From Sphaerotilus sp. (lineage in GTDB: Bacteria; Pseudomonadota; Gammaproteobacteria; Burkholderiales; Burkholderiaceae_C), in contig JAAFKB010000003.1 in the NCBI GenBank assembly GCA_013299055.1, forward strand, positions 28,899 to 92,898: 64,000 nucleotides of DNA, written 5' to 3'. How positions within the stretch are numbered: position 1 is the first letter of the stretch; every line of letters begins with the position of its first letter. Under the pieces are notes generated by a model. It made no database searches and was not told where the DNA came from. It saw only the letters and a list, made by a program, of their open reading frames with translations. Below, piece by piece: positions 1 to 64,000 of this stretch. A program made the position numbers and the translations under genes.

Positions 1-34
1 AAAAGCCGCGTGGGCGCAAAGCCAAGGAGGCCGC

Positions 35-1099
35 ATGAGCCAGTCCATCAAGGCGGGCGACGCACCGCAACTGTTGACCGATCTCCGGCAGTTGATCGAG
101 CAATCCCGGCAAGTCGCCGTGGCCGCCGTGAACGCCAGCCTGACCATGATGTATTGGCGCATCGGCCACCGCATCAGCACCGAAGTGCTGGCCGGGCAAC
201 GAGCCGGTTACGGCGAAACCCTGGTCGTGACCCTGTCGCGCCAATTGGTGGCGGACTACGGCCGCGGCTTCGAGGAGAAAAATCTTCGCCGCATGGTCCA
301 GTTCGCCCAGCTTTTCGACACCGAAAACATTGTCGCGACACTGTCACGACAATTGAGCTGGTCACATTTCCTGGCCCTGCTGCCCGTGAAAGACCCGCTG
401 GCCCGGGACTTCTACGCCGAGATGTGCAGCATCGAACGCTGGAGCGTGCGCACCCTGCGCGGCCGGATCGACTCGATGCTGTTCGAGCGCACTGCCCTGT
501 CCCGACAGCCCGATGAACTCATCCGCCTGGAACTCGATGCCCTGCGATCCAAGGGCGAAGTGGCACCCACCGCGCTGCTCAAAGACCCCTACGTGCTCGA
601 CTTCCTCGGGCTGACCGACCGCTACCTGGAAAAAGACCTCGAAGACGCCATCCTGCGCGAGCTGGAAACCTTCCTCCTCGAACTCGGCGCCGGCTTCAGC
701 TTCGTCGCCCGCCAGCGCCGCATCCAGCTCGACAGCGACGACTTCTACATCGACCTGCTGTTCTACAACCGCAAGCTACGCCGCCTCGTGGCCATCGAGC
801 TGAAGCTGGGCGACTTCAAGGCCGAGTACAAGGGCCAGATGGAGCTGTACCTGCGCTGGCTGGCCCGCCACGACCAGGAACCGGGCGACCTGCCCCCGCT
901 GGGCATCATCCTGTGTACCGGCAAGAAGCAGGAACAGATCGAGCTGCTGGAGCTGGACCAGTCCGGCATCCATGTCGCCGAGTACCTGACCGTGCTGCCG
1001 CCGCGCGAAGTCTTCCAGCAGAAGATCCACAGCGCCTTGCTGACCGCCCGTGCGCGGCTGGAGCAGCACAGCGACGACAACAACACCGCGACCCCATGA
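35..1099 (+). CDS. PDDEXK nuclease domain protein, YhcG/DUF1016 family
   Basis: ORF with DUF1016-like N-terminus (LRQLIEQSRQVAVAAVNASLTMMYWRIGHRI) and C-terminal PDDEXK core (DFYIDLLFYNRKLRRLVAIELKLGDFKAEYKGQMELYL). ATG overlaps the stop (ATGA) of an upstream ORF cut by the window edge. Confidence 0.9.
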   Translation: MSQSIKAGDAPQLLTDLRQLIEQSRQVAVAAVNASLTMMYWRIGHRISTEVLAGQRAGYGETLVVTLSRQLVADYGRGFEEKNLRRMVQFAQLFDTENIVATLSRQLSWSHFLALLPVKDPLARDFYAEMCSIERWSVRTLRGRIDSMLFERTALSRQPDELIRLELDALRSKGEVAPTALLKDPYVLDFLGLTDRYLEKDLEDAILRELETFLLELGAGFSFVARQRRIQLDSDDFYIDLLFYNRKLRRLVAIELKLGDFKAEYKGQMELYLRWLARHDQEPGDLPPLGIILCTGKKQEQIELLELDQSGIHVAEYLTVLPPREVFQQKIHSALLTARARLEQHSDDNNTATP

Positions 1100-2592
1100 A
1101 CACCTCCACCCTCGTCCAGAAAGTCTGGAACTTCTGCCACACCCTGCGCGACGACGGCGTGGGCTACGGCGACTACCTGGAGCAGCTCACCTACCTGCTG
1201 TTCCTCAAGCTCGCCCACGAGTACGCCCAGGAACCCTACAAGCGCGACACCCGCGTGCCCCCGAGCCACGACTGGGCCAGCCTGCGCGCACGCACCGGCG
1301 AGCCGCTGGAGGCGCACTACCTCGCCACGCTGCATGTGCTCGGCCAGCAGCCCGGCATGCTCGGCGCCATCTTCTTCAAGGCGCAGAACAAGATCCAGGA
1401 TCCGGCCAAGCTCTCGCGGCTGGTGCAACTGATCGACGCGGAAAGCTGGATCAGCCTCGGCGCCGACACCAAGGGCGACCTCTACGAGGGCCTGCTGCAG
1501 AAGAACGCCGAGGACACCAAGAGCGGCGCCGGCCAGTACTTCACGCCCCGCCCGCTGATCGAGGCCATCGTCGCCTGCGTGCGCCCGCAGCCGATGAAGA
1601 CCATCGCCGACCCGGCCTGCGGCACGGGCGGCTTCTTCCTCGGTGCCTACCAGTGGCTCACCCGACCAGGCGCCGCCACGCTGGACAAGCGGCAAAAGAC
1701 CTTCCTGCGCGACAAGACCTTCTTCGGCCACGAGATCGTGCCGAACACGCGCCGCATGTGCCTGATGAACCTGTTCCTGCACGACATCGGTGCGGTCGAC
1801 GGCGAGCCGGCCATCGACCGCGCCGACGCGCTGGTGACCGAGCCGAAACAGCAGTTCGACTACGTGCTGGCCAACCCGCCCTTCGGCAAGAAGAGCAGCA
1901 TGACCATCACCAACGAGGAAGGCGAGGAGGACCGCGAGGCGCTGACCTACGAGCGCCAGGACTTCTGGGAAACCACGTCCAACAAGCAGCTCAACTTCCT
2001 GCAGCACATCGTCAGCATGCTCAAGGTGAACGGTCAGGCGGCGGTGGTGCTGCCTGATAACGTGCTGTTCGAGGGCGGCGCGGGCGAGAAGATCCGCCGC
2101 AAGCTGCTGGAGACCTGCGATGTCCACACTGTGCTGCGCCTGCCCACGGGGATCTTCTACGCGCAGGGCGTCAAGGCCAACGTGGTGTTCTTCGACGCGA
2201 AACCGAAGGACGGCGAGATCCACACCCGCGGCGTCTGGTTCTACGACCTGCGCACCAACCGGCACTTCACGCTCAAGACCCGCCCGCTCAAGCTCGACGA
2301 CCTGCAGGATTTCATCACCCGCTACAACCCCGAGAACCGCCACCTGCGCCAGGCCAGCGAGCGGTTCCGCTTCTATGCCTACGACGAGCTGATCGAGCGC
2401 GACAAGGCCAGCCTCGACCTGTTCTGGCTCAAGGACGACAGCCTGGACAACCTCGACGATCTGCCGCCGCCGGATGTCCTGCAGCAGGAAATCATCGAGC
2501 ACCTGGAGGCTGCGCTGTCCGCGTTCCGGGATGTGGCGGCGGGCCTGCCCAGCTTCGCCACCACGGCCGCCACAGCCACTACTGCAGCATGA
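1096..2592 (+). CDS. hsdM: type I restriction-modification system DNA methyltransferase subunit (HsdM)
   Basis: ADPACGTGGFFLGAYQW SAM motif and NPPF motif (VLANPPFGKKSSM). The supplied ORF begins at 913, but ATG at 1096 overlaps the upstream gene end and gives the canonical N-terminus MNTSTLVQKVWNFCHTLRDDGVGYGDYLEQLTYLLFLKLA. Confidence 0.93.
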   Translation: MNTSTLVQKVWNFCHTLRDDGVGYGDYLEQLTYLLFLKLAHEYAQEPYKRDTRVPPSHDWASLRARTGEPLEAHYLATLHVLGQQPGMLGAIFFKAQNKIQDPAKLSRLVQLIDAESWISLGADTKGDLYEGLLQKNAEDTKSGAGQYFTPRPLIEAIVACVRPQPMKTIADPACGTGGFFLGAYQWLTRPGAATLDKRQKTFLRDKTFFGHEIVPNTRRMCLMNLFLHDIGAVDGEPAIDRADALVTEPKQQFDYVLANPPFGKKSSMTITNEEGEEDREALTYERQDFWETTSNKQLNFLQHIVSMLKVNGQAAVVLPDNVLFEGGAGEKIRRKLLETCDVHTVLRLPTGIFYAQGVKANVVFFDAKPKDGEIHTRGVWFYDLRTNRHFTLKTRPLKLDDLQDFITRYNPENRHLRQASERFRFYAYDELIERDKASLDLFWLKDDSLDNLDDLPPPDVLQQEIIEHLEAALSAFRDVAAGLPSFATTAATATTAA

Positions 2593-3946
2593 ACGTCTCG
2601 TACTCCAGCCGGTGCAGCTTGCTCTCCAGCGCGAGCATGGCGACGAACACCGTGATCATCATCGCCAGCGCCACGCCATAGCCATAGAACGAGGCACCCA
2701 GGTAGAGCGTGAGCACCGACAAGCCCACGTTGAGCACCAGCAGCAGCGCCGTCAGCCCGAACACGACGCGCCGCCGGTCGAGGTAGAAGAAGATGTTCAG
2801 CAGCCCCAGCAGCACCACCTGCAGGCTGGCGGCGACCACGTGGAGGTAGAGCAGCGGCAGGTACAGGTGCGAGATGCCGAGCCAGTCCAGCACGGTCGGC
2901 GCCGCCAGGATCACCAGCAGCACGGTGATGCCCTGGATCTTCAGGATCTCGTACAGCCCCTGCCGGATCGTGAAGACCATCTCGTCGCGCAGGCGCTGGA
3001 TGTTGCCCAGCGAGCCGCCTTCGCGCACGGCGTCGTAGAAGCGTTCGTAGTATTCGACGAAGTCGGTCTCGATCCGCACCAGGAACACCGCCATGCCGGG
3101 GATGATCGCCAGATAGGCGAGGAAGGACGGCATGTCGTAGATGATCGATGCCCGCAGCGGGCCGATGATGGCCTGGCTGACTTCCGGCGCGGCCCAGAAC
3201 ACGAGCTTGTCGGCCCAGACGCCCAGGTTGTAGAACAGCCCGACCCAGACCAGCGAGGTGAACATGGCGCCCGGCTGCAGGAACTCGAAGCCGATCAGCC
3301 GCTCGGTGGGCAGCGTGCGCAGCACCATCACCAGCATCCCCGCCAGCAGCACGAACTGCCCCACCACGAAACCCAGCAGCAGCCCCTCCATGCCCAGCCC
3401 GCGCAGCAGCAGCGCCCCCGTCACGCTCACGCCGTAGCCCAGGCCGAACAGCGCGACGATGGTCTTGTACTGCTTCATGCCCGACAGGAAGATCGTCGCC
3501 AGCCAGATCCCGCTCATCACCACCAGCCCGCTGGCGAAGGTGACGCGGTAGAGGTTGCTCTGCCCCGGGAACAGCGTGGCCACCGCCAGCAGCCCGAGCA
3601 GCCCGGAGCCGACGATGACCATCAGCAGCGCACCGAGGAAGTTGGGCGCGATCACGGCCGGGCGTTTCTCGAACAGCCGGTCCGCCACCCAGCGCGTGAA
3701 CGAGAGCTGGATCGGCCCGGTGAGGACCAGCGACAGCATGATGAGGTAGGTCACGGACACCTGGAACTGCGTGATCTGCCGGTCCTGCACCGTCACCGCC
3801 GAGACCAGACCGATCACCAGGATGCCCAGGATCGACAGCACCCACGGCCCGGAGCTGATGATGCCCGCGTAGGCGTAGGCCTTGAACAGCCCGGCGAAGC
3901 TGTCCCGCCGCAGGAGCTTTCTCAGCTCGAAACCGATGCCTGCCAC
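2579..3946 (-). CDS. pelG: Pel exopolysaccharide inner-membrane protein PelG
   Basis: MAGIGFELRKLLRRDSFAGLFKAYAYAGIISSGPWVLSILGI start and multi-TM pattern typical of PelG; last gene of the pel operon. Confidence 0.93.
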   Translation of the reverse strand: MAGIGFELRKLLRRDSFAGLFKAYAYAGIISSGPWVLSILGILVIGLVSAVTVQDRQITQFQVSVTYLIMLSLVLTGPIQLSFTRWVADRLFEKRPAVIAPNFLGALLMVIVGSGLLGLLAVATLFPGQSNLYRVTFASGLVVMSGIWLATIFLSGMKQYKTIVALFGLGYGVSVTGALLLRGLGMEGLLLGFVVGQFVLLAGMLVMVLRTLPTERLIGFEFLQPGAMFTSLVWVGLFYNLGVWADKLVFWAAPEVSQAIIGPLRASIIYDMPSFLAYLAIIPGMAVFLVRIETDFVEYYERFYDAVREGGSLGNIQRLRDEMVFTIRQGLYEILKIQGITVLLVILAAPTVLDWLGISHLYLPLLYLHVVAASLQVVLLGLLNIFFYLDRRRVVFGLTALLLVLNVGLSVLTLYLGASFYGYGVALAMMITVFVAMLALESKLHRLEYETFMLQ

Positions 3947-5481
3947 GTCAGGGCCCTTTCGTAGATGTCCCGGTAGCGCCCGAGCATGCGTTCGAGCGAG
4001 TAGTAGCGGTGCACGCGCTCGACCCCGGCGTCACTGGCGCGTTGCCAGGCGTCCGCGTCCAAGAGCAGCTCGACCGCGGCGTCCGCCAGCGCCTTCGGAT
4101 CCGCCAGCCCGACCACGCGACCCGACGGCCCCAGGGCGCGGTCCTCGTCGTCCAGTCCCTCGATGAGCTGGCGGCACGAACCCACGTCGGTGCTCACCGC
4201 CGGCACGCCCGCCGCAAACCCTTCGAGCAGCACCAGCGGCAGCGCCTCGCTGATCGAGGACAGCACCACCAGCCCCACCTGGGGCAGCAGGTCGGTGAGC
4301 TGCTGGAAACCGAGGAAGCGCACCTTGCCCTGCAGGCCGAGGCTGGCGATGAGCAGGTGGCATTCCTGGGCGTAGGCGGGATCCTCGTCCTCGGGTCCGG
4401 CGATCCAGCCCTCTGCCTGCGGCATCTGGTTGAGGACGCTGCGCAGGGCGCGGATGAAGGTCTTCACGTCCTTGATCGGCACCACGCGCCCGATGAGGCA
4501 CAGCACCGGCGGCACCTCGGCCGGCCGCAGCGCCCGCAGCGGGGCAAAGCGGCTGATGTCGATGCCGTTGGGGACGGTGCTGGTGCGCTCGCCGGCCGCG
4601 CCGTCGGCGACCTGGCGGCGGCGGTTGGCCTCGTAGAGCGCGATGATCTGGTCGCTGGAGTCGTAGCAGGCCTTGCCGATGCCCTGGAAGAAGCGGATCC
4701 ACAGCTCGCGGAAGTAGCTCAGCTCGGTCAGGTCGCGTTGCAGCACCGAGCGGTTGTCGGCGATCCAGCGCGCGCCGAACAGGTCGATCTTGCGCTCCTT
4801 GGTGTAGATGCCGTGTTCGGACAGCACCAGCGAGCGGCCGTGCTGGCGCTTGCACATGGCACCCAGCAGCCCCGCGTAACCGGTCGAGACGGTGTGGAAC
4901 GCCTTCACCGGGATCAGCTTGTCGGCGATGCGCTTCAACTTCCACAGCGGCGCGTGCATGGTGCGCACGGTCCAGAAGTAGTCGACGAAGGAGGGGTCGG
5001 TGCAGCGTTCTTCGTACTGCGCGCACAAGTGCTGCCACGCCTGGTCGCCGCGCAGGAAGTGCGCTTCGCCGAGCTGGTCGTCGAAGCGGTCGACCACGGC
5101 GCCGAACAGGGCCTGCGGGTCGGTGCCGGCGGGGCTGTCCTCGGGATCCTGCCAGTGGCGGTGCAGCGCCTTGACGTGGGCGAAGGCGGCCGGGTCGGTG
5201 CGCACGGTGCGCTGGGCGGGCGGCGTGTCCTGCTCGAAGAGGTAGTGCGCCTCGACGTGGACCAGGTTGGGTGGCAGCTGGTAGCGCACCGGGCCATAGT
5301 CTTCGGGCCGCGAGCCCAGGAACACGACGGCGAAGGTCAGGTCCGGGAAGCCGGTGATGATCTGGTGGACCCAGCTCGACACGCCGCCCGAGATGTACGG
5401 GTAGGTGCCTTCGAGCAGCAGGGCGATGTCGGCCGAGGCCGCGCGCGGCAAGGCGGTGGGGGACGTGGCGGACGCACTCAA
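3922..5481 (-). CDS. pelF: Pel glycosyltransferase PelF (GT4-like)
   Basis: IALLLEGTYPYISGGVSSWVHQIITGFPDLTFAVVFLGSRPEDYG and GT4-like C-terminus. Probable TTG start at 5481 with a TTGA overlap with the pelE stop; the longer supplied ORF reads through pelE in another frame. Confidence 0.92.
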   Translation of the reverse strand: MSASATSPTALPRAASADIALLLEGTYPYISGGVSSWVHQIITGFPDLTFAVVFLGSRPEDYGPVRYQLPPNLVHVEAHYLFEQDTPPAQRTVRTDPAAFAHVKALHRHWQDPEDSPAGTDPQALFGAVVDRFDDQLGEAHFLRGDQAWQHLCAQYEERCTDPSFVDYFWTVRTMHAPLWKLKRIADKLIPVKAFHTVSTGYAGLLGAMCKRQHGRSLVLSEHGIYTKERKIDLFGARWIADNRSVLQRDLTELSYFRELWIRFFQGIGKACYDSSDQIIALYEANRRRQVADGAAGERTSTVPNGIDISRFAPLRALRPAEVPPVLCLIGRVVPIKDVKTFIRALRSVLNQMPQAEGWIAGPEDEDPAYAQECHLLIASLGLQGKVRFLGFQQLTDLLPQVGLVVLSSISEALPLVLLEGFAAGVPAVSTDVGSCRQLIEGLDDEDRALGPSGRVVGLADPKALADAAVELLLDADAWQRASDAGVERVHRYYSLERMLGRYRDIYERALTWQASVSS

Positions 5482-6497
5482 GGGCGCTCTCCTGCGGTTT
5501 GCCAGTAGCGCACCAGCGCGGCCATGCGCGGGGTCACGGTCAGCGGGTCGATGCGCTGCATCAGGACGCGCACGCTGGCGAGATCGCCACGGCGGTAGGC
5601 CATCTCCGCCAGGTAGGGCAGCACGCGGTTGTCGGGCAGTCCATCCTCGGTGGCGCGGATGAGGTCGTCGCAGGCGCGGTCGATGTCGCCCTGCTCCAGG
5701 TGCATGCGGGCGAGCAGCTGGCGCAGGCCGCCGTTGGTCGGGTCGAGCGCGATCGCGGCCTCGGCGAACTCGATGGCGCGGGCCAGGGTGTGCTCGCGCA
5801 CGTCGCCCTGCACCAGCGACTGGTAGACCAGCTCGAAGTTCAGCTCCGCCAGGTGGCGCAGCACCTCGACGCGGCTGGCGTCGCGGCGCTGCGGGTTGGC
5901 CGCCAGCTGCTCCAGCAGCGTCGACTGGGCGGTGATGCGGCTGCGCAGGGCCTTTTCCTGCGAGTCGAGCAGGCCGTAGGCGACCAGGCGCAGATCCTCC
6001 ACCGGGTCGCTCAGCAACTTGCGCAGCAGGTCGCCGGCGATGCGTGCGGGCTTGGTGGCGATGGCGTTGAGGGCACGGGTGCGCAGCGGGGCGGCGGCAT
6101 GCACGTCGGTGAGCAGCTGGCGAATGCTCAGACCACGGAACAACCGTGCCGGCTCGCGCACCGACAGCAGGAACTCGGGCGGGGCGGCCAGCCGGAAGTG
6201 GTTGTCGGCTTCGCGCACCGGCATCAGCCGCATCACCACCACCGCCAGCAGCAGCGCCAGCAGGCCCAGGAAAGGGATGAAGAACGCCGTGCTGAACAGC
6301 AGCGCCAGGACGGCCAGCGGCGGCTGGCGCAGGCGTGCGGGCAGCAGCGGATACAGCGTCACGGCCAGCACGGCACAGGCCAGCGCGTGCGTGCCGGCGT
6401 AGGCACCCAGCCGCAGCACGTCGCGCTCGCCGTTCCACAGCAGCAGCGCCGCGCCGACCTCCAGCCCGAGCGCCAGCAGGAACTGCAGCGGGTTCAT
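5478..6497 (-). CDS. pelE: Pel operon TPR membrane protein PelE
   Basis: Two N-terminal TM segments plus TPR-like repeats, located between pelD and pelF in canonical order. Confidence 0.88.
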   Translation of the reverse strand: MNPLQFLLALGLEVGAALLLWNGERDVLRLGAYAGTHALACAVLAVTLYPLLPARLRQPPLAVLALLFSTAFFIPFLGLLALLLAVVVMRLMPVREADNHFRLAAPPEFLLSVREPARLFRGLSIRQLLTDVHAAAPLRTRALNAIATKPARIAGDLLRKLLSDPVEDLRLVAYGLLDSQEKALRSRITAQSTLLEQLAANPQRRDASRVEVLRHLAELNFELVYQSLVQGDVREHTLARAIEFAEAAIALDPTNGGLRQLLARMHLEQGDIDRACDDLIRATEDGLPDNRVLPYLAEMAYRRGDLASVRVLMQRIDPLTVTPRMAALVRYWQTAGERP

Positions 6498-7861
6498 GCG
6501 CTCGTTCCTCCCAGCACGCCCACCAGCGCCGGGGCCAGCGGGGCCTGTCCGAGGGTCACCACGCGGTGCTGGATGCCCAGCGTGGCCAGGTCGGCCTGGT
6601 GCGGCGCCAGTCCCTGGCGCTCGGCGATGTAGCTGGCCAGGCTGAGCAGGTAGCCGTCGACCGCCGTGCGGCCCACCAGCGGCATCAGCGTGACCAGCCG
6701 CTCGCGGTCACCGCCGAGCGCATAGGGCCAGATCACGTCGGGCGAGCGGGCGCGGCGCTCGGCCAGCCGGCGCTGGGCGGCGGCCTGCTCGGGCACGTTG
6801 AAGGTCAGCACCACCACCTGGCTGGGCAGCTTGAAGGCGCGCGCGATGCGGTCCAGCCGGCTGGCTTCCTCGGCGAACTCGACCGGGCAGTGCGGCAGGT
6901 GCGCCAGCAGCCCCGGCACTTCGTCGCTGATCAGCGCCGCATCCGAGAACGACGAGCACAGCACCGCCATCAGCTCCAGCGCCTCGTCGTGCAGCGCCAG
7001 GAACGGCATGCGGCTGACGACCAGCAGCGCCTGCTCGCGGTGCGTGCCCAGCACCAGCGGGGCGGCGACGAGGTGGCTGGTGGCGGCTTCGTGGACCGGG
7101 TAACCCGCCTGCACATGGGCCAGGCGGTGCTGGTCGAGGGCAAAGCGCACCAGCGGATCGTCCAGCCGCACCGGCACGCTCTGGCCGACGCTGGCCACCG
7201 TGGCGCCGTGGGTCGGGCCGGGGGTGAGCGTGAGCACCTGCGCGCTTTCGATCTGGCAGTGGACGCCGAGGAAGTCGAGGAAGGCTTGCGCGGCAGCCGG
7301 GGCATTCAGCTCTCCGGCCAGCGAGCGTGCCCGCAGGTCGCCCAGCGCCTGGCGCAGCGTGGAGGGCTGCAGCAGCAGATCCTGCTCCAGCACGTCGTGG
7401 GAACGCTGCACCATGAACAGGCGGTTGGTGACGCGCTCGATGCGGTCTTCGAGGTAGGCGTTGGCTTGCGAGAGGCGACGGATGCGCGAGCGCCACAGGC
7501 CGCTGAACTCGCCGCACACCATCGTCAGCAGCAGACCGCCGAGGAAGTACAGCGTCGGGAAAGCGGTCGAGGGGTCGCTGCCCTGCAGCAGCCGCCAGGC
7601 CACCAGCACCATCACCATCGAGCCCAGCCCCGCCAGCACGCCGTAGCGCAGCGCCACCAGGATCGGGGCGAACCAGGTCCACGGGATGGGCGCCCGCGTG
7701 AACAACGGGTCGGCGGGCGACACCCAGTGGCCGATCGCGAGTGCGGCCAGGGTCATCACCACCACTTCGAGCGTCGCCCAGCCCATCCTGGCGCGGGGCG
7801 AGGCGAGCGCGTGCAGACCGTCCTGGGCGGTCGCGTTGGCCGTGAACTTGGCTACCAGCAT
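6494..7861 (-). CDS. pelD: c-di-GMP-responsive Pel regulator PelD
   Basis: N-terminal TM bundle, GAF-like region and degenerate GGDEF-like C-terminus with an RxxD (RSPD) in ERRARSPDVIWPYALGGDRERLV; position in operon. Confidence 0.9.
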   Translation of the reverse strand: MLVAKFTANATAQDGLHALASPRARMGWATLEVVVMTLAALAIGHWVSPADPLFTRAPIPWTWFAPILVALRYGVLAGLGSMVMVLVAWRLLQGSDPSTAFPTLYFLGGLLLTMVCGEFSGLWRSRIRRLSQANAYLEDRIERVTNRLFMVQRSHDVLEQDLLLQPSTLRQALGDLRARSLAGELNAPAAAQAFLDFLGVHCQIESAQVLTLTPGPTHGATVASVGQSVPVRLDDPLVRFALDQHRLAHVQAGYPVHEAATSHLVAAPLVLGTHREQALLVVSRMPFLALHDEALELMAVLCSSFSDAALISDEVPGLLAHLPHCPVEFAEEASRLDRIARAFKLPSQVVVLTFNVPEQAAAQRRLAERRARSPDVIWPYALGGDRERLVTLMPLVGRTAVDGYLLSLASYIAERQGLAPHQADLATLGIQHRVVTLGQAPLAPALVGVLGGTSA

Positions 7862-7876
7862 GGCGGGCCCCGGCGG

Positions 7877-8419
7877 TCAGCGCAGCGCGAGGTCGCCGAG
7901 CATGTCGCGCATGAGCTTCTGGCCCACGGCGGACAGCGCTTCACGGCTCCAGCCGGACTTGGCGCCGGTGGCGGTCCAGACGACGTTGCCGCTCTTCAGG
8001 TCGATGAGCTGCAGCACCACGCCGACCGCCGGCTCGCCGTCGACGCCGACCTTGTAGCGCCACTCGTCCACCGCGCCGGTGATGGCGTAGCGGATGCCTT
8101 GCTCGGCGGCCCAGCGCTGGGCGTCCTGGCGGGGCTTGCCTTCCGGGGCTTCTCCCATCAGGTCGTTGACGGGGAGGGCGGGCGGGCGCTCCAGGCTCTG
8201 CAGGCCGCGCTGGCGCAGCAGCGATTCGAGGATGACCTCGGCGCGCAGACCGGCCTGGGGCGTCTCGGTGTGGTTGGCCAGCGGCAGGATGACCCAGCGG
8301 GCGCCGGCCTCCAGCGGCACGGTGTTGCCACGGCTGCGGTCCATCACGGTGCAGCCGGCCGCGCCGATCGCCAGAAGGAGCAACAGAACGTGGTGGAGGA
8401 GGCGGGAGAGCGTGGGCAT
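7877..8419 (-). CDS. pelC: Pel outer-membrane lipoprotein PelC
   Basis: Trimmed to ATG at 8419: MPTLSRLLHHVLLLLLAIGAAGC lipobox; about 180 aa; position between pelB and pelD. Confidence 0.88.
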   Translation of the reverse strand: MPTLSRLLHHVLLLLLAIGAAGCTVMDRSRGNTVPLEAGARWVILPLANHTETPQAGLRAEVILESLLRQRGLQSLERPPALPVNDLMGEAPEGKPRQDAQRWAAEQGIRYAITGAVDEWRYKVGVDGEPAVGVVLQLIDLKSGNVVWTATGAKSGWSREALSAVGQKLMRDMLGDLALR

Positions 8420-8456
8420 GGGGGTTTCCTTGTGGTCCTTGTGGGTGCCTGGGGGG

Positions 8457-11400
8457 TCAGAACGGGAGCACGTAACGCAGTCCGAGCGCACGGGCATCGC
8501 CGCTGGAGCCGGCGCGGGTGGTGCTGAACTGGAGCTGCAGCTGGTCGGCGCCGGTGAGCCGGCCGCTGACGCCGACGCTGAGCACATGGCCGACGCCGAG
8601 CTGGCTGTGGTGGGTCAGGCTCACGTCGACGAAGGGGCGCCAGGGCCGCTGCCAGGCGTCGCGGTTGGACAGGCCGGCGCTCAGGCCGATGCCGTGCAGC
8701 GCGAAGCTCTCGGGCACGAAGAAGCTGGCGCCAGGGCGCTGGCCGTCCGTGGTCAGGCGGCGGGTCCAGTCGGGCAGGTCGGCGCCGCTGTGCTGGTAGC
8801 GGGTGTAGTTGCCGAACAGGCGCAGCGCGAGGTCGGGTGTGCCGCCGCGCAGCACCTGACCAGCCTCCCACTCCAGCCCCACCGCGCTGCCAAGCGATCC
8901 ACCACCCTGCAGCCCGAACTGCGCGGCCCGCACGGACACGCGCACCGGGTTGGTCAGCGTCAGGCGCAGGTCGCCGGTCAGGCGGGCCTCGTTCTGGTGG
9001 CCGGCGATCGCCAGGGCGGTGCTGTCGGGTGCGCGGGTGCGCAGGCCCAGATCGGCCCGCACCTGCAGCCGCGCCATGGGCTGCGCCGTGGCCGCCAGCG
9101 CCAGCGAGGCGACGTTGTGTTCGGCCGAGCGCAGGCCCAGCGTGCCGTCGATCTGCAGAGCCTTGTCGGGGGTCCACTGCAGCGTGGCGCTGGCGGTGCG
9201 GTCGTGGGCGGCCACGGTGCCGAAGGCAGGTGGGCGTCCACCACCCAGGTCCGTGCGCTGGTGGCGATCCTGCAGGCGCAGGTGCAGCCAGGCCGCTTCG
9301 GTCAGCGGCAGGGCCAGGGCCAGGGTCTGCTCGGTGGTGCGCAGGCTGTCGCGCTGCTGGAGCAGGTCCAGGGTGACGCGGCGCTGCGCAGGCCACGCGG
9401 TGTCGGCATAGGCTTCGTGCAGGCCGTCGTCGTCCTGTTCGGCGAGCTGGTCCAGGCGCATCGCCTGCGCCCGCCGGGTGCGGCCGAGCGCCTGCAAGGC
9501 TTCGATGCGCTGGCCGATGGGCAGGTCGCGGCCCTGCGGCCCGTCGAGCAGGGCGCCCACGGTGGACAGGTCGCCCTCCTGCAGCGCCAGCGTCATCTCG
9601 GCCCACGCCGGCATGGCCAGCGCCCGGACCTGCCGACGCCACAGCCACCAGCGGGCCATGTCGTGCCGGTCGTTGGAGAGCAGCCAGCCCAGCGCAAGAT
9701 CCTGGGCAGCGCGGGCCTGGTCGGCGGTGGTGGCAGTGCTGCCTGCGCCCAGCAGACCGCCGGGGGCGAGCAGTCCACGCAAGGTGCGCAGACCTTCATC
9801 GGCCGTGGCCCGCACCAGCTGCAGCCGGGCGAGCTGGAGCTGCAGGGCGTGGCGCTGCGCGGTGGTCAGGGTGTTGCGGCTATCCAGGGTCTGGAGTTGT
9901 CGGCGGGTCAGTGCCAGCGCCTGGACGCGCACCCGCGCTGCCGCCTCGGCCTGCCCGGCGGCGGCCAGCACGTCGGCGTAGGCGCCCACCCACAGCGCGT
10001 CCTCGCGCAGCCCCGGGGCTTGTCGGCGCCAGAAGGGCAGCGCGCGGCGCGGCTGGTCCAGCGCCATGTAGCCGGCGGCGTAGGCGGCGTCGTAGAGCGG
10101 GTTGCGCTCGGCCTCGCTGTGCCAGGCCAGCAGCCGCTGGCGCAGCTCGGGCAGCTGGCCGGATTCCAGCAGCAGGAAGAGGTAAGCGGTGCGGGTCTCG
10201 ACCAGCCCCGGCTCGGCTTCCATGGCGCGCAGCAGGTCGGCCTGGGCGGCGGCCAGGTTGCCCCGGGCCTGGTGCCACTGGGAGCGCAGCATCCAGAAGT
10301 AGGCTTCCTTGGCCACCAGCGCCTCGTCGGCAGGGCCGGTGCCGAGGAACAGCCGCTCCATCTGGTCCAGGTCGCGCAGGTTCCACCACTGCTCCAGCGC
10401 CGACAGCAGGTAGCCGGGCAGCTTCAGCCGTGTCCATGCGGTCTCTGCGAAGCGGGCGGCTTGGGTCCGGTCCTGTGCCAGCAGCAGGCCCAGCAGCCGG
10501 TCGGCCTCGAAGGCGGTGAAGTCGCCGTGGCGGGTGATCTGGGTGAGGGCCTGCAGGGCATCGTCCTCGCGCTGCAGCGACCACGACAGGTTGCCCAGCA
10601 GGCGCCAGTAAGCGGTGTCCTGCGGGCTGGCGGTGCTGCGCAGCGGGGTCAGGACGGCGTGGCCCTGGGCGGACTCGCCACGCTGCCCGTGGAAGGTGGC
10701 CAGCCGCATCGCGCGCGGCAGGGTCACGCCGTCACGGCCCATGAGCCGGCGCAGCGCGTCGATGGCGGTGGGCAGCTCGCCCATGCGCTCGGCCAGGTCG
10801 ACCTGGGTTTCCAGCAGGGCGCGGGCGGGCTGGCGGCGGTCGGCCTCGACCAGCCAGCGCATGCCTTCCTCGGGGCGCCCGAGCCGCTCGGTCATGGCCA
10901 CCACGTTCAGCGTCTCGGCCACCGTCAGCGGGCGCAGCGTGGCGATCTGGCTCCAGGTCTGCAGCACCACCTCCTCGTCGTTGAGGCTGGGGGCCAGGCG
11001 CAGCACGCCTTGCAGCGCGCGGTCGAGCAGGTCGCGCTGCTCCCGCTGGGCGGCTCCCGTGCGGGTGAGCTGCTGCACCAGGGCCCGCCACTGCACGAGC
11101 GCCTCCTGCGGTCTGCCAACCCACTCGGACACCTGGGCCAGCCGCTCGCGCCAGGCGTGCTGCTCGGGGGCCTGCCGCACGGCCGAGGCGGCCACGCGCC
11201 AGGCGTCGGGCAGGTTGCGGCCGGCCAGGAAGGTCTGGTAGGCCAGCAGGTAGGCGCCGTCCTCGAAAGGCAGCCGCGGATCACCCGGCTCGGGCTGGGC
11301 ACGGGCGGCCCCGGCGGCGTCGGCGGGGGAGGACGCCGCGCCGCGGTCAGCGTCCACCGGGGGCGGCGCGGGCGCGGTCTCGGCGGCCTGTGCCGCCGGG

Positions 11401-12368
11401 ATGAGGACATCCGCCAGCGTGGCGAACCAGCCCAGACCAGGCAGCGCCGGGCGTGGCTGGGCCTGTGCGGCGGTGGCATTGCCTTGCATCTGCAGCAGGC
11501 GGCGGGCGTAATCCTGTGCCTGCTCGGGGCGGTTGGCGGCCAGGGCCAGGCGGGTCAGGTAGTCGAGCAGCCCGGCGTCTCGTCCGACGATGGCGTCATG
11601 CTGGCGTGCCAGCGCGAGGGCCTCGCCCAGCAGGTTGCCGGACTGCAGGATGCGCAGCGCCTCGCGCAGGTGCCCGCGGCGATGCGGCTCGTCAGGGGCG
11701 ATCTGCATGGCGCGCTGGTGCAGCGTGGCCGCGCCCTGGTAGTCCTGGGCCCAGATGGCGGTGCGCACGGCCTCCTCGAACCACGGGGCGCGGACCCCGT
11801 CGGCGTCGAACCGGATCAGGGCGTGGAAGCGCTGCGCCAGCGGGAGCTGCTCCAGCGCGGTGGCCTTGCGGGCGAACAGCAGCAGCTCCGGAGTGGACCA
11901 CGGCAGTGTCAGGCGTTCGCGCAGCGCATCGACGAGCTGGCGGCGCAGCAGGCGGGCACTGTCGCTGCCGGGCGTGGCGGCGTTGGCGCGCAACTCCAGC
12001 AGGCTGTAGCGCAGCCGGGACAGGCGCAGCGGAGCATCGGCCGCACCGGTGGGGGTGCGGTACTGCAGCGGGGAGAGCACCTGCTCGGCGCGGTCGGCCT
12101 GGTTCAGCGCGAAGTGGCGCTCGGCCAACAGGATGCGCAGCTCGTCGTTGTCCGGCTCGCTGGTCAGCAGGTTGGCGAGGTAGCTGACGCTGAGTTCGTC
12201 GTTGCGCGGCTCGCCGCGCAGCCGTTCGATGAGCTGCTGGCGCGGGTAGAGCGTCACCAGCAGCACCAGCACCATCGCCGACACCGCCAGCAGGCCGCTG
12301 GTGGACAGGATGCGCGCCCGCAAGCCGGTTGCGTCAGGAGCAACCAATCGTGAGCGTTTCTGTTCCAT
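8457..12368 (-). CDS. pelB: Pel TPR/outer-membrane porin PelB
   Basis: 1303-aa protein with N-terminal TM, long TPR array and C-terminal beta-barrel ending in YVLPF; between pelA and pelC. Confidence 0.92.
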   Translation of the reverse strand: MEQKRSRLVAPDATGLRARILSTSGLLAVSAMVLVLLVTLYPRQQLIERLRGEPRNDELSVSYLANLLTSEPDNDELRILLAERHFALNQADRAEQVLSPLQYRTPTGAADAPLRLSRLRYSLLELRANAATPGSDSARLLRRQLVDALRERLTLPWSTPELLLFARKATALEQLPLAQRFHALIRFDADGVRAPWFEEAVRTAIWAQDYQGAATLHQRAMQIAPDEPHRRGHLREALRILQSGNLLGEALALARQHDAIVGRDAGLLDYLTRLALAANRPEQAQDYARRLLQMQGNATAAQAQPRPALPGLGWFATLADVLIPAAQAAETAPAPPPVDADRGAASSPADAAGAARAQPEPGDPRLPFEDGAYLLAYQTFLAGRNLPDAWRVAASAVRQAPEQHAWRERLAQVSEWVGRPQEALVQWRALVQQLTRTGAAQREQRDLLDRALQGVLRLAPSLNDEEVVLQTWSQIATLRPLTVAETLNVVAMTERLGRPEEGMRWLVEADRRQPARALLETQVDLAERMGELPTAIDALRRLMGRDGVTLPRAMRLATFHGQRGESAQGHAVLTPLRSTASPQDTAYWRLLGNLSWSLQREDDALQALTQITRHGDFTAFEADRLLGLLLAQDRTQAARFAETAWTRLKLPGYLLSALEQWWNLRDLDQMERLFLGTGPADEALVAKEAYFWMLRSQWHQARGNLAAAQADLLRAMEAEPGLVETRTAYLFLLLESGQLPELRQRLLAWHSEAERNPLYDAAYAAGYMALDQPRRALPFWRRQAPGLREDALWVGAYADVLAAAGQAEAAARVRVQALALTRRQLQTLDSRNTLTTAQRHALQLQLARLQLVRATADEGLRTLRGLLAPGGLLGAGSTATTADQARAAQDLALGWLLSNDRHDMARWWLWRRQVRALAMPAWAEMTLALQEGDLSTVGALLDGPQGRDLPIGQRIEALQALGRTRRAQAMRLDQLAEQDDDGLHEAYADTAWPAQRRVTLDLLQQRDSLRTTEQTLALALPLTEAAWLHLRLQDRHQRTDLGGGRPPAFGTVAAHDRTASATLQWTPDKALQIDGTLGLRSAEHNVASLALAATAQPMARLQVRADLGLRTRAPDSTALAIAGHQNEARLTGDLRLTLTNPVRVSVRAAQFGLQGGGSLGSAVGLEWEAGQVLRGGTPDLALRLFGNYTRYQHSGADLPDWTRRLTTDGQRPGASFFVPESFALHGIGLSAGLSNRDAWQRPWRPFVDVSLTHHSQLGVGHVLSVGVSGRLTGADQLQLQFSTTRAGSSGDARALGLRYVLPF

Positions 12369-15207
12369 CTTTGTCGCTGGCGTAGTGGTGGAGTCCGTCG
12401 CTGCTGCGCAGCGGCGTCAGACGGCGTCCACCCAGGCTGACGCTGCAGCCGGTCGGGTGACGCACGGTGAAGCGCAAGGGGACGTGGGCGTGCAGGGTCA
12501 CGCGGGTCGTGCTGCCCTCACGCACCAGCGCGTCGATGCGGGCGTTGGCATCGACCAGATAGCTGGCGTTGTCGGGCTGCGGGGCCAGGACGATGCGCGC
12601 CTCGGGGCCGTCGAGGTGGAGGTAGCGTTCGGTGCCGTGGAGGCTGTGACCGGCCACGCCCGGACTCTGGGCCATCTGCGGCACCCCGGCGGCCTGCGGC
12701 AGACGCATCTGGCGCAACGCGGTCGCGCCGCGCACCAGGAAGCTGCCGTCGGCGGCGCGGGCAATGACGATGTCCTCGTAGTTCTGCGCCTTGCGCACCC
12801 ACTCGGACGTGTAGACCGGGTGCAGCGGCTGCGCCAGTGCCCAGCGGTAGGCGCGGTGCAAGGCTTCCAGCGAGGCCCGGCGCGACACGGCGTAGGTGTG
12901 GTAGTAGATGTTGACCGGCTTGAGGCGGTAGGGCTTGTCGGTCAGCTCGAAGGTCTGGATCACCCGCTCGTGGCCGTAGAGCGGGCCAAGGAATTCGCCG
13001 GTGTAGACGTTCTCGTTCTGGTTGGGCGCGTAGACCTGGAAATGCTTGCCCTTGTGCAGACCGAGCGGCGCCACATGGGTCAGCGATGGCACGGTGCGGG
13101 TGATGGTGGTGTCGCCGCCATTGATCGACAGCACGCCGGCGCGCTCGACCGCGTCCAGCGTGGCGGCATTCGGATTGGTGTCGCCGCTCCAGTGGACCAG
13201 TGTGACACGCTTGCCCGGCGGGGCCAGGCGGGACTCGATGTAGCGGATCGAGCCGGTGATCTCGCGCTCGGCGTCGAAGCGGTAGCCCGGCAGGTCGAGC
13301 GAGTAGCCTTTGCCGAAACCACCACGCTCGACTTCGCCCCACTGGAATGGGTGCGAGAAGGTGTGCGTGGCCAGCTCGATGTGCGGCAGCGCGAACATGC
13401 GCCGCGCATGGTCTTCCATCTGGGGCGCCAGCTTGGGGTACAGGCCGTGCGGCGCGGTCTCCCCTTCGATCACCGACATCGCGGTCGGTACCCGGTAGCG
13501 CGACAGCACCTCGCGCAGCAGCACTTCGCTCGACAGCGGCGAGCCGGGCTGGTCGCTGCGGTTGGGGAAGCCGTCGCCGTCGATGTGGACCAGCAGCATG
13601 CGCCGGCCGGTGTCGGTGGTCGTGTCGGGCACGGGCATCACCGGCAGCGCCAGCGCCCGCCGCAGGAAGGCGATCGGGTCGATCACCCAGCGGAATTCAT
13701 CCTTGCCCGCTGGCAGCCGCGCCAGGCTGTATCCCGGCCAGGCGTAGCCGCCCCACGGGGTCAGCGCCACCGCGTCCATCGTCGCGCCGCTGGCGTCGCG
13801 CGCCTGCAGCAGCAGCTCGGACGTGGCGGGGGCGGCCAGCGGCACGAAGTCCAGCGGCCCCGGCGTGGGCGACACCTCGAAGCCGATCGCCGCATCGCGC
13901 CGGCTGAACTGCACCGGCGACACCGCCCGGTACGGGCCCGCGCGGCGCACCAGCCCGAAGGTGTCGCGCACCGCATTGGCATCGCCTACCCCTGGCCAGC
14001 CCAGGGTGACCACACGGGTGCCGTTGGCGATGGCCTGGCGCAGCAGCGCGGCGGTGGCGGGGCGGGCCTTGTCGTTGGTGAAGGTGGTGACGATGCCGGC
14101 CAGCGGCCCGAGTGCGGCCAGCGATGGCAGCGGTTCCTCGTCCGGGTTGATGAACAGCGGCACCAGCCCGAGGTAGTAGGCCGGCGTGGCGAAGAAGCGC
14201 AGCGCGTCCGACGACGTCATCTCGGTCGAGTCCTTGCCGACCTCCGCGTCGTGCAGGATCAGCAGCCGGCGCGGCAGCACCTCGACCGCGCCCACTCCCA
14301 GCGTGTCCAGCTCCGGCGTCGTCACCCAGGGGATGAAGCCGTGCGACTGGATGCGCTGCGCGGTCTCGCGGGCGAGGGCGCGTTCCTGCGGGGCGACGTA
14401 GTCGATGGCCAGCACGGGGCGCTGGTGGCGGGTGCGCACCTGGTCGAGCCGGCCGAGCAGCCAGGCGCGGTCGGCCTCGGGCACGGCCCGGTAGCGGCGA
14501 CTCTTTTGATCCCAGCCACGGTAGAGCGACTCGGCGGCGACCATGTCGGCCTCCTGCGCGAGCTGCGGCAGGATCTCGAAGCCCCGGTTGAAGATCAGCT
14601 TGGCCTGGGGAAACGCGGCCTTGAGCGCCTGGACCGTGCGCACCAGCCCGGCCTCCTGCGCAGCGCGTTCCTCGGGGGTTTTCGCCGCCAGCTGGTAGGA
14701 GTCCAGCGTGTCCAGGAAGAAGCCGCGGTAGCCCTTGTCCCACTGCGGGCGTGCCACGTTCTCGACGAACCAGGCCGGCCATTCCGGCACGCGCTGGTCG
14801 ACCACGGCGCTGTTCCAGTCCTGGTTGCGGCCGATCAGCCAGGCCGCGGGGATGCTGGCGTGCAGCGGGTGTTCACGGTGGACCTCGCCCACCGACAGGT
14901 AGGCCAGGAAGCGGGTGTTCGGGGCGGCCTTGGCGCGGGTGGCCATGTCGCCGTGGTGGCCCGGCTCCAGCACGACCCAGTCGAAGGCGGACAGGGCGTT
15001 CCAGGGGGGCTTGGCGCCGTAGTGCAGGGCCACGCTGGGGCCGGCGGAGGCATGACCGGGGTTGGCCAGCGCGGACGGCAGGCCACACAGCCACAGGCCG
15101 ACGCCCGCGAGCAGACCGGCGAGCCAGGGCAGATCCCAGGACCACGCCCGCCGTAAGCCAGCGCACAGCCTTGCGACCCCCCATCCATGACAGACTGTGC
15201 GGTTCAC
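12334..15207 (-). CDS. pelA: Pel polysaccharide hydrolase/deacetylase PelA
   Basis: GH-like N-terminal region (DWVVLEPGHHGDM...GYRGFFLDTLDSY) and deacetylase-like region (LLVHIDGDGF, ELATHTFSHPF). GTG at 15207 preceded by GGAGG; upstream part of the supplied ORF is probably non-coding. Confidence 0.92.
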   Translation of the reverse strand: MNRTVCHGWGVARLCAGLRRAWSWDLPWLAGLLAGVGLWLCGLPSALANPGHASAGPSVALHYGAKPPWNALSAFDWVVLEPGHHGDMATRAKAAPNTRFLAYLSVGEVHREHPLHASIPAAWLIGRNQDWNSAVVDQRVPEWPAWFVENVARPQWDKGYRGFFLDTLDSYQLAAKTPEERAAQEAGLVRTVQALKAAFPQAKLIFNRGFEILPQLAQEADMVAAESLYRGWDQKSRRYRAVPEADRAWLLGRLDQVRTRHQRPVLAIDYVAPQERALARETAQRIQSHGFIPWVTTPELDTLGVGAVEVLPRRLLILHDAEVGKDSTEMTSSDALRFFATPAYYLGLVPLFINPDEEPLPSLAALGPLAGIVTTFTNDKARPATAALLRQAIANGTRVVTLGWPGVGDANAVRDTFGLVRRAGPYRAVSPVQFSRRDAAIGFEVSPTPGPLDFVPLAAPATSELLLQARDASGATMDAVALTPWGGYAWPGYSLARLPAGKDEFRWVIDPIAFLRRALALPVMPVPDTTTDTGRRMLLVHIDGDGFPNRSDQPGSPLSSEVLLREVLSRYRVPTAMSVIEGETAPHGLYPKLAPQMEDHARRMFALPHIELATHTFSHPFQWGEVERGGFGKGYSLDLPGYRFDAEREITGSIRYIESRLAPPGKRVTLVHWSGDTNPNAATLDAVERAGVLSINGGDTTITRTVPSLTHVAPLGLHKGKHFQVYAPNQNENVYTGEFLGPLYGHERVIQTFELTDKPYRLKPVNIYYHTYAVSRRASLEALHRAYRWALAQPLHPVYTSEWVRKAQNYEDIVIARAADGSFLVRGATALRQMRLPQAAGVPQMAQSPGVAGHSLHGTERYLHLDGPEARIVLAPQPDNASYLVDANARIDALVREGSTTRVTLHAHVPLRFTVRHPTGCSVSLGGRRLTPLRSSDGLHHYASDKDGTETLTIGCS

Positions 15208-15343
15208 TGCGCTTGATCCTCCGATATTGATATTTATGCAAATGTCAAGTCTATTCTTGCCACCTTCTAATAATATTGCACAAAAAGTGCTACCAAATAT
15301 TCTTGAATGATTACGTCTCGGCCGATGCATCGGGCACGAGACG

Positions 15344-15365
15344 AAAAAAAGCCCGCCGGAGCGGG
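15344..15365 (-). terminator. Rho-independent terminator downstream of the outer-membrane protein gene
   Basis: On the minus strand: CCCGC TCCG GCGGG C then TTTTTTT. Confidence 0.8.
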
Positions 15366-15400
15366 GTGGAGGGGTGACGTGGCGGGTGGTGCCGTTCGGA

Positions 15401-16102
15401 TCAGATCCAGAAGCTGTAGCCAATGCTGATCGTGATCTGCGGAATGGCACGGATGCGGCCGACCCCGTTGCGCAGTTCAGCGAGTTCCCGGTCCAGGTTG
15501 GCCTGCAGATCGGCTTCGCTGGCCAGTGCCCCGCGTGCCGTGGCCGTGACCTTGGCGCGGCCGATCAGGGCGCCCAGATCCGCCGACAGACGCCAGCCGG
15601 AGTTGAGCTGGTGGCCCCAGCCGATGCCGAGGTAGGGGGTGGCCGACGGGTACTTGATCTGGACTTCCACGCCATCTGCTGCGGTGGTGGTGTAGGTTTT
15701 CTCGCCGATCGTCAGACTGCCACCGGCCCCGCTGGCGTCCAGCGTCATGCCGATGCTGTTGGAACTCACGCCGCCGGTCAGGCGGAAACTGCCCTCGAAC
15801 GGGAACCAGTCGCCGAACAGGGCCATGCGCTGCAGGCGGGCGGTGCTGTGGTACTGGATGCCGTCCTCGGTGGTGGTGCGGTCGCGGTTGTTCAGCATGA
15901 GCAGGTCCGCGCGCACGGTGAATCGGCTGTTCAGCGGACGCGCATAGCCCAGACCGACACCGGGCACGCCGGCGATGGCGTAGAACTCGCCGTTGAGTTC
16001 GAGCGCCTGGGCCGAGGGAGCCGCGGCCAGCGTGCCCGCGGTCAGCAGGGCCAGGGCCGCAGGGCGCAGACGGGTTCGCAGAAGGGACAGGGTCGATTGC
16101 AT
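15401..16102 (-). CDS. outer-membrane beta-barrel protein
   Basis: ATG at 16102 gives signal peptide MQSTLSLLRTRLRPAALALLTAGTLAAAPSAQA; amphipathic strands and terminal aromatic (IGYSFWI). Confidence 0.75.
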   Translation of the reverse strand: MQSTLSLLRTRLRPAALALLTAGTLAAAPSAQALELNGEFYAIAGVPGVGLGYARPLNSRFTVRADLLMLNNRDRTTTEDGIQYHSTARLQRMALFGDWFPFEGSFRLTGGVSSNSIGMTLDASGAGGSLTIGEKTYTTTAADGVEVQIKYPSATPYLGIGWGHQLNSGWRLSADLGALIGRAKVTATARGALASEADLQANLDRELAELRNGVGRIRAIPQITISIGYSFWI

Positions 16103-16215
16103 GCACGGACTCCAGAAGGGGAGAAGGGGGCGGACTTGTGGCGACACTGTGTGCCCTTGCCTGCCGCCGTGCGACCGGATAACCCGATGGAATGCTGCCC
16201 TGTTTCTGGTGCCGC

Positions 16216-16617
16216 TCAGGGGGTGGCCGGTCGGGTCTCGTACAGCTCCAGTGGCAGTCCGTCCGGATCGGCGAAGAAGACGAAGCGGTGCCCGGTGAAC
16301 TCGTCTAGGCGGATGTCCTCCACCGCGATGCCAGCCGCCTCCAGCTTCGTTTTCCACGCGTCCACGTCGTCCACCGAAAACGCCAGATGCCGCAGCCCGC
16401 AGGCTTCCGGGCGCGAGGGCCGCGGCGGCGGCGCAGGAAACGAGAACAGCTCCAGTTGACCGCCGTCGGGCAGCGCGAGGTCGAGCTTCCACGAGTCACG
16501 CGCAGCGCGGTAGTGCTCTGCCAGCACGCGCAGGCCCAGCAGCTCGGTGTAGAAGTGGCGCGAGCGGGCGTAGTCCGACGCGATGAGGGCGACGTGGTGG
16601 AGGCGCAGCAGGGTCAT
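16216..16617 (-). CDS. VOC family protein (SMU1112c/YaeR-like glyoxalase superfamily)
   Basis: LLRLHHVALIASDYARSRHFYTELLGLRVLAEHYR ... FFADPDGLPLELYE. Confidence 0.88.
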   Translation of the reverse strand: MTLLRLHHVALIASDYARSRHFYTELLGLRVLAEHYRAARDSWKLDLALPDGGQLELFSFPAPPPRPSRPEACGLRHLAFSVDDVDAWKTKLEAAGIAVEDIRLDEFTGHRFVFFADPDGLPLELYETRPATP

Positions 16618-16634
16618 GGGGTCGTTCCGTGTGT

Positions 16635-17558
16635 TCAGGGTGCCCGGTAGACCAGCACCTTGAGCGCACGCTCAGGGGCCACGTCCACGAAGGCGGGGGG
16701 ATTGGCCAGCCGCTCCACGAGGGTCAGTCCAGGGGCCAGCGTCTGCATCGGTTCGGTCAGGAAGTCGGTGCCCAGTTCGGGCGCGTTCAGGCAGAGCAGC
16801 GCGTGGCCGCCGGGCGCGAGCAGGTCGGGCAGGCGGCGCATCACCCGGGCGTAGTCCTTGCCGGCGACGAAGCTGCCCTTCTGGTGGCTGGGCGGGTCGA
16901 CGATGACGAGGTCGTAGGGGCCGCTGCGGTGGATTTTCCCCCACGAGCTGAAGATGTCGTGCGGCAGGAAGCTGGCGCCAGTGGCCACGCCGTTGAGCCG
17001 ATGGTTCTGCTGGCCGATCGCGAGGGCACCGTGGGCCATGTCCACGTTGACCACCTGGCGCGCCCCGGCCTGCAGCGCCACGACCGAGAACGCGCAGGTG
17101 TAGGCGAACAGGTTCAGCACCTTCAGCCGCGGTTGTCGTGCGGCCAGCGCGCGCACCCAGCGGCGACCTTCTGCCATGTCGAGGAACAGGCCGTGGTTCT
17201 GGCCGCGCAGGACGTGGACGAGGTAGCGCGTGCCGTCTTCGCTGACCGTGTGCGGCTCGGGGACGCTGCCCGCCATCAGGCGGGTCTCGGCGCGGCCGGC
17301 GTGGCGGCACTGGAACACCCAGTGCAGCGGCTGGCCAGGGGCGAGCTGCGTCCAGCGGTCGGCGAGTGCCGTGCCGATGGTGGCCAGCTCTTCCTCCGAC
17401 ACGGGCTGGAAGCTGGTCAGCACCCAGACAGGCGGGTAGCAATCGAGCGCCCAGTGCGCGCAGCCGGGGTGGAGGCCGCCGCGGCCGTGGAAGACGCGGG
17501 TGGCGTCGGTGGGCAGGGGTGGCGCCAGGGTGGCGATGGTGTGGAGCAGAGCGTTCAA
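16635..17558 (-). CDS. class I SAM-dependent methyltransferase (RlmI/RlmK-like)
   Basis: VLNLFAYTCAFSVVALQAGARQVVNVDMA SAM motif and VIVDPPSHQKGSF. Start uncertain; TTG at 17558 suggested. Confidence 0.82.
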   Translation of the reverse strand: MNALLHTIATLAPPLPTDATRVFHGRGGLHPGCAHWALDCYPPVWVLTSFQPVSEEELATIGTALADRWTQLAPGQPLHWVFQCRHAGRAETRLMAGSVPEPHTVSEDGTRYLVHVLRGQNHGLFLDMAEGRRWVRALAARQPRLKVLNLFAYTCAFSVVALQAGARQVVNVDMAHGALAIGQQNHRLNGVATGASFLPHDIFSSWGKIHRSGPYDLVIVDPPSHQKGSFVAGKDYARVMRRLPDLLAPGGHALLCLNAPELGTDFLTEPMQTLAPGLTLVERLANPPAFVDVAPERALKVLVYRAP

Positions 17559-17601
17559 GGGGGCATCCGGGCAGGAACAGCAACAGGGGGGCGGCGGTGC
17601 T

Positions 17602-18969
17602 TCAGCCCAGGCGGGCGATCTGCGCGGCCGCCGTGTCGAGGTGAGTGCGCAGCCCCGCCAGGGCACCGTGGAATCCGGTCGAGCGGCGCGGCTCGGTCGC
17701 CATGCGCCGCAGGAAGTCCCGCGCCAGCACCAGCGCCTGCCGCCAGACCGCAGGAGCAACCTCGGGCCGCAGCGTGGGCTGGGGCAACTGGTCGGGCAGA
17801 CCGCCCCCCGAGCGTGGCGCGAAGCCCATCGGCAGCATGTCGTAGGCGGGGGCCAGCGCGTAGGGTCGGCCCTCGGTGCTGGTGAAGGAGAGGTTGCCGT
17901 GGTGCATGTCGGTGTTGCCGATCAGCGTTCCGAAGGCGTGCAGCACGGTGGCGGTCTGCGCGGCGTCACGGGTGATGTGGCCGGCGTCGGCCAGCGTCTT
18001 CACCAGCACTGGCCAGGGCGCCACGGCGTTGCCGACGAACTCCGCTTCGACGGCAGCCAGTGAAAACAGCCCGCGCCGGCCCAGCGCCCCCACCCGGTCA
18101 AAGCGTTCCACCGCCAGAAAGCGTTGCCCGGCGTGGTCGAGCAGCCAGGAGCGGGCCGCCGGAATGCCCGCAGCGGTCAGCGTCTCCTGCGCGTGGTGCT
18201 CGGCGAGCAGCAGGTCGCGCCAGCGTTCGGTCACGGGGTTGGGGTGGATGTGGAGGTGCGTGTCCGGCAAGGTGAACTTGACCAGCAGATGGCGCGGCCC
18301 GTCCGGCGTGTCGGCATAGGCGGTGAACTTCGGCTGCTCGCCCCCTGCCGACGAGCCAGGCAGATCGCCACGGCTGGCGTCCAGTGCGCGCCGGGCGAAG
18401 GCGGCGGGCTGCTCGGACAGCGGGATCGGCGTGGGCGGCGGGGACTGCAGATGCCGTGTGCGGACCGCGTCGCCCAGCAGCAGGTTGCCGACCGCGTCAT
18501 GCCCATGCACCAGCAGACAGTGCAGCGCATGGACATCGCTCCACTCGGACAGGTTCGATGGCAGGCCGAGCGCCGTGGCGTGGTGCTCGGCCCAGGCCCG
18601 CCCGAGGAAGCCTTGCGGGCGCATGTCGAGCAGCCACCAGGGCAGGCCCTCGCTGTGCAGGCTGAGGCCGTCGGTCTGCTGCAGGACGAAACCGTCTGGC
18701 CAGACCGGCACCAGCGTGCCCAGCAGGCAGACCGTGCCGTCTCCGTCCCCACCGACGCGGTAGACAGGAATGTCGGGGAGTCCGCGCCGGGCATCCCGCC
18801 GGGCGTAGTGAATGGCTCTGGCACGGCCCAGGCGCACGATCTCCGCGCCCAGGACCGCCAGGGTACGCGAGAAGGTGGGCTGGCTGATGCCCAGTGCGGT
18901 CAGCAGCATGCGGGCGGCGACAGGGCCTTGGGCGAGCCGGGAGCGGAGACGGTCGGCGTGGGGTGTCAC
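17602..18969 (-). CDS. yjjJ: HipA-family protein, YjjJ-like, with N-terminal winged-helix
   Basis: HipA kinase motifs (SSAGGEQPKFTAY, LVKFTLP, LFSLAAVEAEFVG, GTLIGNTDMHHGNLSF, YDMLPMGFAPRSGG) after an N-terminal HTH (LLTALGISQPTFSRTLAVLG). GTG start. Confidence 0.85.
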   Translation of the reverse strand: MTPHADRLRSRLAQGPVAARMLLTALGISQPTFSRTLAVLGAEIVRLGRARAIHYARRDARRGLPDIPVYRVGGDGDGTVCLLGTLVPVWPDGFVLQQTDGLSLHSEGLPWWLLDMRPQGFLGRAWAEHHATALGLPSNLSEWSDVHALHCLLVHGHDAVGNLLLGDAVRTRHLQSPPPTPIPLSEQPAAFARRALDASRGDLPGSSAGGEQPKFTAYADTPDGPRHLLVKFTLPDTHLHIHPNPVTERWRDLLLAEHHAQETLTAAGIPAARSWLLDHAGQRFLAVERFDRVGALGRRGLFSLAAVEAEFVGNAVAPWPVLVKTLADAGHITRDAAQTATVLHAFGTLIGNTDMHHGNLSFTSTEGRPYALAPAYDMLPMGFAPRSGGGLPDQLPQPTLRPEVAPAVWRQALVLARDFLRRMATEPRRSTGFHGALAGLRTHLDTAAAQIARLG

Positions 18970-19144
18970 CAGGAGAAGCCTGGACCAATGGATGGATGCA
19001 TGGATGAATTCATGAATGGATATCAGATCTTGCGGCCCACTCTAGCATGCAGGGGGTGTCCTGGGCCGGGCCAGTGGTGCCAAGATGTCGCATCGCCATC
19101 CTGACCGCTCGACGCTCGACGCGCAACACGCAAGAAAGCCCCCC

Positions 19145-19675
19145 ATGACCCCACCCACCCTGGTCCGCTGCACGCACACCCAGCACGCCAGCGCCATCCT
19201 GGACATCCTCAACCACGCGATCCTGACCTCCACCGCCCTGTACGACTACCAGCCGCGTCCGCTGGCGAGCATGGCGACCTGGTTCGCGGCCAAGGACCAG
19301 GGCGACTTCCCGGTGATCGGCCTCGAAGACGCGGACGGGACGCTGCTGGCCTTCGGCAGCTTCGGCACCTTCCGGGCGTTCCCGGCATTCAAGTACACGG
19401 TCGAGCACTCGGTCTACGTCCACCACGCCCAGCGCGGCCGCGGACTCGGGGTGCAGGTGATGCAGGCCCTGATCGCCGCTGCCCGCCAGCGCGACCTGCA
19501 CGCCATGGTCGGCGCCATCGACGCCAGCAACGCCGCCAGCCTCGCCCTGCACACCCGCCTGGGCTTCGAGCCGGTGGGCACGCTGCCGCAGGTGGGGTTC
19601 AAGTTCGGGCGCTGGCTGGATCTGGCGTTCTACCAGCTGCTGCTGGAGACGCCGCAGGTGCCGGTGGATGGCTGA
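19145..19675 (+). CDS. GNAT family N-acetyltransferase
   Basis: GNAT core YVHHAQRGRGLGVQVMQALIAAARQRDLHAMVGAIDASNAASLALHTRLGFEPVG. Confidence 0.88.
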   Translation: MTPPTLVRCTHTQHASAILDILNHAILTSTALYDYQPRPLASMATWFAAKDQGDFPVIGLEDADGTLLAFGSFGTFRAFPAFKYTVEHSVYVHHAQRGRGLGVQVMQALIAAARQRDLHAMVGAIDASNAASLALHTRLGFEPVGTLPQVGFKFGRWLDLAFYQLLLETPQVPVDG

Positions 19676-19684
19676 GGCGCACCG

Positions 19685-20500
19685 TCAGACCGAGAGCGAG
19701 AGCGCGCAGTCGTATTCCACCGTCAGCGGCGCATGGTCGCTGAACCACTGCCCCTTGTAGATGCGCGCACTGCGCGCCAACGCCGCCATGCCCGGCGTCG
19801 CGAGGTGGTAGTCGATGCGCCAGCCCACGTTCTTGGCACGCGCCTGCCCCCGGTTGCTCCACCAGGTGTAGCAGGCGTCGGTCGTGTCGGGGTGCAGGTG
19901 CCGGTAGACATCGACCAGCCCCCCGCCACCCGACTCCACCGGATCGAGCAGCCGCGTCATCCAGGCCCGCTCTTCCGGCAGGAACCCGCTGTTCTTCAGG
20001 TTGCCCTTCCAGTTCTTCAGGTCGGCTTCCCGGTGCGCGATGTTCACGTCACCCACCAGGATGAACTCGCGTTCAGCCTTCAGCGCCATCAAGTGTGGAT
20101 AGACGGCGTCGATGAAACGGAACTTGGCCTGCTGGCGGTCGTCGCTGGAGGAGCCGCTGGGGAAGTAGCAGCTGATGATCGACAGCCGGCGCTCGGGCGT
20201 GTCGTGGCGGACTTCCACGTAGCGGCCCTCGTCGTCGAATTCCGGGATGCCCAGGCCCGTGATCACCTCGGTCGGGGTGTGGCGGGTGTACATCCCTACA
20301 CCGGAGTAGCCCTTTTTCTGCGCAAAATGAAAATGTCCCTGCATTCCATCCAGCACGGTGAGGTCTGGGCTCAGGTCTTGAGCCTGCGCCTTGAGTTCCT
20401 GCACCCCCATACAATCGGCTTGCAGGGCCTTGACCCACGCCAGCAGGCCCTTGTCGGCCGCTGAGCGGATGCCGTTGAGGTTGAGGCTGACCAGTCGCAT
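19685..20500 (-). CDS. xth: exodeoxyribonuclease III
   Basis: MRLVSLNLNGIRSAADKG ... VQELKAQ ... VGDVNIAH ... VGWRIDYHLATPG ... FSDHAPLTVEYD. Confidence 0.93.
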   Translation of the reverse strand: MRLVSLNLNGIRSAADKGLLAWVKALQADCMGVQELKAQAQDLSPDLTVLDGMQGHFHFAQKKGYSGVGMYTRHTPTEVITGLGIPEFDDEGRYVEVRHDTPERRLSIISCYFPSGSSSDDRQQAKFRFIDAVYPHLMALKAEREFILVGDVNIAHREADLKNWKGNLKNSGFLPEERAWMTRLLDPVESGGGGLVDVYRHLHPDTTDACYTWWSNRGQARAKNVGWRIDYHLATPGMAALARSARIYKGQWFSDHAPLTVEYDCALSLSV

Positions 20501-20537
20501 TCCAGACCCTTTGATCGTCAATCTTTCGTCCACGCAG

Positions 20538-21230
20538 ATGACCCAAGACGCAAGCTCCCCCCGCACCGACGCTCTTGCCCAGGATTTCGTGGCCTTCGCG
20601 GTCGATGCCGGCGTGTTGCGCTTCGGCGCGTTCAAGACCAAGGCGGGGCGGCTGTCGCCCTACTTCTTCAATGCCGGTCTGTTCGACGACGGCGCCAGGC
20701 TGGGCCGTCTGGCGCAATTCTATGCACAGCGGCTGGTGGCCTCGGGGGTCGCGTTCGACATGCTCTTCGGCCCCGCCTACAAGGGCATCACGCTGGCCGC
20801 CGCCGTGGCGATCGAGCTGGCGCGGCTGGGCCGGAACGTTCCCTATGCCTACAACCGCAAGGAAGCCAAGGACCACGGCGAGGGTGGCACGCTGGTCGGC
20901 GCCCCGGTGCAGGGCCGCGTGCTCATCATCGACGACGTGATCTCGGCCGGCACCTCGGTGCGTGAGTCCATCGCCATGATCCGCGCCGCCGGGGCGACAC
21001 CGTGCGCGGTGACGATCGCGCTGGACCGCCAGGAAAAGGCCAGCGAACACGGGGTCGATGCGCCGCACTCGGCCGTGCAGTACGTGCAGCGCGAACTCGG
21101 CCTGTCGGTGGTGGCCATCGCCACGCTGACCGACCTGCTGGCCTACCTCGAAGGCCAGAGCGACCCGCGCCTGAGCAGCAGCCTGCCGGCGGTGCAGGCT
21201 TACCGCGAGCGTTACGGAGTCTGCCCGTGA
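20538..21230 (+). CDS. pyrE: orotate phosphoribosyltransferase
   Basis: PRPP-binding motif VLIIDDVISAGTSVRESI; GAFKTKAGRLSPYFFNAGLFDDG; start trimmed to ATG at 20538. Confidence 0.94.
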   Translation: MTQDASSPRTDALAQDFVAFAVDAGVLRFGAFKTKAGRLSPYFFNAGLFDDGARLGRLAQFYAQRLVASGVAFDMLFGPAYKGITLAAAVAIELARLGRNVPYAYNRKEAKDHGEGGTLVGAPVQGRVLIIDDVISAGTSVRESIAMIRAAGATPCAVTIALDRQEKASEHGVDAPHSAVQYVQRELGLSVVAIATLTDLLAYLEGQSDPRLSSSLPAVQAYRERYGVCP

Positions 21231-21907
21231 GCCCCGCCCGCGCAGCCCTGGTCCGGCTCGCGGGCCGCTTGCTGCTGCCGGTGACGCTGGCGGCAGCGGG
21301 GCTGTCGGTGCAGGCCGGCAACATCTACACCTGCGTCAGCGCCAAGGGCCAGCGCATCACCTCGGACCGGCCGATCGCCGAGTGCCTCGACCGTGCGCAG
21401 GAGATGCGCAACACCGATGGCTCGGTCAAGAAGGTGGTGGCACCGACGATGACCGCCGACGAGCGCACCGCCCACGAGGAGCGGCTGCGCGCGGCGATGG
21501 CGGCGGAGGCACTGCGGCGCGACGCCATCCGGCTGGACCGCAACCTGCTGAGCCGCTACCCCGACGAGCCGCGCCACCACAAGGCCCGCAAGGCCGCGCT
21601 GGAGCCACTGCACACCGCCCTGGCGTCCACCGAGCGCCGCCTGAACGAGCTGGAACACGAGCGCAAGCGGCTGCAGGACGAGGCCGAGTTCTACAAGGGC
21701 CGCGATCTGCCCCGTGATCTGAAGAACAAGTTCGGCAACAGCCAGGCCACGCTGCAGGCCCAGCAGGACGCTGCCCAGAACCACCAGGCCGAGATCAACC
21801 GCATCAACGCCACCTACGACCAGGAACTGACACGGCTGAAGCGGCTGTGGGCGGGCGCGGCACCCGGCTCGGTCAGCCCCCCAGCTTCTGCTTCAGCAAC
21901 GCGTTGA
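21227..21907 (+). CDS. DUF4124-like secreted coiled-coil protein
   Basis: GTGA overlap with pyrE; signal peptide then [31 protein letters not shown] (DUF4124-like). Confidence 0.75.
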
Positions 21908-23324
21908 CCTGGGTGGGGTTGGCCTTGCCTTTGGTCGCCTTCATCGCCTGGCCGACCAGCGCGCCGAACGCCTTTTCCTTGCCGGCGCGGTAGTCCTCGA
22001 CCGACTTGGCGTTGGCAGCCAGCACCTCGTCGAGGATCTTCTCCAGCGCACCGCTGTCGTTCATCTGCTTCAGTCCCCTGGCCTCGATCACGGCGTCCAC
22101 GTCCGTGCCGTCGCCTGTCCACAGGGCATCGAAGACCTGCTTGGCGGCGTTGTTCGAGAGGGTGCCGTCCTGGATACGCTGGATCAGCGTGCCCAGCACC
22201 TGCGGCGTGACCGGCGCCGAGGCGATGTCACCGCCGTCGCTGTTCAGCCGCTTGCTGATCTCGCCCATGATCCAGTTGGCCACCAGCTTGGGTTGTCCAC
22301 AGGCCGCGTGGGCGGCGCTGAAATAGGCGGCGGTGGCGCGGCTGGTGGTGACCATCGCGGCGTCGTAGGCCGGCAGGCCCAGCTCGCGCTGCAGCCGCGC
22401 CGCGAGCGCGCCGGGCAGCTCGGGCATCTCGCTGCGCACCCGCTCGATCCACTCCGGCGCGATCACCAGCGGCGGCAGGTCCGGGTCGGGGAAGTAGCGG
22501 TAGTCGTGCGCGTCTTCCTTGGTGCGCATCATCCGCGTCTCGCCGGTGTCCGGGTCGAACAGCACGGTGGCCTGCACGATCTCGAAGCCGTCCTCGATCT
22601 GGTCGATCTGCCACTGGATCTCGTAGTCGATCGCCTGCTGCAGGAAGCGGAAGCTGTTGAGGTTCTTGATCTCGCGGCGCGTGCCGAACGGCGCGCCCGG
22701 CCGGCGTACCGACACGTTGGCGTCGCAGCGGAACGAGCCTTCCTGCATGTTGCCGTCGCACAGGCCCAGCCACACCACCAGCGTGTGCAGCGCCTTGGCG
22801 TATTCCACCGCCTGCCTCGACGAGCGCAGCTCCGGCTCGGTGACGATTTCCAGCAGCGGCGTGCCGGCGCGGTTCAGGTCGATGCCGGTCATGCCGTGGA
22901 GGTTCTCGTGCACGGACTTGCCGGCGTCTTCCTCCAGGTGGGCACGGGTGAGGTTGAGCTTGAAGGGCTCGCCGTCGACGAAGAACTCGACCACCCCGCC
23001 CTGCACGACCGGGATCTCGTACTGGCTGATCTGGTAGCCCTTGGGCAGGTCGGGGTAGAAATAGTTCTTGCGGGCGAAGATCGACATCGGTGCGATCGTC
23101 GCGTTCACGGCCAGACCGAGCTGGATCGCGCGCTCGACCGCGCCGCGGTTCATCACCGGCAGCACGCCGGGCAGCGCCAGGTCGACCGCGCAGGCCTGCG
23201 TGTTCGGCTCGGCGCCGAAGCGGGTCGAGGCGCCGGAGAAGATCTTCGACTCGGTCGAGAGCTGGGCGTGGGTCTCGAAGCCGATCACGACTTCGTAGCC
23301 GCGCACGAGGAGGGATGCGGTCAT
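21873..23324 (-). CDS. gatB: Asp-tRNA(Asn)/Glu-tRNA(Gln) amidotransferase subunit B
   Basis: [50 protein letters not shown]; full length to [15 protein letters not shown]. Start trimmed to 23324. Confidence 0.95.
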
Positions 23325-23520
23325 GGGGCGGGTTCTTCTGCAGGCAAAGGGAGCACGGGATGGGCGCGGAGGGGAAATGCTACGGCATCGCGGTGTGTGT
23401 GTCCTGCGGCGGATGAGATCGGCATGGCGCATGTTGCCGTGCGGTGCACTGAACCCGTGTGACAGACGGGTGGGAAGGGCCATGGTTCAATCTTCGGCTG
23501 CAGCCCTCCGGAGACCCACC

Positions 23521-24522
23521 ATGTCCTTCACTGCCCTGTACCTCACCAAGACCGACGGCGCCTTCGAAACCCGTCTGCGCGACGACCTGACCGACGACGA
23601 ACTGCACGCCCGCACGGGCGACGCCAGCGTCGTCGTGCGCCTGGCCCACTCGACCATCAACTACAAGGACGGCCTGGCGCTGACCAACCGCAGCCCGGTC
23701 GTGCGCCAGTGGCCGATGGTGCCGGGCATCGACGGGGCGGGGACAGTCGAGTTATCCACAGATCCACGCTGGTCAGTGGGCGACCAGGTGATCCACAACG
23801 GCTGGGGTGTCGGCGAAACGCACTGGGGCTGTCTGTCGCAGAAGGCCCGGCTCAAGGGCGAGTGGCTGATCGCGCTGCCTGCCGAGTTATCCACAGGCGA
23901 CGCCATGGCGATCGGCACGGCGGGCTACACGGCGATGCTGTGCGTGATGGCGCTGGAAGACGCGGGCGTGCGTCCGGACAGCGGCGAGATTCTGGTCACG
24001 GGGGCCAGCGGCGGCGTGGGCAGCGTGGCCGTGGCGCTGCTGAGCGGCCTGGGCTACCGGGTCGTGGCATCCACCGGCAAGCTCGACGAAGCCGAGTATC
24101 TGCGGGCGCTCGGGGCTGTGGATATCCTCGACCGCGCCGGGTTATCCACAGCCGGCAAGCCGCTGCAGAAGGAACGCTGGGCGGGTGTCGTCGATTCGGT
24201 CGGCTCGCACACCCTCGCCAACGCCCTGGCGCAGACCCGCTATGGCGGTGCCGTGGCCGCCTGTGGATTGGCGCAAGGGATGGAGTTATCCACAAGCGTG
24301 GCGCCCTTCATCCTGCGCGGCGTGCGGCTGCTGGGCGTCGATTCGGTGATGTGTCCGATCGCGCGGCGCCAGCAGGCCTGGACGCGGCTGGCGACGGACC
24401 TGGACCGCGGCAAGCTCGCGTCGATGACCCGCACGATCGGATTGGCCGAGGCGTCGCAGGCGGCTGTGGACATCCTGGCAGGCAAGATCCGCGGGCGGGT
24501 CGTGGTGGACGTGAACGCCTGA
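23521..24522 (+). CDS. acuI: acrylyl-CoA reductase-type MDR oxidoreductase (AcuI/YhdH family)
   Basis: INYKDGLALT, VPGIDGAGTV, GWGVGETHWGCLSQKARLKGEWLI, VTGASGGVGSVAVALLSGLGYRVVASTG, ERWAGVVDSVGSHTLANALAQTRYGGAVAACGLAQGM. Confidence 0.92.
   Translation: MSFTALYLTKTDGAFETRLRDDLTDDELHARTGDASVVVRLAHSTINYKDGLALTNRSPVVRQWPMVPGIDGAGTVELSTDPRWSVGDQVIHNGWGVGETHWGCLSQKARLKGEWLIALPAELSTGDAMAIGTAGYTAMLCVMALEDAGVRPDSGEILVTGASGGVGSVAVALLSGLGYRVVASTGKLDEAEYLRALGAVDILDRAGLSTAGKPLQKERWAGVVDSVGSHTLANALAQTRYGGAVAACGLAQGMELSTSVAPFILRGVRLLGVDSVMCPIARRQQAWTRLATDLDRGKLASMTRTIGLAEASQAAVDILAGKIRGRVVVDVNA
23752..24294 (+). repeat. cluster of four perfect DnaA-box words TTATCCACA within the acuI-like CDS
   Basis: TTATCCACA at 23752-23760, 23887-23895, 24142-24150 and 24286-24294, same orientation and reading frame (each encodes Leu-Ser-Thr). 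Confidence 0.8.
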
Positions 24523-24544
24523 CCCGCGACCCACACCGCACGCC

Positions 24545-26584
24545 TCAATGGTCGGTGCCGGGCGCCCCCTCGCGGGCGTGGTGCTTGCCCTTGGCGGCTT
24601 GCTGCACGAAGGTGTCCAGCCCCCGGCGCGTGTCCAGCACCACCACGGCCTCGTCCGTCGGCACCCCGGCTGCGCGGGCGAGCAGGGCGCCGGCCATGTC
24701 CAGCCCGATGGCCTTCAGGTGGCGCCAGGCGTCGCGCAGCCAGTCCAGCGCCGCCGGGTTGTTCAGCAGCGGTGCCACGCCGTTCTCGCTGCCGATGACG
24801 ACCACGGCGTCGAACAGGCAGGACGGCGCACCGGCCAGTGCCTGGTCCGCTCGCTGCGCCGTGCCATCGGCCAGACGCACGCCTTCGATCTTCTGGGCCA
24901 CCAGCGTCAGCCGGGCGCCGGCCTTGGCCAGGGCGCGCCGCAGGCTGGCCAGCCGCGCATCGTCAGTGCCGTCGGTGAGCAGGGCGGCCACATGGCGTCC
25001 AGCCAGCCCTCCGGCCCGGCTGGCGAGCTGGCTCAAGGCGGGTGACGGCGGCAGATCCCGCGGCGGCATGGCCACCGCCGGCACCGCCTCGGCCGCCGGC
25101 CCGGGCTGCCCCAGCCGCTCGGCCACGGCATCGGCCAACCCGCCGTCGATCACCGCCAGATGCCCCAGCACCCGCGTGCGGACCGTCGGCACCGTCACCT
25201 TGCCCAGCTCGAACGACAAGGCCATGACGATGTGCCGCTGCTCCGGTGCCGTCAGCGAGGCCAGGAACTGCCGCGCCTGCGAGTAGTGGTCCCCGAAGCT
25301 CTCGGCCCGCTGGCGCACCTTGGTGCCGGTGGTCGGCGCCGGGTAGCTCTTGAAGCCGTGTTCCGGTGAGGCCTGTGGCCCCTCGGGTGCCAGGGAATTC
25401 GGCGTGTAGTTCACGCGGCCCTTCGGCACGCTGGTCTGCATCACCGCATCGCGCTGGAAGTTCTGGAACGGGCAGCGCGGCTGGTTGATCGGCAACTGGT
25501 GGAAGTTCGGGCCGCCCAGCCGGCTGAGCTGCGTGTCGGTGTACGAGAACAGCCGCCCCTGCAGCAGCGGGTCGTCGCTGAAGTCGATGCCCGGCACCAG
25601 GTGTGCCGGGCAGTAGGCCACCTGCTCGGTCTCGGCGAAGAAGTTGTCCGGGTTGCGGTCCAGCACCATGCGGCCCACCACCTGCAGCGGCACCAGTTCC
25701 TCCGGAATCAGCTTGGTCGCATCGAGCACGTCGAAGGGCAGGGACGCCGCTGTCTCCTCGTCGAACACCTGCAGCGCCAGCTCCCAGGCCGGGAAGTCGC
25801 CGCGGTCGATCGACTCCCAGAGATCCCGGCGGTGGTAGTCCGGGTCCGCCCCGGCGATCTTCACGGCCTCGTCCCAGGTCGTCGAGGCCACGCCCAGCGC
25901 CGCGCGCCAGTGGAACTTGACGAAACGCGACACGCCCTGGGCATCGACCAGCCGGAAGGTGTGGACGCCGAAGCCATCGACCATGCGCAGCGAGCGCGGC
26001 AGCGTGCGGTCGCTCATCGCCCACATCACCATGTGCATCGACTCGGGCATCAGCGAGATGAAGTCCCAGAAAGTGTCGTGCGCGGAGGCCGCCTGTGGAT
26101 AACCCCGGTCCTGCTCCATCTTCACGGCGTGGACGAGGTCGGGGAACTGGGCGGCGTCCTGGATGAAGAACACCGGGATGTTGTTGCCCACGAGGTCGAA
26201 GTTGCCCTCGCCGGTGTAGAACTTGACCGCGAAGCCGCGCACGTCGCGGGGGGTGTCGGCCGAACCGGCGCCGCCCACGACTGTGGAAAACCGCGTGAAC
26301 ACCGGCGTGCGCAGCCCGACCTTCGACAGGAAGGCTGCACGGGTCCAGTCGCTGCAGTCGCGGGTGCATTCGAAATACCCGTGCGCCGCCGAGCCTCGGG
26401 CGTGGACCACCCGCTCCGGGATGCGCTCGTGGTCGAAGTGGGTGATCTTCTCCTGCAGGAGGAAGTCCTCCATCAGCGTCGGGCCGCGGGTGCCGGCCCG
26501 CAGCGAGTTCAGGGGATCGGACAGCGCCACGCCCTGGTTGGACGTGAGCGGCAGCGGGGGGGACATGGTCGTGCGGGCAGGCAT
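24545..26584 (-). CDS. katE: large-subunit catalase (HPII/KatE type) with C-terminal DJ-1/PfpI-like domain
   Basis: [98 protein letters not shown]-terminal [41 protein letters not shown]. Confidence 0.93.
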
Positions 26585-26824
26585 CGGATAACTCCTGTGG
26601 CGTCGGTTGCGCACCGTCGAGGCTGACGGTCTGCCAAGGCTAGGCACGCTGGCATGCCGCAGCGGTCGGCCAGTGGCGCAATCCGTCGTAGGACAACGCC
26701 GACGCGCAGCCCCCCCTGCCTGGTGTGTCAGGCGGAATAAGCGTGTCTTATTGCACGATATGCGCCAGGTGATTGCCTAGACTTTCTCTCGGTACCAGAC
26801 AAAACCACCGAAGGAGTGAACACC

Positions 26825-27457
26825 ATGATCCAGATCGCCCTTGCCGATGACCACGCCATCGTGCGTGCCGGACTGCGCCACATCCTGTCGAAGGAGGTGG
26901 ATTTCCGGGTCATTGCCGAAGCGGAGAACGGCCGTGAAGCCCAGATGCTGGCTGGGCGTGCAGACCTCGACGTGGTGGTGCTCGACCTGTCCATCGAGGA
27001 CTACTGCGGAGTGGATGTGCTGCGGGCACTGCGGCTGCGGCGGCCGGGGTTGCCGGTGCTGATGGTGGGCCATACGCCCGAGACCCACTGTGCGATCACC
27101 TTGCTGCGGCTGGGCGCCAGCGGGTATCTGGGGCGGGGCTGCGAGGTGGCCGAGATCGCACGCGCCATCCGCACCATCCACCGCGGTCGCCGTTACGTGA
27201 CGCCCGCCGTGGCCGATCTGCTCGCCAGCCGCGTGGGAGATGAGGCGCTGTGTCCGCCGCATGACCAGCTCTCCGACCGGGAGTTCCAGGTTTTCCTGCA
27301 ACTGGCCCGCGGCACCACGATCGGCCGCCTCGCGGACCACCTGGCCCTCAGTGTCAAGACCGTCAGCACCTACCGCTCGCGGGTGATGGACAAGCTCGGG
27401 CTGTCGTCCAACAGCGAGTTGACCTACTACGCGCTGAAAAATGGGCTGATGCAGTGA
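26825..27457 (+). CDS. NarL/FixJ-type response regulator (degenerate receiver plus LuxR HTH)
   Basis: IQIALADDHAIVRAGLRHIL receiver; LSDREFQVFLQLARGTTIGRLADHLALSVKTVSTYRSRVMDKLGL LuxR HTH. Confidence 0.88.
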   Translation: MIQIALADDHAIVRAGLRHILSKEVDFRVIAEAENGREAQMLAGRADLDVVVLDLSIEDYCGVDVLRALRLRRPGLPVLMVGHTPETHCAITLLRLGASGYLGRGCEVAEIARAIRTIHRGRRYVTPAVADLLASRVGDEALCPPHDQLSDREFQVFLQLARGTTIGRLADHLALSVKTVSTYRSRVMDKLGLSSNSELTYYALKNGLMQ

Positions 27458-28476
27458 TGCGGCGTCTGCTGAGCCTGCGCACCGAGACACCGATTGCCTT
27501 CGTTCAAGCCGTCGTGCATGCCTACGCCCGCTATGGCGTTGATCCTTCGGCGGCGCTGCTGGCCGCCCGCATCCGCCCCGAGCAGCTCGACGACCCCGAT
27601 GCCCGCATCACCGCTGGGCAACTGGAATGGCTGGGACAGGCGGCCATGCGCGAACTCGACGATGAAGCCCTGGGCTGGTTCTCGCGCCGCATGCGCTGGG
27701 GCACGTATGGCATGTTGACCCGCGCGGCCGTGACCGCCCCCACGCTGGGGGTGGCGCTGCGGCGCTGGTGCCGGCTGCATGGCTTGCTGGTGGACGAGAT
27801 CTCGCTGTCGGTGGAGGTGGACGGGGCACTGGCACGGGTGCTGGTGCAGGAACACCAGCCGCTGGGGCCTGTGCGCGAGTTCTGCGTGATGTCGATGCTG
27901 CGCGGTCTGCACGGGCTGGCCTGCTGGTTCATTGACGCGCACATTCCGCTCGCCGACATGGCCCTGCCGTTCGAGGCCCCGCCGCACAGCCGGGTCTACG
28001 GGCTGCTGTTCCCCGGCCCGGTGCGGTTCGGTGCGGGACAGGCGAGTCTCAGCTTTGGCAGCGAGTTCCTGGACCGGCCGATGGTGCGTGACGAAACCTC
28101 GCTGCGGGCGATGCTGCAGCACTCGCTGCCGCTGGTGGTGCGGCCCTACCGGCCGGCGCAGTTGCTGGTGCAGCGGGTGCGCGAGCTGTTGACCAGCCAG
28201 CCGGAGCTGATGCTCAACGCGGAAGCCCTGGCCTCGGCGCTGCACATGTCGGTGCGCACGCTGTACCGGCAGCTCGGGCTGGAGGGCACGACGCTGCAGG
28301 CGCTCAAGGACGAGGTGCGCTACGCACGCGCCAAGGAGCTGCTGAGCCGCACGGCCAAGCCCATCAAGCAGATTGCGCTGCTGCTGGGTTTCAGCAGCGA
28401 GAAGACGTTTGCACGGGCGTTCCAGCGTTGGGCAGGTGTCTTGCCTTCCGTGTTTCGCGGGCAGTCGCGAGGGTGA
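27454..28476 (+). CDS. AraC family transcriptional regulator
   Basis: C-terminal AraC HTH (ALASALHMSVRTLYRQLGLEGTTLQALKDEVRYARAKELLSRTAKPIKQIALLLGFSSEKTFARAFQRWAGVLPSVFR); ATGA overlap with the response regulator. Confidence 0.9.
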   Translation: MMRRLLSLRTETPIAFVQAVVHAYARYGVDPSAALLAARIRPEQLDDPDARITAGQLEWLGQAAMRELDDEALGWFSRRMRWGTYGMLTRAAVTAPTLGVALRRWCRLHGLLVDEISLSVEVDGALARVLVQEHQPLGPVREFCVMSMLRGLHGLACWFIDAHIPLADMALPFEAPPHSRVYGLLFPGPVRFGAGQASLSFGSEFLDRPMVRDETSLRAMLQHSLPLVVRPYRPAQLLVQRVRELLTSQPELMLNAEALASALHMSVRTLYRQLGLEGTTLQALKDEVRYARAKELLSRTAKPIKQIALLLGFSSEKTFARAFQRWAGVLPSVFRGQSRG

Positions 28477-28489
28477 ACCGCCCCGGGGA

Positions 28490-30715
28490 TCAGGCTGCCG
28501 CTGCCGCTGCCGCCCCCGCCTTCACCCGCAACCGCCACGCATGCAACAGCGGCTCCGTGTAGCCACTCGGCTGCGTCTGCCCCTGGAACACGAGGTCCAG
28601 CGCCGCCTGGTACGCCGCCCCGTCCGGGTTCTCGGCCAGCGACTGGTAGAGCGCGTCACCCGCGTTCTGCCCGTCCACCACCATCGCCATCCGCGCAAAC
28701 GCACCGCGCACCTGCTGCTCGGTGACGACGCCGTGCAGCAGCCAGTTGCACAGGTGCTGGCTGGAGATCCGCAGCGTCGCCCGGTCTTCCATCAGCCCCA
28801 CACCGTTGATGTCCGGCACCTTCGAGCAGCCCACGCCCTGGTCGATCCAGCGCACGACGTAGCCCAGGATGCCCTGCACGTTGTTGTCGATTTCCTGCTG
28901 CTTCTCGGCGTCGCTCCACTTCGCTTCGGCGACGACGGGGATCGTCAGCAGGTCGTTCATCAGCTTGTCAGTCAGCGCGGCGTTGTCGGCGTCGCCGCTG
29001 GACTCGATCTGCTGCTGCACCTGGGCCACGCTGATCTGGTGGTAGTGCAGCGCGTGCAGCGTCGCCGCCGTCGGGCTGGGGGTCCACGCGGTGTTGGCGC
29101 CCGCCTTCGGGTGACCGACCTTCTGCTCCAGCATCGCCGCCATCAGGTCCGGCATCGCCCACATGCCCTTGCCGATCTGGGCCCGACCACGCAGGCCGCA
29201 CTGCAGGCCGATCAGCACGTTGCGGCGCTCGTAGGCCGCGATCCAGGCGCTGCCCTTGATGTCGCCCTTGCGCAGCATCGGGCCAGCGTGCATGGCGGTG
29301 TGCATCTCGTCGCCGGTGCGGTCGAGGAAGCCGGTGTTGATGAAGGCCACGCGCGACGAAGCGGCGGCGATGCAGGCCTTCAGGTTCACCGACGTGCGGC
29401 GCTCCTCGTCCATGATGCCGAGCTTGACGGTGCTGTCGGGCAGGCCGAGCAGTTGCTCGACGCGGCCGAACAGCTCGCCCGCAAAGGCCACTTCAGCGGG
29501 GCCGTGCATCTTCGGCTTGACGATGTAGACGCTGCCGGTGCGGCTGTTCTTCAGGCCGCCCGCGCCGTGGCGCTGCAGATCGTGCAGGGCGATGGTCGTG
29601 GTGACCACGGCGTCCAGGATGCCTTCGGGGATTTCCGTGCCCTCGGCGCCCCACAGGATCGCCGGGTTGGTCATCAGGTGGCCGACATTGCGCACGAACA
29701 TCAGCGAGCGACCATGCAGCACGACCTCGCCGCCGTTAGGGCTGGTGTAGACACGGTCGGCGTTCAGGCGGCGGGTGAAGGTCTTGCCACCCTTGGCGAC
29801 TTCCTCGGTCAGCGTGCCGAGCTGGATGCCGAGCCAGTTGCGGTAGGCGAGCACCTTGTCCTCGGCGTCCACCGCGGCGACCGAGTCTTCCAGGTCGAGG
29901 ATGGTGGACAGCGCGGATTCGATCACCACGTCCGACACGCCAGCGGCGTCGGTCTTGCCGATGGTGGTGGTGCGGTCGATGCGGATGTCGAGGTGGATGC
30001 CGTGGTTCACCAGCAGCACCGAGGTCGGCGCGGCGGCCTCACCCTGGTAGCCGACAAACTGTGCGGCGTTGTCCAGACCAGCCGTGGCGCCACTCTTGAG
30101 CGACACGACGAGCTGGCCGCCTTCGACGCGGTAGCCGGTGGCGTCCTTGTGGGTGGCGCCGGCCAGCGGGGCGGCCTGGTCGAGGAAGTTGCGGGCGAAC
30201 TCGATCACGCGGGCGCCGCGCACCGGGTTGTAGCCGCCGGCCTTCTCGGCGCCATTGGCCTCGGAGATGGCGTCGGTCCCGTACAGCGCGTCGTACAGCG
30301 AGCCCCAGCGTGCATTGGCGGCGTTCAGCGCGTAGCGGGCGTTGAGGATCGGCACCACCAGTTGCGGGCCGGCCTGCAGCGCGAGTTCGGCGTCCACGTT
30401 CGCGGTGGTGGCCTGCACGGCGTCGGGCACGGGAACGAGGTAGCCGATCTGCGTCAGGAAGGCGCGGTAGGCGGCCATGTCGGCGATCGGGCCGGGGTGG
30501 GCCTGGTGCCAGGCGTCCATCTCCAGCTGGAGGCGGTCACGCTCGGCCAGCAGCGCGGCGTTCTTCGGCGCCAGGTCGTTGACGATGGCCTCGAAGCCGG
30601 CCCAGAACGTCGCCGGGGCAACGCCGGTGTTCGGCAGCACTTCATCCTCGATGAAGCGGAACAGCTCGGTGGCCACTTGCAGTTGCAGGCCGGGGATCGT
30701 GGTGCGTGCGGTCAT
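28490..30715 (-). CDS. glcB: malate synthase G
   Basis: [32 protein letters not shown]..., [71 protein letters not shown]. Confidence 0.95.
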
Positions 30716-30731
30716 GGTGGGAACCTCGGGG

Positions 30732-31436
30732 TCAGATCGAAGAAGCAGAAGGAAAGAAATCCAGGACATCGCGCAGGCTGGCGCCCACGCGGGTCGGCTC
30801 GGTGCCGAGCGTTTCGAGCGGTGCGCCGGCCCGGTTGACCCACAGCGTCGTGTAGCCGAACCAGGTGGCGCCGAGCGCGTCCCAGCCGTTGCTGGAGACG
30901 AACAGGATCTGTTTCGCGGGCAAGCCGAGCGTCTGCGGGCCGAGGGCGTAGGCGCGGGGATCGGTCTTGAAGGCACGCGCCGGCTCGACGCTGATGACGT
31001 GGCCGAGCAGCGGCCCGAGGCCGGCGCTGCGCACCGCGATGCCGAGCATGTCCGGGTCGCCGTTGCTGAGGATGCCGGTCGGGATGCCGCGCGCCTTCAG
31101 CCCGTCCAGCACCTCGCGCACCTCGGGGAAGGCGCTGAGGTGGCGGTACTGGTTCATCAGGTGGTCTTCGGACTCTGGCGTCAGCGGCAGTTGCAGCCGG
31201 GCGCAGGCATGGCGCAGCGCGGCGCGGGTGATGTCCCAGAACGGCCGGTAGCGGCTGCCGTCGGGGGCGCTCATGGTGATGAGGCGCGTGTAGTCGATCT
31301 GCTTCTCGCGCCACAGCAGCGAGAGTGCGTCACCTCGGCCGGGGAACAGCTGCTCCGCCGTCAGCGCGACGCTGTAGACATCGAACAGGGTGCCGTAGGC
31401 ATCGAAGAGCACGGCATGGGGAGAGGGCTTGTCCAT
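30732..31436 (-). CDS. haloacid dehalogenase type II (HAD superfamily)
   Basis: [61 protein letters not shown]. Confidence 0.9.
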
Positions 31437-31548
31437 GCCGTGAATCTATTCCAGACTTCGCATGCCATTGAGTGCATGCAAATTGAATGATTCAGAACTT
31501 TCATCGACAGGATCCAGGGCGGCGCCCCCACAGCAGGCCCCAAAGCCA

Positions 31549-31589
31549 ACGGCCCGGGTCTGCCGAATCGGTCGGCGGACCCGGGCCGT
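31549..31589. terminator. strong hairpin downstream of the PEP-CTERM gene, terminator-like but with a poor U-tract
   Basis: ACGGCCCGGGTC (31549-31560) / GACCCGGGCCGT (31578-31589): perfect 12-bp arms with an inner GCCGA/TCGGC stem. Confidence 0.55.
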
Positions 31590-31618
31590 GGCGTGCCCGT
31601 GGTGGGAAGCGGTGTGGA

Positions 31619-32266
31619 TCAGGCCGTCTTGCGCTGGCGACGGCCCATGGCACCCAGCACGCCCAGGCCGGCGAGCATCATGGCGACCGACTCGGGTTCC
31701 GGCACCGGGGAGACGGCCGGGGAACCCGTCAGGCTGACCTTGTCGAGCAGGACCGAGCCATCAGCCTGCGTGCCGATGCCGACGAAGGAGAGCTGCTGCA
31801 TACCCGCGGCAGCCGTGAACGTGAAGCTGTTGAGCGACCAGCCCTGACCCGAATTGACACCGAACGTGCCGATGGTCGAGCCACCGAACAGCACCTGGTA
31901 GGTCTGGCCACCGTCGTTGAGACGACCGGCGTCGTACCAGCTCAGCGTGTACTGGCCACCGGCGCCCGTGACCGATTGGCTGATGGTGGCCGTGTTCTGG
32001 ATGCCGGCAACTTGCTCGCCGAACGAGGCGCCAAAACCCACCATGCTGCCGGGCGTGCCCAGCACCGTGGCGTCCTTGTCGATCTGCAGGGCCCAGTAGC
32101 CATTCCAGCCCTCGATCGGGCCGCAGTTCTGGCTGTAGCAGTAGCCATCGGCGTTCAGGCTGACGGCGCTCTCGAAGCTGCCGTTGGTCAGCAGCTCGGT
32201 GCCGGTGGCGGCCTGGCTCGACAGGCTGCACAAGGCCATTGCGGCAAGGGCGATGATCTTTTTCAT
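31619..32266 (-). CDS. PEP-CTERM sorting domain protein
   Basis: Signal peptide MKKIIALAAMALCSLSSQA; C-terminus PVPEPESVAMMLAGLGVLGAMGRRQRKTA (PEP motif, TM helix, basic tail). Confidence 0.88.
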   Translation of the reverse strand: MKKIIALAAMALCSLSSQAATGTELLTNGSFESAVSLNADGYCYSQNCGPIEGWNGYWALQIDKDATVLGTPGSMVGFGASFGEQVAGIQNTATISQSVTGAGGQYTLSWYDAGRLNDGGQTYQVLFGGSTIGTFGVNSGQGWSLNSFTFTAAAGMQQLSFVGIGTQADGSVLLDKVSLTGSPAVSPVPEPESVAMMLAGLGVLGAMGRRQRKTA

Positions 32267-32496
32267 GGGAGGTTCCTCTGGGTTTGTTGCAGCTCGCCGA
32301 CATGGCGGTCTGCGGGTTGGTTTGAAAAAATCATAGCCAGTTACAAACCATTTGCCACCCCCGAGTCCGGGGTATCCCCGTGCAGATTCAGCAGCCATCG
32401 GATCGCCCGGTATTTTGCTCGGTCAAAATCTCACGGCGTCGTGAATCCTCAACACGAAAATGTATTTCCACACTGGATTTTCAACCCCCTGAATCC

Positions 32497-33405
32497 ATGG
32501 ACAAGCTCAAGCAAATCGAGTCATTTGTCGCGATTGTCCAGCGTGGCAGTCTGACCGCGGCTGCCGCGAATGAGGGGGTGGCCCCGGCGATGATGGGCCG
32601 GCGCATGGACGCGCTGGAAAAGCGCCTGGGCGTGAAGCTGCTCGTGCGCACCACCCGCAAGCTCACGTTGACCCACGAAGGCAGCGCCTTTCTCGAAGAC
32701 TGCACCCGTCTGCTGGCCGACCTCGCCAGCGCGGAGGCCAGCGTCAGCGCCGGTGGCGTGAAGGCGAGCGGCCATGTGCGCATCACGGCACCAGGCGGTT
32801 TCGGCCGCCGGCATGTGGCGCCGCTGCTGCCGCGGTTTCTGGCGCTGCACCCGGAGGTGTCGCTGTCGCTGAACCTGTCCGACCGCATCATCGACATGGT
32901 GAACGAGGGCTACGACTGCGCTGTGCGGGTGGGTGACATGCCCGACTCCAGCCTGATCTCGGTGCGGCTGGCCGACAACCGCCGCCGCTGCGTGGCCGCG
33001 CCCGCCTACCTTGCCCGTGCCGGCACGCCACAACAGCCGCTGGAGCTGATGCGCCATGAATGCCTGACGCTCAGCTCCGAGGCGAGCCAGTCACGTGGCT
33101 GGGCGTTCCTCATCGACGGCACCGTGCAGTACCTGCGCCCACCGGGCCGGCTCGACTGCTCGGACGGGCAGGTGCTGCACGCCTGGTGCCTGCAGGGACT
33201 CGGGGTCGCGTGGCGCAGCACCTGGGAGGTCGACGCCGACCTGCGCGCCGGCCGGCTCGTCAGCGTGCTCGACGCGCACGCCGCGCCACCCAACGGCATC
33301 TACGCGGTGCTGCCGCATGTGCGGCACCTGCCGCTGCGGGTGCGGTTGTGGGTGGACTTTCTCAAGCACAGCTACAGCACGCCGGGATACTGGAGTGCGG
33401 GCTGA
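32497..33405 (+). CDS. LysR family transcriptional regulator
   Basis: MDKLKQIESFVAIVQRGSLTAAAANEGVAPAMMGRRMDALEKRLGVKLLVRTTRKLTLTHEGSAFLEDC HTH domain. Confidence 0.92.
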   Translation: MDKLKQIESFVAIVQRGSLTAAAANEGVAPAMMGRRMDALEKRLGVKLLVRTTRKLTLTHEGSAFLEDCTRLLADLASAEASVSAGGVKASGHVRITAPGGFGRRHVAPLLPRFLALHPEVSLSLNLSDRIIDMVNEGYDCAVRVGDMPDSSLISVRLADNRRRCVAAPAYLARAGTPQQPLELMRHECLTLSSEASQSRGWAFLIDGTVQYLRPPGRLDCSDGQVLHAWCLQGLGVAWRSTWEVDADLRAGRLVSVLDAHAAPPNGIYAVLPHVRHLPLRVRLWVDFLKHSYSTPGYWSAG

Positions 33406-33465
33406 TGCGGCTGGCATGATGGCCACATAAGCGGTAACAATTCACACCAACTTGAGGAGCACACC

Positions 33466-34353
33466 ATGAAGTGGGACGGACAGCGAGAGAGTACCCAGGT
33501 GGAAGACCGCCGCGGCCAGGCCGGCGGTGGCGGTGGCCGCATGGCCGGGCGGCGCGGCGTCGGGCTGGGCACGATCGCCATCGCGCTGGTGGCGAGCTGG
33601 GTGTTCGGGGTCAACCCGATGACGGTGATCGGCGTGCTTGGCGGCATGGGCGGCGGCGAACCGGAGGTCGTGCAGCAGGCACCCGCCGGCCAGACCCGCG
33701 CAGCCCCGCAGGACCAGAACGCCCGCTTCATCTCGACCGTGCTCGCCTCGACCGAGGACGTGTGGGACGGCATCTTCCGCCAGGCCAACGCGCAGTACCA
33801 GAAACCCGGCCTCGTGCTCTACAGCCACGCCACGCGCACCGCCTGCGGCACTGGCCAGGCGGCGATGGGGCCGTTCTACTGCCCCGGCGACTCGAAGGTC
33901 TACCTCGACCTCGATTTCTTCGACACGATGCGCCGCCAGCTGGGTGCGCCCGGTGACTTCGCGCAGGCGTATGTCGTGGCGCACGAGGTCGGCCACCACG
34001 TCCAGCACCTGATGGGCATCACCGACAAGATCGACGCCATGCGCGGTCGGGTCAGCGAGGCGCAGGGCAACGCACTGTCGGTGCGGCTGGAGCTGCAGGC
34101 TGACTGCTTTGCCGGCGTCTGGGCGAGTCGGGCGCAGCAGGCGAAGAACTGGCTCGAACAAGGGGATCTGGAGGAAGCGATGAACGCCGCGTCGCAGATC
34201 GGCGACGACACGCTGCAGCGCAACGCCGGGGGCCGCGTCCGCCCGGAAAGCTTCACCCACGGCACCAGCCAGCAGCGCATGGCCTGGTTCAAGCGCGGGC
34301 TGCAGAGCGGGCAGATCGCGCAGTGCGATGCCTTCCAGGCGCGCACGCTGTAA
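33466..34353 (+). CDS. neutral zinc metallopeptidase (YpfJ family)
   Basis: MKWDGQRESTQVEDRRGQ start, single TM, zinc motif HEVGHHVQHLMG, LELQADCFAGVWA. Confidence 0.9.
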   Translation: MKWDGQRESTQVEDRRGQAGGGGGRMAGRRGVGLGTIAIALVASWVFGVNPMTVIGVLGGMGGGEPEVVQQAPAGQTRAAPQDQNARFISTVLASTEDVWDGIFRQANAQYQKPGLVLYSHATRTACGTGQAAMGPFYCPGDSKVYLDLDFFDTMRRQLGAPGDFAQAYVVAHEVGHHVQHLMGITDKIDAMRGRVSEAQGNALSVRLELQADCFAGVWASRAQQAKNWLEQGDLEEAMNAASQIGDDTLQRNAGGRVRPESFTHGTSQQRMAWFKRGLQSGQIAQCDAFQARTL

Positions 34354-34365
34354 CGGCCGGGAGGT

Positions 34366-35367
34366 TCAGCCCGGCGTGGCCCCGAACCACCACGCCACCG
34401 CCGCGAAGCTGCCGAACGCCAGCACGGTCGAGGCCAGGATGATCCGTGCGATGCGGCCGTTGTCGGCGCCGTAGCGTTCGGCCAATAACGAGACGTTGCT
34501 GGCGCTCGGCAGTGCGGCGGCCAGCACCAGCACCGTCACCTGGAAGTCGCTCAGCGCCAGCCCGGCGGCTTGTGCGCCCAGTGCGGTGGCCCACACCAGC
34601 AGCGGATGCAGCACCAGCTTGATCAGCGCCACCGGCAGGTAACGCCCCATCGGCATCGGGGCGCTCGGCCGGCCCTGCGCGTCCAGCCCAGAGCGCCACA
34701 GCACCGCGCCGATCGTGAACAGCGCGACCGGGCTGGCGGCATCGGCGAGCATGCCCACCCCCTTCGCCAGCGGACCCGGCAGCACCAGGCCAGTCACCGA
34801 CATCAGCGCCCCCAGCCCGATCGACCACGGCAGCGGATTGCCGAGGGCAGCGCGCAGCGAGCGGGTGATCGCGGCCCGTGCGGCTGCAGCGTCGCCGCTG
34901 TGGCTGGCACTGGGGTCATCGTGGTGGAGCTGCGCAATGGCGATGCACAGCGAGCTGGTGATGAACAGGTCGGCCAGCACGCTGGTGATCGTCGGCCCCG
35001 CTGCCGCCGGTCCGAGCAGCGCCACCAGCAGCGGCACGCCCATGAAGCCGGTGTTCGGGAAGGCGGCCACCAGCGCACCGAACGCGGCGTCGCGCAGATT
35101 GCCGGCCGCCCTGCGTGTCGTCACCACCGTGAACGCCACCACCGCCAGCGCGCACAGCAGGTACACCCCCATCACCACCGGGTCGAACAGCTCGCCCACC
35201 GGCAGGTTGGCGCCGAAGCGAAACAGCATGCACGGCAGCGCGAAGTACAGGACAAACGCATTCAGCCCCGGCACCGCCGCCAGCGGCAGGGCACCCCGCC
35301 GGGCGGCGAGGTAGCCGAGCAGGATCAGGGCGAAGAAGGGGACGGTGACGGCGAGGATGGGCTGCAT
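34366..35367 (-). CDS. AEC family transporter (auxin efflux carrier type)
   Basis: MQPILAVTVPFFALILLGYLAARRGALPLAAVPGLNAFVLYFALPCMLF; multi-TM. Confidence 0.85.
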   Translation of the reverse strand: MQPILAVTVPFFALILLGYLAARRGALPLAAVPGLNAFVLYFALPCMLFRFGANLPVGELFDPVVMGVYLLCALAVVAFTVVTTRRAAGNLRDAAFGALVAAFPNTGFMGVPLLVALLGPAAAGPTITSVLADLFITSSLCIAIAQLHHDDPSASHSGDAAAARAAITRSLRAALGNPLPWSIGLGALMSVTGLVLPGPLAKGVGMLADAASPVALFTIGAVLWRSGLDAQGRPSAPMPMGRYLPVALIKLVLHPLLVWATALGAQAAGLALSDFQVTVLVLAAALPSASNVSLLAERYGADNGRIARIILASTVLAFGSFAAVAWWFGATPG

Positions 35368-36314
35368 GGGGGGAAGTATCCCAGCGAGTTCATCCACTTG
35401 CGCACTTGGCTCACCCGGCTCACCTGCTGGTCTTCATCGGCCTGCACCAGCATCAACGCCCGGTCGAGATGGCCGTCGACGGTGGTCAAGTAGCGGCGCT
35501 CGCGGTCAGCTTCGTCGAACCAGCCATGGGCGCGGGCGATCTTGGCGTGGCTGTGTTTGGCGATGGCCGCCGTCAGCACCTCCCGCGCCAGGGGGTCGAG
35601 CAAGCCGAGGCGGTGGTCCAGTTCCTGCTCTGCCAGCGCCACCAGCGACTTGACCTCGTGGCGGCGCAGCAGCGGACCGACTGTCTCGCCCAGCACCATG
35701 ATCGAGCGGCTGTCGCCCAGCAGCTTCTGCAGCCCGCTCGTGCGCTGCAGTTCCACGACACCTTCATTCTTGCTCAGCAGCAGGGCTATCGTTTTGTTGG
35801 GCGTGTTGTCCAGCACGAGGCCGATCACCTCGCGTTCGGCCTGTGTCATCACGTCCAGCACGATCTGCAGCAACCTCCGCTCCTCCTCGGCCGCCTGGCG
35901 CAGCGCCGGCTCACGGGCCAGGCAGTGGCGCAGCGTGGCCTTCAGCTCGTCCGGCGGTGTATGTTTGGGGAGGAAATCGACGTCGGAGCGGTACTTGACC
36001 TGCTGCACCGCCATGCGCACGTCGTTCCCATGCGGCCCGGTCAGGAAGACCACTGGCATCGGGCAGCGGTGCCGCAGCAGTTGCGCGAAGATCTGCCGTC
36101 CGTTCATGGCCCCTGGCGGCGCAAGGTCGAAATCGATGTCCAGCGTCACCACGCCCCGCCTTGGCCACAGTGGCTCGGCCAGGAACTGCTCGCCGCTCGG
36201 GTAGCCCCGCGCCTCGAAACCATCCGCACGCAGGTTGTAGAGCAGGCTGTCGCGGAACTTGTCGTAGTCGTCGATGACGTGGACCAGGAGCGGTTCAGGT
36301 GCGGGGCTAAGCAT
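35325..36314 (-). CDS. response regulator with divergent LuxR-like output and extra C-terminal helical region
   Basis: VHVIDDYDKFRDSLLYNLRADGFEARGYPSGEQFL receiver, VVFLTG, DFLPKHTPPDELKATL; MTQAEREVIGLVLDNTPNKTIALLLSKNEGVVELQRTSGLQKL. Confidence 0.8.
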   Translation of the reverse strand: MLSPAPEPLLVHVIDDYDKFRDSLLYNLRADGFEARGYPSGEQFLAEPLWPRRGVVTLDIDFDLAPPGAMNGRQIFAQLLRHRCPMPVVFLTGPHGNDVRMAVQQVKYRSDVDFLPKHTPPDELKATLRHCLAREPALRQAAEEERRLLQIVLDVMTQAEREVIGLVLDNTPNKTIALLLSKNEGVVELQRTSGLQKLLGDSRSIMVLGETVGPLLRRHEVKSLVALAEQELDHRLGLLDPLAREVLTAAIAKHSHAKIARAHGWFDEADRERRYLTTVDGHLDRALMLVQADEDQQVSRVSQVRKWMNSLGYFPPCSPSSPSPSPSSP

Positions 36315-38271
36315 GGTCGCGGGGGGGGGCATCGGTCGAACCCTCAGGGGTGGGTGGGGTCAGCGGCAGGGTGATGACGAAATCGGCGCCGCGCGGCAGG
36401 TTGTCGGTGACCGCCATGTGCCCGCCGAGTCGCTCGACCCAGTGCTGGCAGAAGTGGAGCCCCCAGCCGTTGCCGCCGTGGCGGGTCGAGTAGCCGTGCT
36501 CGAACACCTTCTCGCGCAGCGCGACCGGCACGCCCCGGCCCCGGTCACGCACATGGATCTGCACCTGCTGGGTGTCCTCGTCCACGTAGCTCTCGACGCT
36601 GAGCTGGCGGTTGGTCAGCGGGATGTCCTCCATCGCCCAGATGGCGTTGCGCACGAGGTTGCTGATGACCTCGCACAGCGCGAACCGATCGGTCATGACT
36701 GGCGCCAGACCGGCCGAGACACCGTTGTGCAGCACGACGTTCTGTGCGGTGGCGTAGCGGCCTTCCCGCGCCAGCGCGTCCGCCACCGTCTCGCGCAGGC
36801 TCGCCGGCTCGATCGTCGGCTCGCCGCGCAGCCATGGCCGGAAGCGTTGCACGGTGTCGCTCATGTCCTGCGCGGACTGTTCGGCCAGGCGCACGCCTTC
36901 GGCCAGGTGCTCGTGGCGACCGGCCTTCAGTTGGTTCTTGACGCCATCCAGGGCCTGCAGGCAGGCGCTGCTGTGGTTCGAGATCTTGTGCAGCAGCTCG
37001 CCCGACTTTTCACCGAGCAGATGCACCGACAACTGCCGCCCCAACGCCGCATCCATGCTCTCGATGCGGCGCTGGTCCTCCATCTCACGGCTGACGTCGG
37101 TGCTGGCGAGGATCCAGCCCTCGCCGCTGCCGAGGGCGCGTGCGCTGACCTGCGCGGTCCAGCGCGTGCCGTCCGGACGCACGAACGGCACGCGGTAGCC
37201 GCTGGGGCGGGCCTCACCTGCCAGGATGACATGCAGGTGTTCATCCAGCCGGTCGGTGTGGTCCTCGGGCCAGAAGGGGTAGGGGGGGGCCACGCCGATC
37301 AATGCCTCAATGGGCCAGCCCGAGTCGGTGCAGAAGGTCCGGTTGACGTAGGTGAGCCGACCGTCGCGACCCACGACGCGCAGCCCCACGCTGATCGACT
37401 CCTCGATGTTTTTGCGAAAAGCAATCTCGCTGTCCAGGGCCAGCGCGGCGCCTTGACGGGCGGTGATTTCCTCGCGCAGGGTGCGCTGGTAGTCGCGCTG
37501 CGATCGGCCCAGCCAGCGCAGGCTGATCCCCACCAGCCCGACCAGCCCGACCGCCAGCACCGACAGCAGCACCTGCACCTGCCGCACCACACCAGGTGCG
37601 TCGTCGGGGCGGCGGGCCTCTGCAGCCGCCACCGCCGTGCCCACCGCGCTGACCACCTGGTACCGCTGCACCAGCGCCAGCGTCGGCGGCTTGTCAGGCA
37701 GCGTCCACAGCCGGTCGATGAAGGCGCCGGACGGCGTTCGCCGCTCGACCAGGTCACCACGGGCCAGCTCCGCGCGCACGCGGGCCAGCTCGTCAGGGGC
37801 CAGGGCGTTGTCCCGCTCATCGGCCACGCCGTGCAGGTGCCGCTCGGCTTGGCCGCTGTCGAGCCGCAGCAACCAGGTGGCGACCAATCCAGGCTGGGTG
37901 CGGCTGCAACGCTGAGCGGTCGTGGACAAGAACTGCAGGTGGAGGTCGCTGCGGCGCTGGCTCGGGCTCAGTCGGGTCCACTCGGCGATCAGCTCGCGGG
38001 CACAGGCGTCGCCCTCCGGGGTGCTGCGCGGTGTCGTGGGCGGTGCGGCAGGTGGTGTGGTGATCGCCACGGGGGCCACGCGGTTCGGGTCCAGTGGGGC
38101 CGGCAGCAGCTCCCAGATCAAGGCCAGCAGCAGCGTCACCGCGCCCGCCGCCGCCGCCACCGCCAGTCGCTGCAGCCACCGGATGCGCCCTCGCGCTGCG
38201 CCGGTCTCGGATGTCACTTCAGCCCCCACCTCAGCCTCCCAGTTGCGAACAGGTGTCGCGCTGCCAGCCAC
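36307..38271 (-). CDS. membrane PAS-domain sensor histidine kinase
   Basis: N-terminal TM, extracytoplasmic region, second TM, PAS (LRVVGRDGRLTYVNRTFCTDSGWPIEALIG), HATPase motifs (NLVRNAIWAM, VRDRGRGVP, GNGWGLHFCQHWVERLGG). Start could also be GTG at about 38217. Confidence 0.88.
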   Translation of the reverse strand: MAGSATPVRNWEAEVGAEVTSETGAARGRIRWLQRLAVAAAAGAVTLLLALIWELLPAPLDPNRVAPVAITTPPAAPPTTPRSTPEGDACARELIAEWTRLSPSQRRSDLHLQFLSTTAQRCSRTQPGLVATWLLRLDSGQAERHLHGVADERDNALAPDELARVRAELARGDLVERRTPSGAFIDRLWTLPDKPPTLALVQRYQVVSAVGTAVAAAEARRPDDAPGVVRQVQVLLSVLAVGLVGLVGISLRWLGRSQRDYQRTLREEITARQGAALALDSEIAFRKNIEESISVGLRVVGRDGRLTYVNRTFCTDSGWPIEALIGVAPPYPFWPEDHTDRLDEHLHVILAGEARPSGYRVPFVRPDGTRWTAQVSARALGSGEGWILASTDVSREMEDQRRIESMDAALGRQLSVHLLGEKSGELLHKISNHSSACLQALDGVKNQLKAGRHEHLAEGVRLAEQSAQDMSDTVQRFRPWLRGEPTIEPASLRETVADALAREGRYATAQNVVLHNGVSAGLAPVMTDRFALCEVISNLVRNAIWAMEDIPLTNRQLSVESYVDEDTQQVQIHVRDRGRGVPVALREKVFEHGYSTRHGGNGWGLHFCQHWVERLGGHMAVTDNLPRGADFVITLPLTPPTPEGSTDAPPRDHA

Positions 38272-39478
38272 TCACCGAGCGCCGGGCGTCCACCTCCCGC
38301 CATTTGGGATGGTAATTCTGGCGTTTCAGCACCGGCAGTTCCTGCTCGATCACCCGCCCCAGGCGGTGAAGCTGCCGACAGCGGCGCTGCTGGTAGTCGT
38401 TCAGTCGTGGCGAGAAATCGAAGGCCATCAGCAGCGCCCGCACCGCCAGCGTGTCCACCGGCTGCCTCACCCAGGGGTAGTCGCTGTCATCAATGCGGGC
38501 CGTTTCGTAACCGATGTTGTGCGTGGGCAGCGCCAGCGGCAGCAGATGCACGGACTCCAGCGGGTGAGCCGCGTGTTCGCGCAGGGCACTGAGGTTGCGC
38601 AAGGACTTCGCGGGTTTGCCCTCCACGATCACCATCGCGTCGGCATCGCCGGTCAGCACGCTGCACAGCGCCTTGGCGGTCGTCTGCTGGCTGTTCAGGC
38701 TGGCAGGCACCACGTTCGCGGCGAGCAGCAGGTTCTCGGCGGTGTGGCGGCTGCCCTGGGAGGTGGAGGAGGTGACCACGCGCCGCCCGGCCAGGTCCGC
38801 CAGCGTGCGCAGCTCCCTGCGCGCCAGCACATGCACCTCCTCGGCGTACAGCGGCAGCACCAGCCGCAGCGACCCCGTCACCTTGCGATCGTTCGGGTCG
38901 GGCGAACGGGCCAGCCACCCCAGGATGTCCGACTGCGCGAAGCCCAGTGCGGCGTTCTCCTTCGGGTGGGCGAGCTTGTGAAGGTTGTCCAGGCTGCCCA
39001 GCGTCTCGTTGTTGAACAGCGGCACGCCCTGCCGCCGCGCCGCCGTGACCAGGTCATTGCCGATGTGGTGGTAGGTGCCGGTGGCGCTGCCGCTGACCAG
39101 GCCGATCGGGTAGCGCAGTGTCGAGGTGGGCGCCTCGACACTGCGCTGCAAGAGTTCGCCCTCCATCAGTTTGACTATGTCAGTCGAGAGCGTCGTCACG
39201 CAGTCCGTCTGCGTCAGGACGACAGACCCCGCCGCACGGTCGCCGACAGGGGCCGCCGCCGTGGCCAAGGCAGACAGGGTCGGCGCGGACGGCTGCCGCA
39301 GCAGCGCATACGCCCCCGCCAGCAGCCCCACCAGCACCAGCGTGCCGCGCAGCCAGCGGTCGGTGCTCTGCCCCACCGTCAGCCACGGCAGCAGCAGCCC
39401 GATCAGCAGCGCCCCCAGCCCCACGATCAGCAGCGGACTGTTCACCCCCCCGCTCCATCCCATCACCATGTCCACCAC
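38231..39478 (-). CDS. TAXI family TRAP-type solute-binding protein with N-terminal TM segments
   Basis: YPIGLVSGSATGTYHHIGNDLV, VPLFNNETLGSLDNLHKL, LGFAQSDILGWLA, GRRVVTSSTSQGSRHTAENLL; start uncertain. Confidence 0.8.
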   Translation of the reverse strand: MVDMVMGWSGGVNSPLLIVGLGALLIGLLLPWLTVGQSTDRWLRGTLVLVGLLAGAYALLRQPSAPTLSALATAAAPVGDRAAGSVVLTQTDCVTTLSTDIVKLMEGELLQRSVEAPTSTLRYPIGLVSGSATGTYHHIGNDLVTAARRQGVPLFNNETLGSLDNLHKLAHPKENAALGFAQSDILGWLARSPDPNDRKVTGSLRLVLPLYAEEVHVLARRELRTLADLAGRRVVTSSTSQGSRHTAENLLLAANVVPASLNSQQTTAKALCSVLTGDADAMVIVEGKPAKSLRNLSALREHAAHPLESVHLLPLALPTHNIGYETARIDDSDYPWVRQPVDTLAVRALLMAFDFSPRLNDYQQRRCRQLHRLGRVIEQELPVLKRQNYHPKWREVDARRSVSGWQRDTCSQLGG

Positions 39479-39604
39479 ACCCACCTCCCGGTCCCGCCGC
39501 ATTCGTGAAATTCTCTGCACTCCGACATTCTAGAAGTACGATTTCCGGCGCAGTCACCCTTTCGAGACGATCGACATGCCGACATACCCGTACCTGGTAC
39601 CAAT

Positions 39605-40374
39605 GTGGACCTCGTCGCGGGCCAGGTGGTCGAGCTGGAATTCGCCGCTGACCCTGGGCAGAGCGATGTCGATCTCTACCTCTGGTCCGCCGACGGCCAG
39701 CGCATCGTCGGCGCCTCGACCGGCGTGGACAGCCGCTTCGCGTGCGTGCAGGTCACCACCAGTGGCACCTACTTCGTCGATGTCTATGCCCACCGTGGCG
39801 CGTCGATCTACAACCTGCGCATCGGCGCCCCCGGCACGGTCGGCCAGTGTGCCGAGCGCACCACCGCTGCCCGCTTCAACCCCGGCGAGCTGATGGCCCT
39901 GGCCCGCAGCGGTGGCATTACGAACAGATCAACCTGCCAGCGGCCATGACCCGCATCGCCGCGCTGGTCACCAAACCCGCGCTGCGCCCGATCGTGGCGG
40001 CGGCGGGCAACGGCGGCAACGCGCTCGCCGTGGGCACGTGCGCCAACTGCGCGGGCACCATCACCGTCGGCGCCACCAACGCCCAGCGCCAGCCGTCCTT
40101 CGGCCCGCTGCAGGGCACTTCGATGGCCACGCCCCACGTCGCCGGTGTGCTGGCCCTCATGCGCTACCTGCACCCCGGCCTCACCCCGGCGCAGCTCGAC
40201 AGCCTGCTGGCCCAGGGTGCCCTGACCGACGACCTGGGGGCGACCGGCCGCGACACGCAGTACGGCTGGGGGCTCATCAACGCCCGCAAGGCCGTGGATG
40301 CCGCGATCGAGCGGGAAACGGGCATGTCGCCGCAGGGCTTGTCCATCGGCGCCCGCCGGGCCGCTGTGCGCTGA
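39605..40374 (+). pseudogene. degraded subtilisin-like S8 peptidase remnant
   Basis: Frame 39605-39949 encodes a pre-peptidase-like segment (DLYLWSADGQRIVGASTGVDSRFACVQVTTSGTYFVDVYAH). A different frame carries the S8 Ser block (VAAAGNGGNALAVG, GTSMATPHVAGVLALMRYLHPGLTPAQLDSLL). The Asp and His catalytic blocks are not present. Confidence 0.75.
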
Positions 40375-40613
40375 ATCTGTGTGTTGCGGGGGTGTCCCGC
40401 CAGCGGCGCGGCGCATGGGTTGGCCCATATGGAACGCACGCGCCTCTGCGGGCATCCTGAGTTCAACGAAACCACACCGCGCCCCTCGAATTCAATCCCC
40501 TGCTGATGGGGCGCGACATGCACTCGACGGCGTGGGGTCGGAATCATTTTCTGCTCCGCTGTCCATGGTGCTGCATGGAGGCATGGCGGTCTTGTCTTTA
40601 ACGGAGGCATGAA

Positions 40614-41114
40614 ATGCTTTTTTCATATCGTTGCTCATGGTGGAAAAGCCAAATTAAATGTCACGCCTTCTTGTTCATGTCGATGCTGCTTCTGATGGGT
40701 ATTGCATATTTGGGAAAAGAGGACTTGTTTGTTTTTAGCGAGGAGGATGCATCAAGGGTGAAAAAACTTTTTTCATGGATGCTTGCTCTGTCCGCTTCTT
40801 TCGCGGCCATAGACTTCATCTTGCATTTCAAGGTTTCTGGCGAATGGGAGGTTCAAGTAAGCGAAAGTCATGTCACATGGAAATCCCCTAAGAACCTGGC
40901 GGGTGGAAACAATTTCACAATGAGGGTTGATGAAATTGAATACATCCGCATGGAAAGAAAAAGTGATGCTGAAGGGTATTCGTATAGTTATTACATGAAA
41001 CCAATAAAATCCCCTGAATTTTTCATTTACACCAACTCCTCTGGAGTCCCGATGAATAATTTTTTCGCTGCAATTGAGAAGCTTGGAACTCCCAGCTATT
41101 ATCGCGAAATTTAA
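40614..41114 (+). CDS. hypothetical membrane protein (two predicted TM helices, C-terminal soluble domain)
   Basis: AT-richer than surroundings; FLFMSMLLLMGIAYLG and LFSWMLALSASFAAIDFIL hydrophobic stretches. Confidence 0.65.
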   Translation: MLFSYRCSWWKSQIKCHAFLFMSMLLLMGIAYLGKEDLFVFSEEDASRVKKLFSWMLALSASFAAIDFILHFKVSGEWEVQVSESHVTWKSPKNLAGGNNFTMRVDEIEYIRMERKSDAEGYSYSYYMKPIKSPEFFIYTNSSGVPMNNFFAAIEKLGTPSYYREI

Positions 41115-41216
41115 TCCTCTTGAGAATTTCTACTCGACCAAAAACAGCTCGTCATCCCGTCCACCACCCAATAAATCAATTCAGCCTGAGCCAACCCAAT
41201 CCACACAGGAAAAACC

Positions 41217-41738
41217 ATGAGCTTCCATCGCACGACTTTTGCCACCCTTGCGCTTATTTTTCTTGTTCAAGATGCTTTTGCACAGGAACGTCGATTCGGT
41301 GCATGGGCGGTGGGACTGCTGAATGACAAGTCGGGGTCTTATGCCGCCACGGCCAACGAAAGCGATGTCGTCTTTGGGCAGTCCTGCCAAGTGACTGGAG
41401 CCGGTTGTTCCTGGTTTTTGATCCCCAGATACGAATGCACTGTCGGTGGTAATTACACCGTACTTGTCAACTCTGACGCAGGCACAGCTGCTCACACACT
41501 TTCCTGCGCCACGGCCGAAGGCAAAACACACTACAGGTTCAACGACTCAGAACAAATAACAAGTCTTGTCTCGAAATCCTCTGAAATCGCATTCGCCTTT
41601 GCCAAAGCTGGAAGCCAGTTTCAAGTCAGCCGATTTTCCCTCAATGGGTCAAACGATGCACTGACCCTGATGCTCAAGACGGCCACGATCATGGGGCAAA
41701 AAAATAATGGCAGTGGCATGCGGGATCAGGTGCTGTAA
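41217..41738 (+). CDS. hypothetical secreted protein
   Basis: Signal peptide MSFHRTTFATLALIFLVQDAFAQ; four downstream cysteines. Confidence 0.65.
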   Translation: MSFHRTTFATLALIFLVQDAFAQERRFGAWAVGLLNDKSGSYAATANESDVVFGQSCQVTGAGCSWFLIPRYECTVGGNYTVLVNSDAGTAAHTLSCATAEGKTHYRFNDSEQITSLVSKSSEIAFAFAKAGSQFQVSRFSLNGSNDALTLMLKTATIMGQKNNGSGMRDQVL

Positions 41739-41771
41739 GCATGCCTCAACCGAAGAAGGCGTATTGACTGA

Positions 41772-41799
41772 TTTCTGCTTTCTGCTTTCTGCTTTCTGA
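41772..41799. repeat. heptamer tandem repeat (TTTCTGC)x3 plus partial
   Basis: tttctgctttctgctttctgctttctga in the intergenic region. Confidence 0.85.
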
Positions 41800-42033
41800 T
41801 AATCCAGAGAATGGCGGTGTGACGCTCACGCATCATCGGATGCAAGGGCGGAGTCAAGTCAGCAAAATCCTGCTTCTGAAATTATGTGCCATCTCAATTG
41901 CGGCGCATAAACTGGCCGCTTGCAATACGTTGGTGGGCAGTGAACTGCATGGCAGCGACTCTCTCCGCAACGAAATTGCGCACGAAAAATAGATAATATC
42001 TCAAACGGCAATCAAACTTAATTGGGACTGCTT

Positions 42034-43008
42034 ATGTCAGCGACGCTGGAAACTCAGAGATCTGCGAAGCCAGGAAATACTTGGCGCATTGCCTGCGCTT
42101 TGTCATGCGTTGCAGTGTTTGCCTACGCCTTTTATGGAAGCAACCATGCCTTGGGAGAGGGTGTCCCGTATCAGATGGGCTACAACCTCCCCATTGCCGC
42201 CATTCTTTCAGGCGCTTTGCACCTCTTCTTTCGAAAGCGAGAGTCGAGTCAAACAGGCTGGTTAGGTTTTGCGCTCATCTATGCGTCGCTCATTGCCGCT
42301 GCATCCATTGCGGAGAGCCGTCAGAAATCAGAGCTAAGAACCGTGGCGACGGAAATGCAGAATTCGATTTCTGCGATCGACATTTCGGCGTCTTCGAGTC
42401 AATCCACACCGATACCCCCACCCATCACATCAAGCGCCACTGGCGAAGCCGGCAAGATAGATGTTTTGCTGAAAACCGTACTCAACCGAGCAATTTCTCA
42501 GCGGCGAGAGTACATGCTTGAACTGGAGGCAATCGGTTGGCCCAACATCCTGGACGGTTCTCGCCTCAAGAACGACTCGACGTTTGCTCAAAGCCGAACA
42601 ATGGTTCAACAGGCCAAGGACATTGTGGCCAAGTATCGATCACGCACCGACACGCTGTACGCGCAGATGCGCCGCGACATTGAAACGTCTGGCATGGGCA
42701 CAGAATTAAGGCGGGCAACTCTCGCCGTCTTCGATCAGAGATTGAGCCAGGGGATCAGCCAGGCTGCGGAGCTGTGGTCTCTCGAAGAGCAGGTGATCGG
42801 TCACATCGAGAATGGATTGAATCTCCTGGCTGCGCGACATGGCGGATGGACCCTTCAAGAGGGTCAGGTCACGTTTCATCGGCAAAAAGACCTGGATCTG
42901 TTCAATGCCCATCTCAAGAAAGCTGAAGTCATCGCCAGTCAGCAAGAGCAGATGCAAGCTGCATCCTTGCAAAAGGCCAAAGAAGGTATGTCCCAACTTG
43001 GGAAGTGA
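42034..43008 (+). CDS. hypothetical membrane protein with coiled-coil region
   Basis: Three hydrophobic N-terminal segments followed by a long polar/coiled-coil region; ATG at 42034. Confidence 0.65.
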   Translation: MSATLETQRSAKPGNTWRIACALSCVAVFAYAFYGSNHALGEGVPYQMGYNLPIAAILSGALHLFFRKRESSQTGWLGFALIYASLIAAASIAESRQKSELRTVATEMQNSISAIDISASSSQSTPIPPPITSSATGEAGKIDVLLKTVLNRAISQRREYMLELEAIGWPNILDGSRLKNDSTFAQSRTMVQQAKDIVAKYRSRTDTLYAQMRRDIETSGMGTELRRATLAVFDQRLSQGISQAAELWSLEEQVIGHIENGLNLLAARHGGWTLQEGQVTFHRQKDLDLFNAHLKKAEVIASQQEQMQAASLQKAKEGMSQLGK

Positions 43009-43133
43009 TGCGCCACGCCGCCTTGCACCACCCCTGCCGCCCTGCAGGGGTGGCCCCATATGGTGTTGACCGGCACTCCCGCGCATCCTGTGTGTGACGA
43101 CGCGATCCCCGCGTCGCGCACCAGGAGCCGATC

Positions 43134-43889
43134 ATGTCCCCCGCCAACGTCCATGGCCTCGCGACCCGTTCGCCCCCCCGTCCCGGCGCCGTCACCGCGA
43201 CCGATCCCCGTGCCACCCGGCTCGCCGTCCCGCTGACCTGGGCACTCGGCCTCGGCACGGCGCTGGTCGTGGCCCCGGTGATCTTCGTGGTGGTGCAGGG
43301 CATGGCCGGGCTGATGGTGGCCGGCACGCTCGGACTGGCCGGTGTGCAGCTCGCGCCGGTCGTGGCGCTCAAGCTGGCGAACTGGCGGCTGCGGCTGCTG
43401 CAGGGCGAGGCGCGCGGCAACCCGCTGCCGACGCTGGAGAACATGCTCATCGATCGCCGCACCGCGCTCACGCAGGCCAGCATCCAGCTTCAAGGGGCCA
43501 TCGCCCAGATCGACGCCTTCGTCGAACAAGCCCAGGACTTCGCTCGTACCCACCCCGACGCCGCCGCCCGCTGGCTGGAGCGGGCGCAGCAGGCTCAGCA
43601 GCTGCGCGAACAGAAGAAGCGTGCGCTGCGCACCGCCGCCGAATCGGTGGCGGCCTTCGAGCAGGAAGTGGACCGCGCCCGCACCGAGTGGTCGCTGGTC
43701 GAGGCCGAGCGGGCGCTCAGCCACTCGCTCGGCGCCACCCGCGGCGACCCGATGGCGCAACTGCTGGAACGCACGGCGCTGGACAGCGTGCGGCTGCAGA
43801 TGAACCGCGCCTTCGCCAGCCTGGAGACGGAACTGGTGCTCGACCTCAACGCCACCCCCACCACCCACCCACCGGGAGCACGGCCATGA
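43134..43889 (+). CDS. hypothetical membrane-anchored coiled-coil protein
   Basis: Two hydrophobic segments (LTWALGLGTALVVAPVIFVVVQGMAGLMVAGTLGLAGVQLAPVVAL) followed by a long heptad-rich region. Confidence 0.7.
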   Translation: MSPANVHGLATRSPPRPGAVTATDPRATRLAVPLTWALGLGTALVVAPVIFVVVQGMAGLMVAGTLGLAGVQLAPVVALKLANWRLRLLQGEARGNPLPTLENMLIDRRTALTQASIQLQGAIAQIDAFVEQAQDFARTHPDAAARWLERAQQAQQLREQKKRALRTAAESVAAFEQEVDRARTEWSLVEAERALSHSLGATRGDPMAQLLERTALDSVRLQMNRAFASLETELVLDLNATPTTHPPGARP

Positions 43890-44050
43890 AGTTCCGCGTC
43901 ATCACCTCGCTGCTGCTGGCCGCCGTGCTGGTCGCGCTCTACCTGTGGCAGACCGGCACGGACCCCCAGCCACCCGACTCGACCTCGGCCCCAGCCCCCA
44001 CCCCCGACCAAGGCACCACCCAGGGCCTGGGCCGCGTCAAGATTTTCTGA
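43886..44050 (+). CDS. 54-aa single-TM small protein
   Basis: ATGA overlap with the upstream gene: MKFRVITSLLLAAVLVALYLWQTGTDPQPPDSTSAPAPTPDQGTTQGLGRVKIF. Below the supplied ORF length cutoff in this frame. Confidence 0.65.
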   Translation: MKFRVITSLLLAAVLVALYLWQTGTDPQPPDSTSAPAPTPDQGTTQGLGRVKIF

Positions 44051-44070
44051 ATCCTCGCAAGGACACCACC

Positions 44071-45024
44071 ATGACCACCACCACGCCCCTGTTCCTGACT
44101 CGCCATGTCACCACGGCGCTCGCCCTGGCGCTGACCACCACGCTCGCCGCCGCACAGAGCCCGATGCTCGTCTCCACCGGCATCCCGCAGGGCACCTACG
44201 CCTCGATGTTCAAGGACTTGGCGGGGGTCTGCGGCACCGCGGCCGGGCTGTCGCTGGCGGAGAAGCCCTCGTCCGGCGCGAACGAGTCCGTGGACCGGCT
44301 GCTGCGCAACGAGGTGTCGGCCGCCTTCGTGCAGACCGACGTGCTGCACGCCCGGCGCACCACGGAAGACCTCGGCGGCGTCAAGGCGCTGGTGGCGCTG
44401 CACCCGGAGCCGGTCCACCTGCTGGCGTTGACGGCACCGCTGGTCGAGGGCGGCGTGCTCGGGATCGGCGGGCGCAGCGTGCCGTTCAACACCCTGGGGG
44501 ATCTGGCCAAGCGGCGGGTCGGGGTCTGGGGCGGGGCGGCGGTGACGGCGCGGCTGATCCAGCTCCAGGCCGAGGTGGACTACCGCGTGACCGAGTTCAA
44601 CGGCCCGGAGGACGCGATGCAGGCGCTGCGGGCACGGCAGATCGACGCCGTGCTGGCGGTGGGTGGGGCGCCGCTGGCGTGGATGCGGGGGCTGGACCGG
44701 AGCGTGAAGCTGCTGTCGGTGCCGGAGCCGTGGGCAAGCAAGCTGCGCAACGTCTACCGCCCCGCCAAGCTGAGCTACAGCCACCTCGGGGCGCAGGGTG
44801 TGGCGACGGTGGCGACCGAGGCGGTGCTGGCGGTGCGCGATGTCCGTTCGGCAGCGGCAGCAGGCCCGCTGTTGAAGTTGCGCACCTGCCTGCAGCAACA
44901 ACTCGACCCGCTGCGCGACACCGTTGGCCACCACAGCGCGTGGAGCCAGGTCGAGGCGGGCAGCGTGCCGCACTGGCCGGTGTTCGAGCGTGGCGGTGGC
45001 CCGACGACCACGACCCGGAACTGA
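44071..45024 (+). CDS. TAXI/TRAP-like periplasmic solute-binding protein (short form)
   Basis: Signal peptide TALALALTTTLAAAQ; STGIPQGTYASMFKDLAGVCG, VSAAFVQTDVLHARR, DLAKRRVGVWGGAAVTARLI. Confidence 0.72.
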   Translation: MTTTTPLFLTRHVTTALALALTTTLAAAQSPMLVSTGIPQGTYASMFKDLAGVCGTAAGLSLAEKPSSGANESVDRLLRNEVSAAFVQTDVLHARRTTEDLGGVKALVALHPEPVHLLALTAPLVEGGVLGIGGRSVPFNTLGDLAKRRVGVWGGAAVTARLIQLQAEVDYRVTEFNGPEDAMQALRARQIDAVLAVGGAPLAWMRGLDRSVKLLSVPEPWASKLRNVYRPAKLSYSHLGAQGVATVATEAVLAVRDVRSAAAAGPLLKLRTCLQQQLDPLRDTVGHHSAWSQVEAGSVPHWPVFERGGGPTTTTRN

Positions 45025-45032
45025 GCGTGACA

Positions 45033-46136
45033 ATGCACAGCTCTGTACCGGAGTCCTGCATCTTGAGTTCCTCTGCCTCTGCTTTCCCCACCGTGCGGTG
45101 GCTGGCCCGTGGCCTGGTGGTCGTGTCACTGCTGTGTGCGGTCGGTCTGGCCGTGTCCTACCGCTTCGCACCGCCGCGTAATGCGTGGGTCGAGCTGCTG
45201 CGCTATGTGCCCTTCCTGGTCTATGTCGTGCCCGCAGGCCTCGCGCTCGGGCTGTCCTTCCTGCTGGGCTGGCGCTGGCGGCTGGTCGCCTTGCTGGCGC
45301 TGGGCCTGATGGGCACGGTGGTGACCGACCTGTCGCTCGGCCTGGGCCGCAGCACGCTGGCCGCCGACACCCCCGGCACCCGCACCGTGCGCTTCATGAC
45401 CTACAACATCAAGTCCTACCGCGCCGTGTTCCGCCGCGGGGGCTTCGTGCCGCTGAACGACGAGATCGCGCAGCACCAGCCCGACATCCTCGTCATGCAG
45501 GACGCCCGCGAGGTCTCGCGCCGTGGCGACCTGCCTTACGGCATGCGCGACGTGCTGCCGCAGCACAAGCTCTACGCCTACGGGCAATACGCCGTCGCCA
45601 GCCGTTTTCCGCTCAGCGGCTGCGCGCCGGCCGACATGTCCTTGCGTGACGAGAAGCATGAGTACGTGCGCTGCACCGTGGACATCGACGGTACCCGCAT
45701 CGACCTCGTCACCGCCCACCTGCTCACCCCGCGCGAGGGGCTGAACGCCACCCGCGAAGAGCGCCTCGGCGGCCTCGACGACTGGCACACCAACTTCGCC
45801 GACCGCCTGACCCAGGCCGACCGCATCGCCAGCGCGCTCGTGCCTCTGCGGCGGCCCACCATCGTGGCCGGCGACCTGAACGCCCCGGAACACTCGGCGG
45901 TCGTGCAGACCCTGCTGGGCATCGGGCTGCGCAACGCCTTCTCTGCGGCTGGCCGGGGCTGGGGCTACACGCACGGCCACTCGCTCAAGCCGGGTCTGAG
46001 CTTCCTGCGCATCGACCACATCCTCGTCAGCCCGGAGATCGGCGTGCGCGAGGCCTGGGTCGGCTGGCGCGGCGGCTCGGAGCACCGGCCGGTGGTGGCC
46101 GATCTGGTGATCTCCACGCCGGTAGCCAAGCCATGA
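45033..46136 (+). CDS. membrane endonuclease/exonuclease/phosphatase family protein
   Basis: Three N-terminal TMs; VRFMTYNIKSYRA, PDILVMQDARE, IVAGDLNAPEHS, RIDHILVSPE. ATG at 45033. Confidence 0.85.
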   Translation: MHSSVPESCILSSSASAFPTVRWLARGLVVVSLLCAVGLAVSYRFAPPRNAWVELLRYVPFLVYVVPAGLALGLSFLLGWRWRLVALLALGLMGTVVTDLSLGLGRSTLAADTPGTRTVRFMTYNIKSYRAVFRRGGFVPLNDEIAQHQPDILVMQDAREVSRRGDLPYGMRDVLPQHKLYAYGQYAVASRFPLSGCAPADMSLRDEKHEYVRCTVDIDGTRIDLVTAHLLTPREGLNATREERLGGLDDWHTNFADRLTQADRIASALVPLRRPTIVAGDLNAPEHSAVVQTLLGIGLRNAFSAAGRGWGYTHGHSLKPGLSFLRIDHILVSPEIGVREAWVGWRGGSEHRPVVADLVISTPVAKP

Positions 46137-47002
46137 CCGACCTCGCCACACCAGAACTCATCCACAGTGCGTTCTACCGCTTCACCCGGCTCGACGACCC
46201 CGCCGCCACTGCCGAGGCGCTGCGTGCCTGCAGCCGCGACACCGGCGTGCTCGGCAGCCTCGTCGTCGCGACCGAAGGTCTGAGCGGCGTGGTCGCCGGC
46301 CCAGCGGCAGCGGTGACCGCCTTCGAGGCGGCGCTGACCAGCGACCCGGTCTTCGGCGGCACCTTCGCCGGCCTGCACTTCAAGCGCAGCCTGTGCATGA
46401 CTCCGCCCTTCGCCCGGATGAAGGTCCACGTCAAGCCGGAGATCGTCGCCCTCGGCCTTGACGGCGTCAGCGGCCTGGACGAAACCGCGGAACAACGCGC
46501 CGCGACCCACCTCAGCCCCGCCGCCTGGCGCGAGTTGCTCACAGGCGAAGACGTGGTGGTGCTGGACAACCGCAACCGCTTCGAGTGGCGGCTTGGGCAT
46601 TTCCATGGGGCGGTCGATCCGGGTGTGGATAACTTTCGGGACTTCGCCGAACTGGTCCGCACCCAGGCGCCGCACTGGAAAGCCTGTGGACAACGGGTGG
46701 CGATGTACTGCACCGGCGGCATCCGCTGCGAGAAGGCGGGGGTGTGGATGCGCGAAGAACTCGGGCTGGAGGTGTTCCAGCTGGAGGGCGGCATCCTGAA
46801 CTACCTGGAACAGACCGCCGCCGCACCGGACGCCGACGACCTCTGGCGCGGCGAGTGCTTCGTGTTCGACAACCGGATCGCGCTCGACGCACAACTGCGC
46901 GAGACCTCGACCACCGCCGAGCAGGTCTACGACCCGGCGCAGCCCGACGAGGCCTGGCGGCTCGCACGTGCCCGCCGACTTGACACGGCCACCGGCGGAT
47001 GA
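46133..47002 (+). CDS. trhO: oxygen-dependent tRNA uridine(34) hydroxylase (rhodanese family, YceA)
   Basis: FHGAVDPGVDNFRDF, rhodanese active-site loop CTGGIRCEKAG; KVHVKPEIV. Confidence 0.92.
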   Translation: MTDLATPELIHSAFYRFTRLDDPAATAEALRACSRDTGVLGSLVVATEGLSGVVAGPAAAVTAFEAALTSDPVFGGTFAGLHFKRSLCMTPPFARMKVHVKPEIVALGLDGVSGLDETAEQRAATHLSPAAWRELLTGEDVVVLDNRNRFEWRLGHFHGAVDPGVDNFRDFAELVRTQAPHWKACGQRVAMYCTGGIRCEKAGVWMREELGLEVFQLEGGILNYLEQTAAAPDADDLWRGECFVFDNRIALDAQLRETSTTAEQVYDPAQPDEAWRLARARRLDTATGG

Positions 47003-47518
47003 GCCGCGCCCGGCCCGCCTGGACGCCACCGATGCGCGACGGCGTGAGCGCCAGCCGCGTGGCCATCACACCGGAGCCTTGGCGCACAGTGCTGGACTTT
47101 CTTGTCCACAGGTTATCCACAATCACGGAGGCGGGCTGGCGCGCACGGCTCGGGCGCGGCGAGGTGCTCGATGCACAGGGGCAAGCCCTCGCGGCGGATG
47201 CTCCCTGCGTTATCCACAGCACGCTCTGGTACTGGCGCACGCTGGATGCGCCCGAGCCGCGCATCCCGTTCGAGGCGGAGATCCTGTTCCAGGACGACTG
47301 GCTGCTGGCTGTGGATAAACCGCATTTCCTGCCGATGACGCCCAAGGGCCGTTATGTGCAGGAGACGCTGCTGGTGCGGCTGAAGCGGCTGACGGGCATC
47401 GAGACGCTGGTGCCGATGCACCGGCTGGACCGGGAGACGGCGGGCGTCGTGCTGTTCTCGGTGCGACCGGAGACGCGGCATGCGTACCAGTCGATGTTCC
47501 GGGAAAGAGTTGTCCACA
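46624..47518. repeat. second cluster of DnaA-box words across trhO and the RluA-family gene
   Basis: Perfect TTATCCACA/TGTGGATAA at 46624-46632(-), 47113-47121(+), 47210-47218(+), 47310-47318(-); one-mismatch TGTGGACAA 46685, TTGTCCACA 47102 and 47510. Confidence 0.75.
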
Positions 47519-47967
47519 AGGTCTACGAGGCGGTGGCGCCGTGGTCCGACGCGCTGGGGGCCGCGCTGCCGCTGGAGCGCCGCAGCCGGCTGGCCGAGCG
47601 CGAGGAAGCGTTCATGCAGATGCACGAGGTACCAGGCGAGCCGAACGCCGTGACGCACATCGCGCTGGTCGAGCGGCATGGCGCGCTGGCCCGCTACCGC
47701 CTGACCCCCCAGACCGGGCAGAAGCACCAGCTGCGGGTCCACCTGAACGCGCTGGGCATTCCCATCGTCGGCGACAGGATCTACCCGGTGCTGCAGCCCG
47801 ATCTGGCGCCGGGGATGGCACCGGATTACACCGAGCCGCTGCGGCTGCTGGCGCGGGAGATCGCGTTCACGGATCCGGTGACGGGGCAGGCGCGGCACTT
47901 CGCCAGCCGACGCACCTTGTCCGTGGACCCGCCGTGCCCGGTGCTGCTCACGCCATCGACGGCTTGA
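46999..47967 (+). CDS. RluA-family pseudouridine synthase
   Basis: MHRLDRETAGVVLFS active-site motif; LTPQTGQKHQLRVHLNALGIPIVGDRIYP. Confidence 0.92.
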   Translation: MSRARPAWTPPMRDGVSASRVAITPEPWRTVLDFLVHRLSTITEAGWRARLGRGEVLDAQGQALAADAPCVIHSTLWYWRTLDAPEPRIPFEAEILFQDDWLLAVDKPHFLPMTPKGRYVQETLLVRLKRLTGIETLVPMHRLDRETAGVVLFSVRPETRHAYQSMFRERVVHKVYEAVAPWSDALGAALPLERRSRLAEREEAFMQMHEVPGEPNAVTHIALVERHGALARYRLTPQTGQKHQLRVHLNALGIPIVGDRIYPVLQPDLAPGMAPDYTEPLRLLAREIAFTDPVTGQARHFASRRTLSVDPPCPVLLTPSTA

Positions 47968-49165
47968 GGAAGATGTCCTTGTCCGGGAAGAACTGCGTGT
48001 GCAGCGGCAGCAGCGCGCCCCCCAGCGCCCGCGCATGCGCCCCCACCCGCCCGGCCAGCAGCGCCGGCTGGTGCATGCCGTCGAACTTGTACGCCGCCAG
48101 CCGCTCGCGGGTGCGCTGCAGCAGGGCGTCGATCAGCGGGCGGGCCAGCGAGCCGTCGATGACCACGGCGTCCAGGTCGAGCATGGCCGCGCCGCTGGCC
48201 ACCGTCATCGCCAGCGCCACCCCGGCCTGCTCCAGCCAGGGGGCGGTGTAGCCTGCGTAGGCCATGTCCATGATGGTGTCCTGCTGCACCAGCAGGGGAT
48301 CGAGTCCGGCCTTGAGCAACGCCTGTTCGAGCTGCCAGCCCGAGGCGACCTCCAGCAGCTGCGGCGGCGCCATCCCGTCCCGCGCCACGCCCACGGGCAG
48401 CGAACCGATCGCCCCTGCGTTGCCCCGGTGGCCGATGTCGATGTGACCGGACAGCACCAGGCCGCCCCCGACGAAGGTGCCCACGAACACGTAGAGGAAG
48501 CTGCGCACGTGCTGCCCGTGGCCCTGCAGCAGCTCGGCCACGCAGGCGGCGGTGGTGTCCTTGGCGAAGCTCACCGGCAGGTGGGTCATCGCCTCGACCT
48601 CCTGCTTGAGGTCCATGTGCTGCCAGCCGGCCAGCGCGTTGTGCGTCTGCGAGCCGAGCAGGCTGGACCACTTGTCCATCGACAGCGGCGCTGTCAGCCC
48701 CAGACCGACCACGCGGCGCCAGAGGTCGCCCAGCTGGTCCTGCAGCGCACCCAGCCCCTGCTGGATGCAGGGCAGCACCTGCACCGGATCCGGGTAGGCA
48801 TAGTGGAATTCATGCCGGTGGCGCACCTGCCCGACGAAGTCGCAGGCCAGCACTTCCAGGCTGCGCCGCCCGACCTGCACGCCCAGGCTGATCGCCCCGT
48901 CCGGGTTCAGCGACAAGGGCACCGAGGGCTGGCCGATCTTGCCGCGGATGCGGTCCTGCTTGAGGAGCAACCCGTCGTCGAGCAGCCGGCTGACGATGAC
49001 CGACACCGTCTGCGACGAGAGCTGCGTCAGCCGGGCGAGGTCAGCCTTCGGGATCGCGCCGTGCAGCCGGATGGCCTGCAGCACGATGCGCTCGTTGAAC
49101 TGGCGCATGCCGGTGTGGTTGGAGCCGCGGACGGCCCGTTCATCGGCTTCGAAGGTCGGAATCAT
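47948..49165 (-). CDS. ROK family transcriptional regulator
   Basis: N-terminal HTH (IPKADLARLTQLSSQTVSVIVSRLLDDGLLL) and ROK fold (GDLWRRVVGLGLTAPL, FVGTFVGGGLVLSGHIDIGHRGNAGAIGSLPV). Confidence 0.9.
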   Translation of the reverse strand: MIPTFEADERAVRGSNHTGMRQFNERIVLQAIRLHGAIPKADLARLTQLSSQTVSVIVSRLLDDGLLLKQDRIRGKIGQPSVPLSLNPDGAISLGVQVGRRSLEVLACDFVGQVRHRHEFHYAYPDPVQVLPCIQQGLGALQDQLGDLWRRVVGLGLTAPLSMDKWSSLLGSQTHNALAGWQHMDLKQEVEAMTHLPVSFAKDTTAACVAELLQGHGQHVRSFLYVFVGTFVGGGLVLSGHIDIGHRGNAGAIGSLPVGVARDGMAPPQLLEVASGWQLEQALLKAGLDPLLVQQDTIMDMAYAGYTAPWLEQAGVALAMTVASGAAMLDLDAVVIDGSLARPLIDALLQRTRERLAAYKFDGMHQPALLAGRVGAHARALGGALLPLHTQFFPDKDIFLKPSMA

Positions 49166-49258
49166 CAGGGTGCGGGGGATCAGGGTGCGGGTCCACGCGG
49201 TCGCGGCACCGCCACGAACCGCCTGGGAAGGATGCCTCAGCACAGGCGACTGCACATG

Positions 49259-49279
49259 AGTAAATCACCTAGTTTTACT
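49259..49279. promoter_or_regulatory. candidate ROK operator
   Basis: AGTAAA-N9-TTTACT inverted repeat in an AT-rich patch between the divergent ROK regulator and transaldolase-like genes. Confidence 0.4.
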
Positions 49280-49420
49280 AATGGTCGCCGCAGGACTGGC
49301 GCCAGAGAGGACGTGGGCATGACCGCGCCTCGGCGCATCAGCGCGCCCCCAAGCGTACCGGCAAGTCCTCCCCTGCGCCAGCGAGATCTTCGGCCTCTGC
49401 GGCTCTGTACCATCCGCTGC

Positions 49421-50089
49421 ATGCCTGCCCAGACCCCCTTCCATCTCTACCTCGACAGCGCCGACCTGACCGCGCTGCGCCAGTGCCTGCCGCACCCCGT
49501 GGTGCATGGCGTGACGACCAACCCGACGCTGCTCCAGCGGGCCGGCGTCACCTGGGAGGCGCTGCCGACGCTGCTGGAGACGCTGCTGCGGCTGGGCGCA
49601 AGACAGGTGCAGGCGCAGGTCCGCTCCTCCGACGTGGATGGCATGCTGGCCGACGCCGCGACGCTGCTGCGGCCCTTCGATGCGGGGCAGCTCGTCGTGA
49701 AGATCCCGGCCACGCGCGCCGGATTGGCGGCCGGCGCGGCGCTCACCGCCCGCGGCGTGCCGGTCACGTACACGGCCGTCTATGCGCTGGAGCAGGCGCA
49801 CTTCGCCGCCCAGCTCGGCGCCGCCTATGCCGCGCCGTACCTGGGCCGACTCAACGACTCGGGAGTGGACGGACTCGCGCTGATCGGCAGGATGCAAGCC
49901 CTGGTGGCCGCCAGCGGCGCGCCGATGCGGCTGCTGGTGGCGAGCATCCGCAGCCGGCAGGCGTACCTCGATCTGCTCGCCCTCGGCGTCGGCAGCATCA
50001 CGATCCCGCCCGCGCTGTTCGCCGAGCTGATGGACCACGAGGCGACGCTCGCGGCGGAGCGCGGTTTCCTCGCCGATGCGTTCTCCTGA
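49421..50089 (+). CDS. transaldolase / fructose-6-phosphate aldolase-like protein
   Basis: YLDSADLTALRQCLPHPVVHGVTTNPTLLQRAG, VVKIPATRAG, VTYTAVYALEQAHFAAQLGAAYAAPYLGRLND. Confidence 0.88.
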   Translation: MPAQTPFHLYLDSADLTALRQCLPHPVVHGVTTNPTLLQRAGVTWEALPTLLETLLRLGARQVQAQVRSSDVDGMLADAATLLRPFDAGQLVVKIPATRAGLAAGAALTARGVPVTYTAVYALEQAHFAAQLGAAYAAPYLGRLNDSGVDGLALIGRMQALVAASGAPMRLLVASIRSRQAYLDLLALGVGSITIPPALFAELMDHEATLAAERGFLADAFS

Positions 50090-50108
50090 TCTCGGCATAC
50101 TGCCGGCC

Positions 50109-50615
50109 ATGTCCGAAACACCCCGCCCCCGCCACTACCTCCCCCACGACACCCTGCTCACCGTCGTGCGCCACACCCCGCTGGTGTCGATCGACCTCGT
50201 CTGCCGCAACGCCCGTGGCGAGGTGCTGCTGGGCCTGCGCCAGAACCGCCCGGCGCAGGGCACCTGGTTCGTCCCTGGCGGGCGCATCCTCAAGGACGAG
50301 CGCGTGGCCGATGCGCTGCGCCGCGTGGCCAGCGCGGAACTCGGTTTCCACCCGGACGAGGTCGCCGGCGCCCGCCCGCTGGGCGTGTTCGAGCACCTCT
50401 ACCCCGACAACTTCTCCGGCACCGAGGACGTGACGACGCACTACGTCGTGCTCGCCTACGCCGTGACGGTGGGCGAGGACTCGGTGCGCGGCATCGACCA
50501 GCAGCACAGCGCCTTGCAGTGGTGGCCGGTGGACGCGCTGCTGGCCAGCGAGGCAGTCCACGTCAACACCCGCGCCTACTTCGACACCGCCATCACCTGC
50601 ACCCGCACCCTGTGA
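50109..50615 (+). CDS. GDP-mannose mannosyl hydrolase (Nudix)
   Basis: LVCRNARGEVLLGLRQNRPAQGTWFVPGGRILKDERVADALRRVASAELG; variant Nudix motif typical of Gmm enzymes. Confidence 0.86.
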   Translation: MSETPRPRHYLPHDTLLTVVRHTPLVSIDLVCRNARGEVLLGLRQNRPAQGTWFVPGGRILKDERVADALRRVASAELGFHPDEVAGARPLGVFEHLYPDNFSGTEDVTTHYVVLAYAVTVGEDSVRGIDQQHSALQWWPVDALLASEAVHVNTRAYFDTAITCTRTL

Positions 50616-51859
50616 CGCCACGGGTTGTCCTGACGGGCGTGTTCTTCGCCTTCGCGCTGGGCCTCGGTCTGTTCGCGGGCGCCATCCCGACGCTGATGCG
50701 CCAGACCGGTCTCGACACTGCCGGCCTCGGCCTGGCGCTGACGCTGCACGGCGCAGCCTATGTCGGCGCGATGACCGTGGGCGGGCGGCTGCTGCGCCGG
50801 GTGGAGGTACGGCGGTTGATGCGTGGCATGCTGGTGCTGCATGCGCTGGTGTTCGTGGCGCTGTTCGTGGCTGGTTCGCCCTGGGCACTGACGGCCAGCC
50901 TGGTCGCCCTCGGGCTGACCGCCGGCACGGTCGATCTGGCGATGAACACCGACGGCACCGCGCTGGAACACGAGGCGGGTCGGCCGGTGCTGATCCGCAT
51001 GCACGCGGCGGCGTCCGGTGCGTTTGCGTTCGGGGCGATCGGCGGCAGCGTGGTGGCAAGCCAGTACGGGGCGCCGGCGTGTGCAGGGCTGGCGGTGCTG
51101 TCGATCGCGCCGGTGGTGTGGGCGTTGACGCGCATCCCGCCACGCCAGCCGTCGGGGGGCGCACCGTCGGTGTCCGGTGCGGGCGCTGTGGAGGAGGGCG
51201 CTGCGCGTGCGCACCTCGGCCTGCCGGTGTTGCTGCTCGGCGTCGTGCTGGGCGTGACCATCGCGGCCGAGATCACCGCGCAGATGTGGTCCGCGCAATT
51301 CCTCGCCCAGCAGGCGCAGCCAAATCCGGCGCTGGCGGGCGCGGGCGCGGCGTTGTTCGCTGGCTGTCAGGCGATCGTGCGCAGTCTGGGTGACCGGCTG
51401 CGGCGGCGCTTCGATGACCACCGCGTCATCGCGGTGTCGCTGGTGCTGGCGGCACTCGGCTTTGCTGCCGTGGCGCTGGCGGACGGGTTCACGGGCAGCG
51501 TGCTGGGCTTCGCGCTGGTGGGCGCGGGGACGGCATGTGTCGTGCCGTGCTGCTTCGCGCTGGTGGCGCGGCAGGCGCCGCAGCGGTCGGCGGATGCGCT
51601 GGGCGTGGCATCGCTGGTCGCGGGGGTGTTGCGGCTGCCGACGCCGCTGTGCCTGGGGTTTGTCGCGGCGACGTGGTCGGATTCGATCGCCTTTGGCGGG
51701 ATCGCCGGGCTGCTGGCGGTGGGGGTGGTGCTGGTGGCCTGGATGAGGTGGCGTGCTACTCGATCACCAGCCGGTCGATCCACCGCACCCCCGCCGCCAC
51801 GTCATCCCGCAGCGGTGCCCGATAAGGCGGCGTCTCGGTCTGCGCGGGCGGGGCGCTGA
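50612..51859 (+). CDS. MFS transporter
   Basis: 12-TM-like pattern; GTG start overlaps the Nudix gene stop (GTGA). Confidence 0.82.
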   Translation: MTPRVVLTGVFFAFALGLGLFAGAIPTLMRQTGLDTAGLGLALTLHGAAYVGAMTVGGRLLRRVEVRRLMRGMLVLHALVFVALFVAGSPWALTASLVALGLTAGTVDLAMNTDGTALEHEAGRPVLIRMHAAASGAFAFGAIGGSVVASQYGAPACAGLAVLSIAPVVWALTRIPPRQPSGGAPSVSGAGAVEEGAARAHLGLPVLLLGVVLGVTIAAEITAQMWSAQFLAQQAQPNPALAGAGAALFAGCQAIVRSLGDRLRRRFDDHRVIAVSLVLAALGFAAVALADGFTGSVLGFALVGAGTACVVPCCFALVARQAPQRSADALGVASLVAGVLRLPTPLCLGFVAATWSDSIAFGGIAGLLAVGVVLVAWMRWRATRSPAGRSTAPPPPRHPAAVPDKAASRSARAGR

Positions 51860-52346
51860 TCAGGTTCAGGTCGATCGACTGCGGCCGGCCGACCAGTCCG
51901 GTCTCCGTGCGCTCCAGCCGGTAGTACAGCCCGTTCCACAGCTTCGCCCCGAACTCCTTGGGCAGCTTGAACAGGAACAGCAGGTGGTGCTCCAGCCAGC
52001 GCAGGTCGGTGGGCGTGACCGTGCCAGGGTTGGGGTACGGGTAGGGCACATGGCAGCTCACCTCGCCGCCGCCTTCGAGGCACTTGAATTCCTTCATCGA
52101 CAGGAAGTGGTCGGTGAACCGGGCGTGGTCCATGTGGACGGCGAAGGCGATCTTGCCGTCCGGGCGCGGGGTGAACACCACGGTGCCCAGCGGCAGGCGC
52201 TGCTGGTCGCGGGTGAGGGCGACGATGGCCTTGGTGCCTTGCAGCTCCCAGGCCGAGGCGGGGAGTGCCGCGTGCAGCAGCCCCGCCAGCACCAGCAAGG
52301 CGGGCCAGCGGGTCAGGGTGGACGCAGCGGTGGGCAAAGACAGCAT
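51756..52346 (-). CDS. hypothetical secreted protein
   Basis: Signal peptide MLSLPTAASTLTRWPALLVLAGLLHAALPASA; overlaps the MFS 3' end by about 104 bp. Confidence 0.72.
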   Translation of the reverse strand: MLSLPTAASTLTRWPALLVLAGLLHAALPASAWELQGTKAIVALTRDQQRLPLGTVVFTPRPDGKIAFAVHMDHARFTDHFLSMKEFKCLEGGGEVSCHVPYPYPNPGTVTPTDLRWLEHHLLFLFKLPKEFGAKLWNGLYYRLERTETGLVGRPQSIDLNLISAPPAQTETPPYRAPLRDDVAAGVRWIDRLVIE

Positions 52347-52419
52347 GGCGGTTCCTCGCGAAGTGGCGTGCCGGAGCAGGCACAGGGCCTCGGGCATTAG
52401 GCCACGCGATCTCCCCGCG

Positions 52420-53505
52420 TCAGGGCCGGGCAAACGCGGGGACCAGCGCGGCGGGGGGACGCAGAGCGGTGGGCGTCGCGTCGCGTGTCGGCGCGATGTC
52501 GAGTACCGCCCCGATGGGACTCAGCCCGAAGCCTGCGGCGTGGCGTTTGCGCACCGCCTCCGCCAGGTCGTGTGCCGGCTGGAAGGGCTCGTCGTCGCCG
52601 AGCTGGAAGGTGCCCCAGTGGATCCCGAAGGCCCGTTGTGCTCCCAGCAACTGGAACGCCTGCACTGCCTCGTCCGGGTCGGTGTGCTCGAAGCGCATCG
52701 CCTGCCTTGGCAGGTAGGCGCCGATGGGCAGTGCCGCCAGATCGATCGGGCCGATCCGGGCGCGCAGTTCGGCGAAGAGCGGGGCGACGTAGGCCGTGTC
52801 TCCCGCGTGGTAGAGACGCTGGCCGCCATGCTCGACCACCCAGCCGCCCCAGAGCGTCTGGTTGCGTGCCCAGGGGCTGCGGCCGCTGTTGTGCTGGGCG
52901 GGAACGAAGGTGTAGCCGGTGTCGCCGATGCGCAGCGATTGCCACCATGCGAACTCCTGCGCCGGCGTCTGCACGGCGTCGGTGAACCAGGCCCCCAGCC
53001 CCTGCCCGACCAGGAACCGGGGAGCGCCACCCGCTTGTCGCGCCAGCCGGCGCACGGTGGCGAGGTCGAGGTGGTCGTAGTGGTCGTGGGTGATCAGCAC
53101 CACGTCGATGCGCGGCAGCGCGTCGGGTGCCAGCGGCAGGGCGGTCAGTCGGGCCGGCCCGAGTCCCTGCACGGGGCCGGCCGTGCCCGAGAACACCGGG
53201 TCGATCAGCACCCACTGCGACCCCGCCCGCACCAGCAGCGACGAATGCCCGAGCCAGCTCACCGCGAATGCCCGCCCGGCCAGTGCCGGCAGGTCCAGCG
53301 CCACGACGGGCGGTACTTCGGTGCGCCGCAGATCCCGCGTGATCTGTACCCAGGCGCGGTGCAGGAAATAGCTGGGCGGGACGCGTTCGCCCGTGTCTTC
53401 GGGAACTGGGTAAGCGTTCTGGTGGCGTGGCGCTGCACAGCCGACAACAGCGGTCAGCACCAGCACCATCCACAGGCGTGCCCCCCACCGCAGGGTCTGG
53501 ACCAC
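52420..53505 (-). CDS. MBL-fold metallohydrolase lipoprotein (NAPE-PLD/UlaG-like)
   Basis: Lipobox LVLTAVVGC; SWLGHSSLLVRAGSQWVLIDPVFS, ITHDHYDHLD, IGAYLP, HWGTFQLGDDEP. Confidence 0.88.
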   Translation of the reverse strand: MVQTLRWGARLWMVLVLTAVVGCAAPRHQNAYPVPEDTGERVPPSYFLHRAWVQITRDLRRTEVPPVVALDLPALAGRAFAVSWLGHSSLLVRAGSQWVLIDPVFSGTAGPVQGLGPARLTALPLAPDALPRIDVVLITHDHYDHLDLATVRRLARQAGGAPRFLVGQGLGAWFTDAVQTPAQEFAWWQSLRIGDTGYTFVPAQHNSGRSPWARNQTLWGGWVVEHGGQRLYHAGDTAYVAPLFAELRARIGPIDLAALPIGAYLPRQAMRFEHTDPDEAVQAFQLLGAQRAFGIHWGTFQLGDDEPFQPAHDLAEAVRKRHAAGFGLSPIGAVLDIAPTRDATPTALRPPAALVPAFARP

Positions 53506-53513
53506 GGCCCGGC

Positions 53514-54845
53514 TCAGGAGGCGTCTGCCGCGGCGACCAGCGCAGCCAGCACTGCGGCCACCTCGTCCGCCGCCACACCCTCACCCAGCGTGACGGGCGC
53601 TTCAGCCAGTGCCGCCGCCCCGTCGGTCTTCAGCCGCTTGACCCATGCGCCCGCATCCCGCCCACCCGCAAACGCCACGCTCTGCAGCAGCACCCGCCCA
53701 TCCGCCGCGGCGAGCTTGAAGTAGAACTGCCCGTCCGCCTCGCGGTACTGCTTGAACACTGCCAGCACGGCCTTGTCCGCCTTCGCCGTGGCCACCGGGA
53801 CCACGGGCGCAGCCACCATCCGCCGCAGGCCCACCGCTTCGCGCAGCCGCTGCAGCAGCGGCGCGGCTTCGGCGCGGGCCTTGGCAGCGCCGGCCATCAG
53901 GATGGCCTCCAGCTCCGCCGGCTGGGCGATCAACGCGGCGTAGCGCGCCCGCATCGGCGCGAGTTCGCCGTCGATCAGCGCGAACAGCCGCTGCTTGGCC
54001 TCGCCCCAGCCCAGCCCGTCGCGCAGCGCAGCGCGGAAGGCGGCGTTCTGCTCGGGCGTGCCGAAGGCGTCGTGCAGCGTCACCAGCGCGGAGCCTTCGG
54101 GGTCTTTCGGCTCGCCGGGCAGCTTGGAGTCCGTGACGATGCGGGCGATCGCGTCCTTGAGCGCCGTCGCTCCGCCCTCGAACAGCGGGATCGTGTTGTC
54201 GTAGCTCTTGCTCATCTTGCGGCCGTCCAGGCCCGGCAGCAGCGCCATCTCGGCCTCGACCACCGCCTCGGGCAGCACGAAGAAATCCGTCCCCTGACCG
54301 TAGAGGTGGTTGAACCGCTGGGCCACGTCTCGCGCCATCTCGATGTGCTGGATCTGGTCACGGCCGACCGGGATCTGGTGCGCGTTGAACATCAGGATGT
54401 CGGCAGCCATCAGGATCGGGTAGCTGAACAGGCCCATCGTGATGCCGGCGTCCACATCCTCGCCCGCCGCCGTGTTCGCGTCCGCCGCCGCCTTGTAGGC
54501 GTGGGCGCGGTTCATCTGGCCCTTCGCCGTGACGCAGGTCAGCAGCCAGGTCAGCTCGGGGATCTCGGGGATGTCGCTCTGGCGGTACAGCGTGACGCGC
54601 TCGGGGTCGAGGCCCGCCGCCAGCCACGTCGCCGCCAGCTCCAGCCGCGACCGCTCGATGCGCGCCGGGTCGTCGCACTTGATCAGCGCGTGGTAGTCGG
54701 CGAGGAAGAAGAAGCTCTCGACATCGGTCCGGCGGCTCGCCACGACGCAGGGGCGGATCGCGCCGACGTAGTTGCCGAGGTGGGGGGTGCCGGTGGTGGT
54801 GATGCCGGTCAGGACGCGGGTGGCACGGGGGCTGCGGGTGGACAT
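53514..54845 (-). CDS. trpS: tryptophan--tRNA ligase with C-terminal extension
   Basis: [20 protein letters not shown] (HIGH-like), [13 protein letters not shown] (KMSKS); extension [27 protein letters not shown]. Confidence 0.94.
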
Positions 54846-54911
54846 GGTGGGGCTGGATCTGTAGCGACGACGACCGCCCGATTGTGCCGGGTGGCCGCCG
54901 TCTCCCGATCC

Positions 54912-56057
54912 TCAGCCCGCCGAGGAGACGAAGCCGTCGATGCTCAGCCCGTAGCCGCCCATGCTGGGGTAGCGGCGCGGGTTGCCCAGCAGGTTGAGCC
55001 GGCTCACCCCCAGATCCCGCAGGATCTGCGCCCCGATGCCGAACAGGCGCAGGTCCGATTCCGGTGCGCCGGGGGTGGTCGGGCGCGGGCGCTGCGGGTT
55101 CAGGGCGCCGGCGATCAGGTCATCCGCCGACTCGGCGGCGTTGAGCAGCAGCACGACGCCGCGGCCCTCGCGCTGCACCGCCTCCAGCGCCTGCGGCAGC
55201 GGCCACGAATGGCGGCCGCCTTCGGTGTCGAGCAGGTCCAGCACCGACAGCGGCTCGTGCACCCGCACCATCACGGACTCGCCCTCGGCCCACTGGCCCA
55301 GCACCAGCGCGAGGTGCAGGCCGCCGAAGCGGTCGCGGTAGGTCTGCAGCTCGAACCGCCCGGCCGCCGTGGTGATCGGGCGCTGGCCGAGGCGCTCCAC
55401 CAGCCCTTCGTGGCGGCTGCGGTGGCGGATCAGGTCGGCGATGGTGCCGAGCAGGATGCCGTGGGTCTTGGCGAAGACGATCAGGTCCGGCAGGCGGGCC
55501 ATCGTGCCGTCGTCGTTCATGATCTCGCAGATGACCGCAGCCGGCTTCAGCCCGGCCAGCCGCGAGAGGTCGCAGCCCGCCTCGGTGTGGCCGGCGCGCA
55601 TGAGGACACCGCCCTCGGCCGCGCGCAGCGGGAAGACGTGGCCGGGCTGCACCAGCGAGGTCGCCGTGCTGTCGTCGGCGACGGCGACCTGCACGGTGCG
55701 GGCGCGGTCGGCGGCGGAGATGCCGGTGGTCACGCCGGTGGTGGCCTCGATCGAGACGGTGAAGGCGGTGCCGTGCTTGGTGCCGTTGCGCGAGGCCATG
55801 GGCGGCAGTTGCAGCAGGTCGCAGCGTTCGCCCGTGAGCGTCAGGCAGATCAGGCCGCGGCAGTAGCGCGCCATGAAGTTGATGGCTTCGGGCGTGGCGA
55901 ACTCGGCAGCGAGGATGACATCGCCTTCGTTCTCGCGGTTCTCGTCATCGACGAGCACGACCATGCGGCCGGCTGCGATCTCGGCGATCAGCTCGGGCAC
56001 AGAGGCGAAGGGGGACGTTGCGGTGGACGCAGCGGAGGCAGAGACAGACTGATTCAT
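54912..56057 (-). CDS. ribBA: 3,4-dihydroxy-2-butanone-4-phosphate synthase / GTP cyclohydrolase II-like bifunctional protein
   Basis: VVLVDDENRENEGDVILAAEFATPEAINFMARYCRGLICL; FMN riboswitch upstream. Confidence 0.93.
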   Translation of the reverse strand: MNQSVSASAASTATSPFASVPELIAEIAAGRMVVLVDDENRENEGDVILAAEFATPEAINFMARYCRGLICLTLTGERCDLLQLPPMASRNGTKHGTAFTVSIEATTGVTTGISAADRARTVQVAVADDSTATSLVQPGHVFPLRAAEGGVLMRAGHTEAGCDLSRLAGLKPAAVICEIMNDDGTMARLPDLIVFAKTHGILLGTIADLIRHRSRHEGLVERLGQRPITTAAGRFELQTYRDRFGGLHLALVLGQWAEGESVMVRVHEPLSVLDLLDTEGGRHSWPLPQALEAVQREGRGVVLLLNAAESADDLIAGALNPQRPRPTTPGAPESDLRLFGIGAQILRDLGVSRLNLLGNPRRYPSMGGYGLSIDGFVSSAG

Positions 56058-56151
56058 GGAAATTCGCCAAGAAGGTGAGGGCCAGAATCAGGGCATGGAA
56101 ACGCCACGGCCGCGCCCGACCGGCACGGGTGGCCGGGGGCGCGGTCGCGGT

Positions 56152-56320
56152 GGTTCTCTTTCATCCGGACTGTCACCGTCGGCCCCGGAATCACACCAGG
56201 TCTGCTGACCCCGGCCGCCACCCCTTGTGGCGGCGGCCGGGCGCTCGCGGGCTTGTGCGGCGTGCATCGCTGCTGCGCCACCATCACCGCCGGTGGGGAA
56301 TTGCACCCCGCCCTGAGAAC
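56152..56320 (-). promoter_or_regulatory. FMN riboswitch (RFN element)
   Basis: Minus strand: GTTCTCAGGGCGGGGTGCAATTCCCCACCGGCGGTGATGG...GGTCAGCAGACCTGGTGTGATTCCGGGGCCGACGGTGACAGTCCGGATGAAAGAGAACC, matching RFN conserved blocks. Confidence 0.95.
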
Positions 56321-56378
56321 ACGGACGCGCCACCTGCAACCAGCGCAGGGCGGCGCGTCTGGGCGGGATTATCGGCGA

Positions 56379-57362
56379 TCAGGCGGCGTGCTTCAGATCC
56401 GCCGTGGCGCTGCTGCGCGACAGGATCTCGTCGATCAGCGTGGTCTTGAGCGCCTCGGCCTGCGCGTTCTCGCCCTGGCAGGTGCCGGCGGCGTGGTGGC
56501 CGCCACCGCCGTGCTCCAGCATCAGCGCGCCGATGTCCATGCGGTTGCGCCGGCCGAAGATGGACTTGCCGACGGTGTAGACGGTGTTGAGCTTCTCGCG
56601 CCCCCACAGGACGTGCATCGAGATGTCGCACTGCGGGAACATTGCGTAGACCACGAAGCGGTTGCCGGCGTAGATGGTCTCCTCGTCGCGCAGGTCCAGC
56701 ACCACGAGGTGGTCCTGCACCTGGGCGACGCGGCGGATCTGGTCGCGGAAGAGCGTGTGCTGCGCGAAGAACAGCTCGGTGCGCTCGCGCACGTCTGGCA
56801 GGGCCAGGATGTCGTCGATGGCCATGTCGCGGCAGCACTCGATCAGCTTCATCATGAGCTGGTAGTTCGAGATGCGGAACTCACGAAAGCGGCCCAGCCC
56901 GGTGCGGGCGTCCATCAGGAAGGACAGCAGCTCCCAGCCCTGGGGTTCCAGCACGTCGTCGATGCTGAAGCCGGCCGAGTCCGCCTTGTCCACCGCGTCC
57001 ATCATCGCGTCGCTGACACGGGGAAAGCGCGCCTTGCCGCCGAAGTGGTCGTACACCACGCGGGCGGCGGACTTGGCGTCGGCCTGGAGCACATGGCCCG
57101 GCGTGTCGCGGCCCTGGTTGCGGATGCCTTCGCTGGCGTGGTGGTCGAAGCAGATGCCGCAGCCGGGGACGTAGGGCACGTTGGTGAGGATGTCGCGTGC
57201 GCTCACGGCGATCTTGCCGTCCTGCACGTCCTTGGGATGGACGAAGGTGATCTCGTCGATCAGGTCGAGTTCGCGCAGCAGCACGGCGCAGACCAGGCCG
57301 TCCATGTCGCTGCGGGTCAGGAGACGGTACTTTTGCGTGGGCATTTGCGGGGCGGTGGTCAT
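56379..57362 (-). CDS. DHH-family phosphoesterase (exopolyphosphatase-like)
   Basis: RLLTRSDMDGLVCAVLL, ICFDHHASEG, ALMLEHGGGGHHAAGTCQ. Confidence 0.85.
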   Translation of the reverse strand: MTTAPQMPTQKYRLLTRSDMDGLVCAVLLRELDLIDEITFVHPKDVQDGKIAVSARDILTNVPYVPGCGICFDHHASEGIRNQGRDTPGHVLQADAKSAARVVYDHFGGKARFPRVSDAMMDAVDKADSAGFSIDDVLEPQGWELLSFLMDARTGLGRFREFRISNYQLMMKLIECCRDMAIDDILALPDVRERTELFFAQHTLFRDQIRRVAQVQDHLVVLDLRDEETIYAGNRFVVYAMFPQCDISMHVLWGREKLNTVYTVGKSIFGRRNRMDIGALMLEHGGGGHHAAGTCQGENAQAEALKTTLIDEILSRSSATADLKHAA

Positions 57363-57632
57363 GGTCGGTCCTGAGGGTCATGCGTGATGACCGTCATATC
57401 GGCGCCCGCCGACCTCGCTTGACGCCTGCGGATGGCAGGTTGCCAGTTTCCTCCCAGATCGCGGCCACGACTCGCCGTGGAGCCGCTGCCTGCTCGGCCT
57501 GCTCGGCCGGAATCTGCCCGAGCAGCGCAGGTCATGCATCTTGTGCAATTCCGCACAACTGAGGCATGGTTTTTTTTCATTTCAGGCGCAATATCCCGCC
57601 CTGCGCCCCTGCATCAAACTGCCCGCCCGCCC

Positions 57633-58766
57633 ATGTCCAGACGCCACACGTCCACCCGCCGCCTGTCAGACTCCATGCCCCTGCTGGCCCTGGTCGCCGC
57701 GCTGGCCGCCGCCAGCAGCCACGCCGCCCCGGTCGCCCAGCCCAGCTTCAGGGATGACCTCACCATGCTCGACACCACCCGCTGGATGCGCGCCGACGGC
57801 TGGACCAACGGCTCACCCTTCGACAGCGCCTGGAAGGCCGACCACATCGGCACCACCACCAGCCTGATGGCACTGCGGCTGAGCAACGCCCCGACCCTGG
57901 GCAAGCCGTACACCTCGGGCCAGTACCAGAGCCTGGGCTACCACGGCTACGGCTGCTACGAGACCCGCATGCGGCCGGTGTCGGCGGCCGGGGTGGTGAG
58001 TTCCTTCTTCACCTATGCAGGCCCCCATGACAACGGCGGCAACGGCCTGCACAACGAGATCGACATCGAGTTCGTCGGCGCCGACACCCGGCGCATGCAG
58101 ACCAACTTCTGGGCCAACGGCGCGCCCAAGACCGGCAGTGAATACACCGTCAGCCTGCCCTTCGATGCCGCGCAAGGGCTGCACCAGTACGCCTTCAAGT
58201 GGACCTCCAAGGGCATCGAGTGGTTCGTGGATGGCGTGTCGGTCTACAAGGTGCTGGACTCGGCCAGCAAACCCACGCCCAAGGCCGCCGACTCGCTGCA
58301 GAAGATCATGGTCAACCTGTGGCCGGTCGATGCCACCGCCGCCGGCTGGGCGGGGGTCTTCCGCTACCCGGGCACGCCGCTGTCGGCCACCTACGACTGG
58401 GTGCGCTACACGGCTGGCGAGACCTGTGTCGTCAGCCTGCCCGCCGCCGGCTCCACGGCAGCCGAAGTCCATGTGCAGGGCATCGCCTTGACGCTGAACA
58501 CCACCAGGACGCAGGCCTCGGCGCGGGTGCTGGCGCTCGACGGGCTGGGCAACCCGGTGCAGAGTGCTGCCGTGACAGGCAGCTGGACGGGGGCCATCAC
58601 CGGCACCGTGAAGGGCCTGACCGATGCCAGCGGCAACGTGACCATCCCGTCGGCGCTGTCCGCCAAGACCGGGTCGGCGAAGTTCTGCGTGTCGGGTGTG
58701 GCGGCGGCGGGTCTGCGCTACGTCAGCGCGGCCAATGCGGCGACGTGCGTGACGCTGTCGAAGTGA
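57633..58766 (+). CDS. secreted GH16 family glycoside hydrolase with C-terminal Ig-like domain
   Basis: Signal peptide; GH16 catalytic motif NEIDIEFVG; C-terminal GNPVQSAAVTGSWTGAITGTVKGLTDASGNVTI Ig-like segment. Confidence 0.88.
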   Translation: MSRRHTSTRRLSDSMPLLALVAALAAASSHAAPVAQPSFRDDLTMLDTTRWMRADGWTNGSPFDSAWKADHIGTTTSLMALRLSNAPTLGKPYTSGQYQSLGYHGYGCYETRMRPVSAAGVVSSFFTYAGPHDNGGNGLHNEIDIEFVGADTRRMQTNFWANGAPKTGSEYTVSLPFDAAQGLHQYAFKWTSKGIEWFVDGVSVYKVLDSASKPTPKAADSLQKIMVNLWPVDATAAGWAGVFRYPGTPLSATYDWVRYTAGETCVVSLPAAGSTAAEVHVQGIALTLNTTRTQASARVLALDGLGNPVQSAAVTGSWTGAITGTVKGLTDASGNVTIPSALSAKTGSAKFCVSGVAAAGLRYVSAANAATCVTLSK

Positions 58767-58844
58767 GCCTTGGCGGACGGGACGCTGCGTCGCGAGAGGG
58801 ATCGAAATGGGCCAGGACCGCTCTGCTGAACCGCACGCACGGCC

Positions 58845-59672
58845 TCAGGCGGTGTTGCAGCCCGCCGGCAGCGGCCAGCTGGTCGCGGGCTTCATCGCCT
58901 TGACCGCAGCAGGCGCGGTGATGCCGACCAGCGCGGTGCCGACCCGCTGCTCCAGCTCGGTGATGCTGACGAGGTAGGCGTCCAGACCGCTCAGGCCATC
59001 GACGTTGGGAACATACCAGGCGATGGCCTTGGCCTGGCCGGTCGCCGGGTCGGTGGTGAGGATGGCTTTCCAGAAGAACTCGGGCGTGCGGATGCCGTGG
59101 CTGGCGAGGAACCAGTCGTTGGACGGATCGCTGTAGACCACGCCGCCGTAGACCTGCACCGGGGCGATGTCGCGGTAGCACTCGGCGACGTTCTCGGCCT
59201 TGACCCAGATCCCGCGGTTGAGATCGGCCAGCTGCGGGACGATGTTCGTCATGTAGTTGGCGCGCAGGATGTACTCGGCGTCGTGGTCCATGTGGTTGGA
59301 CGACACCAGATGCCCGAGGTCGTAGCCAGCGTAGACGGGGTTGTAGGTCCGGGCGCTGTACTGCTGTTCGCAGCCGGCGGGCAGCGTCGGGTCGAGCCTG
59401 AAGCTGCTCGGCCGGGCCGCCGTGCCGTTGTCGACGTCGAGGGTGTAGCTGTACTGCAGCGCCGTGCGCGTGGTGCAGTCGTAGGTGAGCTGGTAGCCGC
59501 CGTAGTCCTGGCGGATGACCCAGTCGGTGGCGGCGGGGCCGTTGGGCGAGGGATAGACGGTGCCGTCCGTGCTGTCCGTGTCGCCGCCGAGGTCTTCGTC
59601 CCCTCCGCCGCAGGCGCTGAGCCAGCCCGCACACAGGACGATCGCCAGCCAGCGCAGGCTGCGGCTCCGCAT
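58845..59672 (-). CDS. DNA/RNA non-specific endonuclease (NUC1-type) lipoprotein
   Basis: Lipobox CAGWLSACGGG; NUC1-like core YDLGHLVSSNHMDHDAEYILRANYMTNIVPQLADLNRGIW. Confidence 0.85.
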   Translation of the reverse strand: MRSRSLRWLAIVLCAGWLSACGGGDEDLGGDTDSTDGTVYPSPNGPAATDWVIRQDYGGYQLTYDCTTRTALQYSYTLDVDNGTAARPSSFRLDPTLPAGCEQQYSARTYNPVYAGYDLGHLVSSNHMDHDAEYILRANYMTNIVPQLADLNRGIWVKAENVAECYRDIAPVQVYGGVVYSDPSNDWFLASHGIRTPEFFWKAILTTDPATGQAKAIAWYVPNVDGLSGLDAYLVSITELEQRVGTALVGITAPAAVKAMKPATSWPLPAGCNTA

Positions 59673-59673
59673 G

Positions 59674-60162
59674 TCAGCGCCCCGCCTGCAGCGCCCGGGC
59701 GGCCATCACCGCCGGGCCGCAGTCACGCTGCTGCTGGTAGACCACCGTGCCGTCCGCCTGGACACACTTGACGACACCGACACCACCGGCACCCGTGGCG
59801 GGGCCGGCGGCCGTGGGCGGCAGCGTGGCGGGAAAGTCGATGGGGAAGATGCTGGCCTGCTGGGGCACCGCATCAGCGGACGCAGCCCGGTCCGCCGCCA
59901 CCACGCGGGTCGTCGTGGTGCCCATGAGCAGGGGCAGGAGCCGGTCGCTGCGCAGATAGCCCAGCAGCCCGGCCACGCACAGCAGCCCCAGCAGCACCGA
60001 CCGGCCGGGCACCAGCCAGGACCGCTCGAAGTGGTGCCGGTAGCCTTCCGGAACGCTGTACTGCTGGCCACGCTGGCTCGGCGGCGAGACGTACGGCTCG
60101 ACGCCATCGGCAGCCGAGGCAGTCGAGAAGGGGTTGTGGGCAGGGGACGACACGCGACGCAT
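59674..60162 (-). CDS. small single-TM protein with DUF4124-like C-terminus
   Basis: SVLLGLLCVAGLLGYL TM; VVKCVQADGTVVYQQQRDCG. Confidence 0.7.
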   Translation of the reverse strand: MRRVSSPAHNPFSTASAADGVEPYVSPPSQRGQQYSVPEGYRHHFERSWLVPGRSVLLGLLCVAGLLGYLRSDRLLPLLMGTTTTRVVAADRAASADAVPQQASIFPIDFPATLPPTAAGPATGAGGVGVVKCVQADGTVVYQQQRDCGPAVMAARALQAGR

Positions 60163-60206
60163 GGCAGATGGGAGCTGAATTTGCGCAAATTGTGTCGTTC
60201 TTTTTC

Positions 60207-61100
60207 TTAACAGTCCGCATCCCGGAGTAAAAATTCGAGCCGCTTGCGCAAATCCTCATCCAAACGTCCCGCCTGCTGCGCCAGCGCGGGCTGGGACACC
60301 GCCAGGAACCGGTAGAACGCCGTCCGCGACGGCCCGAGTGTCTCCAGCGCGCCAAGGTGGCGCTGCACGGTGCCCAGGTCGCCCCGCGCGATCGGCCCCG
60401 ACACGGCCCCCGCCAGTCCGCGGGTCTGCGCGGCATCGAGCGTGCCCCGCGCCAGCGGCAGCAGCGCCTGCAAGGCATCCGCCTCGTCCACCCCGAAGGA
60501 GGCCCACAGCGCCACCGCCTCCTGCAGCACCGGCAGCAGGAAACTCGCCGCATACCCCGCCGCGACGTGGTAGCGCACCCGCATGCCCGGCGGCAGCACG
60601 GTGGCCGGCATCCCGAGTGCCGCGGCCAGCGCCTGCAGTGTCGGCAGCAGCGCGGGGCCGGCCTCGATCGCGGCAGTGCTCCCCGCGAGACGCTGCGCGG
60701 CCTGTTCCGGATCGGAGAAGATCTGCAGCGGATGGAAACCACCGGTGTGAGCACCGGCCTGCGCCGCGGCATCGAGCGCGGCGACCTCGGTGGCGCCGCT
60801 GCAATGCACCACGGCCTGTCCGGCACGCCAGCGCAAAGCCGCCGTCACGGGTGCGATCGCGTCGTCCGCCACGGTCAGCAGCACCAGATCGGCCTGGTCC
60901 ACCGCCTGCTGCGGGGTACAGGGCTGTGGATAACGCGACGGGGACAGCCGCTCGGGCTGCCGGCTGCCCACCGCCACGACAGGCAGGCCCGCACGCTCCA
61001 GTGCGATCACCAAGGCCCGGGCCACACGGCCAGCCCCCACAAGGCCGATGCGCAGCCCCGACAAGGCGGAAGGTACCCGAGGGACAGCGAGGTCGTGCAT
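60207..61100 (-). CDS. Rossmann-like/DUF2520 domain protein
   Basis: LRIGLVGAGRVARALVIALERAG NAD(P)-binding N-terminus; VVHCSGATEVAALDAAAQAGAHTGGFHPLQIFSDPE. Confidence 0.88.
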   Translation of the reverse strand: MHDLAVPRVPSALSGLRIGLVGAGRVARALVIALERAGLPVVAVGSRQPERLSPSRYPQPCTPQQAVDQADLVLLTVADDAIAPVTAALRWRAGQAVVHCSGATEVAALDAAAQAGAHTGGFHPLQIFSDPEQAAQRLAGSTAAIEAGPALLPTLQALAAALGMPATVLPPGMRVRYHVAAGYAASFLLPVLQEAVALWASFGVDEADALQALLPLARGTLDAAQTRGLAGAVSGPIARGDLGTVQRHLGALETLGPSRTAFYRFLAVSQPALAQQAGRLDEDLRKRLEFLLRDADC

Positions 61101-61116
61101 GGCGCTGCAAGGCCCC

Positions 61117-63801
61117 TCAGAGCGCCTTGACGACCAGCTTGAAGTCGGGATCCTCCGGGAAGGCCCGTACCTCGTAGCCCAGCCCGCGCATCAGCCGCAG
61201 CATGTTGGGGTTGTTCGCCAGCACCAGCCCCTCGATCTGCTGCAGCCCCTTGTGGCGCGCGAAGTCGGCGATCGACAGCATCAGCCGCGAGCCCAGCCCC
61301 TGGCCCTTGTAGGCATCCGACACCACCAGCGAGAACTCGCAGGTGGTCTGGTCCGGGTTGGTGATGAAGCGCGACACGCCGATGATCTGCTCGGTCTCGA
61401 CGAACACGCCGTCGTCCCCTGGCCGGCGATCGACGTGGACGGCCACCAGCGCCATCTCCCGGTCGTAGTCGATGAGCGTGTAGCGCGCCAGCATCCGCGC
61501 CGGCAGCTCGTGCATCGCGCTGGCGAAGCGGAAGTAGCGGCTCTCCTGCGACAGCCCGCGGGTGAAGGTCTGCAGCATCTCGGCGTCGTCCGGACGGATC
61601 GGGCGGATGGTGTACAGATCGCCGCCCTTCATCGGCCACTCGCGCTCGTAGCGGCTCGGGTAGGGCAGGATGGCCAGGTGCTGGTAGTCGCGGGCACTGG
61701 GGCCGGCGTGGTCGATGACGATGCGCGCATCCACCGCCACCGCGCCGTGCTCGTCCACGATCAGCGGGTTGATGTCCATCTCGCGCAGCTGCGGCAGCTC
61801 GCACACCATCTCCGACACCCGCAGCAGGATCTGCTCGACGGCCTCGACATCGGCCGACGGCGCCCCCCGCCACTCGCCCAGCAGGGTCGCCACCCGCGCC
61901 CGCTCGATCAGCCGGTGCGCCAGGAACTGGTTCAGGGGTGGAAGTTCCATCGCCCGGTCGGCGATCAGCTCGATCATGGTGCCACCCGAGCCGAACGTGA
62001 TGACCGGCCCGAACGGCACGTCGGTGGTCATGCCGATGTAGATCTCTCGCCCGCGCTTCTTGCCGCTCATGGGCTGGATGGTCACGCCGTTGATCTGCGC
62101 CTGCGGCATCACGCGGCGCACGGCGGCCAGCATGTCGGTGAAGACATCGCGCACCTGGGTGGCGGTCTGCACGTCGAGCACCACGCCCTCGACATCCGAC
62201 TTGTGGCTGATGTCGGGCGAGTCGATCTTCAGCGCCACGGGGTAGCCGAGCTGGCTGGCGATCAGCATGGCCTCGGTGGCGGTGCGCGCCAGCATGGTGC
62301 GGGTGACGGGGATGTGGAACGCGGCCAGCAGCGCCTTCGACTCCATCTCGGTCAGCACCCTGCGCCGCTCGGCCAGCACGCCCTCGATCAGCAGCCGCGC
62401 GCCCTCGACATCGGGACGCGCCAGCGTGGATTGCGGCGGCGGGGTCTGCTGCAGCAGCTGCTGGTTCTGGTAGAAATTCGCCACGTTGGCGAAGGCGTCC
62501 ACGGCGGCTTCCGGCGTGCGGAAGGTCGGGATGGCGATCGCGTTGAGCATGGCGCGGGCATCGCGCACCCGCTCGTCGCCCATCCAGCAGGTCAGCACCG
62601 GCTTGCCGATGGCGTGCAGCGTGTCGCAGACGACCTGGGCAATGGCGTCGGGGTCGCTGTCGAGCTTGGGCGAGAAGATCACCAGCACGCCATGCACCGC
62701 CCGGTCCTTGGCACAGGCCAGCAGCGCGGCATGGAACTGCGCGGGTGTGGCGTCCTCACCCAGGTCGATGACGCTGTCGAGCGTGGCGTGCGCGGCCAGC
62801 TGCGGCGCGAGTTCGCTGCAGCTCGTGTCCACCAGCCGCGCCACCTCCAGCCCGATCTCGTTGGCGCGGTCGGCCGCCAGCACCGCCGGACCACCGCCAT
62901 TGGTGATGATGGCCAGCCCCTTGCCCACCGGCTTGTAGCGCGAGGCCAGGCACTTGGCGGCCGAGAACAGCTGCGTGAAGGTCCGCACCCGCACGACCCC
63001 TGCCCGGCGCAGTGCTGCCTCGAACACGTCGTCCGAACCGACGATGCTGGCGGAATGGGTCAGCGCCGCCTTCGAGCCGGCGGGCTGGCGGCCAGCCTTC
63101 ATCACCACCACCGGCTTGGCGAACGCGGCCGCCCGCAGCGCACTCATGAAGCGGCGGGCGTCGTGGATGCCCTCCAGGTAGACGAGGATGCTCTGGGTGG
63201 CGGCGTCGTTGGCCAGGAAGTCCAGCACCTGCGGCAGGTCGACGGCGGTGCTGGCCCCCAGCGAGACCACGGTGGAGAAGCCCACCGCGTTGCGCGCCGC
63301 CCAGTCCAGGATGGACGCGGTGAGTGCGCCCGACTGGCAGACCAGGGCGAGCGGACCCACGGCGGCGAGCCGTCCGGCAGCGCTGGCATTGAGCTTGAGC
63401 AGGGGCCGCTGCAGGCCCAGGCTGTTGGGCCCCAGCAGGGAGACCCCGTGCCGACGGGCGATCGCCTCGATCTGGGCGCATTGCGGAGCGGGAAGACCGG
63501 TCGAGAGCACCAGGGCGGCCCGGCATCGGATGCGGCCGGCGATTTCCAGCGCATCGGCGATGCGGTCGTGTGGCAGCGCGATGATGGCCAGGTCGGCACG
63601 CGACTGGGCCAGCGAGGACAGCGTGCCGGTCATCTCGACATCGAGAAAGCTGACCGCGCCCGAGAACGCATGGGCCTGCAGCTCGCGCAGCATTCCCCGG
63701 ACCAGCGCCGGGGCCTCGTCGAGCCGGTCGGGCGGCCCGGCGAACACCACGATCGAGGTCGGGGAGAACAGCGGCGTCAGGATGTGGTGGTCCACGGGCA
63801 C
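61117..63801 (-). CDS. bifunctional NDP-forming acyl-CoA synthetase / GNAT N-acetyltransferase
   Basis: CoA-binding and ATP-grasp regions (LFSPTSIVVFAGPPDR, GLLGPNSLGLQRP-like LLGPNSLGL, YPVALKIDSPDISHKSDVEGV) and C-terminal GNAT (VVSDAYKGQGLGSRLMLSIADFARHKG). Confidence 0.92.
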   Translation of the reverse strand: MPVDHHILTPLFSPTSIVVFAGPPDRLDEAPALVRGMLRELQAHAFSGAVSFLDVEMTGTLSSLAQSRADLAIIALPHDRIADALEIAGRIRCRAALVLSTGLPAPQCAQIEAIARRHGVSLLGPNSLGLQRPLLKLNASAAGRLAAVGPLALVCQSGALTASILDWAARNAVGFSTVVSLGASTAVDLPQVLDFLANDAATQSILVYLEGIHDARRFMSALRAAAFAKPVVVMKAGRQPAGSKAALTHSASIVGSDDVFEAALRRAGVVRVRTFTQLFSAAKCLASRYKPVGKGLAIITNGGGPAVLAADRANEIGLEVARLVDTSCSELAPQLAAHATLDSVIDLGEDATPAQFHAALLACAKDRAVHGVLVIFSPKLDSDPDAIAQVVCDTLHAIGKPVLTCWMGDERVRDARAMLNAIAIPTFRTPEAAVDAFANVANFYQNQQLLQQTPPPQSTLARPDVEGARLLIEGVLAERRRVLTEMESKALLAAFHIPVTRTMLARTATEAMLIASQLGYPVALKIDSPDISHKSDVEGVVLDVQTATQVRDVFTDMLAAVRRVMPQAQINGVTIQPMSGKKRGREIYIGMTTDVPFGPVITFGSGGTMIELIADRAMELPPLNQFLAHRLIERARVATLLGEWRGAPSADVEAVEQILLRVSEMVCELPQLREMDINPLIVDEHGAVAVDARIVIDHAGPSARDYQHLAILPYPSRYEREWPMKGGDLYTIRPIRPDDAEMLQTFTRGLSQESRYFRFASAMHELPARMLARYTLIDYDREMALVAVHVDRRPGDDGVFVETEQIIGVSRFITNPDQTTCEFSLVVSDAYKGQGLGSRLMLSIADFARHKGLQQIEGLVLANNPNMLRLMRGLGYEVRAFPEDPDFKLVVKAL

Positions 63802-63874
63802 GTCCCTTGCGAAGGGTCAGGAGTCAGGCGACGTGCCAGCATACGGCACGCCGTCCGTGTGCCCGTGGCAGGAC

Positions 63875-64000
63875 TCAGCGCACGACGGCGATCTGCTCGC
63901 GGTTGCCGCCCTTGTACGTGAACATCGTCAGCGCGCCGTTCTTCACGTCACCCTTGTCGTCGAAGCTGATCGTGCCCGTCACGCCCTTGTAGCCCGACGT
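63875..64000 (-). CDS. branched-chain amino acid ABC transporter substrate-binding protein, C-terminal fragment
   Basis: Minus strand translates to TSGYKGVTGTISFDDKGDVKNGALTMFTYKGGNREQIAVVR*; truncated by window end. Confidence 0.8.
   Translation of the reverse strand, partial: TSGYKGVTGTISFDDKGDVKNGALTMFTYKGGNREQIAVVR

Follow-up and report, generated by a model that had tools for sequence, protein, structure and literature searches.

The locus and its genes

What does a gene for a TAXI-like solute-binding protein (SBP) do when its neighbors encode a coiled-coil membrane protein (CC) and a tiny single-transmembrane (TM) protein, and no permease is recognised nearby? The question is raised by a locus of Sphaerotilus sp. 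within a stretch of 64,000 nucleotides (the window), drawn from a genome (G000) that comprises 239 contigs and is 83.8% complete. An initial annotation of this DNA singled out the three genes as its best candidate for an uncharacterised multi-gene system, possibly an envelope signalling or stress module, and pointed to a second TAXI gene close by, in an operon with a histidine kinase (HK) and a response regulator (RR). The features concerned are:

43134..43889, + strand: CC (P0001), 251 aa; predicted N-terminal hydrophobic hairpin followed by a long helical coiled coil, predicted to be cytoplasmic
43886..44050, + strand: small single-TM protein (P0002), 54 aa; Pro/Thr-rich tail ending in LGRVKIF
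44071..45024, + strand: SBP of predicted TAXI fold (P0003), 317 aa; probably periplasmic, with a cleavable-looking signal peptide
38231..39520, - strand: second TAXI protein (P0005), 429 aa as listed; two N-terminal hydrophobic segments; first gene of the TAXI-HK-RR operon
36307..38271, - strand: histidine kinase of the TAXI-HK-RR operon; PAS and HATPase domains
35325..36332, - strand: response regulator of the TAXI-HK-RR operon; Response_reg match at E 7.9e-07, just under the curated cut-off
39521..43133, no strand: DNA inserted relative to genome G008 and outside the cassette, ~3.4 kb; subtilase remnants, then low-GC ORFs at 40614, 41217, and 42022

The first three entries, already delimited in the initial annotation, agree with the ORF list, as does the ATGA coupling reported there: the last 4 nt of CC are also the first 4 nt of the small ORF, and a gap of 20 nt separates the small ORF from the TAXI gene. 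The remark that no permease is present was also upheld, none being recognised among the ORFs of 36-52 kb, and a TRAP membrane (QM) subunit was recognised neither among these ORFs nor beside the relatives examined. The 328-aa ORF at 42022, directly upstream of CC, might have been a fourth member but was discarded, since it sits in the low-GC insertion and is missing from the loci of two other Sphaerotilus genomes (G004 and G008). A short conserved element upstream of CC, GCAGGGG..GCCCCATATGG, was found in three species: at 43040-43065, at L018:7688-7712, and, on the L019 minus strand, near 2660 and 2045. G004 has two copies, and the element may be a repeat or a promoter element.

Sequence and predicted structure of CC and the TAXI protein

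The CC sequence passes from an N-terminal hydrophobic stretch through an Arg-rich sequence into long helices, which should be cytoplasmic under the positive-inside rule. It matches phrog_27316 (E 1.1e-28, over residues 35-234 of 251); Pfam and NCBIfam gave a significant match neither for CC nor for the small protein. The two TM segments attributed to CC in the initial annotation are probably right because, although a single hydrophobic segment (44-62) exceeds the hydropathy cut-off in the window copy, two do so in 16 of 25 CC homologues. In the predicted model (mean pLDDT 59, with the membrane part poor), helices at 98-139, 144-198, and 206-238 form an antiparallel helical hairpin. A fold search with this model returned insignificant matches of BAR/Vipp1-like type (best E 0.08), a PDB sequence search found generic coiled coils only, and PADLOC-DB models run against the cassette gave just marginal coiled-coil matches to ZorA (E 0.006-0.009). 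XpaC (PF10112), a TelA-associated two-TM coiled-coil family, was tried as an identity for CC and rejected, with no PF10112 in five cassette genomes or in an hmmscan of CC. On two phage contigs, the gene immediately upstream of CC encodes an SPFH-like-looking lipoprotein of phrog_200 (L073:7177-7968 and L074:7156-7968).

The TAXI protein P0003 matches TIGR02122 (E 1.7e-11, 43.6 bits against a cut-off of 84.35) and PF16868 (E 8e-6, 26.1 bits against a cut-off of 27). Both scores lie below the curated cut-offs, and P0003 is therefore called TAXI-like here, a divergent relative that falls outside the TIGR family. The structure predicted for it (pLDDT 84) is plainly TAXI-like in fold, the leading Foldseek matches in the PDB being VCA0144, 4ddd, VcGluP (8s4j, E 2e-13), and TtTAXI of T. 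thermophilus (1us4). Family matches and predicted fold thus agree with the description in the initial annotation, TAXI-like with a signal peptide. P0003 also matches phrog_6856 (5.9e-28, over residues 16-278 of 317). In VcGluP, Y45 and Q93 are key ligand determinants (PMC11574862), and their aligned equivalents in P0003 are Y43 and Q88. The first position is Y or F in all 19 cassette TAXI proteins compared and the second is Q in 16; ligand binding is likely because these pocket residues are kept in most copies, and it may not be universal, given that the Q is missing from three phage proteins. Most cassette TAXI copies carry a signal peptide ending in an AxA-like site.

Distribution in bacteria, on a plasmid, and in phages

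CC was searched for among relatives, through the family, order, class, and phylum, and in the family of G587, a genome from another Burkholderiales family. CC-SBP linkage was counted only at loci with flanking sequence, and gene calls on contigs were mechanical. CC profile searches yielded 25 intact loci, 12 of them bacterial or plasmid-borne and 13 on distinct IMG/VR contigs, to which six cultured phages add further loci. An SBP gene lies downstream of CC in all 31 intact loci examined; it is a TAXI gene, accompanied by one for a 44-59 aa single-TM protein, in 22, and encodes an SBP_bac_3-LysM protein in nine. The search for conserved co-occurrence proposed in the initial annotation has thus found an SBP after every intact CC, with TAXI in 22/31 loci, and the view of an uncharacterised multi-gene system, which had been staked on CC and the small protein keeping company with TAXI, is borne out.

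In bacteria, CC is rare. It was found in 3/13 Sphaerotilus genomes (G000, G004, and G008), in two other genera of the same family (G295 and G097, each with a small TM ORF in ATGA overlap), and in five genomes from one genus of another Burkholderiales family (G587 and relatives), where a tblastn match at 91% identity is to Burkholderia arboris. At these five Burkholderia-type loci, CC is followed by one protein of ~377 aa, which starts with a TM segment and continues through a linker rich in Pro and Ser to an SBP_bac_3 domain and, at the C-terminus, a LysM. The window genome has a second cassette, on contig C90 (locus L017), encoding a 262-aa CC, a 45-aa TM protein whose gene overlaps that of CC by a 4-nt ATGA, and a 319-aa TAXI protein. 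Separate searches of G000 with P0003 and P0001 each found two places, the second of which adjoin. Identity between the C90 and window cassettes is only 27% for CC and 23% for TAXI, so the arrangement has outlasted deep divergence. Beside a CC copy in G295 that is truncated to 118 aa (L027:8687-9043) lies a band-7-like ORF (L027:9024-9950) and no SBP gene. Weak CC matches in G217, G507, and G444 were judged to be chance because no cassette surrounds them, and a match in G1149 (E 7e-6) was left out of the counts, no gene having been called in that short locus.

A conjugative IncP plasmid of Azospira sp. I09 also carries the cassette, its small protein (WP_172974832) being encoded between a "hypothetical protein" and a "TAXI family TRAP transporter solute-binding subunit." On this plasmid (L035), the cassette is part of a long same-strand run that includes two TelA genes, DUF4088, two DSP-like phosphatases, and other unknowns. 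The DSP-like phosphatase family is also found near three phage cassettes (L068, L070, and L071).

A first CC profile found four contigs in IMG/VR scans, and refined profiles found 14 in all, 13 of them distinct. CC occurs with the small TM and TAXI genes on nine of the 13, with SBP_bac_3-LysM on four, and without an SBP on none. These contigs, of 42-353 kb, are metagenomic and some are fragments. A terminase large subunit exceeds the Pfam cut-off in 7/14 viral records, and other IMG/VR contigs have apparent phage DNA polymerase, RNA ligase, or tail-fibre genes. The 19 kb examined of contig v64 contain a portal protein and several phage RNA polymerase beta-subunit-like proteins, a set as in giant phages of the phiKZ kind.

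For cultured phages, tblastn of single CC proteins against INPHARED gave no match; the TAXI protein of contig L066 led in the same database to six phages of 143-221 kb, namely Achromobacter phage Motura and Vibrio phages RYC, K406, Va1, SRILMA, and phiTY18. The count is confined to these six, further Vibrio phage records (K354, K408, and TDDLMA) being left out. Each encodes a ~250-aa protein upstream of TAXI with a 44-56 aa TM ORF between, and in Motura (gp278-gp277-gp276) the 4-nt overlap is kept. CC profiles built without the cultured phages give these proteins E values from 1e-40 (Motura) to 1.5e-16 (K406) in the small set tested; for phiTY18, CC was assigned by position and likeness to Va1. 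In the Vibrio phages and on some contigs, the cassette is surrounded by replication genes (clamp loader, DNA polymerase). In Motura, homospermidine synthase and glutathionylspermidine synthase genes lie directly downstream of it (L079:5483-8308). A BFVD entry from Ralstonia phage RP12 (A0A1L7N117) and entries from uncultured Caudovirales are predicted to fold like SBPs, with Bug/TTT-type names for some of them, and phages of these kinds may carry further SBP modules.

Co-inheritance and transfer

The CC and TAXI genes have diverged together. Their distance matrices are correlated (Mantel r 0.89, n=19; 0.79 for n=16 non-redundant; permutation p 1e-4), and the two trees broadly agree. The window, G004, and G008 group with phage contig v64 in both (support 97/96 for CC and 80/88 for TAXI), the C90 type and G295 form a pair of their own, and the Burkholderia CC groups with the phage SBP_bac_3-LysM set (99/99). 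In Azospira, CC forms a pair with that of phage v72 (95/85), while the TAXI protein groups with v73 and v75 at lower support. The CC tree forces at least four changes of host between phage and bacterium; as the trees are midpoint-rooted, they do not give the direction of transfer, and the simpler reading would be that bacteria captured the cassette from phages. The initial annotation, which had placed the genes in an accessory zone, did not foresee the phage link, many large tailed phages carrying the cassette with no kinase adjoining, nor that a non-TAXI SBP can take the place of TAXI. That the cassette exists as a real unit is almost certain, and a phage-linked history is highly probable; in the explanation preferred here, the three genes make up one mobile cassette common to large tailed phages and a few Betaproteobacteria.

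The small TM protein as a candidate tether

All 22 TAXI-type loci have the small gene. Its product, of 44-59 aa, has one TM segment starting at residue 2-16 and then a polar Pro/Thr/Ser/Gln tail, which should be periplasmic given the basic N-terminus. In many copies the tail ends in a short basic/hydrophobic motif (VKIF, LKID, LKIN, KFNF, or SFNF) that varies by subgroup and is lacking from the C90 copy; none of the small proteins compared with PHROGs matched a family. The nine loci (9/31) in which an SBP_bac_3-LysM protein, with its own apparently uncleaved N-terminal TM helix, stands in place of TAXI are precisely those without the small gene, which goes instead with SBPs that have a signal peptide and no anchor (22/22). 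With its signal peptide, TAXI would be released into the periplasm and would need something to hold it. Since the SBP_bac_3-LysM protein brings its own TM helix and its loci drop the small gene, the small protein is most economically read as a split-off tether for the SBP.

Association with two-component systems

In G008, on a 4.8-Mb contig, the cassette and the TAXI-HK-RR operon are divergent and 166 bp apart, whereas in the window the operon points away from the cassette at a distance of 3.6 kb; the window therefore has ~3.4 kb more. Positions 40614-43133 have a GC content of 50.5%, against 70-72% around them. The insertion contains a gene for a 166-aa membrane protein (40614-41114), a 31%-identical relative of which, with a weak DUF2244 match, occupies the same place in G004 (L019:2071-2571) and is absent from G008. 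By the TAXI-HK-RR operon, broken-looking subtilase/pre-peptidase remnants were read by eye at 39576-40460. The initial annotation had described two TAXI genes in one accessory zone; both are there and no permease is, but the tie is closer than that description implied, the two operons being immediate neighbors in G008.

The two TAXI genes of the window are not recent duplicates, a possibility ruled out by the tree, in which P0005 (TIGR02122 match at E 3.9e-15) belongs to a lineage separate from the cassette TAXI proteins (support 100/100). A match to the kinase-operon TAXI in G004 (G004:C196:2750-3913, L047) has one in-frame TGA. A further TAXI family, present in several Sphaerotilus genomes and one other family (L057, L052, and L049), has its TAXI domain flanked on either side by hydrophobic segments, and no permease was seen in the short loci.

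Within Sphaerotilus, the cassette is found only in the three genomes that also have the TAXI-HK-RR operon: P0005 orthologues (E below 1e-100) occur in exactly these three and in 0/10 others. Under independence, which does not apply to these genomes, the chance of such a 3/3 versus 0/10 split would be 1 in 286. The G295 cassette is followed on its own strand by kinase and regulator genes; the G097 cassette has them in divergent orientation, past a DctP-type SBP gene; and on C90 a kinase and two regulators are convergent with the cassette. In its PAS-kinase part, the window kinase is homologous to the cassette-adjacent kinases of G097 (E 3e-41) and G295 (E 2e-33); the N-terminal sensor parts of the three gave no alignment. 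The tie to a two-component system suggested in the initial annotation is thus supported in Burkholderiales, in the same 3/13 Sphaerotilus genomes and with HK-RR genes beside the cassette in G295, G097, and C90. No kinase adjoins the phage, Azospira, or Burkholderia cassettes, and because these copies do without one, the kinase is regarded as an added partner and not a requirement.

Proposed function and alternatives

That no permease was seen at any copy, and that one CC serves two SBP families, makes a conventional transporter unlikely. We therefore favor, at about even confidence, a sensing role across the membrane in which CC is the output, with guarding of the envelope as the main rival. 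The data show the cassette, its conservation and co-inheritance, its presence in phages, the TAXI fold, and the linkage to kinases in Burkholderiales; from these we infer the topology, docking, ligand, direction of signal, and biological role as follows. The SBP, TAXI in the window, would be exported to bind a small molecule, amino and organic acids being plausible ligands. The 44-59 aa protein would tether it, docking the soluble SBP at the membrane by means of the periplasmic tail; in the SBP_bac_3-LysM type this tether would be built into the SBP's own N-terminus. CC would sit in the inner membrane by its TM hairpin, with the long helical hairpin reaching into the cytoplasm, so that SBP occupancy or envelope engagement could be relayed through the membrane to CC, whose coiled coil would act as a cytoplasmic output or scaffold. 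In phages, such a device might sense the envelope or nutrient state of the infected cell, or guard its envelope; in Sphaerotilus and relatives, the cassette probably feeds the adjoining histidine kinase/response regulator operons.

Envelope guarding proper, as superinfection exclusion, would cast CC as a sub-membrane coat and the SBP as its anchor to the envelope, the two blocking the DNA of rival phages or plasmids, with bacteria having taken up the cassette as a defence. Sub-membrane TelA/TerF structures have been proposed to act against superinfection in a review of jumbo phages (PMC7824862), and also in favor are the antiparallel helical hairpin of the CC model, the LysM on one SBP type, and the carriage of the cassette by large tailed phages and by a conjugative plasmid with two adjoining TelA genes. 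However, TelA adjoins the cassette only on that Azospira plasmid, PADLOC gave no match of note, the similarity of CC to Vipp1/BAR is insignificant, and a ligand-binding SBP with conserved pocket residues is left unexplained. We consider this account unlikely, though a serious possibility.

TAXI and SBP_bac_3 proteins are normally parts of transporters, and TAXI can pair with a non-TRAP permease, as in TAXI-GltS (PMC12344293). The cassette could serve auxiliary uptake, in which the SBP hands substrate to a permease that the host encodes at another place, CC and the small protein do no more than position it, and the whole is, in phages, an auxiliary metabolic gene set; the presence of metabolic genes by some cassettes, such as the polyamine genes in Motura, would fit. 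This is improbable: the neighborhoods examined hold no permease, one CC common to two unrelated SBP families makes a specific permease partner unlikely, and the large cytoplasmic coiled coil has no evident role in transport.

A role in the timing of lysis, with CC as a holin-like or lysis-inhibition membrane protein regulated by the periplasmic SBP, would accord with the occurrence in phages, with a membrane hairpin and a periplasmic partner, and with the LysM of one SBP type, through which the PHROG endolysin matches largely arise; but the replication-gene setting of the cassette in Vibrio phages and on some contigs is not one of lysis genes, and persistence in bacterial chromosomes also speaks against this role, which is very improbable. 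Chance joining of unrelated genes, for which the accessory region with its odd-GC insertion might speak, is refuted by the recurrence of the architecture at 22 TAXI-type loci, order and spacing being repeated in phages, plasmid, and chromosomes with congruent divergence, and we give it virtually no credence.

A broader picture, which may equally hold or fail, is that of a previously unrecognised phage-borne machine for sensing or guarding across the membrane, made up of an exported SBP, a separate tether peptide, and a membrane coiled-coil effector, with interchangeable SBP folds, acquired several times by bacteria and wired to two-component regulation in Burkholderiales. If the sensing model is true, lytic phages would monitor the periplasm via a binding protein of their own, a new way of reading the host. 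The swap between TAXI and SBP_bac_3-LysM, in which the tether would come to lie in the same protein, makes the tether hypothesis directly testable.

Comparison with known systems

Large phages carry hundreds of unexplained genes. Here, two PHROG families and an unnoticed tiny gene are brought together under one identity, with a fold, a likely class of ligand, and a physical layout, and bacteria are seen to keep the set next to sensor kinases. PHROGs lists phrog_27316 and phrog_6856, the families matched by P0001 and P0003, as separate families of "unknown function," and the entries seen record neither the CC-TAXI linkage, nor the small TM gene, nor bacterial copies. A description of the cassette was not found in the open-licence literature, although an earlier one elsewhere is possible. 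The jumbo-phage survey that treats Motura (PMC7824862) has no mention of periplasmic, solute, PBP, or coiled-coil, and does not seem to describe the cassette.

The TAXI SBPs of TRAP transporters (VcGluP and TtTAXI) are alike in fold and main ligand residues, but the cassette differs from them in its CC and small TM partners, the lack of a TRAP membrane subunit, and a TAXI sequence that falls below the family cut-offs. In Bordetella TAXI-GltS, BP0403 is a lipoprotein with an extra N-terminal domain that works with the GltS permease (PMC12344293); it too is a TAXI protein without a TRAP permease, held at the membrane, whereas the anchor of the cassette would be a separate gene and a permease was not seen. 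Ter/TelA systems (PMC7824862) resemble the cassette in a membrane-associated helical protein and in carriage by phages and plasmids, and TelA lies by one cassette copy. In contrast to those systems, the cassette has an SBP at its center, CC is not TelA, and among cassette loci Ter/TelA components were found only as TelA in the Azospira locus, the other copies having no Ter proteins beside them. SBP-dependent two-component sensors (BvgS and the Bct/Tct type) link an SBP-fold protein to a histidine kinase and a response regulator. The cassette too has an SBP-fold protein, with HK/RR genes linked to it in Sphaerotilus, G295, G097, and C90 and none beside the phage, Azospira, and Burkholderia copies; its core partners are CC and the small TM protein, and the kinase is an optional addition.
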